A stretch of DNA of 58,928 nucleotides from Actinomycetota bacterium (GTDB lineage Bacteria; Actinomycetota; CADDZG01; WHSQ01), in assembly GCA_009379915.1 (NCBI GenBank), contig WHSV01000010.1, positions 1 to 58,928 of the forward strand, written 5' to 3'. A program made the position numbers and the translations under genes. Position 1 is the stretch's first letter, and each line of letters opens with the position of its first letter. Shown one piece after another: positions 1-58,928 of this stretch. The notes below the pieces were generated by a model. It was not told where the DNA came from and searched no databases. It was given only the letters and a program-made list of their open reading frames with translations.

Positions 1-628
1 GATCGGCGACCTGATCCGCCTCCTCCAGGCGGTGGGTGGCGAACAGCACCGTGCGCCCCTGTCCCGCGGACGCCCGGACGCGATCCCAGAAGGCGCGTCT
101 CGCCGCAACATCTAGCGCGGCGGTGGGCTCATCCAAGACGAGCAGTTCGGGATCGCCTGCGAGGGCCAGGGCCAGTCGGACTCGCTGCCGCTGCCCACCC
201 GAGAGGCGCTCGACCCTTCGCCCCGCGACGCCTTCGAGGTCCGAGAGCCGCAAGGCGTCCTCACGGGAGAGCGGATCCGGGTACAGGGCGCGGATCAGAT
301 CGACCAGCTCGGTCACCGTCACGCCCTGAGGGACGCCGGCATCCTGGAGCATCGCGCCCACGCGGCCGTGTGCGATCGCGTCGGACGGCAGCCCTCCGTA
401 GAGGCGAACGTCGCCGGCGTCGGCTTCTCTAAGGCCGAGAAGGATCTCGGTCGCGGTCGTCTTGCCGGCTCCGTTCGGTCCGAGCAGTGCCACCGTCTCG
501 CCCCGGGCGATCTCGAAAGACAGTCGCTCGATCGCCGTGACGTCGCCGAAGCGGCGCGTGACGTTACCGAAGCTGACGATGGCATCCGGCCTGACGCTCG
601 CAGTGGCCCGCCTGAAGTCTAGGCCCAT
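1..628 (-). CDS. ABC transporter ATP-binding protein, drug/lipid exporter type (3' end outside window)
   Basis: This is the ATPase subunit of an ABC-2 type exporter of the daunorubicin-resistance (DrrA/CcmA) kind, which powers efflux of a hydrophobic compound through a separate permease. About 209 codons are visible and the frame runs open to base 1. Walker A (GPNGAGKT, about residue 56), the ABC signature (LSGGQRQR, about 148), Walker B with catalytic Glu (LLVLDEPT) and the switch His (ATHRLEEAD) are all intact. The start is the ATG at 628, preceded by a GGTAGGGAG ribosome-binding site. It is divergent from a NarL-type two-component system, a common arrangement for regulated exporters. The permease would lie to the left of the window. 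The substrate cannot be told. Confidence 0.9.
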   Translation of the reverse strand, partial: MGLDFRRATASVRPDAIVSFGNVTRRFGDVTAIERLSFEIARGETVALLGPNGAGKTTATEILLGLREADAGDVRLYGGLPSDAIAHGRVGAMLQDAGVPQGVTVTELVDLIRALYPDPLSREDALRLSDLEGVAGRRVERLSGGQRQRVRLALALAGDPELLVLDEPTAALDVAARRAFWDRVRASAGQGRTVLFATHRLEEADQVAD

Positions 629-736
629 GGCTCCCTACCTTTCTTCTTGAGTTTGTTTCATCAGTGTCTGCAGCTCTCGGCTCTTTGCCATCGAGCACTA
701 GGTGGGTCTTTGGAAACCGAACGAGGGAGTCGACAG

Positions 737-752
737 TCAACCGACCGGTTGA
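737..752. promoter_or_regulatory. Inverted repeat, possible response-regulator operator
   Basis: TCAACC and GGTTGA are separated by four bases, giving a perfect 6-4-6 palindrome. It lies in the 190-base gap between the divergent exporter ATPase and the sensor kinase. NarL/LuxR-type regulators bind imperfect palindromes of about this size. That this is the site for the neighbouring regulator is inference from position only. Confidence 0.35.
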
Positions 753-820
753 TGCGGGAATTGGCTGGGCGGCTACTGTGGAACCGACCTCGATGAGAGG
801 GACGGTGGAGGGTGAACGAG

Positions 821-2056
821 GTGTCTCAGGGCTGGCGCAGGACGAAGGAGACGAAAGAAAGCCCGTGGGATCGCTGGACGGTCCTCTGGGGTGCCTTCTT
901 CTACGTTGTGCTGGGCTATGCGATCTTCAGCGCGGTTTTCTATGGGTCGCCTTCGACTACCCGGGTCGCTCTGGGTCTCGTCCTAACGACGGCACTGGGG
1001 TTCTGGTACGCGTACTGGCTTCTGGCCCGCATCAATCCCCCCAGCGATGTCGTCTATTCGCTCGGCGCAGCGGGATTGTGGATGGCGCTCATCGCCGTCG
1101 ACCCGGATTTCATCATCCTGGGTCTCGGCATATTCGCCCCGCTGTGTCTGCAGGATGTCCGCTGGGCGGGCGTCGGCGCCGTGATCGCGGGTGGATGGAT
1201 ATGGCAACGATGGGCCGAGCAAGGAAGTGTCCCGTGGCCGGCAATTCTGGGCGCTTCACTGTTCCTGGCTTTCGGCGCGCTTGCAGTGGCCTACGTCGCC
1301 ACGATCGTCCGCCAAAGCCAAGAACGCCAGCGCCTCATCGATCGGCTTCACGCCGCACAGTCCGAGCTGGCGGAGGCGGAGCGTCAGGCCGGCAGTCTCG
1401 AGGAACGGCAACGCCTGGCACGCGACATCCACGACACCCTGACCCAAGGCTTTACCAGCATCGTGATGCTTCTACAGGCGGCGGAAGAATCTCTTGGCCG
1501 CCGGCACCCCGCCGGACGTCACGTGGCAGGTGCACTGCAGTCGGCCAGAGACAATCTCGCGGAGAGCCGACGCCTCGTATGGGCCATGCAACCGGAGGCG
1601 CTTGTGGATACGCCACTACCGGTTGCCCTGGAAAGATGCGCGCGACAACTGTCCGAGGAGATGGGGATCCGCGCCGACACCGTCGTGACCGGGACCATCC
1701 GCTCGCTCGATGGCGAGCAGGAGACAGCCCTCCTTCGCGCGGCTCAGGAGTCATTGGCCAACGTGCGCAAACACGCACGGGCCACGAGAGTCACGGTGAC
1801 GCTCTCCTACATTGACGATGTCACCGTTCTCGACATCCAGGACGACGGGGTTGGCTTTCGTCCGCCGACGGAGTCGGAGGCAGAACCGGAGGGGGGTGTC
1901 GGGCTCCGGGCCATGCGAGAACGCGTCGAGGAGAGCGGCGGGACGGTCTCTGTCGAGAGCGCCCCGGGCGAGGGCACCACTGTGGTCGCCTACCTCCCCC
2001 CTAACCGAGGTCGTCCTTCCGAGGCGACGCGCGTTGGTGACACCCTTCGTGAGTGA
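821..2056 (+). CDS. NarL-family sensor histidine kinase
   Basis: This is a membrane sensor kinase of the HisKA_3 / NarX-DesK class that autophosphorylates and passes phosphate to the regulator encoded next. The N-terminal third holds about six hydrophobic segments (roughly residues 20-155) with no large extracytoplasmic domain. A short coiled coil follows, then the dimerisation box with the phospho-accepting His in RDIHDTLTQGF (about residue 200) and a HATPase domain with an N box (ESLANVRKHA), DDGVGF and GVGLRAMRER. A GTG at 812 is in frame but abuts the GGAGG at 807-811. The GTG at 821 has nine bases of spacing and is preferred. The last 8 bases overlap the regulator gene. The signal sensed is unknown. 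Confidence 0.88.
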   Translation: MSQGWRRTKETKESPWDRWTVLWGAFFYVVLGYAIFSAVFYGSPSTTRVALGLVLTTALGFWYAYWLLARINPPSDVVYSLGAAGLWMALIAVDPDFIILGLGIFAPLCLQDVRWAGVGAVIAGGWIWQRWAEQGSVPWPAILGASLFLAFGALAVAYVATIVRQSQERQRLIDRLHAAQSELAEAERQAGSLEERQRLARDIHDTLTQGFTSIVMLLQAAEESLGRRHPAGRHVAGALQSARDNLAESRRLVWAMQPEALVDTPLPVALERCARQLSEEMGIRADTVVTGTIRSLDGEQETALLRAAQESLANVRKHARATRVTVTLSYIDDVTVLDIQDDGVGFRPPTESEAEPEGGVGLRAMRERVEESGGTVSVESAPGEGTTVVAYLPPNRGRPSEATRVGDTLRE

Positions 2057-2696
2057 GACGATCCGATTGGTCATCGCCGACGACCATCCGGTCGTCAGGG
2101 ACGGGCTTCGCGCGATGCTCGACACCCAGCCCGACATCGACTTGGTTGGTGAGGCGAGTACGGGAGCCGAGGCGCTGTCCCTGGCCCGCTCCCTCCGGCC
2201 GGACCTGGTGCTCATGGACCTCCAGATGCCGGAGCTCGACGGAGCGAGCGCGACCAGACAGATCAGGGCGGAGAACGAAGACGTCCAAGTCCTGGTCCTC
2301 ACCACCTACGACACGGACGCGGACATCAGCCGGGCCGTCGACGCCGGTGCGACGGGATACCTGCTGAAGGACGCCCGCCGCGAGGACCTGTTCAACGCGG
2401 TGCGGCTGGCTGCCCGAGGCGAGTCGGTGCTGTCTCCGGGAGTGGCAGCGCGCGTGCTGGGGAGGATGCGTGGCCCTGCCGAAGAGGCGTTGAGCGCCCG
2501 AGAGATCGAAGTGCTCGGCGCCGTCGCGCGCGGGCTTTCCAATCGGGAGATCGCCCGCGACCTGCACGTCAGCGAGGCCACAGTCAAAACGCACCTCCTA
2601 CACGTGTTTGCCAAGCTCGCCGTGGACGACAGGACCGCGGCCGTGACCGTGGCGCTCGAGCGGGGGATCATCCGTCTGGAACGACCCCGGACTTGA
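2049..2696 (+). CDS. NarL/LuxR-family response regulator
   Basis: This DNA-binding response regulator is the partner of the upstream kinase. The receiver domain (about residues 1-120) has the acidic pair in IADDHPVVRDG, the phospho-accepting Asp near residue 56 in LMDLQMPELDG, the Thr switch in LVLTTYD and the Lys in LLKDA. The C-terminal helix-turn-helix (about 150-215) is the classical GerE type, LSAREIEVLGAVARGLSNREIA followed by VSEATVKTHL. The GTG at 2049 overlaps the kinase stop (GTGAGTGA), so translation is likely coupled. The likely target is the divergent exporter gene at 1-628. No extra domain is present, and the length of 215 residues is normal. Confidence 0.9.
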   Translation: MSETIRLVIADDHPVVRDGLRAMLDTQPDIDLVGEASTGAEALSLARSLRPDLVLMDLQMPELDGASATRQIRAENEDVQVLVLTTYDTDADISRAVDAGATGYLLKDARREDLFNAVRLAARGESVLSPGVAARVLGRMRGPAEEALSAREIEVLGAVARGLSNREIARDLHVSEATVKTHLLHVFAKLAVDDRTAAVTVALERGIIRLERPRT

Positions 2697-2890
2697 TGTC
2701 ATTCCTCGTCGATCACAATTGGTTCGACCTCCTCCGAGAAGGCGCCATCTGCGACTAACGCGCCGACATTGTTCGTGGAGCCAGGTTGGCGGGTGCGCTT
2801 CGCGGCCGAGCCCTCCCGCTACCAGCTATTTGTTCTTACGAAAGATGGGCTCGGCCATCTGCTCGACCAGCTCAAAGGCGCGCGTCAAGT

Positions 2891-3064
2891 GCCACCATTG
2901 TGCGGGTCGTGCTCGTACCGGCGACGATGGTCCTGCTCGGGAACGCCAACTGGTGGCTGCCGCGCCGGCTTGACCGGATCCTGCCGAAGATGGATCTGGA
3001 GGGAACCGAGACTCTCGAAGCGGTTCAGACACCCACGAGGGAGCCGGAAGAACTGACCGTGTGA
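2891..3064 (+). pseudogene. Remnant of an MMPL-family (RND-like) transporter, C-terminal end only
   Basis: About 57 codons read as the C-terminal end of an MMPL-type membrane transporter: VRVVLVPATMVLLGNANWWLP, then RRLDRILPKMDLEG. This matches the last transmembrane helix and the W-W-L-P turn typical of that family, whose proteins normally exceed 700 residues. Nothing upstream in the same frame looks like the rest. Bases 2697-2890 hold only short out-of-frame stretches that read like protein in pieces (for example GWRVRFAAEPSRYQLFVLTK at 2775-2850), so the region seems to be decaying. The neighbouring exporter genes make loss of a related transporter plausible. Confidence 0.6.
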
Positions 3065-3092
3065 GGCACGGGAAAACCCGTTCGAACCCCGA

Positions 3093-3530
3093 CTACGACT
3101 GCGCGGAAGGGCCGGCCTCTTCATCGGCGGCCACGCGCCCCATCAACTCGAGGAGGCCCTGCCGGGGTGGGTTGAAGAGGTCCATCTCGAGACAGGTCGT
3201 GTCGTACGTCCGGGCCGCGTGGGGCACGTTCGGCGGGATCAGGATGGCCTCCCCGCGTCGCACGATCTTTTTCTGGCTCCCGACCTCGAACTCGAACTCA
3301 CCCTCGAGCACCAGCGAGATCTGCTCTTCGATGTGCCAGTGGAGTGGTGCCTCGGTGTTCGGCTCGAAGTACACGAAGTTCGCCATCAGCTGATCACCGA
3401 GGACCGGCTGGAAGGTCAGGCCGGGAACCACCTCGATCGGTTTCTGCTCGTCCCATTTGAGGAAGGAGCCCTCCCCCTCGGGCCGGGCCTCTCCCTGCCG
3501 GGCGAAGTACCTGTCGCTCTGCTCGCTCAT
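3093..3530 (-). CDS. Single-domain cupin protein
   Basis: This is a small (145-residue) cupin beta-barrel, probably metal-binding. Motif 1 is seen in LHWHIEEQISLVLEGE (His-x-His, then Glu) and motif 2 in IPPNVPHAARTYD (the third His), so the usual 3-His/1-Glu metal set is present at about residues 63-110. Cupins of this size act as small dioxygenases, isomerases or ligand sensors, and the substrate cannot be read from sequence. The gene starts three bases after the stop of the aminotransferase at 3534-4766, so the two are one transcript and may act on the same amino-acid-derived compound. It ends beside the MMPL remnant. Confidence 0.85.
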   Translation of the reverse strand: MSEQSDRYFARQGEARPEGEGSFLKWDEQKPIEVVPGLTFQPVLGDQLMANFVYFEPNTEAPLHWHIEEQISLVLEGEFEFEVGSQKKIVRRGEAILIPPNVPHAARTYDTTCLEMDLFNPPRQGLLELMGRVAADEEAGPSAQS

Positions 3531-3533
3531 CCA

Positions 3534-4766
3534 CTAGCCCTTTCTGGAGTGTTCGATTACCGAAGCCAAACGCTCGATGCCCTCGTCGATGAGATCGTCC
3601 TCGACCCTGCTGAACGACAGCCGCACGTTGCTCTCCCCGCCCGCCCGGTTGCCCTCCCCGCCCGCCCCGGGAAAGAACGGAGCCCCCGGGACAATGGCGA
3701 CCCCATCGTCGACCGCCCGGCGTGCCACGGCCGAACCGTCGATCCCGTTCGGCAGCTCGAGCCACGAGAAGAACCCTCCCCGCGGCCTGGTCCAGGACAC
3801 GTCATCCGGCATATGAGCCTCGAGCGCCTCCATCAGCAGCGCGCACCGCCGGCCGTAGAGAGCGCGTGACCTACGGGCTTGCGCATCGAGTCCCCCAGCT
3901 CGGCCGTACTCCTCGAGGAGTCGCTGGCCGAGTGCGGTCGCGCATTGATCGGTGTTCTGCTTGGCCCAGACCATGCTCGCTACCAGCTCCGGAGGTCCCG
4001 CCCCCCATCCGAGCCGAACACCCGGCATGAAGGTCTTGGAGAAGGTTCCCGCTTGGACGACGACGTCCGGACCCAACGACCAGAGACTCGGAAGTCGGTC
4101 CTCTGTGAACCCGAGGTCTCGATAGGCGACGTCCTCGACGATGAGAAAGCCGTGGTGGCGCGCGATCTCGACCAGCCGCTGCCTGCGGTCATTGGCGAGC
4201 GTGATCCCCGCCGGGTTCTGATGGTCCGGGATCGTGTAGAGAAACTTCGGACGCCCGTGCGCCGCGATTGCGGTCTCGAGACGATCGACATCCAACCCCT
4301 GGTCGTCGAGCGGAACCGCACGAACGGTCGCCTCGAAGCTCTGGAACGCCATGACGGCGCCGAGGTAGGTGGGTCCCTCGACGAGAACGAGATCCCCCGA
4401 GTCGATCAGGCTCTTTCCCAGGAGCTCGAGCGCCTCGATCGCTCCGCTCGTGATGACGAGTTCGTCCTCGTCCGGCCGGGTCCCGTCGCGCTCCAATCGA
4501 TCGGCGATGAACGCACGGGGGCCAACAAGTCCCGCGACCGGAGCGTACTGAAAGGCGGACACGTCGCGGTCCGCCACGAGCCTTTCGAAGTGACCCACGA
4601 GCTCGGCCCCCGGAAACGTCGACGGGTCGGGGAAGCCACCGGCGAACGAGATGAGGTCCGTCTTGTTTGCGAGCGCCAGGATCGAGGTCAGTCCGTCGGC
4701 CGCGTTCGCCTTGGTCCTCCGGGCGAACACCTCGTCCCATCTGTTCCTCGTCCGGGTCCCGGACAT
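3534..4766 (-). CDS. PLP-dependent aminotransferase, MocR/LysN-like class I fold
   Basis: This is a class I/II aminotransferase of the 2-aminoadipate/aromatic aminotransferase (LysN, ARO8) group, moving an amino group from an amino acid to a 2-oxoacid with pyridoxal phosphate. Features include FAGGFPDPSTFP near the N terminus, the YTIPDHQNPAG loop that contacts the cofactor, and the Schiff-base Lys in AGTFSKTFMPGVRLGW (about residue 245). Length is about 410 residues, normal for the family. The ATG at 4766 has GGGAGG seven bases upstream; an in-frame TTG at 4772 is less likely. It is followed at once by the cupin gene. Substrate is not determined; alpha-aminoadipate, valine-type or aromatic donors are all possible. 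Confidence 0.88.
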   Translation of the reverse strand: MSGTRTRNRWDEVFARRTKANAADGLTSILALANKTDLISFAGGFPDPSTFPGAELVGHFERLVADRDVSAFQYAPVAGLVGPRAFIADRLERDGTRPDEDELVITSGAIEALELLGKSLIDSGDLVLVEGPTYLGAVMAFQSFEATVRAVPLDDQGLDVDRLETAIAAHGRPKFLYTIPDHQNPAGITLANDRRQRLVEIARHHGFLIVEDVAYRDLGFTEDRLPSLWSLGPDVVVQAGTFSKTFMPGVRLGWGAGPPELVASMVWAKQNTDQCATALGQRLLEEYGRAGGLDAQARRSRALYGRRCALLMEALEAHMPDDVSWTRPRGGFFSWLELPNGIDGSAVARRAVDDGVAIVPGAPFFPGAGGEGNRAGGESNVRLSFSRVEDDLIDEGIERLASVIEHSRKG

Positions 4767-4801
4767 GGACAAGCCTCCCGTGTTGCCGCTTCGAGTAGTC
4801 G

Positions 4802-4818
4802 GTAGCCTGCAAGGCTAC
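4802..4818 (-). terminator. Short hairpin between permease and aminotransferase genes
   Basis: GTAGCCT and AGGCTAC form a 7-bp stem with a 3-base loop, ten bases after the permease stop and 35 bases before the aminotransferase start. There is no T run, so it may be a weak terminator, an RNA end or an operator. Confidence 0.3.
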
Positions 4819-4827
4819 TCTTAACGT

Positions 4828-6201
4828 TTAGCCCGCGGCATCGCCCTCCCCCGTCGGAGCCGTCGCCACCGGTTCGGGGGCTGCGGGTGGCTGCTCCCCT
4901 AAGAATCCGTCGAGTAGCAGGAACAGAAGGTTCAGGGCTATCCCGGCGACGGCCGCCGACGCGATGGCGGGCAGCTCCCAATCGAAGAACGGCAGGTTAC
5001 CGCCCTCGAACGTATCGCCACCGATTCCGATCACCAACACCACCGAGGTGATCGCGAGTTGGCGAGGATCGAACAGGTTGACTCTCTCCGACATCATCAG
5101 CGCGATTCCCTGGACACCGATGACTCCGAACAGGTAGATCGCGAGGCCGCCGGTTACGGCAACGGGAATGGAGGTGACGACGGCCGACAGTTTCGACACG
5201 AAACCAAGTGCCATGGCGATGACGCCGGCCGAGATCAAGACGGGAACGGAGAAGTTCCGGGTGATCGCCATGAGGCTGTTGTTCTCCCCGTAGTTCGTGC
5301 CCGACGAGGCTCCAAGCATTCCATTCGTGATGTCCGAGACACCGTCGAGTACGAGATTCAAGCCGACCAGCCGCTTGATACCGAGTGGCGGTCTCCTCAT
5401 CTCGGTTGCGAGCTCGTCGACGTAGAGGCTCACCTGGTAGAGGTGGGCGGTGCTCTCCGGAATGGTCGCGATGACGATGGGAGCGATTGCCACGATCGCT
5501 CGCCACGCGTTCTCGTCCGTGAACGCGGGGAGTTGGAAATCCGGAACTGCAAGCCACGCGGCATCGCCCACCGCCGAGAGTTCAACGTTTCCGGTTATCG
5601 CTGCAATCAGGTAGCCGCACACGGCTCCGAGAAGGATCGGGAGCATTCCCAGCAGTCCCAGCCCGCGTAGATAGATGGAAAAGAGAACCGTCAGCAGAAG
5701 CGTCGTCACAGCTATGCCCCAATTGTCGATCGCCATGTCCAGGGCTTCCCTGGCGAGCGCCAGACCGATCACGATCGCGATCGAGCCCGTGACCGACGCC
5801 GGCAGCACGAGGTCGAGCCTCTCCTTTCCGGCGGCTTTGATGATGTAGCCGATGACGATGTTGAGAATTCCGGTCGCCACGACGCCGACCTGGGCGAGCT
5901 CCGTGCTTCCGAACTCCGCAGTGACGATTCCGACCACGGCTGCCAAATAGGCGAAGCTCCCGCCGTAGTAAAGAGGAATGCGGTTGCGCGAACCGACGGC
6001 GGCCAGAATCGTCGCCAGACCCGAAGCAAAGACGGTTACCGCTACGTCGAAACCCGTGATGATCGCGACCAGAGCCGTGGCCGGGAACATCGTTAGAACG
6101 TGTTGGAAGCCGAGGCTGATCAATGCCGCCGGTGGCGGAACGTCGGGCGGAAGATAGCCCAGGACTCTTCCTTCGGCAGGCACTGTCTCCGATCTGGCCA
6201 T
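4828..6201 (-). CDS. NCS2-family nucleobase permease (uracil/xanthine type)
   Basis: This is an integral membrane symporter of the nucleobase:cation symporter-2 family (UraA/PbuX fold), importing a uracil- or xanthine-like base. The protein is almost wholly hydrophobic, with the expected 12-14 segments. It carries the family signature around SGTNYGENNSLMAITR (Asn-Tyr-Gly-Glu-Asn, the substrate and proton site) and the FQHVLTMFP start of helix 1. The ATG at 6201 has GGGAGAGGTG directly upstream and is preferred to an in-frame GTG/ATG-like start at 6216. Length of 458 residues is usual. The C terminus is Pro/Ala rich. It lies upstream of the aminotransferase but is separated from it by 61 bases. 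The exact base transported is not known; upp elsewhere in the window would fit uracil. Confidence 0.85.
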   Translation of the reverse strand: MARSETVPAEGRVLGYLPPDVPPPAALISLGFQHVLTMFPATALVAIITGFDVAVTVFASGLATILAAVGSRNRIPLYYGGSFAYLAAVVGIVTAEFGSTELAQVGVVATGILNIVIGYIIKAAGKERLDLVLPASVTGSIAIVIGLALAREALDMAIDNWGIAVTTLLLTVLFSIYLRGLGLLGMLPILLGAVCGYLIAAITGNVELSAVGDAAWLAVPDFQLPAFTDENAWRAIVAIAPIVIATIPESTAHLYQVSLYVDELATEMRRPPLGIKRLVGLNLVLDGVSDITNGMLGASSGTNYGENNSLMAITRNFSVPVLISAGVIAMALGFVSKLSAVVTSIPVAVTGGLAIYLFGVIGVQGIALMMSERVNLFDPRQLAITSVVLVIGIGGDTFEGGNLPFFDWELPAIASAAVAGIALNLLFLLLDGFLGEQPPAAPEPVATAPTGEGDAAG

Positions 6202-6300
6202 GCTCACCTCTCCCATTCACGAGTCCGCCCACTGCATGGGTTTGAGGGAAGAAGGCCGCGCGACGAGTGCGGGCAAACCCACGCCGCCGTGAATGTACTA

Positions 6301-6322
6301 CCGGGACCGTCGCGGGTCCCGG
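6301..6322. other. Strong GC hairpin in a 330-base intergenic region
   Basis: CCGGGACC and GGTCCCGG form a perfect 8-bp stem around a 6-base loop. It lies about 100 bases upstream of the permease start on the minus strand and about 210 upstream of the hybrid kinase on the plus strand. No T run follows. Bases 6202-6533 hold no gene. Confidence 0.4.
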
Positions 6323-6416
6323 ATAACGTGCCAGAGCTCGGGGGTCGTCGGTTTGACGATCGCGGTCGGGTTCGCGCCGGATCGGGGCAACCCCCAAGGG
6401 CCCCCGAACCCCTCTA

Positions 6417-6434
6417 ACACTCCAATAGGAGTGT
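6417..6434. promoter_or_regulatory. 18-base perfect palindromic element, candidate operator
   Basis: ACACTCCAATAGGAGTGT has 7-bp arms and a 4-base centre. On the minus strand it overlaps a TTGACA box (6435-6440), so a protein bound here could control transcription toward the nucleobase permease; on the plus strand it lies 100 bases before the hybrid kinase. The binding protein is not identified. Confidence 0.4.
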
Positions 6435-6533
6435 CAAATCCGCCCACCCCGATGCGCGGTTGCTCCTTATGCGTATTAACCGTGGCTCCGCTCGCACCGA
6501 TGGGCAAGAGAAGGACAGGGAGGGAGCAATCCG

Positions 6534-9500
6534 GTGAGACACAGAATCACCACATCGAACGCCTGGGCCACAGCAGGCCTCATCGGCACGTTCGCCACGA
6601 TGCTCTACTTCCTGGTGCCCTCACCCGGCGCGAGGGCGGTCCTGTTCACCTCCCTGGTGGGAGGGACGTGTATCTCGATCTTGATCGGATTGCGTATCCA
6701 CCGACCGGAGGTGCCCCGTCCGTGGGTTCTCCTCGCAGTTGGTTTTGGACTCAAGGCCCTCGGCGACGTCGTGTGGTACGGCGAGAACCTGATCAACGGA
6801 CCCGAAGCCCTGGTCCTGCCCGCGAACGTCTGCTACTTCTTCGCTTACTCCTTCTTCATCGCGTCCTTCGTCGTCTTCGTGAGGCTGCGCGACCTGAAGA
6901 ACCTGAGAGCCGTCGCGCTCGACATGGCCATGCTGCTCGTCAACGCAAGCGTGATCTCGTGGATGTTTCTGATGCACCCGATGCTCATCTCGACCTCTTC
7001 CACTTTGGTCGAGCGCGCGGTTTTCACGTCCTATCCCGTTATGAACCTCCTGATCCTCGGCGGCGTCGTCGCGCTCCTGTTGTCAAACGGACCGCGATCC
7101 TCGGCCCTCTACCTCCTCAGCGGCGGATTCCTTTTGCACGTCGCGGGCGACACCGTGTACTACGCCGGCGCGCTGCGCAGCGGCTACGATATCGGAAGCG
7201 AATTGGATGCGCTGTGGCTACTCGGCAGCATGCTCATCGCGGTTGCCGCCCTCCACCCCTCCATGAGCAAGTTGCAAGACACCACGGGCACATCGGGCGC
7301 TCCGTTGACGCGCGCCAGGATCTCTTGGTTCGCCGTTGCGGCTCTCACCGGTCCCGCGGCGGTCGTGGTTCACCAAGCCGGCGAACTCACCGCCTTTCAG
7401 GCGGTCGGAATCTTCTCGAGCCTGTTTCTGTTCCTGCTGGTGCTCACGCGTATGGCGGGCCTCGTCTACGCGGTTCAGTCTCAGGTTCATGATCTTCAGC
7501 GAAGCGCTCAGAAATACCGCGCGCTTGCCCACAACTTCCCGAACGGTGCGGTGTTCCTGTTCGACCACGACCTCCGGTTCCTCGTCGCGGATGGCGGGGG
7601 TCTCCAGAAAGCGGGTTACGCCTCACGGAACCTGGAAGGCCGCACTCTTCATGAAGTTCTCACGCCGACGATGGCGTCCTACTTGGAGCCTCACTATCGA
7701 AGCGCTCTGGCGGGACAGACCTCGACCGCACAGATCGATGTGGGGGACATGGTCTACGAGATCCACGCAACGCCCGTGCAAGACGAACAAGGTGAGGTCT
7801 TCGCGGGGTTGATCTTGTCTCAGGACGTCACCGAACGGAACTGGGCCGAAACGCTGCTCGCGAAGCAAGCCACGACGATGGAGATGATCCTTGGGGGCAT
7901 TCACCTCAAGGACGTGCTCGAAAACATTGCAGTGGTCGTGGAGGAGCAAGCCCCCGGGGCACGCTGTTCGATTCTGCTGCTGGACAAGGACGGTTCCAAA
8001 CTCAGACACGGCGCCGCTCCGAGCCTTCCCGCCGCCTACAACCACGCGGTGGATGGAATCTCTATCGGGCCCGACGTCGGGTCTTGGGGCAGGGCGGCAT
8101 TCACCGGTGCGGAGGTCAGCGTCTCGGACATCGCGACCGACCCTCTGTGGGAAAACTACAGGGATCTCGCCCTGGTGTACGGGTTGCAAGCGTGCTTCTC
8201 GTCGCCCATAACGAACACCGAGGGCAAGACCCTCGGTACCTTCGCTCTCTACTACGACCACCCAACCGAGCCTCCGTCGAGGCACCTCGAGGTCGTTCGT
8301 CTGTTCACTCACCTCGCGGGTATCGCGATCGAGCGACGAGTCGCTGAGGAGCACGGCGCGGAGCTCGAGAATCAGCTCAGGCAGTCGCAGAAAATGGAGG
8401 CCATGGGGCAACTAGCCGGCGGCATCGCCCACGACTTCAACAACATCCTCTCGGTCATTCGCAACTACGCGGTTTTCGTGCGGGACGAGTTCTCGCCGAA
8501 CAACCAGGCGCGCGAGGACGTCGAGGAGATCGTTCAGGCAAGTGACCGGGCGAGAGACCTCGTCCGTCAACTGCTCACCTTTTCCCGTCAGGACATGGCG
8601 AACCCGCAGGTGCTCGACCTGAACGATGTGGTCACCGACGCGCAGAGGCTCTTTCGTCGCACCATTCGGGAGAACGTCAGCTTGTCGGTCGAGCTCGCTC
8701 CCGGTCACCCGTCGACCAAGATCGACCCCGGACAACTCGACCAGGTGCTTCTCAACCTCGTCGTAAACGCCCGCGACGCGATGCCCGACGGAGGTTCGTT
8801 GATCATCTCAACGGGCTACGAGACCGTCGACGGCACCGTCAATCGTCTCCACCCGAACCTCGAGAGCGGCCGCTATGTGAGCCTGTCGGTAACGGACACG
8901 GGTTTTGGAATGACCGACGACGTCAAAGCGCGCATCTTCGAACCCTTTTTCACGACAAAGGGTCCCGGCGAGGGCACCGGACTTGGCCTCGCGATGCTCT
9001 ACGGCATCGTCGACGCGGCAGGCGGCCACGTGGCCGTCGAGTCGACGCCCGGCCGGGGATCGACCTTCACCCTGTACCTGCCGGCCTGCGTAGAGGAGAA
9101 GGACGAGCCCGTCGCCCAGCAGGCGCCTCGAGCGGCGCCCGCGGCGCAGGGGCGTCGCATCCTCGTGGTCGAGGACGAGGAGGCGGTGCGCAGGCTGGTC
9201 GGACGCATTCTTACGGCGCGTGGATATCAGGTAGTCGAAGTGGGGTCGGGCGCCGACGCCCTGGCGCAGCTCGGGGACATCGAAGGACGCGTCGACCTTC
9301 TGCTGACCGATGTGCGAATGCCCGGGATGTCGGGCAGGGAGCTTGCTCTGAACGTTCAGATGCTCTACCCGTGGATCAAGACGCTCTATATGTCTGGGTA
9401 CGCCGAGCAGTCTCTTGCGGAGGACTCGGTACGAGGGTTGGATTCCTGGATACAGAAGCCGTTCTCGGCCGAGACGCTGTTGACCCTCGTCGCCAGGACG

Positions 9501-9548
9501 CTGGGTGCCTCCGGCTCCTCGCCGGTCGCGGCAACCTCGCTCAACTAG
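6534..9548 (+). CDS. Hybrid sensor histidine kinase (membrane sensor, PAS, GAF, HisKA, HATPase, receiver)
   Basis: This 1004-residue hybrid kinase has about ten hydrophobic segments in its first 315 residues, like a multi-pass sensory module. Next come a PAS domain (about 325-440), a GAF domain (about 445-600), and the HisKA box with phospho-accepting His in GGIAHDFNNILS (about 631). The HATPase domain has N, G1 and G2 boxes (VNARDAM, DTGFGM, GTGLGLAM), and the C-terminal receiver domain has Asp near 925 in LLLTDVRMPGMSG and Lys in IQKPFS. The HDFNN box is typical of hybrid kinases that phosphorylate their own receiver. The GTG start at 6534 follows GGGAGGGAG. No output gene is adjacent on this strand, so phosphate probably goes to a phosphotransfer protein or the receiver acts as a brake. 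Confidence 0.92.
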   Translation: MRHRITTSNAWATAGLIGTFATMLYFLVPSPGARAVLFTSLVGGTCISILIGLRIHRPEVPRPWVLLAVGFGLKALGDVVWYGENLINGPEALVLPANVCYFFAYSFFIASFVVFVRLRDLKNLRAVALDMAMLLVNASVISWMFLMHPMLISTSSTLVERAVFTSYPVMNLLILGGVVALLLSNGPRSSALYLLSGGFLLHVAGDTVYYAGALRSGYDIGSELDALWLLGSMLIAVAALHPSMSKLQDTTGTSGAPLTRARISWFAVAALTGPAAVVVHQAGELTAFQAVGIFSSLFLFLLVLTRMAGLVYAVQSQVHDLQRSAQKYRALAHNFPNGAVFLFDHDLRFLVADGGGLQKAGYASRNLEGRTLHEVLTPTMASYLEPHYRSALAGQTSTAQIDVGDMVYEIHATPVQDEQGEVFAGLILSQDVTERNWAETLLAKQATTMEMILGGIHLKDVLENIAVVVEEQAPGARCSILLLDKDGSKLRHGAAPSLPAAYNHAVDGISIGPDVGSWGRAAFTGAEVSVSDIATDPLWENYRDLALVYGLQACFSSPITNTEGKTLGTFALYYDHPTEPPSRHLEVVRLFTHLAGIAIERRVAEEHGAELENQLRQSQKMEAMGQLAGGIAHDFNNILSVIRNYAVFVRDEFSPNNQAREDVEEIVQASDRARDLVRQLLTFSRQDMANPQVLDLNDVVTDAQRLFRRTIRENVSLSVELAPGHPSTKIDPGQLDQVLLNLVVNARDAMPDGGSLIISTGYETVDGTVNRLHPNLESGRYVSLSVTDTGFGMTDDVKARIFEPFFTTKGPGEGTGLGLAMLYGIVDAAGGHVAVESTPGRGSTFTLYLPACVEEKDEPVAQQAPRAAPAAQGRRILVVEDEEAVRRLVGRILTARGYQVVEVGSGADALAQLGDIEGRVDLLLTDVRMPGMSGRELALNVQMLYPWIKTLYMSGYAEQSLAEDSVRGLDSWIQKPFSAETLLTLVARTLGASGSSPVAATSLN

Positions 9549-9668
9549 GTACCGAGGCACCGCGACCACCTATCATCTGTCGATGACAACGGCAGTCTTC
9601 CTCCACGTCCACCCGGGATCAGCCGGTCCGTGGCCCACCAATCGGGTCAGGTGGTCTCCACTGGACGA

Positions 9669-11066
9669 TTAGTCGGGCTCGGTCGGCAGGCCGGCCTTGC
9701 GCCACGCACTCATACCACCGGTGACATTGCGCACATCCTTGTGCCCGCGCGCCCGCAGGAAGCTGGCGATCACGGCCGACCGGTAACCGCTGCCGCAGAC
9801 AACCGCAAGTGGCGCCGTCGCGCTCACCTCGTTGAGGCGTTCGGGAATCTCGGCCCCCGTGATGAACCGCGCTCCGGGAATGTGCCCGTCGGCCCACTCC
9901 GCCGGCTGCCGCACGTCGAGAACGGTCATGTCCGAGTCGTCCATCCCTTTTCTGAGAGCGCCGACCGATATCTCATCGACGGCCTCGACCGGCTCGCCAC
10001 TCGTCTTCCACGCCTGCATGCCACCCGATAGCCAACCCACGGGCAGCTCGTAGCCGGTTCGCAGGAGTTGCCAGCTGGCGTCCCAGAGCCGATCGGGAGC
10101 CTCCAGGACGAGCAGCACGCGGTCGCTCTCCTCCAGAACGGTGCCGGCCCAAGTCGAGAAACTGGTCGACAGACCAACGTTGAGGGCTCCGGGGATGTGC
10201 CCTCCGGCGAAGCCTTCGGGCGAGCGAGCATCGAGAACGACCGCGCCGTCTCGCATGTGAGCCGCAAACTCCTGAGGGTTGAGGGCCGGAGGCTCCCTGA
10301 GGACGGCGAGAGGCGACGGACCTGCGAGGTTCTGGGCTCGCATGCGCCGCCAGTACGGGGGGACCGCCGGAAGATTGTCGAGCCTGATGCATTCCTCGAC
10401 GAACTCCTCCGAGTTCGACACGCGTGTGAGCACCGCATTCGTCTTGCGCTCGTATCCCACCGTCGTCGAGAGTCTGCTGCCGATGTTTCCGCCGCAGAGA
10501 GAGCCGGCGACGTGTGTCGGGAAGACTTCGACGTGGTCGGGCAACCGCCACAGGATCTTCTCCTGGATGGTGTGGCAGAAGTCGCGGGCCGCGTTGCGAG
10601 CCTCGTCCGGCCCACCGAGCAGGTCGGGACGAGCCAGGTCGCCGACCAACAAGGCCCCGCCGGAAAGCAACATCGTCGGTTCATCTCCCGCCGTCCTGTC
10701 GTAGATCAGCAGGCTGACGTGCTCGGGTGTGTGACCGGGAGTGTGGAGAATCTCGAACGCGACGTCCCCGATCTCGATGAGCTCACCGTCCTTCACGCTG
10801 CGATGGTCGTAGCCGAGCCGGGCTTCGTGGAAACCGAGGAGCTCGACGTCGCCTCTCGCTGCGACCTCGGTGATGCCACTCAGGTAATCGTTGTGACCGT
10901 GTGTGTCGATTGCGTAGCCGATGCGCAGGCCCTGCTGTCGAGCGGTCGCGTAATAGTCGGACACGTTTCTCTGCGCATCCAGGATGAGGGCCTGCCCGGT
11001 CTTCTCGTCACCAATGAGATAGGACGCGTGACCGAGGCTTGGGAGGTAGAACTGCCTGAAGATCAT
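9669..11066 (-). CDS. Metallo-beta-lactamase-fold hydrolase fused to two rhodanese domains
   Basis: The N-terminal half (about 1-245) is a metallo-beta-lactamase domain of the persulfide dioxygenase/glyoxalase II type. It has the metal site THGHNDYLSG (His-x-His-x-Asp), a His in LHTPGHTPEHVS and an Asp in LLVGDLARPDL. Two rhodanese-like domains follow. The first (about 265-360) has no Cys where the active-site loop should be (LLVLEAPDRLW). The second (about 375-460) has the catalytic Cys in VVCGSGYRS. Such fusions handle glutathione or mycothiol persulfides and other sulfane sulfur. The gene is 55 bases downstream of pncB and could share its transcript. Length of 465 residues is normal for the fusion family. 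Confidence 0.88.
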   Translation of the reverse strand: MIFRQFYLPSLGHASYLIGDEKTGQALILDAQRNVSDYYATARQQGLRIGYAIDTHGHNDYLSGITEVAARGDVELLGFHEARLGYDHRSVKDGELIEIGDVAFEILHTPGHTPEHVSLLIYDRTAGDEPTMLLSGGALLVGDLARPDLLGGPDEARNAARDFCHTIQEKILWRLPDHVEVFPTHVAGSLCGGNIGSRLSTTVGYERKTNAVLTRVSNSEEFVEECIRLDNLPAVPPYWRRMRAQNLAGPSPLAVLREPPALNPQEFAAHMRDGAVVLDARSPEGFAGGHIPGALNVGLSTSFSTWAGTVLEESDRVLLVLEAPDRLWDASWQLLRTGYELPVGWLSGGMQAWKTSGEPVEAVDEISVGALRKGMDDSDMTVLDVRQPAEWADGHIPGARFITGAEIPERLNEVSATAPLAVVCGSGYRSAVIASFLRARGHKDVRNVTGGMSAWRKAGLPTEPD

Positions 11067-11121
11067 CGTTGATCCCTTCCGACCCCAGGCTTCGGGGCCC
11101 GTTGCTGGGCAAGGCCGGCGC

Positions 11122-12468
11122 TCAACCTCTGGCTGCGCTCGTGCGCTCGACCAGATCCTTCAACCGCTCGGATCTCTCTACCCGATACTCCGCTCTTTGC
11201 GTCAACGATTTCAATGACTTCGGCAATGTCGCCAGCGTGGTGGCGCAGCGTTTCCGAATCTCATCCAGCGATTCCGGCTCGGCCACACGCCGTCCGTTCA
11301 GCATGACCGGCAGCAGAATCGGCCTCCCCCCCGGCATGGTCTCGTTCTCCAGAGCGATCACGTCGTGGTCGATGACGCCGTTGCGCTCGTACCGCCAGAC
11401 TTGCTTGCACCCCGGCAGCGTGACCTTGCCGGCCGACAGCTTCATCCTCGGTCCCGCCGAGTCGGCGACCAGCTTGTAGACCCCCCCGAGAGAGGGAGCG
11501 TCGCCGCTTACACCCATCTGAGTGCCGACACCGAATGCATCGACGGGCGCGCCCTCGTCCACCAGCTCGGCGATCCTGTGCTCGTCGAGGTCGCCGGAGA
11601 GAAAGATCTGTGTGTCGACGAGACCGGCGTCATCCAGGATCTTGCGGACGGACCTCGACTCGCGCACGAGATCGCCCGAGTCGATACGGACGCCGGTGAG
11701 GCGCACGCCCTCATCCGCCAGCTCGGTCGCAACCTGAGCCGCGCGGCGAGCGCCTTCCTCGACATCGAACGTGTCGATCAAAAGGACGGCGCGGTCCGGA
11801 AAGTCGCGCGCGAACGCTCCGAACGCCTCGATCTCGCTGTCGAAGGCCATGACGTACGAGTGCGCCATCGTTCCGTTCACCGGGATCCCGAAGACCTTGC
11901 CGGCGAGCACGTTCGAGGTTGCCGAGGCCCCGGCGACGTAAGCGGCGCGCGCGCCCTTGAGCGCCGCATCCGCACCATGGTCGCGCCTCAGCGAGAAGTC
12001 GACGAAGCTTCGCTCCCCCGATGCAAGTGCGACCCGCGCTGCCTTCGAAGCGATCATCGTCTGGAACAAAACGCAGTTCAGCAGGTAACTCTCGACTATC
12101 TGCGCTTGGGACAGAGGTGCCGTGACGCGCAGCAGTGGTTCGCCATCGAAGGCGGCCTCCCCCTCAGGAATCGCGTGAACGTCGCCGGTAAAGCGGAGCC
12201 CGCCCAGGTAGTCCAGAAAATCCTCGTCGAACATCTCGAGCGAGCGAAGATAGGTAAGGGCGGCGGCGTCGAAGCGCATGCTCTCGAGGTACTCGAACGC
12301 CTGCTCGAGTCCGCACGCGATCAGAAAGTTGCGGTTCTCCGGTAACCGACGGACGAACAGATCGAAGGTCGACCGCTCCTTCATGTCGTGCCGAAAGTAG
12401 CTTGCCGCCATCGTGAGCTCGTACAGGTCCGTCAGCAGAGCTGCGTTGGCCGAGTCGACCCAGGTCAC
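11122..12468 (-). CDS. pncB: Nicotinate phosphoribosyltransferase
   Basis: This enzyme makes nicotinate mononucleotide from nicotinate, PRPP and ATP, the entry step of the Preiss-Handler NAD salvage pathway. Characteristic segments are LTDLYELTMAASYF at the N terminus, the active-site His region in NGTMAHSYVMAF, GVRIDSGDL and FGVGTQMGVSGDAPSLGG. Length of 448 residues is normal. The start codon lies inside the end of the nicotinamidase gene (ATGA, 4-base overlap), so the two steps nicotinamide to nicotinate to NaMN are translationally coupled. Confidence 0.95.
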   Translation of the reverse strand: MTWVDSANAALLTDLYELTMAASYFRHDMKERSTFDLFVRRLPENRNFLIACGLEQAFEYLESMRFDAAALTYLRSLEMFDEDFLDYLGGLRFTGDVHAIPEGEAAFDGEPLLRVTAPLSQAQIVESYLLNCVLFQTMIASKAARVALASGERSFVDFSLRRDHGADAALKGARAAYVAGASATSNVLAGKVFGIPVNGTMAHSYVMAFDSEIEAFGAFARDFPDRAVLLIDTFDVEEGARRAAQVATELADEGVRLTGVRIDSGDLVRESRSVRKILDDAGLVDTQIFLSGDLDEHRIAELVDEGAPVDAFGVGTQMGVSGDAPSLGGVYKLVADSAGPRMKLSAGKVTLPGCKQVWRYERNGVIDHDVIALENETMPGGRPILLPVMLNGRRVAEPESLDEIRKRCATTLATLPKSLKSLTQRAEYRVERSERLKDLVERTSAARG

Positions 12469-13046
12469 TCGATGATTCCCCCGCTCGCCCGGATTTCCTC
12501 GAGCGCGCGCTCGTCGTCACCCGGCTTCAGTTTTACTCCCCTGATGCCCTCGCCCAGCACGGTCGTCGAGAAGCCGTACCCGAGGGCGTCGATTGCAGTC
12601 TCCTTGACGCAATAGTCCGTCGCGAGCCCCGCCACGACGACGCGCTCGATGCCGCGCCTGTGCAGAATGTCGACGAGCTCGGTTGCGTGCTCCTCGGCCG
12701 TTGTCGGGTGACGCTCGCTGAAACCCGAGTAGCCGTCGAGTCCCGTGGCGCCCTTTCTCACGATCTCGCCGTCGACGGAGAGATCGGGATGGAACTCGGC
12801 CCCCCATGTGCCCATCACGCAGTGAACCGGCCAGATTCCGCCGTCCTTGGCGAAATGGGGGGTGGACTCCGGATGCCAATCCTGCGTATAGACGATCAGC
12901 GCACCGGCCCTGCGCGCCTCGTCGAGTTGTTGGTTGACGAACGGCACGACGAGCTCCCCCTCGGAAACGTAGAGGCTGCCTTGGGAGTCGGCGAAGTCGT
13001 TCTGAACGTCGACCACGAGCAGGGCCGTCTTGCCGTCGTACCTCAG
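12465..13046 (-). CDS. pncA: Nicotinamidase (PncA), apparently using a CTG start
   Basis: The enzyme deaminates nicotinamide to nicotinate and feeds PncB directly. The isochorismatase fold shows the catalytic triad Asp (VDVQNDF), Lys (RKGATGLDGYSGF) and Cys (TDYCVKETAIDA), and the metal ligands Asp and two His in TQDWHPESTPHF plus His in WPVHC. The first usual start codon is GTG at 13016, but that would cut off the first beta-strand (TALLVVDVQNDF) and has no ribosome site. Upstream in frame to the stop at 13077-13079 there is no ATG, GTG or TTG. A CTG at 13046 lies 10 bases after a strong GGAGGTGAA (13053-13061), giving 193 residues. The start is inference; the function is secure. Confidence 0.92.
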   Translation of the reverse strand: MRYDGKTALLVVDVQNDFADSQGSLYVSEGELVVPFVNQQLDEARRAGALIVYTQDWHPESTPHFAKDGGIWPVHCVMGTWGAEFHPDLSVDGEIVRKGATGLDGYSGFSERHPTTAEEHATELVDILHRRGIERVVVAGLATDYCVKETAIDALGYGFSTTVLGEGIRGVKLKPGDDERALEEIRASGGIIE

Positions 13047-13108
13047 AGAGCGTTCACCTCCATCGGGATCAGTCTTTCACGACCTCGTTGACAGAGCGGC
13101 GACTCGAT

Positions 13109-14269
13109 TCAGTGGTCCGACAGTTCCTCGTGGATCCGGATGACCTCGTCCAGCGCGTCGAAGAAGGCGTCGAGCGCCTCCGCGTCGAAATGAGACCCTC
13201 GTCCCTCGCGCATGATCTCCAGCGCCCGGCCGAGGGGCATGGCACTCCGGTAGATACGGTCGGTCGTCAGTGCATCGAAGACGTCGGCGATCGCGGCTAT
13301 GCGGCCCTCGAACGGGATGTCGTTGCCGGACAGACCATGCGGATAGCCATCTCCATCGACGCGCTCGTGGTGGGTCCTCGCGATGATCGCGGCGACGTCC
13401 AGAAGCTCCGACTGCGATTCCGCCAGGATGCGCCAGCCGATCTCGCAGTGCCGCTCCATGACCTTGCGTTCGTCTGGGGTGAGGGGGGCGGGCTTCCTGA
13501 GGATGTTGTCGGGTATGCCGAGCTTGCCGATATCGTGCATCTGACTGGCCACCCGGATGTACTCTCCGCGCTCCGAGTCGGCCCCCATCTCTCGAGCGAG
13601 GAGCCCGCAGTAGCGGCTCATCCGTTGAATGTGGCGGCCCGTTTCGTCGTCGCGGAACTCGGCCGCGATGGAGAGGCGCTTGACCGTCTCCTCGCGCGAT
13701 CTGCGGAGGTTCTCCTGGGTCGTCTCGAGGTGGCGGATGGCGTTCCAGAGTTCGGCCGTCCGCTCTCTGACCTGCTGCTCTAGACGAGCCTGGTGACCGC
13801 GATTCTCGATCTCGAGAGCGCGGCGGCGCAGCGCGTTGGTGACGCTGATCAGAATCTCATTGGATTCGAACGGCTTGATGATGTAACCGTAGGCGCCCAG
13901 TTCGAGGGCCGCGTTCGCGAGCGCTCTGTCGTCCAAGCCGGTAACCATTACGGTCGCCAGGCCCGGGTACTTCTCCGATGCCGCTCGAATGAGATCGAGC
14001 CCGGACTCACCGGGCATGTTCATATCGGTCAGCAGAAGATCGAACGGCTCGGCTTCGAGGGCCGCGCTGGCCTCCACCGCGTCCGCGGCGGTTCCACACG
14101 AATAGCCGTTTCGTTCGAGCAGACGAGCCAGAAGGCGCCGAACCGGCGCCTCGTCATCTACCACGAGTATGCGTGCCTGGTTGTTCTCGTCGTCGCCCAA
14201 CTTGCACCGCCACCCTTTCCTCCTGGGCATCCTGAGGCTCACGGCTCCGGAGCGCAACAACCGCCCCAC
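13109..14269 (-). CDS. Response regulator with HD-GYP domain (cyclic-di-GMP phosphodiesterase)
   Basis: A receiver domain (about residues 30-150: VVDDEAPVRRLL, phospho-Asp in LLLTDMNMPGESG, Lys in IIKPFES) is joined by a coiled coil (about 150-195) to an HD-GYP domain. The metal and catalytic motif HDIGKLGIPD and the GYP loop HHERVDGDGYPHGL are intact, so it should hydrolyse cyclic-di-GMP to pGpG/GMP under control of phosphorylation. The start is uncertain: GTG at 14269, ATG at 14230 and TTG at 14200 are all in frame, and none has a convincing ribosome site. The gene follows the acyl-CoA dehydrogenase by 26 bases. A BldD-like c-di-GMP receptor is encoded at 33931-34413. Confidence 0.9.
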   Translation of the reverse strand: MGRLLRSGAVSLRMPRRKGWRCKLGDDENNQARILVVDDEAPVRRLLARLLERNGYSCGTAADAVEASAALEAEPFDLLLTDMNMPGESGLDLIRAASEKYPGLATVMVTGLDDRALANAALELGAYGYIIKPFESNEILISVTNALRRRALEIENRGHQARLEQQVRERTAELWNAIRHLETTQENLRRSREETVKRLSIAAEFRDDETGRHIQRMSRYCGLLAREMGADSERGEYIRVASQMHDIGKLGIPDNILRKPAPLTPDERKVMERHCEIGWRILAESQSELLDVAAIIARTHHERVDGDGYPHGLSGNDIPFEGRIAAIADVFDALTTDRIYRSAMPLGRALEIMREGRGSHFDAEALDAFFDALDEVIRIHEELSDH

Positions 14270-14295
14270 CCGTCACTCGGTGGTTGGATTGCCCG

Positions 14296-15972
14296 TTACT
14301 CGTCGTTCATCGCGATTGTCAGGTCGAGCGGCGGTGGCGCGGGCACGAGACCACGCGTGGCAAGGCGAGCGGCGATCGCGGCGGTGCTCCCCTTTCCCCG
14401 CCGAGCGGCCCAGTGCCCTTGTCGACAGAGCAGCGCGCATGCGTAGGTGGAACCGGTGCCCAGCGCTAGCGGCCGTGCTCCGGCCTCGGCTCCCTCGGGG
14501 TCGTCCGCCATCTCGACCGAGCGTTTGTTTAGTTCGTCGACGGCCGTCAGAATCGCGCGCGCGGTTTCTCCCGACCGGGGGTCGTCGACGAGATCCGCCA
14601 CCAGCCGCAGGCCATCATCCAGAAGAGCTTCGAGCGCGTTGGACTTCTGGGCCGCCCGCAACACGTCGAGTGACAGGACGTTGGTCGTGCCCTCCCAGAT
14701 CGGGATGACGTGTGTGTTTCGGACGAGCGCCGGAATGGTCGAGTCCTCGCAGTAGCCGACGCCTCCGATGGCCTCCATCGCCTCGGTCACGCCGGCGATC
14801 GACCACCGTCCCGTAGACAGCTTCGTAACCGGTGTCAAACAACGCAACACCGCGGACTCGCCGGCGGCCCCGGTGCCATGCTCCTGGCGCCCGGCAAGCT
14901 CGCAACAACGCAACACGAGAGCGAGGCCGGCCGCGTAGTCAACCGCCAGATCCGTCAAGGTCGCGCGATGCGCCGGTAGTTCGTGCAGCGGACGGCCGAA
15001 GACTTCGCGTTCGCGCGCATACGCGCGTGCCCAGGCGAGGCCGCGTCCCAAGGCTCCGGACGCGCCCAGCGCATTATGGATTCGAGTGATGTTCAGCATG
15101 GTCGCGATTCGCCTCACTCCGCTGCCCATCTCCGGTTCACCCACGGGCCACGCGAGCGCGCCCTCGAGTTCGAGCTCCGCGGTGGGAAGGGCGCGCGTGC
15201 CGAGCTTGTCCTTTAGACGGCGGACGATGATGCGGTTTCTGGTTCCGTCCCCCAGGAACCGGTGCACGCGAAACAGAACGAGTCCGCGGGAGCCCTCGGG
15301 TCCACCTTCCGGACGAGCCAGCGTGAGCGCCATCTCCGAGGTCGTCGCGGAGGTGAACCACTTGGTCCCCCAGAGCCGCCAGTGACCGTTGTCGTCTCTG
15401 CGCGCGACCGTGCCCGTCCGTCCGACATCCGATCCACCGGCGGTCTCTGTCATCCATTGGCCGCTCGCCCACGCTCGCTCCGGGTCGCGGGTCGTGAGTC
15501 GTTCGACGATGTCGCGTTCCTCGTCGCCTCCGTGAAGCAGGAGCGTTCGAGCTGCCCCGTCCGTCATGGCGACCGGACACGAGGCCAGCGCGGAGGACGG
15601 CCCCCACAGAGACAGAACACCGGCCCACACGAGACGAGCTTTGACACCGTACGGGTCGGTCTCGTACGGCAGCGCGGTTACTCCCGCCTCGACCCCAAAC
15701 CGGCCCAACTCACTGTACGCGTCCGACACCTGGATCTCGTCGACGCGCTCGCCCCACGGCGAGTAAGGAACGTGACGCGGCGGCTCCCGCTCCGCCCGCG
15801 CCGCAAGGTCGAGAACCCTGGCGTCCGTGACGGCGCGTCCTAGTTCGCCGAGCTCCGGCTCCGCTGCGGCGAATACCTCGTCGCCGAGGTGGTAGGCGAG
15901 GCCCTCTCGCAGGATGCGGTCGCTGCTCCACGCATCGGGGAGCCTGGGAGCGGTCTGTTGAAAGTCGGCCAT
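14296..15972 (-). CDS. Acyl-CoA dehydrogenase, AidB-like subfamily
   Basis: This FAD-dependent acyl-CoA dehydrogenase of about 558 residues resembles AidB, the isovaleryl-CoA-dehydrogenase-like flavoprotein of the adaptive alkylation response. Segments seen are GQWMTETAGGSDVGRTGT and WRLWGTKWFTSA (flavin site), NITRIHNALGASGALGRGLAWARAYAREREVFGRPL, and IWEGTTNVLSLDVLR with the catalytic-position Glu. Length and the N-terminal extension (NQPPPL-like region DFQQTAPRLPDAW) fit AidB more than ordinary fatty-acid enzymes. The ATG at 15972 lacks a ribosome site but has TAAGCT eight bases upstream, suggesting a leaderless mRNA. It is divergent from the ABC exporter at 16022. The true substrate is unknown. 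Confidence 0.88.
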   Translation of the reverse strand: MADFQQTAPRLPDAWSSDRILREGLAYHLGDEVFAAAEPELGELGRAVTDARVLDLAARAEREPPRHVPYSPWGERVDEIQVSDAYSELGRFGVEAGVTALPYETDPYGVKARLVWAGVLSLWGPSSALASCPVAMTDGAARTLLLHGGDEERDIVERLTTRDPERAWASGQWMTETAGGSDVGRTGTVARRDDNGHWRLWGTKWFTSATTSEMALTLARPEGGPEGSRGLVLFRVHRFLGDGTRNRIIVRRLKDKLGTRALPTAELELEGALAWPVGEPEMGSGVRRIATMLNITRIHNALGASGALGRGLAWARAYAREREVFGRPLHELPAHRATLTDLAVDYAAGLALVLRCCELAGRQEHGTGAAGESAVLRCLTPVTKLSTGRWSIAGVTEAMEAIGGVGYCEDSTIPALVRNTHVIPIWEGTTNVLSLDVLRAAQKSNALEALLDDGLRLVADLVDDPRSGETARAILTAVDELNKRSVEMADDPEGAEAGARPLALGTGSTYACALLCRQGHWAARRGKGSTAAIAARLATRGLVPAPPPLDLTIAMNDE

Positions 15973-15980
15973 GGTGCGTA

Positions 15981-15989
15981 GCTTATGCT
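15981..15989. promoter_or_regulatory. Overlapping divergent -10 boxes
   Basis: On the plus strand TATGCT (15984-15989) sits 32 bases before the exporter ATG at 16022. On the minus strand TAAGCT (15986-15981) sits eight bases before the dehydrogenase ATG at 15972. Both fit TANNNT. With shared bases, only one polymerase could bind at a time. No clear -35 boxes are seen. Confidence 0.35.
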
Positions 15990-16021
15990 CCCGCGAATGG
16001 CTACGGCTTGTGGCAAGGCTC

Positions 16022-16996
16022 ATGGCAATTAGGGCCATCGAGGTTAAGGGGCTGCGCAAGACTTATAGAAAGGTCGAGGCGGTGCGCGGGATCGACCTGC
16101 ACGTCGAGGTCGGCGAGGTCTTTGCGCTCCTGGGCCCCAATGGTGCGGGCAAGACGACTACGGTCGAGATCCTCGAGGGCTATCGCAAGCGCGACGCCGG
16201 CGAGGTGCAGGTCCTCGGGACCGACCCCGAGACGAACGAACGCTCGTTCAAGGAGCGAATCGGGATCGTCTTACAGGAGACGAGCGTCGACCCATTCTTC
16301 ACCGTGCGTGAGGTCATCGAGCTCTACGGTGGCTTCTACCCGAATCCGCTCCCCGTCGACGAGGCGATCGAGATCGTCGGATTGACCGACAAGGCAGACG
16401 AGCGGATCCGGCGCCTTTCTGGAGGGCAGCAGCGGAGACTCGACGTCGCCCTCGGGCTCGCCGGCAACCCTGAACTACTCTTCCTCGACGAACCCACCAC
16501 GGGATTCGATCCATCCGCGCGCCGCAACGCGTGGCAGATGGTCAAGGACCTGCAGTCACTCGGCAAGACGATCCTGCTGACGACTCACTACATGGACGAG
16601 GCCCAGATGCTGGCCGGTCGCGTGGCGGTCATCGCCAGGGGCGAAATCGTTGCGGAGGGCCCGCCCGATGCGCTGGGTGGCAGGGACGTCGCCGGCACCA
16701 AGATCTCTTTCGTGCTGCCCCCCGGAAGCCCGTCGCCTCCCCCGCAGGTCGCCGGCAACTTCCAGATCCTTGGAAACTCATGGAGATCCGAGACGGACGC
16801 GGCGCTACCGATATTGCACGAGCTCACGGGCTGGGCCGTGAACAACAACGTCGAGCTTCGCTCGCTTCAGGTGTCGCAGCCGACGCTCGAGGACGTCTAC
16901 CTGGCCCTCACCGGAGGCGAGCGGGACGGTGCGTCTGAATCTCAGACGGTGGCCGACCTCGCCGGTGGCAAGAGTGAGACAGGGCGGAGTCGGTGA
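16022..16996 (+). CDS. ABC exporter ATP-binding protein
   Basis: This is the ATPase of an ABC-2 type exporter of the CcmA/DrrA group. Walker A GPNGAGKTT (about residue 38), Q-loop in IVLQET, signature LSGGQQRRLD, Walker B LLFLDEPTTGFDPSAR and switch His LLTTHYMDEAQ are all present. A C-terminal extension of about 100 residues (VLPPGSPSPP onward) is typical of exporter ATPases that carry a regulatory DUF4162-like tail. The ATG at 16022 aligns with the usual family start. The stop overlaps the permease GTG by four bases. It is the first gene of a seven-gene co-directional block reaching 23502. Confidence 0.93.
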   Translation: MAIRAIEVKGLRKTYRKVEAVRGIDLHVEVGEVFALLGPNGAGKTTTVEILEGYRKRDAGEVQVLGTDPETNERSFKERIGIVLQETSVDPFFTVREVIELYGGFYPNPLPVDEAIEIVGLTDKADERIRRLSGGQQRRLDVALGLAGNPELLFLDEPTTGFDPSARRNAWQMVKDLQSLGKTILLTTHYMDEAQMLAGRVAVIARGEIVAEGPPDALGGRDVAGTKISFVLPPGSPSPPPQVAGNFQILGNSWRSETDAALPILHELTGWAVNNNVELRSLQVSQPTLEDVYLALTGGERDGASESQTVADLAGGKSETGRSR

Positions 16997-17772
16997 GCAA
17001 CGCCCAACTGGTATTGCGTCAAGCTCGCTTCGAGAACAAGGCATTCTGGCGCAACCCCGCCGCGGCATTCTTCACCTTTGCCTTTCCCCTGCTGTTTCTC
17101 GTCATCTTCTCGACGCTCCTGGGCGGAGGAACGAGTCCCTCCCCGACCGGGGAGGAGATCGAAAGCACCACGTACTTCATCCCCGCCATCCTGTCGTTCG
17201 CGGTGGTGACGGCGTGCTTCACGAACATCGCAATCGGCATCTCGTTCTCGCGCGATGAGGGCATTCTCAAGCGTCTGCGGGGAACCCCGTGCCCCGGATG
17301 GGTCTACCTCGCGGGGCGTGTGCTTCATGCGGTCTTCGTGAACCTCATCCTCGTCGTGATCGTCCTCATTTTCGGACAGGTCTTCTACGGAGTGGACATT
17401 CCACTGGATACCGTGGCCGCTTTCGTATTGACACTCGTCCTCGGAGCCGGGGCCTTCTGCGCGCTCGGGCTGGCGGCCACCTGCGCCGTTCCCAACGCCG
17501 AGGCCGCCCCCGCGGTGGTGAACGTGATGGTTCTGCCTCTACTGTTCCTCTCGGGAACCTTCATCCCGATAGGCGACGCACCACAGTGGATCCAGACTTT
17601 CGCCGGGCTCTTCCCCATCAAGCACTTTCTCGATGCGATGTTCGAGTCGTTCCTTCCCCCGCCGGACAACCCCTCGGGCTTCGTATGGAGTTCCATCATC
17701 GTGATCGCACTCTGGGGAATGGCCGGCTTGATCATTGCCGTCCGCTTCTTCCGATGGGCGCCGAGCAAGTAG
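16993..17772 (+). CDS. ABC-2 type exporter permease
   Basis: This 259-residue membrane protein has six hydrophobic segments, the ABC2_membrane layout: FENKAFWRNPAAAFFTFAFP leads helix 1, and LFLSGTFIPIGDAPQWIQTF is the conserved loop before the last helices, followed by the FPIKHFLDAM motif. It pairs with the ATPase at 16022 (GTGA overlap). DrrB-like permeases of this size export antibiotics, lipids or polysaccharides. Nothing in the sequence fixes the substrate, but the enzymes downstream suggest a small esterified or amidated product. Confidence 0.9.
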   Translation: MSNAQLVLRQARFENKAFWRNPAAAFFTFAFPLLFLVIFSTLLGGGTSPSPTGEEIESTTYFIPAILSFAVVTACFTNIAIGISFSRDEGILKRLRGTPCPGWVYLAGRVLHAVFVNLILVVIVLIFGQVFYGVDIPLDTVAAFVLTLVLGAGAFCALGLAATCAVPNAEAAPAVVNVMVLPLLFLSGTFIPIGDAPQWIQTFAGLFPIKHFLDAMFESFLPPPDNPSGFVWSSIIVIALWGMAGLIIAVRFFRWAPSK

Positions 17773-17811
17773 TCCGCGCGACCGCTGTAGCGGTTAGCCT
17801 TCATCGCCAGA

Positions 17812-18888
17812 ATGAGCACCGACACGATGTCACCAGTCGTCTCCGAGTCCGGCGTGGTCTTCACCGTCGAGGACTCCGCCGGCAACCTGGCAGGAGTGAA
17901 CCTTTATCAGGAGATTCAGCGTCCCCGAATCGGACCCGCGTTCACCCGCACGCCAGACCTGAAGTCGTGGGAACTCGCCTTGCCCAGGCCGGATGTGGAC
18001 CGCATGGAGTACCTGCTCGAGCTCGTCGTGGAAGGTGGGTCACCCCGGTTGACGCCAGACCCGAGCAACCGGCTGCGCGCCTCCGGTCCCTTCGGAGACA
18101 AGTCGGTCGTCGAGTGGCCCGAGTACCGGCGCCCATCTTGGTTGGAAGGCGAGTTCGCCAACCCGGGTCCGATCGCCCGCGGGTCGATCGAGTGCCGCCC
18201 GCTCAGAACCTCGCTGCCGGTCCTGTTGTGGTCGAGTCACGGAGCGGACCAGGGTCGGCCGCTTCCGCTTCTCGTTGCTCACGATGGCCCCGAGTACGCT
18301 GAGTTGTCGAAGCTGCTCATGCTGCTCGACCAAAAGATCGTCGAGGGGATGCTGCCGCCGATGCGGGCGGCGCTGGTCGGGCCGGTCGAGCGCAACGAGA
18401 TCTACTCGGCCTCCGCCCTCTACGGCCGTGTGCTCGCGCACGAAATAATTCCGTGGCTGAGCCGTCACGCCCCCACGCCCCGGGGGCGCCGGTTCCGCGT
18501 CGGAATGGGCGCGAGCCTCGGAGGGCTGGCGATGCTTCACGCCCACCGAACGCACCCCGCGAGCTTCGGGGCGCTCTTTCTGCAATCGGGGAGCTTCTTC
18601 CGCCAGCGCTTCGACCAACACGAGCGGGGCTTCCCACGCTTCCGTCGCATCTCTCGGTTCGTGGGCCGCGTGCTCACGGCCGACGAATGGATGCATCCGA
18701 TTCCCGTCACGATGACCTGCGGAACCATCGAGGAGAATCTCGCCAACAACCAGGCGGTTCACGACGCACTCGCGGCGCAGAGCTACGACGTCGGTCTGGT
18801 GGTCAACCGCGACGGGCACAACTGGGTGGGTTGGCGCGACACACTCGACCCTCACCTCGTCGAGTTCCTGCAGAAGACGTGGGCCTAG
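17812..18888 (+). CDS. Enterochelin-esterase-like alpha/beta hydrolase with N-terminal beta-sandwich
   Basis: This serine esterase is of the Fes / esterase D group. The first 110 residues form a beta-sandwich like the E-set domain of Fes-type esterases (VVFTVEDSAGNLAGVNLYQE, then DRMEYLLELV). The hydrolase domain follows: LLVAHDGPEY (oxyanion strand), nucleophile Ser in GMGASLGGLAML (about residue 229) and catalytic His in GHNWVGWRD near the C terminus. No signal peptide is visible, so it is probably cytoplasmic. It starts 39 bases after the permease and is followed after 16 bases by a second esterase. Fes proteins cut ester bonds in siderophores, but the substrate here is unknown. Confidence 0.82.
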   Translation: MSTDTMSPVVSESGVVFTVEDSAGNLAGVNLYQEIQRPRIGPAFTRTPDLKSWELALPRPDVDRMEYLLELVVEGGSPRLTPDPSNRLRASGPFGDKSVVEWPEYRRPSWLEGEFANPGPIARGSIECRPLRTSLPVLLWSSHGADQGRPLPLLVAHDGPEYAELSKLLMLLDQKIVEGMLPPMRAALVGPVERNEIYSASALYGRVLAHEIIPWLSRHAPTPRGRRFRVGMGASLGGLAMLHAHRTHPASFGALFLQSGSFFRQRFDQHERGFPRFRRISRFVGRVLTADEWMHPIPVTMTCGTIEENLANNQAVHDALAAQSYDVGLVVNRDGHNWVGWRDTLDPHLVEFLQKTWA

Positions 18889-18904
18889 TGTCCGGGACCA
18901 CCCG

Positions 18905-19645
18905 ATGAGGCGAGAGCACGCCCGATTGTGGTCGAACTCGATCGGCGCAGACGGGAACATCATCGCCTACGGGCATCACGGCAGACCTCTGCTCGTGTTT
19001 CCCTCGGAACGAGGCAACGTAATGGACTACGAGGACCGGCAGATGATCGATTCCCTCGCGCACCTCATCGATGACGGGCGGCTCAAGGTCTACTGCATCG
19101 ACAGCTTCGACTCCGCGAGCTGGAGTCGCGGAGACGTTGAGCTCGAGGAACGCGCCCGGCTGCACGGTCTCTACGAAAACTGGGTGATCGATCAGGTCGT
19201 TCCGTGGATTCACGAAGACTGCCGGGGAGCCCTCGATATCATGACCACGGGGTGCAGCTTCGGCGCCTACCACGCCGCCAACTTCGCCTTGAAGCGGGCC
19301 GACCTCTTTCCTCTGGCGATCTGCCAGAGCGGCGTGTACGAGATCTCGAACGTGGGACATGGTCGCCGCGGCGATGCCTTCTATTTCAACAACCCGATGG
19401 ACTACGTCGCGAACCTGCAGGGCGATCACCTCGAGTGGTTGGCCGGGCGCGTAACCATCCTTCTCGTCTGCGGGCAAGGCCAATGGGAGGACACCACGGG
19501 CGCGCTCCATAGCACGAAGGCGTTTGCATCTCGCCTGGGCGAAAAGGGTCTCAGATACGAGCTCGACCTGTGGGGGCAGGACGTTCCCCACGACTGGCCG
19601 TCCTGGCGAAACCAGATCGCCCATCACATGCCGCGATTTTGCTGA
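18905..19645 (+). CDS. Second esterase of the alpha/beta-hydrolase fold (COG4947-like)
   Basis: This 246-residue protein has the nucleophile elbow GCSFGAYHAANFAL (Ser near residue 119) and a late His-Asp-Trp in PHDWPSWRNQ, which gives the catalytic His as in the preceding gene. The N terminus (IAYGHHGRPLLVFPSERGNVMDYED) is typical of a poorly characterised esterase/PHB-depolymerase-like group. No signal peptide is present. The gene is 16 bases after one esterase and 20 bases before the ATP-grasp gene, so the three are almost certainly co-translated. No substrate is known for this group; the pairing with an ATP-grasp ligase argues for making and breaking the same bond type. Confidence 0.8.
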   Translation: MRREHARLWSNSIGADGNIIAYGHHGRPLLVFPSERGNVMDYEDRQMIDSLAHLIDDGRLKVYCIDSFDSASWSRGDVELEERARLHGLYENWVIDQVVPWIHEDCRGALDIMTTGCSFGAYHAANFALKRADLFPLAICQSGVYEISNVGHGRRGDAFYFNNPMDYVANLQGDHLEWLAGRVTILLVCGQGQWEDTTGALHSTKAFASRLGEKGLRYELDLWGQDVPHDWPSWRNQIAHHMPRFC

Positions 19646-19665
19646 GCGGAGACTGAGGGGGAAGA

Positions 19666-20901
19666 GTGGGTGAAACCAAGCATCTGATCGGACTGTTGCT
19701 CGGGACCGAGGAGGACTGGCCCCGGGCTTTCCAGGGCCTCATGCAGAGGCTGAATCCGAGAATCGACCTCCAGGGCGCCACGCACAGGTTCGACACCGAA
19801 CGCATAACGATCGAGCCCTTCGACCTGCGCGCCAGGCCTCGCTACTCATTGGTGATCGACCGCCTAGCACACTGGTACTACGTACCGCGCGAGTGGCTTA
19901 AGAAGGTCAGCTTGATGAACGACGTGTACCTGATGAACAATCCGTTCACTTTCCAATCCATGGAGAAGCACTCCGCGTACTGCGCGATGGTCCGGCTCGG
20001 GCTGAAGATCCCCGAGACCTGGATGATCCCCACCAAGCAGCCGCCGGAGAACCCTCGCTTTCCCTACACCGCAAGCAAATACAACCGTCCTTTCACGCTC
20101 GAGAACGTCGCCAACCAGATCGGATATCCGCTCTACATGAAGCCGTTCGACGGCGGAGCCTGGGTCGGAGTCACGCGCATCCGCAACGACCAGGAGCTGC
20201 ACCGCCGCTACGACGAGTCGGGTGAGCGGCTGATGCACCTTCAGGAATCGGTCGAGGACTTCGATGTCTTCGCCCGCAGTCTTTCCATTGGGGCCGAGAC
20301 CATGGTCATGAGCTACGACCCGGCCGAGCCTCTCCACAACCGTTATGAGGTTCGGCACGACTTTCTCTCGCCCGAGCTGGGTGAGGAGATCGTCACCATC
20401 AGCCGTCTCGTGAACGCGTTCTTCCGCTGGGAGTTCAACTCCTGTGAGATCATCTGCAAGGACGGCGAGGCCTACCCGATCGACTACGCCAACGCGTGCC
20501 CCGACATGAGCCTCATCAGCTTGCATTACTACTTTCCATGGGCCATCAAGGCGCTCGCAAAGTGGGCCGTGTTCTGCGCATCGACCGGCCGAGCTATGCG
20601 CCTCGACCAGGATGTGCGTGAGTTCTTCGCGGTGGGCGACCGCGAGGACCTGGCCTACGAAGACAAGATCGCGGAGTACCGAAAGCTCAGCGAACGCTAC
20701 TTTTCCGTCGGGGAGTACGAGGAGTTCTGCGATACGCACCTATCGCACATCGACGAGGTCATGGTCGACTTCGTGCGGAGCCCCGAGTTCGACGACATGC
20801 TTGTCGAAACGGTCGTTACCACGTTTCCCGCGCATGAGCAGGCGAAGTTCGTGTCGCACTACCGCGGATTGCTGGGGGCCTGGGCCGACGACCAGGCTTG
20901 A
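19666..20901 (+). CDS. ATP-grasp ligase-like protein
   Basis: This 411-residue protein has the ATP-grasp fold (RimK/carboxylate-amine ligase kind). A pre-ATP-grasp domain covers about 1-130. The lid and ATP-binding Lys lie in GYPLYMKPFDGGAWVGVTRI (about residues 160-180). The metal-binding acid/Asn set lies in EFNSCEIICKDGEAYPIDYANACP (about 258-282). Such enzymes join a carboxylate to an amine via an acyl phosphate. A further 110 residues, rich in acidic and aromatic residues, follow and have no known counterpart. The GTG start at 19666 follows GAGGGGGAA. It is the last of three tightly linked enzymes between two exporter pairs. The product is unknown; a peptide-like or amide-bearing metabolite is the natural guess. 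Confidence 0.8.
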   Translation: MGETKHLIGLLLGTEEDWPRAFQGLMQRLNPRIDLQGATHRFDTERITIEPFDLRARPRYSLVIDRLAHWYYVPREWLKKVSLMNDVYLMNNPFTFQSMEKHSAYCAMVRLGLKIPETWMIPTKQPPENPRFPYTASKYNRPFTLENVANQIGYPLYMKPFDGGAWVGVTRIRNDQELHRRYDESGERLMHLQESVEDFDVFARSLSIGAETMVMSYDPAEPLHNRYEVRHDFLSPELGEEIVTISRLVNAFFRWEFNSCEIICKDGEAYPIDYANACPDMSLISLHYYFPWAIKALAKWAVFCASTGRAMRLDQDVREFFAVGDREDLAYEDKIAEYRKLSERYFSVGEYEEFCDTHLSHIDEVMVDFVRSPEFDDMLVETVVTTFPAHEQAKFVSHYRGLLGAWADDQA

Positions 20902-20959
20902 GGGACTCCCTCACCTTCGCGCGGCCGCACGCTTCCCCCTACTTCACCGACAGCAGTCC

Positions 20960-20965
20960 TAGACT
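20960..20965 (+). promoter_or_regulatory. Candidate -10 box of a leaderless transcript
   Basis: TAGACT ends six bases before the ATG at 20972, which lacks a ribosome-binding site. That spacing would put the transcription start at or beside the start codon. No clear -35 box is visible. It suggests an internal promoter for the second exporter pair in an otherwise tightly packed block. Confidence 0.35.
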
Positions 20966-20971
20966 GACACG

Positions 20972-21919
20972 ATGACCAAGTCAATCGAGGTAAATGAGCT
21001 CGTAAAGACGTTCGGCCCGACGCGCGCCCTCGACGAACTCGACCTCGCGGTGGCGACGGGAGAGGTCCATGGATTCCTGGGTCCGAACGGCTCGGGAAAG
21101 TCGACCACGATCCGTGTCCTACTCGGCCTCCTCAGGGCCGACAGCGGAAGAGCCACGCTGCTCGGAGCCGATCCCTGGCGAGATGCGGTCGCGCTTCATC
21201 GCCGCATCGCCTACGTTCCCGGCGACGTGAACCTGTGGCCCAACTTGACCGGCGGCGAGGTCGTCGACCTCCTCGGCCGCCTGCGCGGCGGCCTCAACCA
21301 GAGGCGCAGAGCCGACCTGCTCGAGCGGTTCGACCTCGATCCCACGAAGAAGGGCCGGACCTACTCGAAGGGCAACCGTCAGAAGGTCGCGCTCGTCGCG
21401 GCGCTCGCTTCGGACGCCGAGCTGTTGATCCTCGACGAGCCGACCTCCGGCCTCGATCCCCTGATGGAGGCGGTCTTCCAGGAGTGCATCCGCGCGGTCA
21501 AAGCGGAAGGGCGAACGGTCCTGCTTTCGAGCCACATCCTGGCCGAGGTCGAGGCTCTGTGCGACACGGTGAGCATCATCCGGCTCGGCAAGACGGTTCA
21601 GAGCGGGACGCTCAGCGAGTTGCGGCACCTGACGCGGACCACGATCGTCGCAGAAACGGCCGAGCCGGCCACGGGTCTCGCCGATCTCCAGGGCGTCCAC
21701 GACCTTCTCAGCGAGGACGGGCGCGTCTACTTCGACGTCGACACCGCGAACCTCGACGAAACTCTGCGGCACCTCACTAGCTTCGGCATCCGGGCGCTGA
21801 GCAGCCACCCCCCGACGCTCGAGGAGCTCTTCCTGAGGCACTACGGGGACACCGAGGATGGTGACGCCGAGGTGCGGCAGTCAAGGGGTGAACCGGCTTC
21901 GAAGGAGTCGGCTTCGTGA
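20972..21919 (+). CDS. ABC exporter ATP-binding protein, second pair
   Basis: This ATPase subunit has Walker [10 protein letters not shown] (about 38), Walker [17 protein letters not shown] and switch His [15 protein letters not shown]. The signature is altered to [15 protein letters not shown], which is normal for the subfamily of ATPases paired with very long tetronasin/polyketide-type permeases. A C-terminal accessory region of about 85 residues follows. It overlaps the permease gene by four bases (GTGA). It is 70 bases after the ATP-grasp gene and may have its own promoter (TAGACT, 20960-20965). It differs clearly from the ATPase at 16022, so the two exporters are not a recent duplication. 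Confidence 0.92.
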
Positions 21920-23502
21920 AGACCCTGACCGGTACCGGTACGCTCGTGCGCCTCATCCTGCGACGCGACCGCATTCGCATTCCGGTGTGGCTCATCGGTC
22001 TGGTCTTCTTCGCCCTCAGCAGCGCGTCCGGCGTCCAGGGGCTCTATCGCAGCCGCGCCGAGCTGGTCACCGCGGCCAGAGTCGTGGAGAACAACCCCGC
22101 CTTCATCGCCATGAACGGCCCGGCCCAGGCGCTCGACACCTTCGGTGGACGAGCGGCATGGGAGATCGGGGCCTTCGGCCTGTCCGCGGTCGCCCTCATG
22201 AGCATGTTCCTGATGGGCCGGCAAACTCGCTCCGAGGAGGAGAGCGGTCGAATGGAGCTGGTGCGCGCCGCCGTGGTCGGCCGGCACGCACCCGTAACCG
22301 CGGCGCTGACGGTCGTTGCCGGTGTGAACCTGCTGCTGGGAGCGCTCGTCGCCGCGGGCTTCATCGCACTCGACTTCCCCACCGGAGGGTCACTCGTCAT
22401 GGGAGGGACATTCGCCGCGGTGGGGCTCGTGTTCGCCGCTCTGACGGCGGTCACGGCACAGGTCACCGAGCACACACGCGGCGTCTACGGGATCACCGGG
22501 GCGCTACTCGGAGTCGCCTACGTCGTGCGAGCGGCCGGCGACATCGGCAACGGGTCCTTGTCGTGGCTTTCGCCCATCGGGTGGGCGCAGGCCGCCAGGC
22601 CGTTCGCCGGGGAACGCTGGGAGCCCCTTCTGCTGGCGGTCGTCGTCTCGGCTCTGCTCGTCTACGTCGCCTTCGCGCTGGGGGCCCGGCGCGACGTGGG
22701 GGCCGGGCTCGTTGCGCAGCGCCCGGGCCCCCCGGTCGCCTCGCTTGGGCTTGCGCGGCCGTTCGGACTCGCTCTCCGCCTCCAGCGCGCAGCATTGATC
22801 GGGTGGACCGTGGCGCTCTTTCTGAGCGGGCTCGCGTACGGCTCGGTGGGACGGGACATCGAGGACCTCGTCGCCGACAGCCCCGAGATGGGCGACATAC
22901 TCACCCAGACCGGCGGCAACCTAGTCGACTCCTTCTTCGCCACCACCACTTTGATGCTGGCCCTTCTCGCCAGCGGCTTCTCGATCCAGTCGGCCCTGCG
23001 CCTGAGGTCCGAGGAGAGCTCGGGGCGCGCCGAACCCCTTCTGGCCACCGCTATCTCGCGCGCCCGCTGGGCGACCTCTCATCTGACCGTTGCGATGGTG
23101 GGGGCCGCCATCGTGGTGGCGGCCGGAGGGCTCGGCACCGGTATCTCCTACGGGATCTCGATCGGAGAGCTCGGCCAGGTGCCTCGCTTGCTGGGGGCCT
23201 CGCTCGTCCATTTGCCGGCCGTATGGGTGCTCAGCGGCCTTGCGATCGCGCTCTTCGGACTGAGCCCCCGCGCTGCGATGTTCGCGTGGGCGGCCCTGGG
23301 CGGCAGCGTGGTGGTCGGATTCTTCGGGCAGCTCTTCGGTTTCCCCGACTGGGTCACGGAGCTCTCGCCCTTCACCCACTCCCCGCAGGTGCCCGTCGCC
23401 GATCCGACGATCGGCCCCCTGGTCGTGCTGTCGGGGCTAGCGGCGGGGCTGGTCGCGCTCGGGCTCTGGGCCTTCGGTCGAAGGGACGTTGCTACGACCT
23501 AG
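21916..23502 (+). CDS. ABC exporter permease, long polyketide-antibiotic type
   Basis: This 528-residue permease has about 12 hydrophobic segments in two halves. Each half opens with the same kind of motif: [20 protein letters not shown] near the N terminus, and [15 protein letters not shown] near residue 290. Each half also carries an [12 protein letters not shown] or [13 protein letters not shown] loop. This internal repeat is the mark of fused-dimer permeases of the tetronasin exporter class. Its last 66 bases overlap the 3' end of the convergent MFS gene. With the ATPase at 20972 it forms a complete efflux pump, and it ends the co-directional block. Confidence 0.9.
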
Positions 23503-24792
23503 GATCGGCCGGTCCGGGAGCCGCTCGGAGGCCGGCGCGACGTACGCACGGAGCTGCTTCACGCGCGTCGCCACGACTCCGGTACCGACCAGGCACGCGA
23601 GTCCACCGACCACCACCGAGGGACCCGCGCCGATCGCCCCGGCCACCAGACCGGCCTCGAGATCGCCGATGCGAGGGCCGCCGCTCACCACCATCAGGTT
23701 GAGGGCCTGCACGCGGCCGCGCAGGTTGACCGGCGTAGCCTCCAGAAGCATGGTCCCGCGAAACACGGCGCTGACCACGTCGGCCGCGCCGGCGATGGCG
23801 AGGAACGTCAGCGTCAGGAGGAGCGAAAACAGCGACAGGCCGGCCGCCGCGATGGCGGCTCCCCAGACCGCGACGGCGAGCACGACCGCGATCCCCTGCC
23901 GCCGCACGTGCTTCACCCAACCGGTCGTCAGCGCGCCGATGAGCGCTCCCGCGCTGGGGGCCGCGTACAGCAACCCCAGTCCCGCCGCGCCCAACCCGAA
24001 GGTCTCGTCGGCCAGCTGGGGAAAGACCGCACGCGGCATCCCGAAGATCATCGCGATGAGGTCGATGACGAAGATCGAAGAGATCAAGGGGGTCCGCAAG
24101 CTGAAGCTCACGCCCTCCTTGATCAAGCGTGCGCTCAGCCGGCCCTCGTCGTCCAACGGCCCGCCGGCGTGCGGCGGCTGCCCCGGGATCCAGTGGAGCG
24201 CGATCAGCACGGCGACGAACGTGGCCGCGTCGGCCGCGTGGACCCACCCGGGCCCCCCGAAAGCGGCGATGATCAGACCGCCCGCCGCAGGACCCGCGAT
24301 GTGCGTTATCTGGAAAGAGACCTGGCGCAGCGCAATGGCCGCCGGCACCTGGTTCTCGTTGATGAGATCGGGAATGATCGCGGCGCGCGGGGGCCGGTCG
24401 ATCGCTTCGAACGCGCTCCCCAGCGCGGTGAGGGCGTAGATCGACCAAAGAGCAGGGTCGCCTCTGAAGCTCAGCACCGCCAGTGCGATGGAGTCGAGCA
24501 TGAGCCCGAGCGTCGCGACGAACATGACCTTCCGACGATCGAAGGTGTCGGCGATCGACCCGCCGATTATGGAGAGGGCGATGAGTGGCACGACCTCGAC
24601 GAGACCGACGAAACCCACAGCGACGGTCGAACCGGTGATCATGTACACCTGAAAGGGAACCGCCACGAGGCGCATCTGGGTGCCGATGAGCGACACGACC
24701 TGCCCGATCCACAACGCGCGATAGGGAACGGAGTCGCGTAGGGGGGAAATGTCGATCGCGACGGAACGAACAGCCCGGAACTTTGGCCCCAC
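23437..24792 (-). CDS. MFS transporter, EntS/multidrug-efflux type
   Basis: This 451-residue major facilitator is of the EntS/MFS_3 group. It has 12 predicted hydrophobic segments; RALWIGQVVSLIGTQMRLVAVPFQVY starts helix 1, and the MFS loop motif A appears as GGSIADTFDRRKVMF. Members export siderophores (enterobactin) or drugs. It is convergent with the exporter permease and overlaps it by 66 bases, so read-through could form antisense RNA. The start GTG at 24792 lies 29 bases downstream of the glpX stop, so it could be transcribed with glpX. The acidic tail [12 protein letters not shown] is part of the overlap. Confidence 0.87.
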   Translation of the reverse strand: MGPKFRAVRSVAIDISPLRDSVPYRALWIGQVVSLIGTQMRLVAVPFQVYMITGSTVAVGFVGLVEVVPLIALSIIGGSIADTFDRRKVMFVATLGLMLDSIALAVLSFRGDPALWSIYALTALGSAFEAIDRPPRAAIIPDLINENQVPAAIALRQVSFQITHIAGPAAGGLIIAAFGGPGWVHAADAATFVAVLIALHWIPGQPPHAGGPLDDEGRLSARLIKEGVSFSLRTPLISSIFVIDLIAMIFGMPRAVFPQLADETFGLGAAGLGLLYAAPSAGALIGALTTGWVKHVRRQGIAVVLAVAVWGAAIAAAGLSLFSLLLTLTFLAIAGAADVVSAVFRGTMLLEATPVNLRGRVQALNLMVVSGGPRIGDLEAGLVAGAIGAGPSVVVGGLACLVGTGVVATRVKQLRAYVAPASERLPDRPILGRSNVPSTEGPEPERDQPRR

Positions 24793-24821
24793 CTAACCGT
24801 TCACCGAGAGTCGGGTCCGGC

Positions 24822-25823
24822 TCAATAGAGTATCGACGAGTACGACTTGAGTTTCTCGCGGCGGTGAAGAGCGTCGACGATACGCACCGTGCCGGAACGC
24901 GAACGCATGACGATGGACTGTGTGATCGCGCTCGAGCGCTGGTAGCGGACTCCCTTGACCAGCTCGCCGTCCGTGATCCCGGTCGCGGCGAAGAAGACGT
25001 CCTCGCCTGCGCAGAGATCGTCGGTCGATAGCACGTCTTTGACGTCGAGACCGGCTTCGACGGCGGCTTGTCGCTCCTCGTCGTTGCGTGGCCACAGCTT
25101 CCCCTGGATCACTCCCCCGAGACACTTGATCGCTGCTGCGGAGATGACTCCCTCAGGGGTTCCACCGATTCCCAGTAGCAGATCGACGCCCGTCCCGTCG
25201 CGCGCGGCCGCAATCGCTCCCGCGACGTCGCCGTCCAGGATGAACTTGATGCGCGCTCCGGCCTCGCGGACCTCTTTGACGATCGCATCGTGACGCGGTC
25301 TGTCGAGGATGACCACGGTCAGGGCGTCCACATCCGACGACTTGGCCTTGGCGATGCGCTTGAGGTTCTCCGTGACCGAGGCCTCGATGTCGACGACGTC
25401 ACGGGACTCCTCGCCCGTAGCGATCTTCTCCATGTAGACGCACGGGCCGGGATCGAACAACGTGCCCCGCTCGGCCAGCGCAATCACCGCGAGGGCTCCG
25501 CTCATCCCCTTGGCGGTAAGGGTGGTTCCGTCGATCGGATCGACCGCGATGTCCACCTGTGGCGCCTCGCCGTTCCCCAATTCCTCGCCGCGGTAGAGCA
25601 TCGGGGCTTCGTCCTTCTCGCCCTCACCGATGACGATGATGCCATCCATCGGAACCGTGTCCATCATCACTCGCATGGCGTCGACGGCCGCCTGGTCGGC
25701 TGCTTCCTTGTCGCCTCGACCCATCCAGCGAGCGCCGGCAAGGGCAGCCGCCTCGGTCACACGAACGAGTTCCATGGCGAGGTTCCTATCGGGGGCCTCA
25801 CCGGTGGGCCCGGATGCCCGCAT
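24822..25823 (-). CDS. glpX: Class II fructose-1,6-bisphosphatase
   Basis: The enzyme hydrolyses fructose 1,6-bisphosphate to fructose 6-phosphate in gluconeogenesis. The GlpX signature is complete: [28 protein letters not shown] (the lithium-sensitive phosphatase metal site), [17 protein letters not shown] and [11 protein letters not shown]. The ATG at 25823 is chosen because GGAGGCAGT stands directly before it and it matches the family N terminus. An open frame reaching 25928 is ignored. Length of 333 residues is normal. This is the usual fructose bisphosphatase of Actinomycetota. Confidence 0.95.
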
Positions 25824-25918
25824 ACTGCCTCCTGGTCTCGGCTCGAGTTCGACTGTGAGAGCCCTGTACCCGCTCCACAGGCGTTTTGTGATTGGAGTCG
25901 AGCGTAACGGGAAAACCC

Positions 25919-25934
25919 CTCGGCACATGCCGAG
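25919..25934 (-). terminator. Terminator-like hairpin
   Basis: CTCGGCA and TGCCGAG form a 7-bp stem, followed on the minus strand by GGGGTTTTCCC. It lies between the truncated gene at 25969 and glpX and could end transcription from the molybdate operon side. Confidence 0.5.
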
Positions 25935-25968
25935 ACTCAGACGGGTGACTGCTCCGTCTCAGGACGCT

Positions 25969-26367
25969 CTAAGGGGCGAGCAGCCGGCCCACTGGGAGGG
26001 GGCACAGGTAGCCGAACTTCTTCGACGGCAAGTAGCCGTCGATCCCGGTGCCGGTTGCGTACCACTGCCGGGGAATCGGAGCTCTTCGAGTCTTGCTGTC
26101 CCGCCCCCCCTTGTTGATCTTCAGGACGTCCAGACCGCGGTACGCATCGAGCGCGTAGACGATGGATCTCGAGTTGTCCTTCGGCGCCCAGTATGCGGCC
26201 CACGTCGAACCGTTGGCCGGGAGGTAGTAGCCGACCTGGCGGATCCTCGACGGGTTGGTCGTGTCGAGGAAGCGTGTCCCCTGCTCGTACCACCCCACGG
26301 CAGCGATACCGGCCTGCTCGTCGAACCGGATGCGTGCCACGAGTACTGCCAATCGTCGAGTTCTCAT
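25969..26367 (-). pseudogene. 5'-truncated remnant of an LVIVD-type repeat protein
   Basis: The 132-codon frame reads as the last part of a secreted beta-propeller protein of the LVIVD/YncE-like kind: GIAAVGWYEQGTRFLDTTNPS, RQVGYYLPANGSTWAAYWAP, SIVYALDAYRGLDVLKI. Such proteins usually exceed 400 residues and have a signal peptide, which is absent here. The apparent ATG at 26367 (MRTRRLAVLVARIRFDEQAG) falls inside what should be a repeat. Only 62 bases separate it from modC, so the 5' part has been deleted. A terminator-like hairpin still follows at 25919. It could be a short functional protein, but this is less likely. Confidence 0.6.
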
Positions 26368-26429
26368 GTGGGGAGGTTCGGCGCGGGGCGCCGCAGTCCT
26401 CCACGGCCGGCGAGGGCCGAGGAATTCCC

Positions 26430-27482
26430 CTACGCCGGATAGGCGACGATCTCGGTTGCCTTGATCGCGGCCCACGCCCTCGCTCCCTCCACCAGGCCCA
26501 GCTCGGAGGCGGCGGCCGCCGTCACCAGGGCGGTCACCGGGACCACGCCCTCGAGCCGCACCCGCACGACGTCGTGATCGGGCTCCACGGACGCCACGAC
26601 CCCCTGCCAGGTATTCCGGGGGCTTCCCTCGGGTTGCGCCCCATGGAGCGCCACGGCTCGAGGCGAGACGCTGACGAGCACCGCGCCGGCGGGGGCCTCC
26701 GGCACCACGAGTTCCATCCCCGACTCCAGCGTCACGAACCCACCTCGTGACGTACCGCGCCAGAGATTGAGCCCGAAGAGCTCGGCAACATAGGGCGACC
26801 CAGGTCGCCGTCGAAGTTCCTCCGCGGTGCCGCTCTGAATCACGCGCCCATCCTCGAGAACCATCATTCGGTCTCCGAGCAGCACGGCTTCGACGGGGTC
26901 GTGCGTGACCACGATCCTGCTTCCTTCGAATCGGCCGAGGTGCGCGATCAGACTCCGCCGGAGTGGAGCGCGCGCCATCGCGTCGATCGCCGCGAGCGGC
27001 TCGTCCAGAAGCAGCAGCATCGGGTCGGCCGCCAGTGCGCGCGCCAGGCCCACGCGCTGCGCCTGGCCCCCGGACAAACTCGATGGTCGTTCGTCCGCAT
27101 AAGCGGCGAGATCCATGCGCTCGAGCCACCGCTGAGCAAGCGTGCGCGCCTCCCGCTTGCTCCTGCTCCCCGTCCGCAGTCCGAACGCGACGTTCTCGAC
27201 GATGCTCATGTGCTGAAACAGGAGATTGTCCTGAAAGAGAAGGCCGACGCGGCGCTGCTCCGTGGGCACATGGAGGCCCGTGGACGTGTCGTCGAGCACC
27301 TCACCGTCGAGCAACACACGCCCTCGTTCGAGTGCAACGAGCCCCGCGAGAGCGAGCAGCAGGGTCGTCTTCCCCGCACCATTGCGACCCACGAGGGCCA
27401 CGGTCTCCCCGGCACGCGCTTCGATGAACGCATCCAGCTCGAGGCGTCCGAGCGTCAATCGAAGCGCGGCCTGCAGGCTCAT
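26430..27482 (-). CDS. modC: Molybdate ABC transporter ATP-binding protein
   Basis: This is the ATPase subunit of the molybdate importer. Walker A is GRNGAGKTTLLLAL (about 36), the Q-loop lies in GLLFQDNLLF, the signature is LSGGQAQRVGLARAL, Walker B is LLLLDEPLAAIDAM and the switch His is VVTHDPVEA. The C-terminal 130 residues hold a TOBE/Mop-like domain (ASVEPDHDVVRVRLEGVVPVTALVTAAAASELGL) that binds oxyanions and regulates transport. The ATG at 27482 overlaps modB (ATGA). Length of 350 residues is normal. It is the last gene of the regulator-modA-modB-modC operon. Confidence 0.92.
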   Translation of the reverse strand: MSLQAALRLTLGRLELDAFIEARAGETVALVGRNGAGKTTLLLALAGLVALERGRVLLDGEVLDDTSTGLHVPTEQRRVGLLFQDNLLFQHMSIVENVAFGLRTGSRSKREARTLAQRWLERMDLAAYADERPSSLSGGQAQRVGLARALAADPMLLLLDEPLAAIDAMARAPLRRSLIAHLGRFEGSRIVVTHDPVEAVLLGDRMMVLEDGRVIQSGTAEELRRRPGSPYVAELFGLNLWRGTSRGGFVTLESGMELVVPEAPAGAVLVSVSPRAVALHGAQPEGSPRNTWQGVVASVEPDHDVVRVRLEGVVPVTALVTAAAASELGLVEGARAWAAIKATEIVAYPA

Positions 27483-28282
27483 GGTGAAGAGACGAGCCGG
27501 TCGCGCATGGCCACGATGACCGTCAGCGAAATCACGACGAGAACGAGGCTCAGGGCGATCGCGCCGTCCAGGCCCCTCTGGAGCTCGACGTACACCGCAA
27601 GGGGAATCGTCTGCGTTCGGCCGGGCAGATTGCCGGCGAAGGTGATTGTCGCTCCGAACTCTCCCAGGGCACGCGCCCAAGCCAGCACCGCGCCGGCTCC
27701 CAGCGCCGGCAGGACTGCGGGGAGCGTGATCCGTCTGAAGACGGTCCATGCACTTGCGCCGAGTGTCGCCGCCGCATCCTCGTAGCGGATGTCGAGTGAG
27801 CGCAGCGCCGCCTCGACGGTCAGAATCAGAAAGGGAAGCGCGACGAAGGTCTCGGCAACAACGACCCCGGCGGTCGTTCCGAAGAGGCGAATGCCGAAGA
27901 GATCCTCGAGCAGCCCTCCGACGAGTCCGCGGCGGCCGAGCACGAGCAGCAGTGCGACTCCCCCGACCACCGGCGGAAGCACGAGCGGTAGCAGAGCGAC
28001 TCCACGAACGAACGATCGACCGGGAAAATCCCAGCGCGCGAGAAGCCACGCGAGCGGGACGCCCAGTAGCAGCGACAGGAAGGTCGCCGCAAGGGACACA
28101 CGCAATGAGAGCAACAGTGCGGCGCGAATCTCGGGCCGCGCGAATTCCTCCACCAGACGCCCCCACGGCGCGCGCAGGACGAGAGCCACGAGTGGCAGCA
28201 GCAGGAACAGGGCGCACACGAACGCAAGCGCCGCGATCGGAAGCGGGGGCTTGTCGCCGCGACGTCTCGCACGATGCATCAT
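27479..28282 (-). CDS. modB: Molybdate ABC transporter permease
   Basis: This 267-residue inner-membrane permease has about five hydrophobic segments and the binding-protein-dependent transport EAA loop: YEDAAATLGASAWTVFRRITLPAVLPALGAG. The ending LGEFGATITFAGNLPGRTQTIPLAVY is diagnostic of ModB. The ATG at 28282 overlaps the modA stop and the gene end overlaps modC, so all three are translationally coupled. Confidence 0.95.
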   Translation of the reverse strand: MMHRARRRGDKPPLPIAALAFVCALFLLLPLVALVLRAPWGRLVEEFARPEIRAALLLSLRVSLAATFLSLLLGVPLAWLLARWDFPGRSFVRGVALLPLVLPPVVGGVALLLVLGRRGLVGGLLEDLFGIRLFGTTAGVVVAETFVALPFLILTVEAALRSLDIRYEDAAATLGASAWTVFRRITLPAVLPALGAGAVLAWARALGEFGATITFAGNLPGRTQTIPLAVYVELQRGLDGAIALSLVLVVISLTVIVAMRDRLVSSP

Positions 28283-29055
28283 CTTGCTGGAGGAAGCTGG
28301 AAGCCGTGCCCACTCAGAGTCCGCCGGCCGGCCTCCGAGCGGACGAAGTCCACGAACTCGGCGGCCTCCGGGGGGGCGCCCTCGAGGGCGACGATCGGGT
28401 AGGTCGCAACCACGTTTTCCTCGTCGGGGATGGCGATCCCCTCGAGCTTGGAGTCGGCCGCGATGTCCGTGACGTAAACCAGGCCAACGTCGGCCTCGCC
28501 GAGCGCTACGCGCGTGAGCACTCCTCGCACGTCGCCCTCGAGCGAATCCGGTTCGACCGTGATCTCCGCCGTCTCGAATAGCTCGAGTGCGTACCTGCCG
28601 GCGGGACACGCCTCGTTGCACAGAGCCACGACGAGCTCGGGATCCTCGAGATCGCTCAGCGACGAGATTCCCTCGGGGTTTCCGGATGGCACCGCGATCG
28701 CGAGCCGGTTCTCCACGAACACCACGGGATCCTCGGCCAGACCCTCGTCGGTGACCCTGGTCATGCTCGCCTCGTCGGCGGATGCGAAGACGTCGGCCGG
28801 AGCCCCCTCGATGATCTGCGCCGCGAGGTCGGATGAGGCGAGGAAGTTGAACTCGACGTGGATGTCGCCGTGCGCGTCGGCGAATTCGCCCGCGATCTCG
28901 TCGAAGGCGTCGGTCAGGGAGGCGGCGGCGAAAACGGTTACATCCTGCGGATCGTGCGAGCCGGAGCCGCCGCCGCCGGCCGATCCCTCGGACCCGCACC
29001 CGGCCAGCACGAGCAGGACTACGAGCAGAGCGGCGATTCCTCCCCCGCTACTCAT
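28279..29055 (-). CDS. modA: Molybdate-binding lipoprotein
   Basis: This is the extracytoplasmic binding protein that delivers molybdate (or tungstate) to ModBC. A lipoprotein signal ends at the lipobox LVLAGC (Cys near residue 20), fitting a Gram-positive anchor. The mature part starts with VTVFAAASLTDAFDEIA, and APADVFASAD and LGEADVGLVYVTD follow, all typical of ModA. The start ATG overlaps the regulator gene by eight bases. Length of 258 residues is normal. Confidence 0.95.
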   Translation of the reverse strand: MSSGGGIAALLVVLLVLAGCGSEGSAGGGGSGSHDPQDVTVFAAASLTDAFDEIAGEFADAHGDIHVEFNFLASSDLAAQIIEGAPADVFASADEASMTRVTDEGLAEDPVVFVENRLAIAVPSGNPEGISSLSDLEDPELVVALCNEACPAGRYALELFETAEITVEPDSLEGDVRGVLTRVALGEADVGLVYVTDIAADSKLEGIAIPDEENVVATYPIVALEGAPPEAAEFVDFVRSEAGRRTLSGHGFQLPPAR

Positions 29056-29449
29056 GAGGCGGAAGCTCGATGATGACCGTGGTGGCCTTGACGGCGGCGA
29101 CCGCCATGACTCCGGGCTCGAGCCCCAGCTCCTCGGCCGCCTCGGCGGTCATCAACGACACCAGCCTGTGGCGTCCGGACTGGAGCTCGATCTGCGCCGT
29201 GACCTCGTTGCTGATCACGCGCGTCACGATCCCCGCGAAGCGGTTGCGGGCCGACTGTGCAATGGCATCCTCGGCCGCGGCGGATTCGTTGAACTCGGTG
29301 GCGAGGCGGGCGAGCGCGGCGCCGTCGACGACCCGGTGCCCCCCCTCGGTGCGACCTGACGGGAGCCTGCCCGAGTCCGCCCAACGCCGGACCGTGTCGA
29401 CGCTCACGCCTAGCAAGGCTGCGGCCTGCCCGATTCGATACTCGCTCAC
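29048..29449 (-). CDS. Molybdate-responsive regulator: MerR-like HTH fused to a Mop/TOBE domain
   Basis: This 133-residue protein begins with a MerR/excisionase-type helix-turn-helix (YRIGQAAALLGVSVDTVRRWADSGRLP) with the GGHRVVDGAAL wing. It ends with one Mop domain (NRFAGIVTRVISNEVTAQIEL, then AAVKATTVIIELP) that binds molybdate. It is the first gene of the mod operon and overlaps modA by eight bases, so it very likely senses molybdate and controls modABC. The classical ModE has a LysR-type HTH and two Mop domains. This compact fusion is known in Actinomycetota and other groups but is little studied. Confidence 0.88.
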   Translation of the reverse strand: MSEYRIGQAAALLGVSVDTVRRWADSGRLPSGRTEGGHRVVDGAALARLATEFNESAAAEDAIAQSARNRFAGIVTRVISNEVTAQIELQSGRHRLVSLMTAEAAEELGLEPGVMAVAAVKATTVIIELPPHE

Positions 29450-29553
29450 GCAGGGATTCTAGCCCTAGAACCTTGCATCCGCGGGATGTGTCGGGTCAGC
29501 TCTATGTCTTGCCTTCGTGCGCCTCGATTAGCGCGGAACCTCGAGGCCGCCCC

Positions 29554-31380
29554 CTAGACCCCTGGGGTGGCTCCGTCCTCGAGGTCCAGCAGATCGAGTG
29601 AGAAGAGAGCCCCCGGGAAGCCAGGCTCGGTCGAGCGCCCGACCGTGACGTCGCCGCCGAGGTCGCGTGCGAACCGCCGAGCGATGTAGAGGCCGAGCCC
29701 CGTACCGGGGACCTCCGAGATACCGGGGTCGCTCAGGCGTCTGAAGCGTTCGAAGATGGTCTCCTCGACCCCGGCGGGTATGCCGGGTCCCCCGTCGCGC
29801 ACCTCGATGACCACGCGCGGCCCGCCGCCGAGCACTCGAACCAGAACCGGTGAGCCCGCGGGCGAGTACTTGGACGCGTTCTCGAGGAGATTGCGCAGGA
29901 TGTGGTGCACGCGGAAGGCATCCGTCACGATGCCAAGTCCGTCTTCGACGTCCACCACGAGTCTTTCATCGGCCCCCGAGGCTTCGGCCGCATCGGTGAC
30001 CAGTGCCGAGACCTCCACGAAGCGGCGCTTGCTCCTGATGTCACCCTTCTCGAGCTGCGAAACCAGCAGCAGGCTCTCCACGATCGTGGCAAGGCGTTTG
30101 CACTGCCGCACCGTCGCTTCCAAGAAACTCTTGCGGTCCGCCTCACCCAGGTCGCCGGAACGGTTGAGCATGGTCTGCGCGTAACCGTTGATCGAGGTCA
30201 ACGGTGTCCGAAGCTCGTGCGACACGGCCGCAACGAAATCGTCCTTGAGGTTGTCCAGCTCGCGCAGCCGTTCGAGGGCCGAGCGTTCCAACGCCGCCAG
30301 ACGCGCCCGTTCGATCACGATGGCCATCTGATCTGCGAGCGTGCCCAGCAGCTCGAAGTCCTCGTTGCTGAACGCGTCGGGGCGTGGGCTCTCCGCATTC
30401 AGAACCCCCAGGACCTTCTCCTCGGAGCGAAGGGGCATGCACATTTCGCTGCGCGTCGGACCGACGATGTCGAGATAGTCGGGATCCAGCGAGACGTCCG
30501 GGATCAGACGACCCTCGCCCGACCGGGCCACCGCGCCCACCACTCCCTCTTCCGGTTCGAACGCGATGCGAGTCGCGTACTCGGGATAGCCGTAGTAGGC
30601 GCGCGTGTGCAGAAGGCCGTCGTCCGCAAAGAGCATCAGGGCCATGGACTCCCAGCCGAGCTTGTCGGCGATCTCCGTGATCATCGAGTTGAGCGAAGCA
30701 TCGAGGTCGTGTACCGAAGCCACTCCGGCGAGTACCACCGCCGAAACCGCTTGGAGTTCCTGGCGCGCCTTCTTCTCGGCGGTCGCACGCTCCTGAGCGG
30801 CCCTGCGCAGACGAGAGCCCTGGACGACCGCGGTGACCTGCTCGACGATCGGAACGATCATCTCGAGATCGGATACACGATAGCGGCGGCGGCTCGACTC
30901 GACGTTGAAGGCTCCGATGACGGCCCCCTCGTAACGCATCGGCACCGACAGGGCGCTCTTCATCCCGGGAGTGTCCGGTTTGTAGTGCTCGGACTTCGAC
31001 ACGTCGGTGGCGACCACCGGCTCGCCCGTCACGAACGCGTGTCCGGAGATGCCCTCGCCCGGTTGCAGGAACTTGGACTCTGGATTCGGGTAACCGTACG
31101 AGCCTACGCACGCGAGCCGGCCGTCACCCGTGGGCAAAGCGAGTGCAACCGCATCCGCATCGAAGAGCCGGGCGAGACCGGCCGACATCGCGGCGAACGA
31201 CTGCTCCTGGTCTCCGGAGGACAGGCCTTCGGCCACGATCGCCGAGGCAGCGGACAGGGCACGCGTCAGCCCGCGGCGGGAGCGACGCGCCCATAGCCAT
31301 CCCGCGAGCACACCGGCAACGATCGTAACGAGCCAGATCGCCGCCTCGATGATCTCGAGTTGTGTCTCAAAGAAGGGCAC
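29554..31380 (-). CDS. Sensor histidine kinase with two GAF domains
   Basis: This 608-residue kinase has one N-terminal membrane segment (about 10-28), then two GAF domains (about 40-195 and 215-370). The HisKA box has His in AAVSHELRTPLTSINGYAQ (about 393), and the HATPase domain has NASKYSPAG, VRDGGPGIP and GTGLGLYIARRFA. GAF domains bind small ligands or haem-type cofactors, but here the ligand cannot be told. The kinase core is of the PhoR/EnvZ class. No response-regulator gene is adjacent, so its partner is unknown. The gene is 42 bases downstream of the DUF3105 gene on the same strand. Confidence 0.88.
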   Translation of the reverse strand: MPFFETQLEIIEAAIWLVTIVAGVLAGWLWARRSRRGLTRALSAASAIVAEGLSSGDQEQSFAAMSAGLARLFDADAVALALPTGDGRLACVGSYGYPNPESKFLQPGEGISGHAFVTGEPVVATDVSKSEHYKPDTPGMKSALSVPMRYEGAVIGAFNVESSRRRYRVSDLEMIVPIVEQVTAVVQGSRLRRAAQERATAEKKARQELQAVSAVVLAGVASVHDLDASLNSMITEIADKLGWESMALMLFADDGLLHTRAYYGYPEYATRIAFEPEEGVVGAVARSGEGRLIPDVSLDPDYLDIVGPTRSEMCMPLRSEEKVLGVLNAESPRPDAFSNEDFELLGTLADQMAIVIERARLAALERSALERLRELDNLKDDFVAAVSHELRTPLTSINGYAQTMLNRSGDLGEADRKSFLEATVRQCKRLATIVESLLLVSQLEKGDIRSKRRFVEVSALVTDAAEASGADERLVVDVEDGLGIVTDAFRVHHILRNLLENASKYSPAGSPVLVRVLGGGPRVVIEVRDGGPGIPAGVEETIFERFRRLSDPGISEVPGTGLGLYIARRFARDLGGDVTVGRSTEPGFPGALFSLDLLDLEDGATPGV

Positions 31381-31422
31381 GCTGTCTTCTCAGGAGTCGT
31401 TCGAGTCGTCGTTGCCTTTTCC

Positions 31423-32235
31423 CTATTTATCGGCAGCGCCTTGAGCATCGTTGCCGTTCTCGTCGTTGTTGTTGCGATTGCGGTTCCGGTTGCGGTTGCC
31501 GCCGCCGTCGTCGTCACCATCATCCGGCGTTGGAGTCGGGGTGGGAGCGGGTGCGAGCGACTGCGGATCGAAGGGGCTGTCCTGAGTGTTGTCACATGGC
31601 AAGTTCTCGGGGCCCCTGCCTCTGAAGGCGTCGATGTACTCGGTGACCGTGTCCTCGTCGAACTCGTCCAGTCGCATCATCTTGTTCCACGAGGTGACGG
31701 ATATAGGGGTCTCGGTCCCCGAGTAGGGGGCCGAGATCGTACGGTCGTCGTACTCGTCAACCAGGTCTTCGATATCCCGAATGGTCGCGGCCTCGACCTG
31801 CTGAGGATCGTAGAGCACCCCGACCGTGCCGTGTTCGAGCGAGTGGACGTACAGTTCGTCGGCGATCTGCGTGCCGTGGACCCCGCAGGGGGCCGCCGAC
31901 GGGGAATGGTCGCCTGTCACCGGGGGAGTCATCGGGTAGTTGACCGGATCGTTGGTGTGGTCCCCGTCCTCCCGAAACTCGTCCACCGGATTGCCGTTGA
32001 TCTCGCCCGGGGTCTGGGTTCGAAGGAAGAAGAACCAGATGGCGGCGACGACGATGGCCGCGAAGACCATGCCGCGCACCAGTCGTTCCCGAAACTCGGC
32101 GCGCTTCTGAGCTCTTGCGGCGGCCTCGCGTTGCCGTCGCTTTTCCTCTAGCCGTTGCCTTCGCTTCTCGTTGGGATCGAAGCCGGGAGGCCGCTGCTGT
32201 GGTCTCTTCTTCCGCTTGCTCTTTTTCTTAGCCAT
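31423..32235 (-). CDS. DUF3105 membrane protein
   Basis: This 270-residue protein has a very basic, coiled-coil N terminus (about 1-50), one membrane helix (GMVFAAIVVAAIWFFFL, about 54-72) and an extracytoplasmic DUF3105 domain. Its hallmarks are YPMTPPVTGDHSPSAAPCG and YVHSLEHGTVGVLYDP, with conserved His residues that could bind a metal. The last 45 residues are low-complexity: a PTPTPTP stretch, then an Asn/Arg repeat (RNRNRNRN). The function of DUF3105 is not known. It sits between the GAF kinase and a divergent small membrane protein. Confidence 0.8.
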   Translation of the reverse strand: MAKKKSKRKKRPQQRPPGFDPNEKRRQRLEEKRRQREAAARAQKRAEFRERLVRGMVFAAIVVAAIWFFFLRTQTPGEINGNPVDEFREDGDHTNDPVNYPMTPPVTGDHSPSAAPCGVHGTQIADELYVHSLEHGTVGVLYDPQQVEAATIRDIEDLVDEYDDRTISAPYSGTETPISVTSWNKMMRLDEFDEDTVTEYIDAFRGRGPENLPCDNTQDSPFDPQSLAPAPTPTPTPDDGDDDGGGNRNRNRNRNNNDENGNDAQGAADK

Positions 32236-32263
32236 TGAGGAGGGAGGCTATCGTGAACTGCGA

Positions 32264-32611
32264 ATGAACGAGGGCTGGCAGTTCGTCACAGTGAGCGCGC
32301 TGGTTGTCAACGCGCTGTTGGGTTTCGGCTACCGGCTCTATCGCTTGCCGCGCGGCGGCACCCGCGCCGACGTCAACGGGCAGGCTCTCCTCGGAGTCAT
32401 CCTGATAGCTATGGCCGTTGCCCTGGGCTTCGGTGCAGGATGGCCTCGCTGGCCCGCCCTCGTCTACGGCTTGTTGTTCGGAATCGTGGTGATGCCGATC
32501 TGGGTCCTTGCGGTGCTCATCCCCGGTTCCCCGGGACGACCCGACTACATCTTCACGGCGCTGTATTGGATCGTCCTCTTCCTGATCGTCGGCGGAACGC
32601 TGGCCGTCTAA
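32264..32611 (+). CDS. Small four-helix membrane protein of unknown function
   Basis: This 115-residue protein has four hydrophobic segments: FVTVSALVVNALLGFGY, LLGVILIAMAVALGFGAG, ALVYGLLFGIVVMPIWVLAVLI and YIFTALYWIVLFLIVGGTLAV. The ATG at 32264 is preceded at some distance (about 17 bases) by GAGGAGGGAGG. It is divergent from the DUF3105 gene (28 bases between starts), so the two probably share a control region. It is convergent with the ECF sigma gene. No family was recognised. Confidence 0.65.
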   Translation: MNEGWQFVTVSALVVNALLGFGYRLYRLPRGGTRADVNGQALLGVILIAMAVALGFGAGWPRWPALVYGLLFGIVVMPIWVLAVLIPGSPGRPDYIFTALYWIVLFLIVGGTLAV

Positions 32612-32635
32612 CAGAGCGAGCTAAGGCATCGGGCC

Positions 32636-33553
32636 TCAGTCGTCATCGGCCATCGGAGCGAGATGACGCAGCTTGTTGGGGTTGCTGATCGCCCGGACCG
32701 TCTGCACGAGGCCGTCGGCGATGTCGAGCGAGACGACCAGCACCGGCCGCCCGTCGGCGTCGAGGAAGACCGCTCCCGGCTGGCCGTTGACCTCTAGTTG
32801 GCTCATGCGGCTCACACCCAGGCGGGCCGACGGTCTGCCGATGTTGCTGAAAAGACGGACGACCCGCTCCCGTCCATGGACCGGACGGGGGATGGCGGGA
32901 GCCCTGCCGCCGCCATCTCCGTAAGCGACGACGTCGGCGGCGAGCAGATGGATCAGTCCCTCCGTGTCCCCGCCCGCGACCGCGTCGAAGAATCGACTCG
33001 AGAGCTCTTCGCGCTTCTGGCGTGACGCCTCAAAGCGCGGCTTCTTCGCCTCGACCTGGCGGCGGGCACGGACCGCGGTCTGGCGACAGTTGTCCTCGCT
33101 CTTGCCGACTACGGCTGCGATCTCATCGTAGCCGTAGTCGAACACCTCCCGAAGGAGGAAGACGGCTCGCTCGACGGGGCCGAGGCGCTCGAGCAAGACG
33201 AGGAATGCGAGTGAAAGCGAGTCCGCGGTCTCGGCGTGCCGGGCGCCCTCCGACTCCGTGTCGGTCAGGAGGGGCTCGGGCAGCCAGGTGCCGACATACC
33301 TCTCTCGGCGCACGCGCGCCGACTTGACGTGATTGATGGCCAGTCGGGTGGTGACCGTGGACAGCCATGCCTTGGGCGACTCGATGTCCGCCCCCTTACC
33401 CGACTCGCGGTGGAACCGCAGGAACGCCTCCTGGACGATGTCCTCGGCGTCGCTTGCGCTGCTCACCATCCGGTAGGCGATCGAGAACAGCAGCGGTCGG
33501 AGGTCTTCGTACACGCTTTTCCTCTCCGTCTGTGGAGCGTTTTTGGCGTTCAT
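32636..33553 (-). CDS. ECF sigma factor, ECF41 group (SigJ-like, with SnoaL-like C-terminal domain)
   Basis: This extracytoplasmic-function sigma factor of 305 residues has region 2 (PLLFSIAYRMVSSASDAEDIVQEAFLRFHR) and region 4 (RLGPVERAVFLLREVFDYGYDEIAAVVGKSEDNCRQ). The extra C-terminal SnoaL-like domain (about 185-290) controls activity in this group in place of an anti-sigma factor. Two ECF41 marks are visible: YGDGGGRAPA (usually DGGGK) and NPNKLRHL. The gene is preceded by a TGTCACA-N16-TGTC promoter, close to the published ECF41 motif, so it should drive its own transcription. The usual neighbour, a carboxymuconolactone decarboxylase/oxidoreductase/epimerase gene, is absent. A 50-residue membrane protein lies in its place on the other strand. 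Confidence 0.92.
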   Translation of the reverse strand: MNAKNAPQTERKSVYEDLRPLLFSIAYRMVSSASDAEDIVQEAFLRFHRESGKGADIESPKAWLSTVTTRLAINHVKSARVRRERYVGTWLPEPLLTDTESEGARHAETADSLSLAFLVLLERLGPVERAVFLLREVFDYGYDEIAAVVGKSEDNCRQTAVRARRQVEAKKPRFEASRQKREELSSRFFDAVAGGDTEGLIHLLAADVVAYGDGGGRAPAIPRPVHGRERVVRLFSNIGRPSARLGVSRMSQLEVNGQPGAVFLDADGRPVLVVSLDIADGLVQTVRAISNPNKLRHLAPMADDD

Positions 33554-33566
33554 CTTCCCCGGCTAA

Positions 33567-33593
33567 GACAAGGCAGGCTTCCCATCTGTGACA
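33567..33593 (-). promoter_or_regulatory. ECF41-type promoter of the sigma factor gene
   Basis: On the minus strand TGTCACA (33593-33587) and TGTC (33570-33567) are 16 bases apart and 13 bases before the sigma ATG. The reported ECF41 consensus is TGTCACA-N16-CGTC, so 10 of 11 positions match. It implies autoregulation. Confidence 0.7.
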
Positions 33594-33616
33594 CCTCTCC
33601 CGGAATACCGAACCCG

Positions 33617-33643
33617 TGTCACAGGAAGCGGCGTCATCTTGTC
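33617..33643 (+). promoter_or_regulatory. ECF41-type promoter of the small membrane protein
   Basis: TGTCACA (33617-33623) and TGTC (33640-33643) are 16 bases apart on the plus strand. It is the mirror image of the sigma gene promoter. Together the -35 boxes form a 9-bp inverted repeat, CTGTGACAC and GTGTCACAG, around 21 bases. The downstream gene starts at 33719, leaving a leader of about 70 bases. Confidence 0.7.
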
Positions 33644-33718
33644 TCAAAGGGGCGACAGAAGAGATGTGTTTCGTTTCAGAGATCCCGAGTTGGAAGCAAG
33701 CTGAACGAGGAGGTGACC

Positions 33719-33871
33719 ATGGTGACGCCGGATAACCCGCGAAGGCGCGTGACCGTCCCCGGCTTCCTGCTGGCGATGTTGCTACTGCCACTCGGCGTGG
33801 CGTTAGCACCTGCCGGAGTTGGGATACCAATCTTCGTCATCGGCCTGGCTCTGCTAATGCCGGAGCAATGA
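33719..33871 (+). CDS. 50-residue membrane protein, likely ECF41 target
   Basis: A basic N terminus (MVTPDNPRRRVTVPG) is followed by two adjacent hydrophobic runs (FLLAMLLLPLGVALAPAGVG and IPIFVIGLALLMP), enough for one long or two short membrane helices. The ribosome site AGGAGGTGA is almost perfect and six bases before the ATG, so the small protein is very probably real. It lies downstream of the plus-strand TGTCACA-N16-TGTC promoter and is divergent from the ECF41 sigma gene, so it is the best candidate for a direct target. No family was recognised. Confidence 0.75.
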   Translation: MVTPDNPRRRVTVPGFLLAMLLLPLGVALAPAGVGIPIFVIGLALLMPEQ

Positions 33872-33892
33872 GGCTCCCACAAAGAGGGAGCC
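33872..33892. terminator. Hairpin between convergent genes
   Basis: GGCTCCC and GGGAGCC form a 7-bp stem around a 7-base loop, directly after the stop of the small membrane protein. The bldD-like gene ends 39 bases beyond on the other strand. There is no long T run, so termination is likely but weak. Confidence 0.5.
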
Positions 33893-33930
33893 GAAGGTTT
33901 GGTCGCCGGCGATCCTCCGACTCGCGCACA

Positions 33931-34413
33931 CTATGCCGTGCGCGCGAGCATGCCCCATGAGTCGAGCCTGCGAGCCAACTCGTCGGCGGTCGTCTGATAC
34001 ATGAGGGCGAGCGACATAAGGTCGTCCTCGCGAATCGTGAGCACCCGCCCGTTGAAATCTCCCCGTTGTAACTGGATCGCGGTCATGAAGCGGTGAATCG
34101 GCTCTCTGTCCACCGCTGGAAGTTTCTCGAGGTTGTCGAGGTCGAGCACGACGCGTCGTTTCTGCTCGGTGTGCACGGGGGTTGCATCGCCTGCCTCGGG
34201 CAGCAACTCGGATATGGGCACGTCGTAGAAGTCGGCGAGCTCGTGGAGCCGGCCCACGGTCACGTTGCGGTCCCCCCGCTCGTACGCGCCGATAACGGCC
34301 GCCTTCCATTCCCCCCTCGATACCCCCTGCACGTCCTGGAGGGACATGCCCTTCTGCTGGCGGATCTTGCGAAGATTCTCGCCAAGTGCCTTTGCGTACT
34401 CCCGAGCTTCCAT
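33931..34413 (-). CDS. bldD: BldD-like transcriptional regulator with c-di-GMP-binding motif
   Basis: This 160-residue regulator is close to BldD, the master regulator of development in Streptomyces. The N-terminal HTH (EYAKALGENLRKIRQQKGMSLQDVQGVS) is followed by WKAAVIGAYERGDRNVTVGRLHELADFYDVPISELLP, nearly the same pattern as BldD. The C-terminal domain keeps the ligand signature RGDFNGRVLTIREDD, that is RGD-x8-RxDD, which binds tetrameric c-di-GMP in BldD. The ATG at 34413 has AGGAG upstream; a longer frame to 34509 would add 32 unrelated residues. A BldD-box-like site lies upstream at 34493. The HD-GYP protein at 13109 should lower the ligand. Confidence 0.9.
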   Translation of the reverse strand: MEAREYAKALGENLRKIRQQKGMSLQDVQGVSRGEWKAAVIGAYERGDRNVTVGRLHELADFYDVPISELLPEAGDATPVHTEQKRRVVLDLDNLEKLPAVDREPIHRFMTAIQLQRGDFNGRVLTIREDDLMSLALMYQTTADELARRLDSWGMLARTA

Positions 34414-34492
34414 ATCTGCGGCTCCTGTGTTCGGGTTGAGTCGTGCTTGCGTTGATTGTGACGGCTCCACCGCGCTGCGAGCCGCATTTCCG

Positions 34493-34505
34493 ACACGCAG
34501 AGTGG
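34493..34505. promoter_or_regulatory. Candidate BldD box
   Basis: The sequence from 34493 contains ACGCAGAGTG, which fits the core ACNC(A/T)GNGT of the published BldD box TNACNC(A/T)GNGTNA; the two outermost positions do not match. It lies about 80 bases upstream of the bldD-like start. BldD represses its own gene in Streptomyces. Confidence 0.4.
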
Positions 34506-34548
34506 TCATTCCTGCGTAATGCGGGACTATTTGATAACACTACGCGTT

Positions 34549-34568
34549 CACTACCCTAAGCGGTAGTG
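34549..34568. promoter_or_regulatory. Inverted repeat upstream of the Ku operon
   Basis: CACTACC and GGTAGTG form a perfect 7-bp inverted repeat with a 6-base centre, and another CACTAC lies 11 bases to the left. It is between the divergent bldD-like gene and ku, 67 bases before the ku ATG, and could be an operator. The bound protein is unknown. Confidence 0.35.
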
Positions 34569-34634
34569 GCCTTCAGCGCCGACTACAATCAGAGATCGCC
34601 GGTCGCCTCCGGCGCAGCGGAAGGAACGGATTAC

Positions 34635-35483
34635 ATGAGACCAATCTGGAAGGGCTCGATCACCTTCGGGCTCATCAGCATCCCGGTGAAGCTCTTCTCC
34701 GCGGTCCAGGAGAAGAGCCTCAAATTCAACATGCTCCACGACGAGGAGGCCTGTCCCGAGGGCGGGGGCCGGATCAAGCTCAAGAGGACGTGCAGCGCCT
34801 GTGACCAGGAGGTGGCCTGGGACGACATCGTCAAGGGCTACGAGTACTCGTCCGGCCACTACGTCACCTTCACGCAGGACGAGCTCCGGGCGCTCGACGT
34901 CGATTCGATCAAGGCGATCGACGTTGTCTCCTTCGTCCCGCTCGAAGATATCGACCCGATCTACTTCAACAAGACCTACTTCGTGGCTCCCGACGCGAGC
35001 GGGATCAAGGCGTACAAGCTGCTCGCCGATGCTCTGGAGGCCGAGGGTCAGGTCGGCATCGCGAAGGTGGCGCTGCGGGAGAAGGAGCACCTCGCGACGA
35101 TCCGGCTCAAGGAGGACGTTTTCGTACTCGAGACGATGCACTGGCCCGACGAGATTCGTGAGCCGGAGTTCGAGGAGTTCGATAAGAAGGTCGACGTGCG
35201 GGATACCGAGGTCAAGATGGCTCGCCAGCTCATCCAGCAGCTCTCTGCCGACTTCGACCCCAGCCAGTTCCAGGACGACTACCGACTCAAGCTCGAGGAA
35301 ATCGCCGCGCAAAAGGTCGAGGGTGAGGAAGTGACGGTCGCGGCGGAACCCGAGGAGGAACCGACCAAGGTCGTCGACCTCATGGAGGCGCTGAAGGCCT
35401 CGGTCGCGGATGCAAAGAAGAAGAAAGGGACCTCGTCCGGGTCGTCCAAGAAGACGACCAAGAGGAGAGCCTCCGCTTCGTGA
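34635..35483 (+). CDS. ku: Ku protein, non-homologous end-joining DNA-end binder
   Basis: Bacterial Ku forms a ring on broken DNA ends and recruits LigD. The start MRPIWKGSITFGLISIPVKLFSAV is diagnostic, and the core beta-barrel continues through HYVTFTQDELRAL, DPIYFNKTYFVAPD and ETMHWPDEIREPEF to about residue 250. The last 30 residues are Lys/Ser-rich (KKKKGTSSGSSKKTT), the basic tail type that helps DNA sliding. The ATG at 34635 follows GGAAGGAA. Length of 282 residues is normal. Its stop overlaps the next gene (GTGA), so Ku is coupled to an anti-sigma-like protein and a sigma factor. No ligD is in the window. Confidence 0.96.
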   Translation: MRPIWKGSITFGLISIPVKLFSAVQEKSLKFNMLHDEEACPEGGGRIKLKRTCSACDQEVAWDDIVKGYEYSSGHYVTFTQDELRALDVDSIKAIDVVSFVPLEDIDPIYFNKTYFVAPDASGIKAYKLLADALEAEGQVGIAKVALREKEHLATIRLKEDVFVLETMHWPDEIREPEFEEFDKKVDVRDTEVKMARQLIQQLSADFDPSQFQDDYRLKLEEIAAQKVEGEEVTVAAEPEEEPTKVVDLMEALKASVADAKKKKGTSSGSSKKTTKRRASAS

Positions 35484-35878
35484 GCTCTTCGCATGAGAGC
35501 ACTGCTTTGGAAACCATCTCGATCAAGATCCCGGCCTCGCCGGAGTACCTGCAGGTCGTGCGCCTCGTGGCCGCGGGCCTGGCATCGCGCCTCTCGTTCA
35601 CCCTCGAGGACATCGAAGATCTCAAGATCGCAGTCGACGAGTTGTCCGCGTACATCACCGGGGCGCACGGACGTTCCGGAACGCTGGCCGTCAGCTTCAC
35701 CCTCCACGGCGACCGAATCCAGATCAGGGGGATCGGCGAATACACCGAGAGCTACGAGGTGCGAACCGAACTGACCGAGTTCTCGCGCATGATCCTGGAG
35801 ACCGTCGCGGACTCGGCCGAGTTGAGCGCATCCGACGGGAGGCCGGCCTTCTCCGTCGTCAAGAACAAGAGGGCCTAG
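35480..35878 (+). CDS. RsbW-like anti-sigma regulatory protein with degenerate ATP site
   Basis: This 132-residue protein has the GHKL/RsbW-type fold: IPASPEYLQVVRLVAAGLASRLSFTLEDIEDLKIAVDELSAYI, then GTLAVSFTLHGDRIQIRGIG and the C-terminal helix with FSVVKNK. In true RsbW kinases the N box holds an Asn (ACTNAI-like) and a DxGxG motif follows. Here the N box is DELSAYITGAHG and DxGxG is missing, so kinase activity is doubtful. The GTG at 35480 overlaps the Ku stop. The sigma factor starts two bases after its stop. It is best read as the partner (antagonist or co-regulator) of that sigma factor. Confidence 0.78.
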   Translation: MSSSHESTALETISIKIPASPEYLQVVRLVAAGLASRLSFTLEDIEDLKIAVDELSAYITGAHGRSGTLAVSFTLHGDRIQIRGIGEYTESYEVRTELTEFSRMILETVADSAELSASDGRPAFSVVKNKRA

Positions 35879-35880
35879 CG

Positions 35881-36642
35881 ATGGACAGGGCAATGCTGGA
35901 CCGGGCGGAGGTCCGGCAGCTATTCCTGGAGTACAGGGGTGCGTCCGAGGGCGACCGCGCCCGGCTCCGAGAGCAGCTCGTGGACCAGTACATCGGACTC
36001 GTCGAGTTCCTCGCACGCCGCTTCAGGAACCGAGGGGAACCCCTCGAGGATCTGGTGCAGGTTGGCACCATCGGCCTGCTCAAGGCGATCGAGCGCTTCG
36101 ACCTCGAGCGGGAGGTCGAGTTCTCGACCTACGCCACGCCGACCATCGTGGGCGAGCTCAAGAGGCATTTCCGCGACAAGGGCTGGGCCGTCCGCGTACC
36201 GCGCAGGCTGCAGGAGTTGCATCTCGAGCTCACCAAGGTCGTGAGCACCCTCGGCCAGGAACTCCGGCGTTCGCCGACCGTCGCCGAGATCGCCAGGGCG
36301 GCGGGGACCTCCGAGGAAAACGTGCTCGAGGGTCTCGAGATCGCGCAGGCGTACAACTTCACTTCACTCGACGCCCCCATTGACTCCCACGACGCGGGAT
36401 CCACCTCGTTCGCCGACCAGCTCGGCGGCGAGGACGAGCAGTTGCGAAATCTCGAGTACCGCGCGGCTCTGGCCCCCGAGATGGCCAAGCTCCCCGAGAG
36501 AGAGCGACGGATCCTCTACCTGAGGTTCTTCAAGGGGATGACTCAGAGCGAGATCGCGGAGCGGCTCGGAATCTCCCAGATGCACGTCTCGAGGCTCCTC
36601 AACCGGACCCTGATGCGCCTCAGAGAGGCACTCGAGGTCTAG
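35881..36642 (+). CDS. RNA polymerase sigma factor, SigB/SigF/SigG family
   Basis: This 253-residue group 3 sigma-70 factor has region 2 (QYIGLVEFLARRFRNRGEPLEDLVQVGTIGLLKAIERFDLEREVEFSTYATPTIVGELKRHFRDKGW). Region 3 is RVPRRLQELHLELTKVVSTL, and region 4 is LPERERRILYLRFFKGMTQSEIAERLGISQMHVSRLLNRTLMRL. This family drives stress or sporulation genes and is normally held by an RsbW-type anti-sigma factor. The gene is third in the ku / RsbW-like / sigma operon, so its regulon may include end-joining repair. No anti-anti-sigma (STAS) gene is adjacent. Confidence 0.94.
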   Translation: MDRAMLDRAEVRQLFLEYRGASEGDRARLREQLVDQYIGLVEFLARRFRNRGEPLEDLVQVGTIGLLKAIERFDLEREVEFSTYATPTIVGELKRHFRDKGWAVRVPRRLQELHLELTKVVSTLGQELRRSPTVAEIARAAGTSEENVLEGLEIAQAYNFTSLDAPIDSHDAGSTSFADQLGGEDEQLRNLEYRAALAPEMAKLPERERRILYLRFFKGMTQSEIAERLGISQMHVSRLLNRTLMRLREALEV

Positions 36643-36719
36643 GTTCCCCCCGAGCTGAGTTTCAGGCGGCCCCTCGGCGCGCCGATTTATAAGCAGCGGC
36701 AAAACTGGGAGGAGCTCGG

Positions 36720-38864
36720 GTGCTGCGGGGATCAGCCGTATTCATTGCCACCATTCGAAGCCGGGCCCCCAACGGGTCTGGGTCCGGCCGCGCCCTGTCT
36801 GTCGTAGCCCGCGTTCGTCGTCCCGCCTCTCTCGCGCTCGTCGCCGCTCTGGTGCTGGGGGCATGTTCGCTCGAACCCATGGATCTCGAAGGCGAACGCC
36901 CCCTGGCGTTGCGCTCCACCATCCGGGCCGCGGATGGAACGCTGTTGACCCGCGTGTACCGCGAGAACCGCGCCTACATGGCCTACGGCCGGATTCCTCG
37001 CACGATGGTCGACGCCGTGATCTCGGCCGAGGACTCGCGTTTCTTCTCGCACGGTGGCTTCGATCTGAAGGCCATCGGCCGGGCGTTGTTGGCGAACATG
37101 GACGAGGGGGCGACCGTACAGGGCGGAAGCACGATCACTCAGCAGTACGTCAAGAACACCTACTTCAGGGAAGCGCCGAAGACCCTCGAGCGAAAAGCGC
37201 GCGAGCTTCGCATTGCCATCGAAGTCGAACGCCAGTACTCGAAGAAAGAGATCCTCGAGCGCTACCTCAACACGGTCTACTTCGGGCACGGCGCCTACGG
37301 GCTGAAGACGGCGGTCGAAACGTTCTTCGGGCACGATGTCGACAGCCTCTCCGTTCACGAAGCCGCTCTTCTGGCCGCGATGATCAAGTCGCCGTCGCTC
37401 TACGATCCGAGCGACCACCCCAGGAACGCCAGGCAACGCCGCAACTACGTGCTCGATCGCATGGCCGAGCTCGGGCATATCGAAGCTCGCGACGCGCGCC
37501 GCTCCAGGAGGGCGCCTCTGGGCGTCACCCCGAACTCACCCCCGCTTACTCTGCGCCAGCCCTACTTCGTCGAGGCGGTGAAACGCGAGATTCTCGCCGA
37601 TAAACGGCTGGGACGAACCGAGCAGGGCCGGGCGCGGGCTCTGTACAAGGGTGGGTTGTCGGTCACGACCACGCTCCGCCCCACGATGCAGCGGATGGCG
37701 TCAGACGCCGTCGAGTCGGTGCTCAACCAGCCCGGCGACCCCGCCGCAGCGTTAATCGCGCTCGACCCGCACACCGGCGAGATCCTGTCCATGGTGGGAG
37801 GCAGCGACTTCAGCACCTCCCAGGTCAATCTCGCGCTGGGCCGAGAAGGCGGAGGCTCGGGCCGCCAGCCGGGGTCCACCATGAAGCCCATCGTCGCGGC
37901 GGCTGCACTCGAGGCCGGCCTGAGCTTCGACGAGACCTACGAGTCCGGCCCCCTCAGCACCGTTACGCCGGACGGCTCCACCTGGACGGTGGGCAACACA
38001 GAGGGCGGCGGTGGGCCCCCCTTGCCCATCAATGAGGCGCTCGTGGATTCGGTCAACGGTGTCTTTGCGCGCCTCGCGCTGGATCTCGGCGCCGGTGCGA
38101 TCGCAAACCAGGCGGAGCTCATGGGGGTCGGCGCGCCTCTGCCCACGGTACCCTCCATCGCGCTCGGTTCGGCGGAGGTCAGCGTCCTCGATATGGCGGC
38201 GGCATACGGAACCCTCGCCAACGGCGGCACTGCCATCGAGCCCACGACGATCCGGTCGGTCGAGACCCCCGATGGCCAGGTCGACCGGCCGCGCCAAAGG
38301 GTCACGCCGGGAGTGCTGGCTCCGGGCAACGCCTATCTCATCACCAAGGCGCTCGAGCAGGTGATCGAGCGGGGCACGGGAACGGCGGCGCGCCTCGGAC
38401 GGCCCGCGGCCGGCAAGACCGGAACCACGAACGACTACGGCGACGCCTGGTTCGTCGGCTACACGCCGGATCTCGTCACCGCGGTGTGGGTGGGCTACCC
38501 CCAGGGTCGCATCCCGATGACGAGCGTGCACGGAATCCACGTCGTCGGGGGCTCTCTGCCCGCGCAGATCTGGAGGAACTTCATGTCGTCGGCCCTGGCC
38601 GGCCGCCCCGTCAGGCAGTTCCTCCCGCCGCGCAGCGACACGGTCGAGGTCCGCATCGATCCCGTAAGCGGTCTGCTGGCCGCGCCCTGGTGCAAGGGCA
38701 AGATGAAAAGGATGCTTCGCCAGGAGATGCCGACCGAGACCTGTCCGCCACCTCCGAGCCCGACCCCGACCCCAAGCCCGACCCCCACGCCATCGCCGCC
38801 CCCCTCCCGGATGCCACCCCAGGTCACCCCCGGCCCGACCCCCGCTCCCACGCCGACCCGATAA
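36720..38864 (+). CDS. Class A penicillin-binding protein (transglycosylase-transpeptidase)
   Basis: This bifunctional peptidoglycan synthase of 714 residues has an N-terminal membrane anchor ending in LVLGACS, a lipobox-like Cys that is unusual for a PBP. The GT51 domain has ISAEDSRFFSHGGFD (catalytic Glu), GGSTITQQYVKN and YLNTVYFGHGAYG. The transpeptidase domain has the serine motif GSTMKP (about residue 387), the SxN motif in VDSVNG and KTGTT (about 562). The tail is a Pro/Thr/Ser-rich stretch of about 35 residues, probably spanning the wall. The GTG start at 36720 follows GGGAGGAG. It is downstream of the stress sigma factor by 77 bases. Confidence 0.94.
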   Translation: MLRGSAVFIATIRSRAPNGSGSGRALSVVARVRRPASLALVAALVLGACSLEPMDLEGERPLALRSTIRAADGTLLTRVYRENRAYMAYGRIPRTMVDAVISAEDSRFFSHGGFDLKAIGRALLANMDEGATVQGGSTITQQYVKNTYFREAPKTLERKARELRIAIEVERQYSKKEILERYLNTVYFGHGAYGLKTAVETFFGHDVDSLSVHEAALLAAMIKSPSLYDPSDHPRNARQRRNYVLDRMAELGHIEARDARRSRRAPLGVTPNSPPLTLRQPYFVEAVKREILADKRLGRTEQGRARALYKGGLSVTTTLRPTMQRMASDAVESVLNQPGDPAAALIALDPHTGEILSMVGGSDFSTSQVNLALGREGGGSGRQPGSTMKPIVAAAALEAGLSFDETYESGPLSTVTPDGSTWTVGNTEGGGGPPLPINEALVDSVNGVFARLALDLGAGAIANQAELMGVGAPLPTVPSIALGSAEVSVLDMAAAYGTLANGGTAIEPTTIRSVETPDGQVDRPRQRVTPGVLAPGNAYLITKALEQVIERGTGTAARLGRPAAGKTGTTNDYGDAWFVGYTPDLVTAVWVGYPQGRIPMTSVHGIHVVGGSLPAQIWRNFMSSALAGRPVRQFLPPRSDTVEVRIDPVSGLLAAPWCKGKMKRMLRQEMPTETCPPPPSPTPTPSPTPTPSPPPSRMPPQVTPGPTPAPTPTR

Positions 38865-38871
38865 CCCTGAA

Positions 38872-38905
38872 CCGGTTTTGAGCGCGAGAGCTCCCGCAAA
38901 ACGGG
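38872..38905 (+). terminator. Imperfect hairpin after the PBP gene
   Basis: CCGGTTTTG and CAAAACGGG pair at eight of nine positions across 16 bases, and inner GCG/CGC pairs extend the stem. It begins seven bases after the PBP stop. There is no T run downstream. Confidence 0.4.
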
Positions 38906-38919
38906 CTCTGAGGCACAAA

Positions 38920-38976
38920 GAAAACTCTGGGTCCGTACGAAAACTCTGGGTCCGTACGAAAACTCTGGGTCCGTGC
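38920..38976. repeat. Three tandem copies of a 19-bp repeat
   Basis: The unit gaaaactctgggtccgtac occurs at 38920-38938, 38939-38957 and 38958-38976, head to tail. The third copy differs at one base (a to g near the end). There are no spacers, so it is not a CRISPR. It lies in the 137-base gap between the convergent PBP and PdtaS-like genes. It could be a slippage product or a protein-binding array. Confidence 0.9.
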
Positions 38977-39001
38977 GCCGCCCTCGACGTGGGGCTGCAC
39001 C

Positions 39002-40426
39002 TCAGCCCTCGATCGGGATGCGGATCTCGCTGCGGGTGCCCCCGTTGGCTGACTGGGAGAAGCTCCCGCCGAGCTCGCCGATGAGCGAGCGCACGATCTG
39101 GAGGCCGAGCCTCGTGCTCTTGGCGGAATCCTCGCCGAGGCCCACGCCGTCGTCCCACACGGTCACCACGATGCCCGCCTCATCGCGCCCCAGCTCGACG
39201 CCGATCGTCCCCGAGCGCGTCTCGGGGAATGCGTGCTCGATGGAGTTCTGAATGAGCTCGGTGACGCTCACGGCCAGCGGCGTAGCGAGATCGGCGCCCA
39301 GCGGTCCGGTGCGGCCCGACATCTTGATCTCTATCTGGGCGTCGGGCGAAACCAGTCCCTCGGTCACCATCCGGCAGATGCGGCTTGCGACGTCTCCGAA
39401 CTCGGCCACGTCCTGAGGCTGCTCGGACAGGGTTTCGTGCACCAGTGCGATGGAGCCGACCCGCATGACGCTCTCCTGCAGCACCAGTCTGGCCTCATCC
39501 GACGAGACGCGTCGGCCCTGGAGTCGCAGAAGACTGGCGATCGTCTGGAGATTGTTCTTGACCCGATGATGGATCTCGCGAATGGTCGCGTCCTTGACCG
39601 AGATCATGCGCTCCTTCTGTCGGAGCTCGCTGACGTCGCGCGCCAGCACGAGCGAGCCCCTAATCTCGTTGCGCTCGATGAGCGGCATCACGCGCAGGCG
39701 GATGTGCGAGTCCCCGCGAACCAGTTCCCCGTCGAGCATCTTCTTGGTGTCCAAGGCCTCCCCCACCGGTGTGACCCCCAGTCCGAGCTCGTCGAGATAA
39801 CGACCGAGCACGTTCTGCCTCACCCCTAGCCTGTGTATCGACGAGAGCGCGTTCGGCGATGCCCACGCGATGAGACCGGCCTCGTCCAGAACGAACAGGC
39901 CATCGCTGACGCGCGGCCACTCGTGGCTCGCCGGGATGTCCTCGTAGGGGAAGGTCCCATCACAGATCATCTGGCTGACGCGCTCTGCGCATTGCAGGTA
40001 GACCTGCTCGAGACGACCGGGTCGCCGGGAGGTCGCGGGACTCCCCTCCTTCGTGACCACTGCGACGACTCCGTTGTTGAAGCGCACCGGCACCGCGTCC
40101 ATACGGATCGGGATGCCGTCGACCAATACGGGATCGTCCTGTCTCCAGACGCGGCCCTCACGGAAAGCTCGCTCGACGACCGGCTGCTCGGGCTGTGTGA
40201 CCCGGACCCCCACCATGTCCTGCGGATAGAGGGTCTGCGAGGTAAACGGCCTAAGCTGTGCGGAGATCTCGAACAGCTCCTGGCCCATGACGCGCACGTA
40301 CAGCAGCAGGTCGCTGAACGACAGGTCCGCGAGAACCTGCCACGAGAAGCACAGCGTCCGCAGGTGCTCGCTCTGACGTTTGTTTAGGTCGGAGACCCTG
40401 TAAATGCGATCCGCAAGCGTTGCCAT
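39002..40426 (-). CDS. pdtaS: PdtaS-like sensor histidine kinase (HisKA_2 type)
   Basis: This soluble 474-residue kinase has a GAF-like N-terminal sensor domain (WQVLADLSFSDLLLYV, then PVVERAFREGRVWR), a PAS domain (about 165-285) and the HisKA_2 box IREIHHRVKNNLQTIASLLRLQ (His near 309). A HATPase domain follows (LIQNSIEHAFPE, DDGVGLGED, STRLGLQIVRSLI). This order matches PdtaS of mycobacteria, which phosphorylates PdtaR, an ANTAR RNA-binding regulator. No pdtaR is in the window. The ATG at 40426 has TAGCAT nine bases upstream and no clear ribosome site, so the mRNA may be leaderless. It is divergent from the phosphoesterase at 40504. Confidence 0.88.
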   Translation of the reverse strand: MATLADRIYRVSDLNKRQSEHLRTLCFSWQVLADLSFSDLLLYVRVMGQELFEISAQLRPFTSQTLYPQDMVGVRVTQPEQPVVERAFREGRVWRQDDPVLVDGIPIRMDAVPVRFNNGVVAVVTKEGSPATSRRPGRLEQVYLQCAERVSQMICDGTFPYEDIPASHEWPRVSDGLFVLDEAGLIAWASPNALSSIHRLGVRQNVLGRYLDELGLGVTPVGEALDTKKMLDGELVRGDSHIRLRVMPLIERNEIRGSLVLARDVSELRQKERMISVKDATIREIHHRVKNNLQTIASLLRLQGRRVSSDEARLVLQESVMRVGSIALVHETLSEQPQDVAEFGDVASRICRMVTEGLVSPDAQIEIKMSGRTGPLGADLATPLAVSVTELIQNSIEHAFPETRSGTIGVELGRDEAGIVVTVWDDGVGLGEDSAKSTRLGLQIVRSLIGELGGSFSQSANGGTRSEIRIPIEG

Positions 40427-40503
40427 CTGCTCATGATGCTACGGCCCCGCAACCCATTTAAGGTGAGCACGGCACAGTTGGCTCGAGAGGAGACCACCAC
40501 CTA

Positions 40504-41190
40504 GTGCGTGTCGCTATCCTGTCCGACATCCACGGCAACCTGCTGGCCCTCGAGGCGGTCATGGCGGACCTGGAGGTCCAGCGCCCCGATCAGGTGTGGT
40601 GCGGAGGTGACCTCGGTTGGCTCGGTCCGTGGGCGCCGGAGTGCATCCAGCGAGTGCGCGAGTCAGGCTGGCCCACGGTCAAGGGGAACACGGACGTGTG
40701 GATCACCGGCGACCCTCAGACCGTGGACTCCGAGGAGGATCGTGTGTCGTTCATCGCCCTCGCCGAGGAGCACGCCATCTCGCAAGACGACGCCGACTGG
40801 CTGTTGAACTTGCCGCTGGGACACACCGGCACCGGTTCCGTGCTGCTGGTTCACGGGACCCCCGACTCGCCGTTCAGAGCTCCGATGCCCGACGATCCGG
40901 CCCCCGACTTCAGCCCGTACGAGGACCGTGCGGCAATCGTCGTCTACGCACACGTTCACCGCGCCTTCGTCCGCCGGCTCTCTGGAGGCACGCTCGTGGC
41001 CAACACGGGTGCGGTCGGACTTCCGATGGACGGAGACACCGCCAGCTACCTGCTCATAGATCGGGTCGGCACCGATATCACGCTTCGTCACCGCCGCGTC
41101 ACCTTCGACCGGCGGGCGGGTCTGGCGGAGGCCAAGCGCATCGGAGGGTTGATCGGCGAGCGCTTCGCGGAGATGCTCGGCCCCGCGTGA
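40504..41190 (+). CDS. Metallophosphoesterase (YfcE/MJ0936-like)
   Basis: This 228-residue calcineurin-like phosphoesterase has the dimetal motifs ILSDIHGNLLALEAV (Asp-x-His), CGGDLGWLGPW (GD-x-x), VKGNTD (GN-x-D), LLVHGTPDSPF and YAHVHRAFVR (G/A-H-x-H), followed by NTGAVGLPMD. These proteins hydrolyse phosphodiesters or phosphoprotein/nucleotide substrates, and the true substrate is unknown. The start is GTG at 40504, after GAGAGGAG. The stop overlaps the next ATG (TGATG), so it is co-translated with the DUF2203 gene. Confidence 0.9.
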   Translation: MRVAILSDIHGNLLALEAVMADLEVQRPDQVWCGGDLGWLGPWAPECIQRVRESGWPTVKGNTDVWITGDPQTVDSEEDRVSFIALAEEHAISQDDADWLLNLPLGHTGTGSVLLVHGTPDSPFRAPMPDDPAPDFSPYEDRAAIVVYAHVHRAFVRRLSGGTLVANTGAVGLPMDGDTASYLLIDRVGTDITLRHRRVTFDRRAGLAEAKRIGGLIGERFAEMLGPA

Positions 41191-41558
41191 TGGCTACGAA
41201 GCGTTACAGCGCACAAGAGGCCAACGAGCTGCTCCCCTATCTCGCGCCGACGCTGACAGAGTTACGCGACAGGTTCATCAGAGCGTCCGACCTGCGGGCG
41301 GAGGTCGCGCGCGAAGCAACCGGGAACGGAGGCTCGTCGAAGCGCGCCAAGCTGCAGAGAACCCAGGAACGAGTTGCCGAGCTGCTCGCACGCCTCGCGG
41401 AGTGGGAGATCGAGCTACGAGACATCGAGGCGGGTCTGATCGATTTCCCCGCCGTGGTCGACGGCGCTCCGGCCTGGCTGTGCTGGAAGCTCGGCGAGCC
41501 GCGAGTGGGTTACTGGCACTCGACCACCTCGGGCTTTGCGGACCGCCGCCCGCTTTAG
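41190..41558 (+). CDS. DUF2203 family protein
   Basis: This 122-residue cytoplasmic protein has a helical hairpin N-terminal half (YSAQEANELLPYLAPTLTELRDRF through VAELLARLAEWEIELRDIEAGLIDFPA). It ends in the family hallmark WLCWKLGEPRVGYWHSTTSGFADRRP. DUF2203 function is unknown. The start overlaps the phosphoesterase stop, so the pair is co-translated, and it converges on the LOG-family gene. No metal or nucleotide site is evident. Confidence 0.85.
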   Translation: MATKRYSAQEANELLPYLAPTLTELRDRFIRASDLRAEVAREATGNGGSSKRAKLQRTQERVAELLARLAEWEIELRDIEAGLIDFPAVVDGAPAWLCWKLGEPRVGYWHSTTSGFADRRPL

Positions 41559-41594
41559 ACACAGGAGGGCGCCCGCCCGAGTGAGCCGAGCACT

Positions 41595-42149
41595 CTAGAA
41601 GCCGAGGTCGTCCAGCAACTCGTCCGGCGTGTCGGCCGACTTGAGCAACATCCTGTTAGTCGGGGCGATGAATCCCTCGGTGACGGCGTGATCGAACAGC
41701 GTCAGGAGAGGCTCGTAGTACCCGGCCGAGTTGACGAGTCCTATCGGCTTCGAGTGAATGCCGAGCTGCGCCCAGGTCAGGATCTCGCACAGCTCCTCGA
41801 ACGTCCCCATGCCTCCGGGCAGGGCGACGAAGCCGGCGGAGAGATCGGACATCAACTGCTTGCGCTGATGCATCGAGTCGACCACGCGCAGCTCCGTGAG
41901 ATCGAGGAGATCGGGCTTGCCGGTCTCCCGCGCCAGCATGGCCTCGGGGAGGACGCCGATGGCCTCCCCGCCCTCGGTCATGACGACGTCGGCAAGAACG
42001 CCCATCAGCCCCACGGACTCGCCGCCGTACACCAGTCCGAGGCCCCGGCGGACGAGCGCCCGGCCCATATCCCCGGCCGCCTCCGCGTAACCATGGTTGA
42101 AGCCCAGGCTCGAGCCGCAGAAGACGCAGATGCGCTTGGTCCCGGTCAC
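41595..42149 (-). CDS. LOG-family protein (nucleoside 5'-monophosphate phosphoribohydrolase-like)
   Basis: This 184-residue Rossmann-fold protein of the LONELY GUY/lysine-decarboxylase-like family has ICVFCGSSLGFNHGYAEAA at the start, GLVYGGESVGLMGVLAD, and the active-site signature LPGGMGTFEELCEILTWAQLG. LOG proteins release ribose 5-phosphate from nucleotide substrates such as cytokinin nucleotides; in bacteria the usual substrate is AMP-like. The gene starts two bases after the enoyl-CoA hydratase stop, so it is last in the BKACE/biotinyl/hydratase operon. A link to that pathway is not obvious. Confidence 0.9.
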   Translation of the reverse strand: MTGTKRICVFCGSSLGFNHGYAEAAGDMGRALVRRGLGLVYGGESVGLMGVLADVVMTEGGEAIGVLPEAMLARETGKPDLLDLTELRVVDSMHQRKQLMSDLSAGFVALPGGMGTFEELCEILTWAQLGIHSKPIGLVNSAGYYEPLLTLFDHAVTEGFIAPTNRMLLKSADTPDELLDDLGF

Positions 42150-42151
42150 GC

Positions 42152-42931
42152 TCAGGAACCTGTGAAATCCGGCGGGCGTCTCTCGCTCATCGCCCGGATA
42201 CCCTCACCGAGGTCATCGCTCGCGTAGGCCTCGGCCACGAGGGCATCGACCTCGAGCGCGGCCTCGGGGTTCAGCCTGCGCACCGACCGCTCCCCGGCGA
42301 TGGCTCGAATCGCCCGCTTGGCCCCCTGGACGGAGAGCGGGGCGAGCGCAGCGATGGCGAGAGCCATGCGCTCGGTGGTCCCCTCGAGCTCGTGAGGCGC
42401 GCACACCTCCGACACCAGGCCGGGCTGCAGTGCGTCGGCCCCCGAGAACGTCGTGCCGGTCATCAGGACTTCTTTCGCCCGCGCGATACCGACCAGCTCA
42501 ACGAGTCGCTCCACGTTCTCGAGGTTCACGACCACGCCGAGACGGGACGAGGGGATGCCCAGCCGGGCATCCGACGCGGCGACGCGAAAGTCACACACGG
42601 TCGCGAGCTGTAGCCCGCCTCCCAGAGCGGCTCCCTGAATCCGGGCGACCGTTGGAAGACGGTGACCCCACACGGCCTCGAGCATGCGCTCGAACGCCGG
42701 GAGGAAGTCGACCCCCTCGGGTCCCGAAACGGCGGCGAAATCCGCACCCGAGCAGAACACCGGTCCCGCTCCCGCGACAACGACGACGCGCGCCGCATTG
42801 TGGTGATTCGCCTCGTCGAGCGCCTCGACGATTGCATCGCACAGCTCGAGGGACAACGCGTTGCGCGCCTCGGGCCGGTTGAGCTCGATCGTGAGCACGG
42901 GCCCGGCGCCGGTGGTTGTGACCAGGCTCAC
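42152..42931 (-). CDS. Enoyl-CoA hydratase/isomerase family protein
   Basis: This 259-residue crotonase-fold enzyme has IELNRPEARNALSLEL, the oxyanion-hole loops FCSGADFAAVSG and IQGAALGGGLQLATVCDFRVAASDARLG. In the position of the second catalytic Glu the sequence is SRLGVVVNLENVERLVELVG, where classical hydratases have a Glu within GxxPxxG-type context, so the reaction is uncertain (hydratase, isomerase or decarboxylase). It overlaps the biotinyl-protein gene by four bases and is followed by the LOG gene. It belongs to a small operon for CoA-thioester metabolism. Confidence 0.88.
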   Translation of the reverse strand: MSLVTTTGAGPVLTIELNRPEARNALSLELCDAIVEALDEANHHNAARVVVVAGAGPVFCSGADFAAVSGPEGVDFLPAFERMLEAVWGHRLPTVARIQGAALGGGLQLATVCDFRVAASDARLGIPSSRLGVVVNLENVERLVELVGIARAKEVLMTGTTFSGADALQPGLVSEVCAPHELEGTTERMALAIAALAPLSVQGAKRAIRAIAGERSVRRLNPEAALEVDALVAEAYASDDLGEGIRAMSERRPPDFTGS

Positions 42932-43143
42932 TCGATGACGGCGATGACGTCGCCCTCCTGGACGACGCCTCCCTCGGTGACGTTCAACTCGGAGATGGTT
43001 CCCGAAGCGGTCGCCTCGACCGGGATCTCCATCTTCATCGACTCGAGGATGCAGATCGTTTCGCCCTCGCCGACCTCGTCACCCCTGGCCGCCACGACCT
43101 TCCAGACGTTGGCGACCATCTCGGCGAGCACTTCCTCACTCAT
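42928..43143 (-). CDS. Biotinyl/lipoyl attachment domain protein (biotin carboxyl carrier type)
   Basis: This 71-residue stand-alone biotinyl domain has the biotinylation motif ESMKMEIPV with target Lys near residue 36. The flanking hairpin VWKVVAARGDEVGEGETICILE, then SGTISELNVTEGGVVQEGDVIAVIE, completes the fold. Such carriers shuttle carboxyl groups between a biotin carboxylase and a carboxyltransferase. The start is the ATG at 43143, overlapping the BKACE stop (ATGA). A carboxyltransferase is encoded at 46612-48225, but no biotin carboxylase is in the window, so the complete enzyme needs a gene from elsewhere. Confidence 0.9.
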   Translation of the reverse strand: MSEEVLAEMVANVWKVVAARGDEVGEGETICILESMKMEIPVEATASGTISELNVTEGGVVQEGDVIAVIE

Positions 43144-44057
43144 TTGGGCCTCCAACTCGCAAGGGCGGTCCGGTCGGGTACCGCCGGCAACGAGAGCTGA
43201 GCTCGTGCCTCGGCCGGACTCGCCACCGATCGGCCGGACAACTGGACGAGGCGCGCGGCGGCTTCGATGAGATCACCGTTGGACTTCGCCATGGCGCCGT
43301 CCGGCAAATAGAAGTTGTCCTCGAGACCGACTCGAACGTTTCCTCCCAGCGCGGCGGCCGCCGCGACCATGCGCCACTGCTCCCGACCGATGGCGATGAC
43401 CTCCCAAGTGCTTACCTCGTCGGGCACCAGCTCGGCCATGTGTCCGAGCGTTCGAGCGTCGGCCGGCGCGCCTCCGAGCACACCCGTGATCAACGAGAAC
43501 TGAATAGGAGGCTCGATGAGGCCCATGTCGATGAGCGGAGCCACGTTTCCGATGTGTCCCGTGTCGAAGCACTCGCACTCGGGCTTGACGCCCGCGGAGT
43601 TCATCTTGTCGAGCAGATAAATGATCTCGGAGAACGGATTGGCGAACACGAAATCGAAGACGATCTGCTTGCGGCGGGGGGAGTACTTCGCATAGTTCAT
43701 AGAGCCCATGTTCAGAGCCCCAAGCTCCGGTCTGAGCGCGGTGATGTGGTGGACTCTTTCATCCATGGGGACGCCGACGGCCCCCGTGGAGTAGTTGATG
43801 ACGATGTCCGGCACCTCGGCGAGGATCGACTGCGTGATGGTTCGGTACTCCTCGATCCTGAAGCTCGGCGTGCCGTCCGGAAAGCGCGCGTGAATGTGGA
43901 CGACCGACGCCCCCGATTCGTAGGCTCGTTTCGCCTCGGCCGCGTAGTCCTCGGATGTGTACGGAATCGCCGGACACTGATCGCGGTTGGCGGCCACCCC
44001 GCTGATGGCACATGTGATCACGCAACCATCGTTGTTGAGTTCCCCGCTCACGCCCAT
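43140..44057 (-). CDS. BKACE-family beta-keto acid cleavage enzyme (DUF849)
   Basis: The protein (about 305 residues) belongs to the beta-keto acid cleavage family, first known from 3-keto-5-aminohexanoate cleavage in lysine fermentation. It condenses a beta-keto acid with acetyl-CoA to give acetoacetate and a new acyl-CoA. The zinc ligands are seen in VVHIHARFPDGTPS (His-x-His) and VRVGLEDNFYLPDG (Glu). INYSTGAVGVPMDER and ECFDTGHIGNV support the TIM-barrel assignment. The ATG at 44057 is chosen from length; an open frame to 44168 adds non-homologous residues. It heads an operon with the biotinyl protein, a hydratase and a LOG protein. The substrate is open. Confidence 0.88.
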   Translation of the reverse strand: MGVSGELNNDGCVITCAISGVAANRDQCPAIPYTSEDYAAEAKRAYESGASVVHIHARFPDGTPSFRIEEYRTITQSILAEVPDIVINYSTGAVGVPMDERVHHITALRPELGALNMGSMNYAKYSPRRKQIVFDFVFANPFSEIIYLLDKMNSAGVKPECECFDTGHIGNVAPLIDMGLIEPPIQFSLITGVLGGAPADARTLGHMAELVPDEVSTWEVIAIGREQWRMVAAAAALGGNVRVGLEDNFYLPDGAMAKSNGDLIEAAARLVQLSGRSVASPAEARAQLSLPAVPDRTALASWRPK

Positions 44058-44113
44058 GGCGAGCAGGCTACACAACGAGTTGGGGCCGAGGCTACGCCGG
44101 CGGCGCCGGGGTT

Positions 44114-44119
44114 TATGCT
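44114..44119 (+). promoter_or_regulatory. Candidate -10 box of upp
   Basis: TATGCT lies ten bases before the upp ATG at 44130, which has no ribosome-binding site, consistent with a leaderless or near-leaderless mRNA. The fit to TANNNT is good, but a -35 box is not clear. Confidence 0.35.
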
Positions 44120-44129
44120 GCCCGCCGAT

Positions 44130-44753
44130 ATGAGTGTGAAGGTAGTCGACCATCCGCTTGCAGCCCATCTACTGCTGGCCCTGCGCGACCGGACCACGCC
44201 CCCCGCGCTCTTCCGCACGATTACAAAACGCCTGACCACGCTGCTGATGATCGAGGCGACGAGGGACCTGCCGACGATCACCCGGACGGTCTCCACCCCG
44301 CTCGAGGAAGCGTCCGGGGAGACTCTCGCTCAGCCGATCGTGGCGGTACCCATCCTGCGGGCGGGTCTCGGCATGCTCGATGCGGTGGTCGAGCTGTTTC
44401 CCGAGGTACGGGTCGGCTACCTCGGCCTCGAGCGCGACGAGGCCACCTTCCAGCCGTCCGAGTACTACGCGAAATTGCCTCCGCTCGAGGACGCGACGAC
44501 GTTCGTGCTGGACCCGATGCTCGCCACAGGAGGCTCGGCGAGCGCAGCTCTCGAGTCGGTCAAGAAGGCGGGCGCCGCCGGCGTCCGTATGGTCTCGGTG
44601 GTGGCTGCCCCCGAGGGAGTGAAGCTCCTGCAGGACGATCATCCGGATGTCGACATCGTCACCGCGAGCCTCGATCGGCAGCTGAACTCGACCGCGTACA
44701 TACTGCCGGGGCTCGGCGACTTTGGAGACAGGCTCTTCGGCACCCAGCCCTAA
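44130..44753 (+). CDS. upp: Uracil phosphoribosyltransferase
   Basis: The enzyme converts uracil and PRPP to UMP. The start MSVKVVDHPLAAHLLLALRD matches the family N terminus. IVAVPILRAGLGMLDAV, the PRPP loop in VLDPMLATGGSASAAL, and the uracil-binding C terminus DRQLNSTAYILPGLGDFGDRLFGT are all typical. Length of 207 residues is normal. An in-frame ATG at 44115 is possible. It is divergent from the BKACE gene, and its stop codon overlaps the stop of the convergent hydrolase by four bases. It may work with the NCS2 permease at 4828 in uracil salvage. Confidence 0.95.
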   Translation: MSVKVVDHPLAAHLLLALRDRTTPPALFRTITKRLTTLLMIEATRDLPTITRTVSTPLEEASGETLAQPIVAVPILRAGLGMLDAVVELFPEVRVGYLGLERDEATFQPSEYYAKLPPLEDATTFVLDPMLATGGSASAALESVKKAGAAGVRMVSVVAAPEGVKLLQDDHPDVDIVTASLDRQLNSTAYILPGLGDFGDRLFGTQP

Positions 44754-45625
44754 GACCAGGGCTCGAGCATCTTCAGATAGGCCAGCATGTGCTCGGTCGT
44801 GGCCTCGGGCTGCTCCTGCTGAGTCCAGTGCCCGCAGTCGTCGACGACGACCCTCGTGAGGTTGGGCACGCGCTCCTCCATGCCCTCGGTCAGCCCCGGA
44901 TGCAAGACGGGGTCGTTCGCGGCACCGATCATCAGGCACTCGACCTCGATCCGAATCGAGTCGGGGTAGGCCATCAGCTCCCAATTGCGATCGACGTTGC
45001 GGTAGTACTCGAGCGGCGGTGTCATTGCCCCCACCGGCGAGAAGGCGTCGACGTAGACCTGCATGACCTCGTCCGTGAAGACCTCGGGATGTGTGGTCAC
45101 CGGTCCCTTGAAGAAGAGCTCGAGAGCGGCTCTCGTGTCGGCCTCGAAGAGCGCCTCGGGCTCGTCGCGTTTCTGGAACTCGAGGATGTAGGTGTGCTTG
45201 CTGCTCCCGCGTCTCCGCAGGTACTCGGTTGTAGGGATAGGAGGCAGGGGTAAGTCGGGAGTGTTGACTCCGATGACTCCGGCAACTCTCTCCGGATGCA
45301 GTCGCGCCAGCGGCCATGCGAGCAGCCCACCCCAGTCGTGGCCGGCGACCACCGCGCGCTCGGCCCCCAGGGCCTCGATGACTCCGGCGAGACACGCGCA
45401 CAGCCACACGACGTCGTAGGTGACGTCGGGCTTGTCGCTGCGGCCATATCCGGGCAGATCGATCGCAACGGCTCGAAAGCCGGCATCGGCGAGCGGTGTC
45501 ATCTGATTGCGCCACGAGTACGCCAGCTCGGGGAAGCCGTGACAGAGGAGCACGAGCGGGCCGTCGCCCTCCTCGACGTAGAAGACGCGAATGCCGGTGG
45601 TCACGGCGTAACCGCTGCGCATCAT
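44750..45625 (-). CDS. Epoxide-hydrolase-like alpha/beta hydrolase
   Basis: This 291-residue alpha/beta hydrolase has the epoxide hydrolase pattern: oxyanion motif HGFPELAYSWRNQ (HGxP), Asp nucleophile in GHDWGGLLAW (about residue 104) rather than a Ser, and catalytic His in VDDCGHWTQQEQP. The Tyr residues in the cap are plausible (EYLRRRGSS region). Related dehalogenases share the Asp but have Trp in place of the HGxP proline context, so epoxide hydrolase is the better call. The ATG at 45625 overlaps the K channel stop. Substrate is unknown. Confidence 0.85.
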   Translation of the reverse strand: MMRSGYAVTTGIRVFYVEEGDGPLVLLCHGFPELAYSWRNQMTPLADAGFRAVAIDLPGYGRSDKPDVTYDVVWLCACLAGVIEALGAERAVVAGHDWGGLLAWPLARLHPERVAGVIGVNTPDLPLPPIPTTEYLRRRGSSKHTYILEFQKRDEPEALFEADTRAALELFFKGPVTTHPEVFTDEVMQVYVDAFSPVGAMTPPLEYYRNVDRNWELMAYPDSIRIEVECLMIGAANDPVLHPGLTEGMEERVPNLTRVVVDDCGHWTQQEQPEATTEHMLAYLKMLEPWS

Positions 45626-46602
45626 TCCTCGACCGACCGCAGAGCTTCCTCGTCCCCAAGAAATATCAGGAGGTCGCCTGCCTCCACGCGCAGGTCGGGG
45701 TCGGGATTCGGCAGAACCTCTCCGTTCGAGCGGCGGATTGCAAGCGCCACGATATCGGGGGCCAGCTCGTTCAGCGTTCTGTCGATGAGCGTGGATCCCG
45801 ATTCGACCTGAATCTCGTCGAGACGCAACCCGGGCGCGTCCAAGGTCGCTACTTCGAGGTAGTCGACGACCCGAGGTCGCTGCGAGAGAAGGGCCATGTG
45901 CCGGCCACTCGTCACGTAGGGCGAGACCACGCGATCGGCTCCGGCCTTGTATAGACGGTCGGCGGCCGTTGCCTCGCTCGCCCTGGCAACGATGAAGATG
46001 TTCTCGTTGATGGAGCGAGCCACCAGGGTGATGAAGACGTTGACGGCATCCGAGTCCATCGCACACACCAGCCCCCTTGCGCGTTCGATCCCCGCGGAGC
46101 GAAGGACGACTTCGGACGACGGGTCACCGACGATGTAGTTGACACCATCCTGAAGCATCTGTTCCTCGAGATCCTCGAGTCCGTCTATAACGACGAAGGG
46201 AGCGCCATCGGCTTCGAACTCGCGCGCGGTCGTCCGGCCGACGCGCCCGTACGCACACACGATGAAGTGACCTCTTAGGTTGTCGATCCGCCTCTGCATT
46301 CGTCTCCTCCGAGATAAGACGGCGAACCGACCTTCGGCCAGAGCGCCGCCGAGCACCGTAAGTATGGCAATGAAGGTGGTTACGCCGAGAACCGCGATCG
46401 TCATGGTAAATACCTGCTCGACGCCGTCCAGGGTCCGTACGGGGTTGAAGCCCGCCGTCGTGACCGCGAGCGTCGTCATGTAAGCCGCGTCGATCGGTCC
46501 AAAGCCCAACGCCATGTAGCCGCCGATCCCGTACAGGAACAGGCCAACAATGACGGCGCCGAGAAGGACCAGTCTCCTTGCAAGGTCCGACGGTCGATTC
46601 AT
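45622..46602 (-). CDS. Two-TM potassium channel with RCK (TrkA-N/TrkA-C) domains and unusual filter
   Basis: The protein (326 residues) has two membrane helices around a pore loop, then an RCK domain: TrkA-N (GHFIVCAYGRVGRTTAREF; nucleotide-binding loop, about 110-225) and TrkA-C (about 245-325). This is the MthK type of ligand-gated K+ channel. The filter, normally TVGYGD, reads TTAGFNP (in VTTAGFNPVRTL), with Ala for Val, Phe for Tyr and no Asp, so selectivity may differ. It starts ten bases after the carboxyltransferase gene and overlaps the hydrolase, which makes its place in a metabolic operon odd. Confidence 0.86.
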   Translation of the reverse strand: MNRPSDLARRLVLLGAVIVGLFLYGIGGYMALGFGPIDAAYMTTLAVTTAGFNPVRTLDGVEQVFTMTIAVLGVTTFIAILTVLGGALAEGRFAVLSRRRRMQRRIDNLRGHFIVCAYGRVGRTTAREFEADGAPFVVIDGLEDLEEQMLQDGVNYIVGDPSSEVVLRSAGIERARGLVCAMDSDAVNVFITLVARSINENIFIVARASEATAADRLYKAGADRVVSPYVTSGRHMALLSQRPRVVDYLEVATLDAPGLRLDEIQVESGSTLIDRTLNELAPDIVALAIRRSNGEVLPNPDPDLRVEAGDLLIFLGDEEALRSVEE

Positions 46603-46611
46603 GGCACGCCC

Positions 46612-48225
46612 CTAGACCGGGAGCACTCCGTGCTTGCGCCACGGGCGTTCGACGTGCTTGTTGGCAGACTGCTCGAGCCCCCGAGCGATGACCGAGCGTG
46701 TGTCGGCGGGATCGACGAGGTCGTCCAGGAAGGCCCAACCCGCGGCCACGTAGGGCGAAATCTGATCGCGGATCATGTGCACCATGTTGTTGCGCGCGTC
46801 GTTCCGCTCCTCCTCGGGCATCGCTTCGATCTGCTTTCTAAAGATGATGTTGACGGCGCCCTCCGGTCCCATCACCGAGATCTCCGCCGTAGGCCAGCCG
46901 ACGATGACGTCGGGCTCGTACGCGCGTCCGTTCATCACGTAGTAGCCGGCGCCGTAGCCCTTGCGCGTCACGACCGTGATCTTCGGCACCGTAGCCTCGG
47001 CGACCGCGAAAAGCATCTTGGACCCGTGGCGGATGATGCCCTGCTTCTCGACCGCGCTGCCGACCAGGAAGCCGGGGCAGTCCATCAGGAAGATAAGGGG
47101 AACGTGAAACGCATCGCACAACCAGACGAACCGAGCCGCCTTGTCCGCCGCGTTAACGTCTATCGCGCCGCCGAGGAACTTCGGTTGGTTCGCCACGATC
47201 CCAACAGGTCGTCCTCCGAAACGAGCAAAGCCCGTGACCAGGTTCCGCGCCCAGTCGGGTTTCATCGGAAAGAAATGACCGTCGTCCACGAGCGTATCGA
47301 TCACTTCGTGAACGTCGTAGGCCTGCCTGGGATTGGCCGGCACGATGTCGTACAGCTCCTCGGTTCGGCGATCGATCGGGTCGGTGGTCTCGACGATCGG
47401 CGGCTTCTCGAGATTCGAAGACGGAAAGAAGCCGAGGTACGACTTGATGGATTCGACGCAGGCCTCGTCGTCCGGCACCTCGAGATCCGCGACCCCCGAC
47501 ACCTTGCAGTGGACTTTGCTCCCGCCCATCTCCTCTGCGGTGACGTCTTCGCCGACCGCCGCTTTCACGAGATGGGGGCCGGCCAGAGCCATGTTCGAGT
47601 TGCCCTTCACCATCGGGACGAAGTCGGCGAGGCCGGGGATGTAGGCGGTGCCCGCCGCACCCGGCCCCATCATGGCCGCGACCTGGGGTACTACGCCGCT
47701 CATGGCGACCTCCTCCTTGAAGAGGTCGCCGGTGGCGGCGAACATCGAGCCCGTGGCCTCCTGGATGCGAGCTCCCGCCGAGTCGATGAGCCAGACGAGC
47801 GGAATCCGTTGTTTGAGTGCGAGTCGGCGCATGCGACTCGCCTTGATCTCCGTGACCTGTCCCATCGATCCGGCCATGACCGTGAAGTCGTAGGCGATTG
47901 CGGCCACCTTGCGGCCGTCGACCTCGCCGACTCCCGTCACCACGCCATCGGCAGGGGTGACCTTCCCCTGCATGGAAGGTGACTGGGACTGATGGTGAGC
48001 GAGCAATCCCACCTCGACGAAGGTCCCCTCGTCGAACAGAAGATCGACGCGTTCCCTCGCGGTCAGTTTGTTTTGTGAATGCTGGCGCTGGACCCGCTCG
48101 GTGCCGCCCATCTCGAGATGCTTCGCCCGCTTCTCGCCGAGGGTTTGGACGTGTGTCCGCATGTCCGGGCCGTCGTAGGTATAGCTGACCGCTTCGCGTT
48201 CGGCCTGCGGCCGTTCGTCCTTCAT
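46612..48225 (-). CDS. Acyl-CoA carboxylase carboxyltransferase (beta) subunit
   Basis: This 537-residue carboxyltransferase is of the propionyl/methylmalonyl/acetyl-CoA carboxylase beta class, which moves CO2 from carboxybiotin to an acyl-CoA. N- and C-terminal crotonase-like halves are complete: LTARERVDLLFDEGTFVEVGLLA, LIDSAGARIQEATG, MMGPGAAGTAYIPGLADF, and FVWLCDAFHVPLIFLMDCPGF, PKITVVTRKGYGAGYYVMNGR. The last 90 residues match the family end. The ATG at 48225 follows GGGAGG. A biotinyl carrier lies at 42928 in a neighbouring operon; the biotin carboxylase is elsewhere. The specific acyl-CoA cannot be told. Confidence 0.94.
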   Translation of the reverse strand: MKDERPQAEREAVSYTYDGPDMRTHVQTLGEKRAKHLEMGGTERVQRQHSQNKLTARERVDLLFDEGTFVEVGLLAHHQSQSPSMQGKVTPADGVVTGVGEVDGRKVAAIAYDFTVMAGSMGQVTEIKASRMRRLALKQRIPLVWLIDSAGARIQEATGSMFAATGDLFKEEVAMSGVVPQVAAMMGPGAAGTAYIPGLADFVPMVKGNSNMALAGPHLVKAAVGEDVTAEEMGGSKVHCKVSGVADLEVPDDEACVESIKSYLGFFPSSNLEKPPIVETTDPIDRRTEELYDIVPANPRQAYDVHEVIDTLVDDGHFFPMKPDWARNLVTGFARFGGRPVGIVANQPKFLGGAIDVNAADKAARFVWLCDAFHVPLIFLMDCPGFLVGSAVEKQGIIRHGSKMLFAVAEATVPKITVVTRKGYGAGYYVMNGRAYEPDVIVGWPTAEISVMGPEGAVNIIFRKQIEAMPEEERNDARNNMVHMIRDQISPYVAAGWAFLDDLVDPADTRSVIARGLEQSANKHVERPWRKHGVLPV

Positions 48226-48310
48226 CCTGCCTCCCGATGGGGCCCTTCGCCGGCGATGTGCCGAAGTCTGCCCGGGCCTGCTGGCCCACAAGATATCGGG
48301 TGTCCGCGGG

Positions 48311-49090
48311 TCAGCGGGCCTTCCATTCGGGCGCGCGTTCTTGCAGGAAGGCGCTCACGCCCTCGGCCGTGTCCTCGCTTTGCAGGCAGACGGTCAACAT
48401 GCCCGCTAGGTACTCAAGCGACTCGTCGAAGTCCATGTCCTCGGAACGGTAGAACGAACGCTTGCCGAGCGCGGCGATCAGCGGGCTCTTCGACGCGAGT
48501 GACTGGGTAAGCTCTGCCACGGCGCCGTCGAGTTCTTCGCGCTCGACGACGCGGTTCACGAAGCCCCATCGTTCGCCTTCGGGGGCGCTCAATCGCCTGC
48601 CCGTCAGCATGAGCTCGAGGGCGAGCTTTCGCGGCACGTCACGTTGTATCACGGCGGTGATCATGAACGGCCAGAGCCCGAGGTCGATCTCGGGTGTGCC
48701 CATGGCCGCGTCGGCGCTGGCGACTACGAGATCGCACGCGAGCATCAGACCGAACCCACCGGCGAGCGCGTGACCGTTGACGCGCGCCATGATTGGGAGG
48801 CGAGATCTGCGCATCTGTTGGAAGAGCTCGCCCACCTCCGCCCTCGAGAAGTGCTGCGAAACGGCCCCCTCGGAGTTCATCGCTCCCAGGTCGCCGCCCG
48901 CGCAGAAGGCCTTGTCCCCGGACCCCGTGAGCACCACAACCGTCACCGAGTCATCGGCTTCGGCGCGCGCCAGAGACTCGGATAGAGCGCGGGTCACCTC
49001 GGGACTGATCGCGTTGCGCCGTTCCGGCCGGTTGATCGTGATGGTAGCCACCGGACCGACGGTCCGGTATAGGACGACCTCGTCCGTCAC
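48311..49090 (-). CDS. Enoyl-CoA hydratase/isomerase family protein
   Basis: This 259-residue crotonase has INRPERRNAISPEVTRAL, the oxyanion-hole motif FCAGGDLGAMNSEG and VNGHALAGGFGLMLACDLVVASADA. At the second Glu position it reads DLGLWPFMITAVIQRDVPR, again not the standard Glu-rich context, so a hydratase reaction is not assured. It starts 25 bases after the upstream gene at 49116, and the carboxyltransferase starts 85 bases after its stop. It is a different paralogue from the one at 42152, with limited identity. Confidence 0.9.
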   Translation of the reverse strand: MTDEVVLYRTVGPVATITINRPERRNAISPEVTRALSESLARAEADDSVTVVVLTGSGDKAFCAGGDLGAMNSEGAVSQHFSRAEVGELFQQMRRSRLPIMARVNGHALAGGFGLMLACDLVVASADAAMGTPEIDLGLWPFMITAVIQRDVPRKLALELMLTGRRLSAPEGERWGFVNRVVEREELDGAVAELTQSLASKSPLIAALGKRSFYRSEDMDFDESLEYLAGMLTVCLQSEDTAEGVSAFLQERAPEWKAR

Positions 49091-49115
49091 CTCGTGATGA
49101 CCAGCTCTTGTTCGG

Positions 49116-49748
49116 TCATTTCGTCTGGGCGCGCGATCTCAGTATCTCGAGGACCGCCTTGGAGTCGTCGTCTGACACGATCTCGCCCTGCTGCGACGTG
49201 ACCGCGCCACCTCCCATCGCCCGGCGAAGGTTCTCTTCGCTCCGCTTCAGCGATTCCTCTGCGGCCCGCAACCTGATTCTCAGGTCCTCCTCGCGCGCAT
49301 TGGCGGAATCGACCTCCCGCTCGAGTTGCGCGATTCGATCGCGCAGAGCCCGCGCCTCCGCGTCGAAGGCCTCAACCTGCGCGGTTCGCAGACCATCATC
49401 GCGCGCCAACTCGAGAAGTCGGTCGACCATGGCGCGTCCGATCTCGTCGTAGGTGAAGGCTCCCCGCTTGCTCTGACGGCTGGGCAGGCTTGCCTCGGCG
49501 TCTTCGAGCTTCACCGGCTCGGTCGAGAAAATGGTGACGACGGTGTCTCGGCCCCGTCGCCCGCGTTGGACGACCTCGATCCGACCCAGTTCCTCCAGCA
49601 GCTTGACGGCCTCCGCGGTGCGTACAGAGTTCAGTCCTGCCTCCGCCGCAACGTCGCGTAGCTTGCCTTCAAAGGCTCCATTGTTGGAGGACTCGGCAAG
49701 CCCTGCGAGAAGTCTGCTCGCAAGTTGATGGAGATTGGTCCGGGCCAT
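49116..49748 (-). CDS. Winged-helix plus coiled-coil protein of unknown function
   Basis: This 210-residue soluble protein has an N-terminal part (about 1-80) that reads as a winged helix: LHQLASRLLAGLAE, then GKLRDVAAEAGLNSVRTAEAVKLLEELGRIEVVQRGRRG. A long coiled coil follows at about 110-180 (ALRDRIAQLEREVDSANAREEDLRIRLRAAEESLKRSEENL). The ATG at 49748 has AAAGGA upstream. It may be a DNA-binding or scaffold protein. It is divergent from nothing; the BldC gene ends 143 bases away on the same strand. The family was not recognised. Confidence 0.7.
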   Translation of the reverse strand: MARTNLHQLASRLLAGLAESSNNGAFEGKLRDVAAEAGLNSVRTAEAVKLLEELGRIEVVQRGRRGRDTVVTIFSTEPVKLEDAEASLPSRQSKRGAFTYDEIGRAMVDRLLELARDDGLRTAQVEAFDAEARALRDRIAQLEREVDSANAREEDLRIRLRAAEESLKRSEENLRRAMGGGAVTSQQGEIVSDDDSKAVLEILRSRAQTK

Positions 49749-49832
49749 GTTGCGGTTCCTTTACGGCCAAATCGTCGCGGCTAAGGATGGAGAAGGCCAG
49801 TCGTCGAGGTGACCGATGACCACCTGAAATCC

Positions 49833-49850
49833 TATACAGGCCCAGGTATA
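49833..49850. promoter_or_regulatory. TATAC-N8-GTATA inverted repeat
   Basis: TATAC and GTATA form a 5-bp inverted repeat with eight bases between, about 85 bases upstream of the winged-helix gene start. The AT-rich run aagttcaaaaaagttg lies beside it. Candidate promoter/operator; the protein is unknown. Confidence 0.3.
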
Positions 49851-49891
49851 AGTTCAAAAAAGTTGTGCGGCCCGTGTCCGAGGATCGGCAA

Positions 49892-50098
49892 TTAGAAGAC
49901 GGTCGTTCTCCGAGCGACCTCGTCCACCGCGCTACGAGGGAACCGGCGATGCCCGCCAAGAGTCAGGATGTGCGGGATTCGTCCGTCCTTGGCCCATCGG
50001 GCCACGGTCTTGGGCGACACCCTGAGGATCTTCGCGGCCTCGCCCGTGGTGATGTAGATGTCTTCCGATGAGTATGGATCGTTCTGGGATTTGTCCAA
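49892..50098 (-). CDS. bldC: BldC-like MerR-fold DNA-binding protein
   Basis: This 68-residue protein is almost all one MerR/excisionase-type winged helix: IYITTGEAAKILRVSPKTVARWAKDGRIPHILTLGGHRRFPRSAVDEV. The pattern PKTV-RWAK-G-------TLGGHRR is that of BldC, the small developmental regulator of Streptomyces that binds DNA as head-to-tail oligomers. The start is TTG at 50098, with AGGGGAG before it. It lies 93 bases downstream of the rsrA-like gene. With a BldD homologue in the same window, the organism carries two classical developmental regulators, though development itself need not be present. Confidence 0.88.
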   Translation of the reverse strand: MDKSQNDPYSSEDIYITTGEAAKILRVSPKTVARWAKDGRIPHILTLGGHRRFPRSAVDEVARRTTVF

Positions 50099-50191
50099 CC
50101 TACTCCCCTACCTTTTTGTTCGTCCTGACTCGATTGTACGCAGTCGGACTTCATAGTAATAGGGAGTTGCTGGAAATGATTAGGAGATGAG

Positions 50192-50428
50192 TTACCGAGT
50201 TTCGTCCAGCAATGAGCTGATTTTCAGCCTCAGGCTCTCGGGACAGGGCTGGCACCCTTTGAGGCGGGCCACGAGCGTGGAGACCTCGCCCTCGAGCCCC
50301 ACCCGTTCGTAGCAGGGGGCGCAGTCCTCGAGGTGGCGCTTGATCTCGTGACGCTCGCTGACCGAAAGCAGCTCGCCGTCGAGAAAGAGGTAGGCCCGTT
50401 CAAGGGTCTCTCGACATCGTTCCTTCAT
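50192..50428 (-). CDS. rsrA: RsrA-like redox-sensing zinc anti-sigma factor
   Basis: This 78-residue ZAS-type anti-sigma factor has the zinc motif RHLEDCAPC (His32-x3-Cys36-x2-Cys39). Cys5 and the pair Cys59/Cys62 (GCQPC) stand where RsrA has its other redox-active cysteines. RsrA loses zinc and releases sigma-R when cysteines form disulfides. LERAYLFLDGEL is the typical N-terminal helix. The ATG at 50428 lies 29 bases after the sigma stop, so the two are one operon. In mycothiol-making Actinomycetota this pair controls thiol homeostasis. Confidence 0.9.
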   Translation of the reverse strand: MKERCRETLERAYLFLDGELLSVSERHEIKRHLEDCAPCYERVGLEGEVSTLVARLKGCQPCPESLRLKISSLLDETR

Positions 50429-50457
50429 GATTGGCGCATACCTATAGCCACATCTTC

Positions 50458-51114
50458 CTAGTCCCCCGTCTTCGATTGCTGGTTGCTGCTCTCGTTCCGG
50501 CTGCTCTGGTTTCCTGAGCCGTCTGCGCCCTTGACGATTCCCCGGTCTCGGGCTAATTCCCACAACCTCTTCTGCAGCGCTTTTCTTCCCCGATGGAGCC
50601 GAGACATCACGGTCCCCATGGGCACGTCCATGATCTCCGCCATCTCTGCGTAGCTGAAGCCCTCGATGTCGCTAAGGACCACGGCCAGCCTGAACTGCTC
50701 GGGCAGGTCGTCGATCGCATCGATGATGTCCGAGTCCACCAGCGAGTCCAGGACGATGGACTCGGGAGTAGCTTCGAACTGGGTGTCGTGACTCTTTAGT
50801 TCCTGATAGAGGTCGAACTCCTCGACCTCGTCGGCGCTCACCTTTTGTGGCTCGCGCTGACGCTTTCTGTAGGTGTTGATGTAGGCGTTGGTGAGGATCC
50901 GGAACAACCACGCCTTCAGATTGGTGCCGGCCTCGAAGCGATCGAATGCCCGGTAGGCGCGCAGCATCGTCTCCTGAACGAGGTCCTCTGCGTCCTGGGG
51001 GTTGCGGGTCATTCGGAGCGCGGCGCCGTAGAGCGAGTCCAGAAGCGGAAGGGCATCCGCCTGGAAGCGCCGTCGTTCGTCTTCGGTGAGGTCGACCGGA
51101 GAGGCGTCAGCCAC
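50458..51114 (-). CDS. sigR: ECF sigma factor, SigR/SigH (thiol-oxidative stress) group
   Basis: This 218-residue ECF factor has region 2 ([62 protein letters not shown]) and region 4 ([44 protein letters not shown]). Both match sigma-R/SigH, whose regulon covers thioredoxins and mycothiol genes. The GTG start at 51114 follows GGGAGGG and overlaps the ddl stop by eight bases, so the factor is coupled to cell-wall synthesis. Its usual -10/-35 (GGAAT-N18-GTT) was not found just upstream. The Ser/Asn-rich tail of about 25 residues is extra. Confidence 0.92.
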
Positions 51115-52300
51115 CCGACTTCCCTCCCTTGAGACCCGACAGCATGCTGGACTCGAAGGTAAACATCAGCTCGGACCTCGCCTTGTGAGCGGCGATTCCG
51201 ATGTCGATGACCTCGTTCATGAGTTGGCGGAAGCTCACACCCGAAGCTTCCCAGAGATAGAAGGCGAAGCTGCCGGGAACCGTGTTGATCTCCATGACCC
51301 ATGTTTCCCCGGTTTCCTCGTTGACGAAAGAATCGATCCGGGCCACGCCCGCTGCGTCGACCGCCTTGAACGCCGTGAGCGCGTTGTGCTGCACCTGCTT
51401 GGTCAGGTCGTCGGAAATGGGGGCCGGAATGCGCCGCTCCTGGCCGGCCATCCCCTCGCCCGACTCGGTCTTCGCACCGGCTGCGGCCTTGCCGCCGCGC
51501 AGGTACTTGTCCGAGAAGGTCAGGAACTCCTCCCACGCGACCGGTTGCTCGCACACAGACGCGCGAGCCTCGGAGCCCGGGCCCCCGAGCACCGAGCAGT
51601 TGATCTCGCTGCAGTCTTCCATCGCAACCTCGACCAGCATCCGGCTGTCGTAGCGACGCGCGACGTCGAGTGCCTCGGCCAGGGCGACTCTGTCCGAGGC
51701 CTTGCCGATGCCGACACTCGAACCGAGCCGCGAGGGCTTCACGAAGGCCGGATAGCCGATGACTCGCTCGATCTCATCGATGACCGCGTGCTCGTCCGCG
51801 AGCAGTGTCTGAGCGTCGATCACCAGGTCGCGCACGACCGGCAGCCCGGCCGCCTTGAACACACCCTTCATGGTGATCTTGTCCATGCCCGCCGCCGAAC
51901 CCGTGACGCCGGACCCCGCGTAGGGGATCCCGGCGAGCTCCAGCAGGCCCTGCAGCGTCCCGTCCTCGCCATAGGTGCCGTGGATCGCCGGGAGGACGAC
52001 GTCCAGTGGGATGGTCTGGGCTCTTGCGAAGCGACCCGACGAAGGCATATAGAGACCGCCGTAACCGGTGCTCGACGGAATGAAGGCCTCGGCCCCGGCC
52101 TGGGCCCAGCTCTCGTTGCGGTAGACCTCGAGATCGTTGAGGGCCTCGCCGGCATACCAGCGACCCTCGCGCGTTATGTAAATGGGAACGATGTCGTGAT
52201 CATCGGCGAGGACGGCCATCGCCTGATGGGCGGACACGATCGAGACGTCGTGCTCGACCGAGCGCCCGCCAAAGATGACGCCGACGTTGAGTCGCTCCAA
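51107..52300 (-). CDS. ddl: D-alanine--D-alanine ligase
   Basis: This ATP-grasp ligase makes D-Ala-D-Ala for peptidoglycan. The N-terminal [19 protein letters not shown] and [26 protein letters not shown] are diagnostic. [15 protein letters not shown] holds the ATP-binding Lys, and [10 protein letters not shown] the metal-binding Glu/Asn. Length is 397 residues; an extra loop ([21 protein letters not shown]) adds to the family minimum of about 310-360. The TTG start at 52300 follows AGGAGGAGAGAGG. MurF, the next enzyme, is 307 bases upstream on the same strand. The terminal D-Ala preference cannot be judged beyond the general motif. Confidence 0.94.
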
Positions 52301-52607
52301 CTACCTCTCTCCTCCTAGTTTCGGTCCGGAGACCCGCCGAAGGCCGAGTGTAAACGGGTGTGTGACGCACCCTTTTAGCCTTGAGGACGTCCGAGCGAAC
52401 TTCCCGATCCAGGCGGTCCCCCGGCCTTTTCCTGCAATGGGGGCTCCCCAAGAGCTCTCAGTGGTAATTAACCTCGGTCAAGCCGAAGTGGGCTCGCCCA
52501 GCCACCCGGGCACCAGCTCGCCGCTTCGCTGCCGCCTTTGGGGTTTGCTCCGAAAAACGTCCTCACATCGCGTCTTCGAATTCTCTGCTAGAGAGAGGGC
52601 CGGGAGA
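52301..52607. other. 307-base gap between murF and ddl; no gene seen
   Basis: No open frame here looks coding. On the plus strand a 5-bp hairpin GGGTG/CACCC (52356-52372) is followed by TTTT. On the minus strand, toward ddl, several GC-rich hairpins and the segment GGGGGACCGCC (about 52416-52426) occur. A cyclic-di-AMP riboswitch was considered but its other conserved segments were not found. The region probably holds the ddl promoter and leader. Confidence 0.45.
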
Positions 52608-54152
52608 TCAGCCCTCGTACTGATCGGGGAGGTCGTTTTCGAACAGGACGACCGCGCCCGGGACCATAAGGGGTCCCATGGCCTCCTGGGCGTCCGCCAA
52701 GGTGTCGACGGCTATCACCCGTGCCCCTCCCCCACGGGCGGCGCCCGCAAGCATGGCTTCGCGGTTCACCTTGGCGACGACGATGAGGGTGTCGGCGACT
52801 CGGCCCGCGTGCTCGCCGAAACGCTCGTTGGCCTCGGCCTGCAGCGGTCCGAGCTCGATCATGCCCGGCGTCACGACGATCTTGGCCGAGGCGTCCATGG
52901 CATCGACGACCTCGAGCGCGGCCGCGGCGCCGTCCGGGTTCGAGTTGAATGCATCGTCGATGACCGTCACGCCTCCCGCCCCCTTGATGATCTGAAGACG
53001 GTGCTCGACGGCCGTCAGACGGCGAATCGGGCCGACGAGCTCGGGCAACGACCTACCCGCTTCGACAGCAACGGCCACAGCACCGAGGAGGTTGCCGATC
53101 GAATGTCGCCCGAGCAACGAGGTGCGCGCATGCACCATTTGGTTCGTGCGAGTGTCCACGATCGAGAACGAGGTGCCGTCGGGAGTGATGTCGATATCGC
53201 GCGCGCTCACATGGGGCTCACCCTCGGCCTCGAGGCCGTAACGAATGACCTTCACCCTCTGGGTTTCGTCCGCCAGCGCCCTGACGTCGGGGTTGTCGGT
53301 GTTCATGACCGCGACCCCGTCGGGGGCCAGGCCTGCCACGATCTCGTACTTGGCTCTGCGAACGTTGTCGAGAGAAACGAAGCTCTCGAGGTGCGCTGGT
53401 CCAATCGCGGTCAGCACGGCGATGTGTGGACGCGCGAACTCGACGATCTCTGCGATGTCTCCGCGCTGCTTGGCCCCCATCTCCACGACGAAGTACCTAT
53501 GGGCGTCTCCGAAGCTCTCGTTGACGGACCGCACGACGCCCAACGTGGTGTTGTAGGAACCCGGGGTTGCCAGCACCTCGCCCTCGGGCGCAACCAACTT
53601 CTCGATCGCGAACTTCGTCGACGTCTTCCCGTACGAGCCGGTGACTCCGATGACAAGAGGTCTGGCTTCGTCCAGCTTTCTGCGGGCGCGCCGAGCGTAG
53701 CGGTCGTTGATGGCGCTCTGGACGGGAGCAAGCAGCCAGTCGGCCAGCATAAGAAGGTGGCTCGTGAAGAACAGGACCAGCCCCAGCGCGACGAGATACG
53801 CGATGACGTCCGCGGGCCAGCCGCCGAGTGACAGATGAGCGATCGCCCACGCGCCGAACACGCCCAGGAGCGAGAGGAGCATCGAGAGAACGAGGGAGCG
53901 CCACGCGCGGCCCGTCATCGCAAGTGGCTTCTTTGTGGGTGCGCTGCTCATCCAGCGGGCTCTGCTCGGATTCGCTCGGGTCCACTGGAGGAAGTTCGCT
54001 CGTTTGTAACCCTCGAGCTGGAAGACGTGGAGCGCGCGCCTGAGTCGGAACAACTGCAGGACTCCGAGAAGTGGCACCCCCACGTAGATGATGATGTTCA
54101 GCAGGGTCGAGTAGCCGTAAAACGGATCCGCTAGGTCCATGGGACCGCCCAT
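52608..54152 (-). CDS. murF: MurF-type ligase with N-terminal membrane anchor
   Basis: This is a UDP-MurNAc-tripeptide--D-alanyl-D-alanine ligase-like enzyme of 514 residues. The first 150 residues hold about three hydrophobic segments (LLNIIIYVGVPLLGVLQLF, LVLSMLLSLLGVFGAWAI, VIAYLVALGLVLFFTSHLLML), which most MurF enzymes lack. The Mur ligase core has the P-loop GVTGSYGKTSTK (about residue 183), MGAKQRGDIAEIVEFARPHIAVLTAIGPAHLE and RLTAVEHRLQI, and a C-terminal domain with IDDAFNSNPDG. The ATG at 54152 directly follows the hydrolase stop. Other members of this membrane-linked group occur next to ddl. The D-Ala-D-Ala from Ddl would be its substrate. Confidence 0.88.
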   Translation of the reverse strand: MGGPMDLADPFYGYSTLLNIIIYVGVPLLGVLQLFRLRRALHVFQLEGYKRANFLQWTRANPSRARWMSSAPTKKPLAMTGRAWRSLVLSMLLSLLGVFGAWAIAHLSLGGWPADVIAYLVALGLVLFFTSHLLMLADWLLAPVQSAINDRYARRARRKLDEARPLVIGVTGSYGKTSTKFAIEKLVAPEGEVLATPGSYNTTLGVVRSVNESFGDAHRYFVVEMGAKQRGDIAEIVEFARPHIAVLTAIGPAHLESFVSLDNVRRAKYEIVAGLAPDGVAVMNTDNPDVRALADETQRVKVIRYGLEAEGEPHVSARDIDITPDGTSFSIVDTRTNQMVHARTSLLGRHSIGNLLGAVAVAVEAGRSLPELVGPIRRLTAVEHRLQIIKGAGGVTVIDDAFNSNPDGAAAALEVVDAMDASAKIVVTPGMIELGPLQAEANERFGEHAGRVADTLIVVAKVNREAMLAGAARGGGARVIAVDTLADAQEAMGPLMVPGAVVLFENDLPDQYEG

Positions 54153-54920
54153 CTAATCGGGCACCTTCAGGAAGTGCCCGACGATGGTGCAGAAGCGATC
54201 GGGTTCGTCGAGGTAGGCAAAGTGACCGGCTCCCTCGAAGGTCACGAGCCCGGCGTCGGGAATGAGTTGCTCCATCCGCCGGCCATGAAACAGAGGCGCG
54301 GCAGCGTCCTCGGTGCCCCAGACAAGCAGCGTCGGCGCGGCGACATTCGGCAGCAAATGGCCGATGTCCTCATTGACGACCCTTAGGAAGATCGGACGCA
54401 TGTCGCCGGCGTCCTTGTAGTCCTGCGATGCAATCCGGTCGTAGACGGCCTGTCGCAGCGCTCGCCCCGGTGGGCCGAAGTTGCCCGCGTACCTCGCCCC
54501 CTTGCTTACGGCCCTCTTGGCGCGCGCTTTCAGTGAGGGAGCGCTGCGCAGACCGGATGCTCCCTGCGCCACGAGTTTCGTGACGAGGTCCCGGTGCGTC
54601 GCCGCGAGGTAGAGCGAGGTCTTGGCTCCGAAGGAGTGGCCCACGAACGCCGCTCGGTCGATGTCGAGCGTCGCCAGCACGTCGCGCACGAACTCCGCGT
54701 AGTCGGGGGTTCCCCACACTCCGTTCGGGGTTGGCGATTCCCCGAAGCCCGGAAGGTCCAGCGCCACGACGCGCGCCGAGGATGCGAGACACGAGATCAC
54801 CGGGGCCATCGACTCGATCCGTCCGCCCCAACCGTGAAGGACGACGACGGGGTCGCCCTCACCTCGTTCGAGCAGACGGACCGCCTGTGAGTTGATCTCC
54901 AAGACTCTGGTCTGCTCCAC
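54153..54920 (-). CDS. Alpha/beta hydrolase next to MurF
   Basis: This 255-residue serine hydrolase has the oxyanion segment VVLHGWGGRIESMAPV, nucleophile Ser in GHSFGAKTSLYL (about residue 96), Asp in LLVWGTEDAAAP and His in GAGHFAYLDEPDRF. No signal peptide is seen. The start GTG at 54920 has a GATACT box seven bases upstream and no ribosome site, a possible leaderless start. The murF-type gene begins immediately after its stop. The pairing with MurF and Ddl suggests a role in cell-wall precursor or muropeptide metabolism, but the fold alone does not show the substrate. Confidence 0.85.
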   Translation of the reverse strand: MEQTRVLEINSQAVRLLERGEGDPVVVLHGWGGRIESMAPVISCLASSARVVALDLPGFGESPTPNGVWGTPDYAEFVRDVLATLDIDRAAFVGHSFGAKTSLYLAATHRDLVTKLVAQGASGLRSAPSLKARAKRAVSKGARYAGNFGPPGRALRQAVYDRIASQDYKDAGDMRPIFLRVVNEDIGHLLPNVAAPTLLVWGTEDAAAPLFHGRRMEQLIPDAGLVTFEGAGHFAYLDEPDRFCTIVGHFLKVPD

Positions 54921-54972
54921 GAGGCGAAGTATCCACGCGATGGACTCGTCCGGCGAACCGGTCTGGAAAAGG

Positions 54973-55004
54973 GACAGCCCCGTAAGGGGGGTTACGGGGC
55001 TGTC
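54973..55004 (-). terminator. Strong terminator hairpin with a C6 loop
   Basis: GACAGCCCCGTAA and its complement form a perfect 13-bp stem around six bases. On the minus strand the loop is CCCCCC and the stem is followed by CCCTTTTCC. It ends the small gene at 55023-55211. A C6 loop is the mark of the actinobacterial 6C RNA, but only one such hairpin is present. Confidence 0.8.
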
Positions 55005-55022
55005 GGGTCGAGGAGGATGAAG

Positions 55023-55211
55023 TTAGTGGCGAGCGACGTATTTCTCGCAGGCTTCGATCAGGTCGGTCACGGCTTGATGGACGGTGTCCTGGTAGCCGGT
55101 CGAGGAACGAGCTTCGAGGATCTTGTCAAAGGCTTCCTTGTGTGCCGCCCTCAACTCGTCCTCGCGCCTTTCGGTGGTGCGCTTTGTCACCATGACCTGT
55201 CGTCTGCCCAT
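55023..55211 (-). CDS. Small basic/acidic helical protein of unknown function
   Basis: This 62-residue protein (MGRRQVMVTKRTTERREDELRA and on) is highly charged and helical, with one aromatic-rich helix near the end (AVTDLIEACEKYVARH). The ATG at 55211 has GGGAG seven bases upstream; a second in-frame ATG lies at 55193. A very strong terminator follows at 54973-55004, which supports a real transcript. No family is recognised. It shares a strand with the gene at 55369 but is 157 bases away. Confidence 0.55.
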   Translation of the reverse strand: MGRRQVMVTKRTTERREDELRAAHKEAFDKILEARSSTGYQDTVHQAVTDLIEACEKYVARH

Positions 55212-55368
55212 CGTGCCGCTCCCTTGTGCGGTCAGTCCCGATTCCGTTACTCCATCTTCGACACTTGGCAGTCGCTGCTCCATACGCAGAATCACGCATT
55301 TATGGGGGCTCGCTCCGGGTCGCAATGGAAGCCAGACGGGGAGGAAACGGTCGTTCGCCCCAGTAGGC

Positions 55369-55710
55369 TCAGCGCCTCCGCGGAGCTCGGCGGGAGCGAC
55401 GGTGGAACTTGGCCTTGGCGTTCTTGCGCCGCTTGGGGGCGGATGGTGGGGCCGGCCTTTGGGCCTGGGCCTGCTCGATGGCCTGGACGACCTCTTTGGT
55501 CGACGAATCGTCGGTCTCGCCTGCGTTGAGCAGAAGTTGGAACAGCACGCTGCGCTCGAACTCGGCGACAGACGACGAAATCTTGTGGCGGGGGCCCGTG
55601 GGTGAGTCCCATTCGGCCACGATCCGCTCGGCGTGGGACACGCCCACGCGTAAGGGCGTCTTACCTATCCTGCCCTGCCAAATCATTTCTCCTGGTTCCA
55701 CTGGAAACAC
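55369..55710 (-). CDS. Hypothetical protein with basic C terminus
   Basis: This 113-residue protein has an N-terminal part that reads as a small beta-rich domain (MIWQGRIGKTPLRVGVSHAERIVAEWDSPTG), then a helix (FERSVLFQLLLN) and a Pro/Ala/Lys/Arg-rich tail (RRKNAKAKFHRRSRRAP). The tail suggests nucleic-acid binding. The start is uncertain: GTG at 55710, or ATG at 55686 which has AGGAG only two bases before it. No family was recognised. Confidence 0.5.
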   Translation of the reverse strand: MFPVEPGEMIWQGRIGKTPLRVGVSHAERIVAEWDSPTGPRHKISSSVAEFERSVLFQLLLNAGETDDSSTKEVVQAIEQAQAQRPAPPSAPKRRKNAKAKFHRRSRRAPRRR

Positions 55711-56432
55711 CTCGAGTCTCGGAAATCACGCAAAACCTCTCGTGAAAAGGGGGAGTCTCCAGAGTACCGCCTCGAGAACCAAATTCTTCCCCCTGAGCGC
55801 GGAGGCGCATGGGGGCCCCCATCGCTGGAGCCATGGGACGCGCGGTGCCCACGATGGCAGCCGGAGTGCCTCCAGGATCGCGTTCAGGATGTCGCAGCTC
55901 GGTCATGCCCGTGGACGTGGTGTATGACAACCACCGCGTCATCCACTGAGTCTTCACTCTAGCTCCGCTGCTGACCGGCCCATGTCCACCAGGTTTGAGC
56001 CGACGTTCCACTTGAGGGGGTTCACCACTGGTTTCTGCAATACGTGCACCTCTCCGTTCTCGCTTGCCGCACCCGGGCCGTCTGGCGGTTCCGGCCCGTT
56101 GCGTCCTCGTCGAGGCTGCTCCCACCTTTCCCTGCGCCTCCAGGGTCAGGCTCCCTCCGGCTTCTCGGGGCTGCTGCGACAGCCCGGAGGTGGGCTCCTT
56201 CCTCCCACCCGATCAAGTGGCGCCTCGTGGGGCACAGGGTCCTTGGATCGGAGGCTTCGTCGCGAACCCTCTTCCGCTCACCCACCCCCAGTAGCCAGCC
56301 GTTGGCTCACATTCCCCCTCGATGGTAGTTTTCCTGCACCAAGGAGGGCGCTGGGGTGAGTAGATCCGAATTCCGTCTTGCCCCACGCGCGACTCCCCGC
56401 AATGACAGGTCGTCTCCACACAGGGAGGTGTA
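55711..56432. other. 0.7-kb stretch with no convincing gene; possible decayed element or structured RNA
   Basis: No frame of normal codon pattern spans this region. On the minus strand 55980-56060 reads NGEVHVLQKPVVNPLKWNVG then SNLVDMGRSAAELE and a stop, like the true end of a protein, but the frame breaks within about 100 bases upstream. Overlapping frames continue in turn, as in a gene with frameshifts. Many GC hairpins are possible, for example AGCCA/TGGCT at 56293-56307. No tRNA, rRNA, tmRNA, RNase P or SRP RNA pattern was found. Confidence 0.5.
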
Positions 56433-58013
56433 ATGCGACGACGGGTAGCAACTGCAGTCGCGTTGGCGTTGTCGATGGTCGTGGGCACGTTCCAGCTCAC
56501 GGCTGCGGCTCCGCCAACAGATACGTCGGCGCTTCGTGATGCCGTCTCGGTTGAAGGCATCATGGAGCACGAGGCCGCGTTTCAGGAGATCGCTGAGCAA
56601 AACAATGACACTCGTGCCTCCGGCACGCCGGGTTACGACGAGTCGGCCGACTACGTCGCTGGCTTGCTCGAGGGCGCCGGCTACGATGTCACTCGTCAAG
56701 AGTTCGACTACGAACAGTTCAGTGAGACGGCGGAGCCGGTGCTGGATCCGACGTCTCCTGACCTGCCTCCCTACACGCCGGGCGAAGACTTCGCCACGAT
56801 GGAGTACTCGGGGAGCGGAGATGTGACGGCGCCCCTCCAAGCGGTCGATGTCACGATCCCGCCGGGTGCAGCGGCGGACTCCTCGACCAGCGGCTGTGAG
56901 GCGTCGGACTTCGCCGGATTCACTGCCGGCAACATCGCACTGATCCAACGCGGCACGTGCACGTTCCGCGCCAAGGCCGACAACGCCGCTGCGGCCGGGG
57001 CCGTCGGCGTCATCATCTTCAACGAAGGCCAGGAGGGTCGCACCGACGCGATCGCGGGCACGCTCAGTTCTCCGCAGGTGAGTCTCCCGGTGGTGGGGGC
57101 AAGTTTCGCGGTCGGAGAGGAGCTCTACAACCTCCTGCAGCAAGGCCCGGTGACCGCTCGTCTCGCGACCTTCACCTTGGTAGAGACGACGACGACTGAG
57201 AACGTGCTCGCCGACACTCCGTCCGGTCGCGAGGACCGCACGGTCGTCGTAGGCGCCCATCTCGACTCGGTCTTGGAGGGCCCCGGTATCAACGACAATG
57301 GCAGCGGATCATCGACGATTCTCGAGATCGCGCTGCAGATGGCGGAACTCGATATCGCGCCCACGAACCAAGTCCGCTTCGCCTTCTGGGGCGCCGAGGA
57401 GTCAGGTCTCATCGGGTCCGAGTACTACGTGAGCCAGCTAACGAAGCGTGATCTCAAGGACATCGCCGTCAACCTGAACTTCGACATGGTCGGCTCGCCC
57501 AACTACGTCAGGTTCGTCTATGACGGGGATGGATCCGACACGCCAGTCGCAGGTCCCACCGGCTCCGCCCAGGTCGAGGACGTATTCCTCGACTACTTCG
57601 AGAGCGTCGGTCTCGAAACCGATCCCACCGCCTTCGATGGGCGCTCGGACTACGGTCCCTTCATCGCTGTCGGAATCCCCGCGGGCGGTCTTTTCACTGG
57701 CGCCGAGGGCGTTAAGACCGAAGAGCAGGCGGCGGTCTACGGAGGGATAGCCGGCCTCGCCTACGACCCCTGCTACCACCAGGCGTGTGACGACCTCGTC
57801 GAGCCTAACGAGGTCCCCGAGCTCGAGACCGCTTACGGGTCGGATGTGCTCGTCGGCAACGTCAACACCCAGGCGATCGACGAGATGTCGGATGCCGCTG
57901 CCCATGCGGTCTTCACCTTCACAATGACCGGCTCGGCAGTGCCGGGCACAGGCAAGGGCCCGGGCCCGTCGACCAAGAGCCTGGAGTTCCTAGGGCATCA
58001 GGCCAAGCGGTAA
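56433..58013 (+). CDS. Secreted M28-family zinc aminopeptidase with PA domain
   Basis: This 526-residue exported metallopeptidase of the Streptomyces griseus aminopeptidase group has a signal peptide (RRRVATAVALALSMVVGTFQLTAAAPP, cut near residue 26) and a protease-associated domain (about 120-240, NIALIQRGTCTFRAKADNAAAAGAVGVI). The catalytic domain has zinc ligands His and Asp in VVGAHLDSV and INDNGSG, the Glu pair in WGAEESGLIG, Asp in NLNFDMVGS and His in DPCYHQACD. It removes N-terminal amino acids from peptides outside the cell. GGGAGGTGT stands before the ATG. A strong terminator follows. Confidence 0.93.
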   Translation: MRRRVATAVALALSMVVGTFQLTAAAPPTDTSALRDAVSVEGIMEHEAAFQEIAEQNNDTRASGTPGYDESADYVAGLLEGAGYDVTRQEFDYEQFSETAEPVLDPTSPDLPPYTPGEDFATMEYSGSGDVTAPLQAVDVTIPPGAAADSSTSGCEASDFAGFTAGNIALIQRGTCTFRAKADNAAAAGAVGVIIFNEGQEGRTDAIAGTLSSPQVSLPVVGASFAVGEELYNLLQQGPVTARLATFTLVETTTTENVLADTPSGREDRTVVVGAHLDSVLEGPGINDNGSGSSTILEIALQMAELDIAPTNQVRFAFWGAEESGLIGSEYYVSQLTKRDLKDIAVNLNFDMVGSPNYVRFVYDGDGSDTPVAGPTGSAQVEDVFLDYFESVGLETDPTAFDGRSDYGPFIAVGIPAGGLFTGAEGVKTEEQAAVYGGIAGLAYDPCYHQACDDLVEPNEVPELETAYGSDVLVGNVNTQAIDEMSDAAAHAVFTFTMTGSAVPGTGKGPGPSTKSLEFLGHQAKR

Positions 58014-58058
58014 GCTTTCATTGACTCGGAACAGACCGGTTGCAGGAACAAACCGGTT

Positions 58059-58088
58059 GGGGGAGGCGCCCCGGCGCCTCCCCCTTTT
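58059..58088 (+). terminator. Rho-independent terminator of the M28 peptidase gene
   Basis: GGGGGAGGCGCC pairs with GGCGCCTCCCCC with two bases between, and TTTT follows. It is 46 bases after the stop at 58013. The stem is a perfect 12-bp match; in practice the inner pairs must open to form the loop. Confidence 0.85.
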
Positions 58089-58107
58089 CGGTGGTTGGTC
58101 ATGCTAG

Positions 58108-58764
58108 TCAGCCGGCTGGAGGTGCCGCCCCGCTCTGGGATCGGCCCGATTGACCTTCTTTGCACTGGATTACCGACGCGTGCGTTACCGCCGGTGGCTG
58201 CGGATGGACCTCCGCGGTCCGCAGCGGTCGATAGGCGCAACGACGGCCGGCCCTAACACCGTTGGCGATCACAATCACCTCGGCGAGCTCGTGCGCGCTG
58301 GCGTGGGACAGAAGCGCGTCCCGTGCGGGCGTGCGGATCGCCTTGCCGAGACGCTCCGCGATCACCAGCGCCAACGCTAGATCGACCCGGCCGACGAGGC
58401 CGAGAAGCGGAGCCGCCACGAGCGTGAACAGGTAGCCGGCAATCGTGAGCGCCCAATAGCGATGGGTCTTGTCCGCCGCGTAGCCGGCGACCACCCTTAG
58501 GGCGTAGCCGACGAACTCGCCCACGCCGGAGATGACGCCGACCGCAGCCGCGCTCGCTCCCAGGGTCACCAGAAACGGCCCGAGGATGCTGCGCGCGCCC
58601 TCGTAGACCATGTCGGCGAAGAGGCTGAGAAAACCGAGGGCGATTATGAATCGCAGCGCCTCGAACCGCCGGTCGCCGGGTGCGGTCTTCACAGCGGCGG
58701 TCACGGACGGATGGACCAGACTCCGTCCCGCTCGATCGGCGAGAGCAAATATGGCGCCGGTCAC
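58108..58764 (-). pseudogene. Truncated MFS transporter (N-terminal third only)
   Basis: About residues 30-175 read as the first four helices of a major facilitator: FEALRFIIALGFLSLFADMVYEGARSILGPFL, GVISGVGEFVGYALRVVAGYAADKTHRYW (loop motif A), LTIAGYLFTLVAAPLLGLVG, ALALVIAERLGKAIRTPARDALLS. An MFS protein of about 400 residues should then continue, but after VIVIANGVRAG (near 58230) the sequence becomes a short Arg/Pro-rich tail with no membrane segment. The gene is thus truncated or fused to unrelated DNA. The GTG at 58764 is the first start in frame. Confidence 0.65.
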
Positions 58765-58849
58765 GATGTCTTGGTCCCAGAAGCAGTCCGCGCTGACCGG
58801 GCCTCCGCGATAACGACGCGCAGGAGCAACTCGTGGGTGACCGCGGCAG

Positions 58850-58928
58850 TCACTCCGCTTTATCCGGTAGGGCGCCCAGGACTCGCAGCCCGTTCAACGC
58901 GACGAGCATCGTCGACCCCTCGTGACCG
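58850..58928 (-). CDS. C-terminal end of a heavy-metal P-type ATPase (5' part outside window)
   Basis: Twenty-five codons and a stop are visible: GHEGSTMLVALNGLRVLGAL, then PDKAE. The pattern HEGST-LVALN-LRLL is the last membrane helix of heavy-metal (Zn/Cd/Co/Cu) translocating P-type ATPases. The rest of the gene lies to the right of the window. The nearby truncated MFS gene is on the same strand and downstream. Confidence 0.6.
   Translation of the reverse strand, partial: GHEGSTMLVALNGLRVLGALPDKAE

Follow-up and report, generated by a model that had tools for sequence, protein, structure and literature searches.

What does an ECF41 sigma factor control when the enzyme gene that usually adjoins it is missing, and the gene facing it across a pair of mirrored promoters encodes a membrane protein of only 50 residues? 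ECF41 is among the most widespread sigma groups. The locus that raises this question lies in a stretch of 58,928 nucleotides from an Actinomycetota bacterium (contig WHSV01000010.1), referred to here as the window. When ECF41 was characterized in 2012, the inducing signal was unknown and the known targets were COE enzymes only, that is, carboxymuconolactone decarboxylases, oxidoreductases, and epimerases (PMC3426412). A subclade whose target is instead a membrane protein of 50 to 85 residues would narrow the question of what ECF41 sigmas sense.

The sigma gene and its mirrored promoters

The sigma gene (32636..33553, minus strand) encodes a 305-amino-acid protein in which sigma2, a WLPEP linker, and sigma4 are followed by a SnoaL-like C-terminal extension of about 100 residues carrying the motifs DGGG and NPNKL. 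It scores 343.6 bits against TIGR02957 (SigX4/SigJ; cutoff, 323) and 327.9 bits against PRK09636. The domain matches are Sigma70_r2 (residues 15 to 80), Sigma70_r4_2 (116 to 166), and SnoaL_2 (187 to 269), the last at 27.5 bits against a cutoff of 27. WLPEP in the linker is a defining ECF41 feature (PMC3426412); here it occupies residues 90 to 94 and is invariant among the paralogues described below. The sole PDB match is SigJ of Mycobacterium tuberculosis (5xe7; E 7.8e-47), the only solved relative, which has the same architecture. An earlier note on this DNA, made by reading the letters alone, had assigned the gene to ECF41, and the curated models, the domains, the linker, and the SigJ match all agree that it belongs there. 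In ECF41 sigmas the fused SnoaL-like domain itself controls activity, and no anti-sigma factor is involved (PMC3426412, PMC8999054). None of the neighboring genes looks like one for an anti-sigma factor here; the small membrane protein, which we call TM50, has no recognizable domain, though it might conceivably be a regulator.

Two promoters lie in the intergenic region between these genes (33554-33718), pointing away from each other. That of the sigma gene (33567..33593, minus strand) reads TGTCACA GATGGGAAGCCTGCCT TGTC and has the extended -10 element TTGTCTTA; that of the small membrane gene (33617..33643, plus strand) reads TGTCACA GGAAGCGGCGTCATCT TGTC, with the extended -10 element TTGTCTCA. 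The spacer is 16 bases in both. From the end of the minus -10 box to the sigma ATG (33553) there are 13 bases, and from the end of the plus -10 box to the TM50 ATG (33719) there are 75. Boxes, equal spacing, and distances are therefore as they had first been read. The pattern TGTCACA-N16-NGTC matches the window at these two promoters only, with 0.07 matches expected by chance, and two matches arose in 1 of 100 shuffles of the window.

How close are these promoters to known ECF41 targets? The consensus is TGTCACA-n16-CGTC with a spacer of N16(+/-1), and the mapped Bacillus licheniformis promoter has TGTT (Wecke 2012, PMC3426412); both this consensus and the usual COE neighbor had been given correctly in the earlier note. 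At both window promoters the -35 box and spacer are exact and the -10 box, TGTC, departs by a single C-to-T change, which places them, by sequence, among ECF41 target promoters. The plus leader, at 75 nt, is longer than those of its relatives (about 25 to 40 nt), and mapped leaders are 22 to 23 nt (Wecke 2012, PMC3426412).

Mirrored ECF41 promoters are themselves already known. Wecke 2012 (PMC3426412) tabulated 55 loci in which ECF41 and COE genes diverge; the motif precedes the sigma gene in 36 of them and the COE gene in 41. Like the window, these loci pair a sigma2-WLPEP-sigma4-SnoaL-like sigma with a divergent gene, each with its own TGTCACA-N16-YGTC promoter. Unlike them, the window has a -10 box of TGTC, within TTGTCTYA, rather than CGTC, and its partner gene encodes a 50-amino-acid membrane protein. 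It is this partner that is unusual. The window sigma gene has no COE gene of any of the three kinds beside it; the domain content of the neighbors (an unnamed 146-amino-acid membrane ORF, DUF3105, a BldD-like regulator, and Ku) confirms an absence remarked on earlier. Since about 34% of ECF41 genes are without a COE gene (Wecke Table 4, PMC3426412), this is no bar to ECF41 membership.

The small membrane protein and the sister loci

TM50 (33719..33871, plus strand) is preceded by a good ribosome-binding site, GAGGAGGTGA. Its model has two helices (residues 7 to 28 and 35 to 46) at medium confidence (pLDDT 70), with about 10 residues outside the hydrophobic part, and the protein is presumably located in the membrane. 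The only Pfam match is a subthreshold one to DUF3040 (E 0.11). Directly 3' of the stop codon is a GC-rich hairpin, GGCTCCC-ACAAAGA-GGGAGCC (33872..33892, plus strand), a possible transcript end that folds at -21 kcal/mol (z -1.57) and has a weak T tract. A terminator scan did not call it, and as a weak hairpin only it was rejected as a classical terminator.

How did this gene pair come to be where it is? Nine relatives have the gene for the 146-amino-acid membrane protein directly next to that for the BldD-like regulator, the two running toward each other with stops -4 to 184 bp apart. The window has 1319 bp between the same two stops (32612..33930), occupied only by the sigma gene, the mirrored promoters, and TM50. 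Because the nine relatives are without this module, the sigma gene and the small gene most likely arrived together as a single unit. This two-gene unit is small enough to be transferred whole into a reporter strain.

The window is not the only such locus in its genome, a draft of 158 contigs. A search for GTCACA-N15-TTGTCTYA with at most one mismatch returned 9 genome matches, against 0 for the reversed control. Six of the nine are exact and make up three mirror pairs, each beside an ECF41 gene: the window locus and two others (C103 and C143). Candidates for further regulon members (C44 and C146) were rejected, since these matches lie inside coding genes and their number equals the chance rate. 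The C103 sigma is 80% identical to that of the window, and its mirror pair faces an MMPL transporter. The C143 sigma is 86% identical over the first 142 residues, and its mirror pair faces a cupredoxin, a DoxX-like protein, and then a protein that joins a TM hairpin to an RVT_3 domain of the RNase H-like type. The same cupredoxin-DoxX-TM::RVT_3 operon accompanies the one mirror pair found in the sister genus (G013, WHSQ01000001.1). In both genomes, the TM part of this third operon gene is a homologue of TM50, with 62 to 65% identity over about 42 residues. Among 24 genomes of the class no homologues were found besides these two, and 397 genomes of the phylum gave one doubtful match.

A fourth ECF41 gene of the window genome (C107) is classical, with CGTC promoters and an epimerase gene. 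Of the minimal ECF41 circuit that had been proposed for the window, the tiny membrane protein stands as the likely target, and its pairing is repeated in a second family described below. The word "minimal" does not stand, as the genome has three near-identical mirror loci plus a classical ECF41-epimerase locus. Given the shared promoter boxes and sigmas that are 80 to 86% identical, the paralogues of the three mirror loci are likely to cross-activate. Three such loci in one genome offer a view of how an autoregulated sigma unit might duplicate and gain new outputs.

Some details of these loci deserve mention. The C143 ECF41 gene (L010, about 1547-1972, at the contig end) has an in-frame TGA after 18 codons, which may be an assembly error, the genome being a draft. 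An NAD-binding gene farther along that contig (L010), past the end of the operon, is apparently frameshifted, through decay or assembly error. The TM hairpin::RVT_3 protein of the cupredoxin-DoxX operon (L009 2350-2970, L026 2287-2895) reads HTGGVA in place of the common HTDGGA; to the eye it lacks the first catalytic Asp normally present, and it may be inactive.

A sigma subclade and its partners

Is the window pairing an isolated case? The 80 closest ECF41 loci from GTDB served as the comparison set, and 13 of them have mirror promoter pairs, several facing an epimerase and six being in mycobacteria. The exact CGTC mirror pattern has 3 matches in 397 phylum genomes, all at ECF41 loci, and the reversed control has 0. 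Like the window, the mycobacterial loci L058, L065, L069, L074, and L082 have mirrored ECF41 promoters facing a membrane protein rather than a COE enzyme. The readable divergent ORFs there encode DoxX_2-type membrane proteins, which are larger than TM50 (about 120 to 130 amino acids), and the sigmas sit elsewhere in the tree than that of the window. The mycobacterial promoters before DoxX_2 are of the CGTC type, and Wecke 2012 (PMC3426412) makes no mention of DoxX. In Rubrobacteraceae (L071, L077, and L090), an ECF41 gene with its promoter is divergent from an apparent MFS transporter gene.

The closer parallel is a second actinobacterial family, f9. The earlier note had suggested searching other genomes for small membrane ORFs divergent from ECF41 genes, and three genomes of f9 have them: G101 (L027), G069 (L134), and G160 (L136), where mirrored ECF41 promoters face two-helix membrane proteins of 64, 66, and 85 amino acids, respectively. 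Their sigmas belong to the same subclade as that of the window; unlike in the window, the -10 boxes are CGTC and the small proteins (64 to 85 amino acids) have a longer N-terminal tail. In G101 and G069 the membrane protein gene is followed by a second small gene (L133 and L134), whose product of about 70 amino acids resembles the coiled-coil end of MerR regulators. The only Pfam match of the f9 small protein is a subthreshold one to YccF. Are these genuine genes? Between G101 and G069 there are 19 synonymous changes in 43 sites and 16 nonsynonymous changes in 122 (dN/dS 0.21; Fisher p = 5e-5), so that a genuine gene encodes the stand-alone small protein there.

The f9 proteins end in a motif like IGLPLFMFGLALM, whose TM50 counterpart is VGIPIFVIGLALLM. 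When a profile of the three f9 proteins only was run against about 8,050 other ORFs, TM50 came out on top (E 0.0029), and 0 of 5000 composition-preserving shuffles scored as high. Profile-profile comparison (hhalign) was weaker, with a probability of 32% over 15 columns, a short motif in hydrophobic sequence; for this reason, homology between TM50 and the f9 proteins is graded as likely rather than proven.

A maximum likelihood tree of 90 sigmas gathers the window sigma, those of G013, C103, and G001a, and the three f9 small-protein sigmas into one clade (support, 100/98). At two of the seven subclade loci, those with an MMPL or a VOC protein, a small membrane partner was not seen; the VOC-like gene (G001) has a TTGTCTCA promoter of its own. 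It looks as if sigmas of this subclade typically have a small two-helix membrane protein as their divergent partner. Because the second family has the same switch facing a similar protein, the pairing appears to be a real side branch and not a one-off accident. In the simplest history, the ancestral partner would have been a small membrane hairpin protein. In the window's family, this protein may have become part of an RNase H-like fusion encoded in an operon (C143 and G013) or been replaced by an MMPL gene (C103) or a VOC-like gene (G001), while at the window locus it would have stayed small, the locus having been duplicated within the family. The literature searched, the coverage of which is incomplete, gave no earlier description of a hairpin protein family belonging to an ECF41 subclade.

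What the hairpin protein may do

We consider it probable that the locus is an ECF41 unit that regulates its own expression and that, in this subclade, has a small membrane hairpin protein as its output where a COE enzyme is usual. The SnoaL-like extension would keep the sigma low in activity until some signal relaxes it, and the relaxed holoenzyme would then fire both back-to-back TGTCACA-N16-TGTC promoters. Firing of the minus promoter would yield more sigma, a positive feedback, while the plus promoter would yield the 50-residue hairpin protein as an effector in the place of the COE enzyme. The layout is that of the promoters and autoregulation described for ECF41 (PMC3426412); the use of these two promoters by the window sigma, the autoregulation, and the effector role of TM50 are inferred.

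Could TM50 instead be debris? It might be a decaying remnant of a duplicated cupredoxin-DoxX-TM::RNaseH locus in which only the opening 50 codons of the third gene survive, with promoters that still function and a product of little or no function. TM50 does align to the N terminus of the TM::RVT_3 gene, the window promoter and the start of the leader match those of G013, TM50 evolves faster than the corresponding segment of the fused forms, and the C143 sigma paralogue has its in-frame TGA. This reading was initially preferred in its simple form and was downgraded because f9 has stand-alone proteins, which are independent, belong to the same sigma subclade, and in one pair are under purifying selection. 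The ORF itself is also intact, with no indels and a good ribosome-binding site. Its second codon positions are the best kept (5 to 6 differences versus 11 to 15 at the other positions). Constraint on TM50 itself is weak, with a core dN/dS of about 0.43 to 0.54 and a marginal neutrality test (p = 0.026 and 0.17). A search around TM50 for DNA traces of lost RNaseH or DoxX parts gave only chance matches of 10 to 14 bp. Furthermore, the N terminus of TM50 can be aligned over its length with the f9 proteins, unlike that of the fused forms, an indication that the stand-alone form dates far back. On balance, decay is an unlikely origin for TM50.

Might the hairpin protein act on the sigma rather than serve as its output? 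One idea, to which we would give only an outside chance, is that a family of tiny membrane hairpins is the dedicated partner of this ECF41 subclade and acts back on the sigma, so that 50 to 85 residues would read out the membrane's condition. It is also quite improbable that TM50 is the signal input, as had earlier been suggested with a "perhaps," whether as a membrane sensor or as an anti-sigma factor in miniature, holding or modifying the sigma. A divergent, coregulated membrane partner is indeed the arrangement of many sigma/anti-sigma pairs, and the f9 versions have their longer tail and second coiled-coil gene. However, the roughly 10 residues of TM50 outside the hydrophobic part leave a soluble portion of almost nil, regulation of ECF41 sigmas falls to the fused C-terminal domain described above, and loci of the same subclade manage without TM50, with MMPL or VOC partners.

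Finally, what of the palindrome? The 9-bp inverted repeat seen earlier, CTGTGACAC/GTGTCACAG, is present (arms at 33586-33594 and 33616-33624; loop, 21) and holds both -35 boxes, two identical and divergent copies of which give 7 of its 9 pairs automatically. In an alignment of four homologous intergenic regions, GTCACA (the -35 core) and TTGTCT (the extended -10) are invariant, while the spacers and the segments between boxes vary. Boxes and spacing are thereby kept in three homologous loci besides the window, the opposite of what would have counted against the promoters. The distance between -35 boxes across loci is 23, 23, 22, 22, 30, 11, and 24, and the -35/-10 spacing is always 16. Divergent genes with a 9-bp palindrome between them are a textbook operator arrangement, but an operator of another regulator, with an incidental or secondary promoter likeness, is highly improbable and was rejected, given that the inter -35 distance changes while each -35/-10 spacing is constant, that the -10 boxes are as strictly conserved as the palindrome, and that the palindrome is imperfect in C143 and G013. 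Being imperfect and differently spaced in relatives, the repeat is best read as a by-product of the mirrored boxes of an ECF41 unit.

Two further occurrences of the motif lie elsewhere in the genome. Past the end of the cupredoxin operon, an ECF41-type promoter (L009 1501-1527; G000:C143:6369-6395, minus strand) immediately precedes a DoxX_2 gene. TGTCACA-N16-TGTC also occurs about 36 bp upstream of a putative dnaN (L008 1501-1527; G000:C109:40651-40677), where chance or a link between sigma and replication could both apply.
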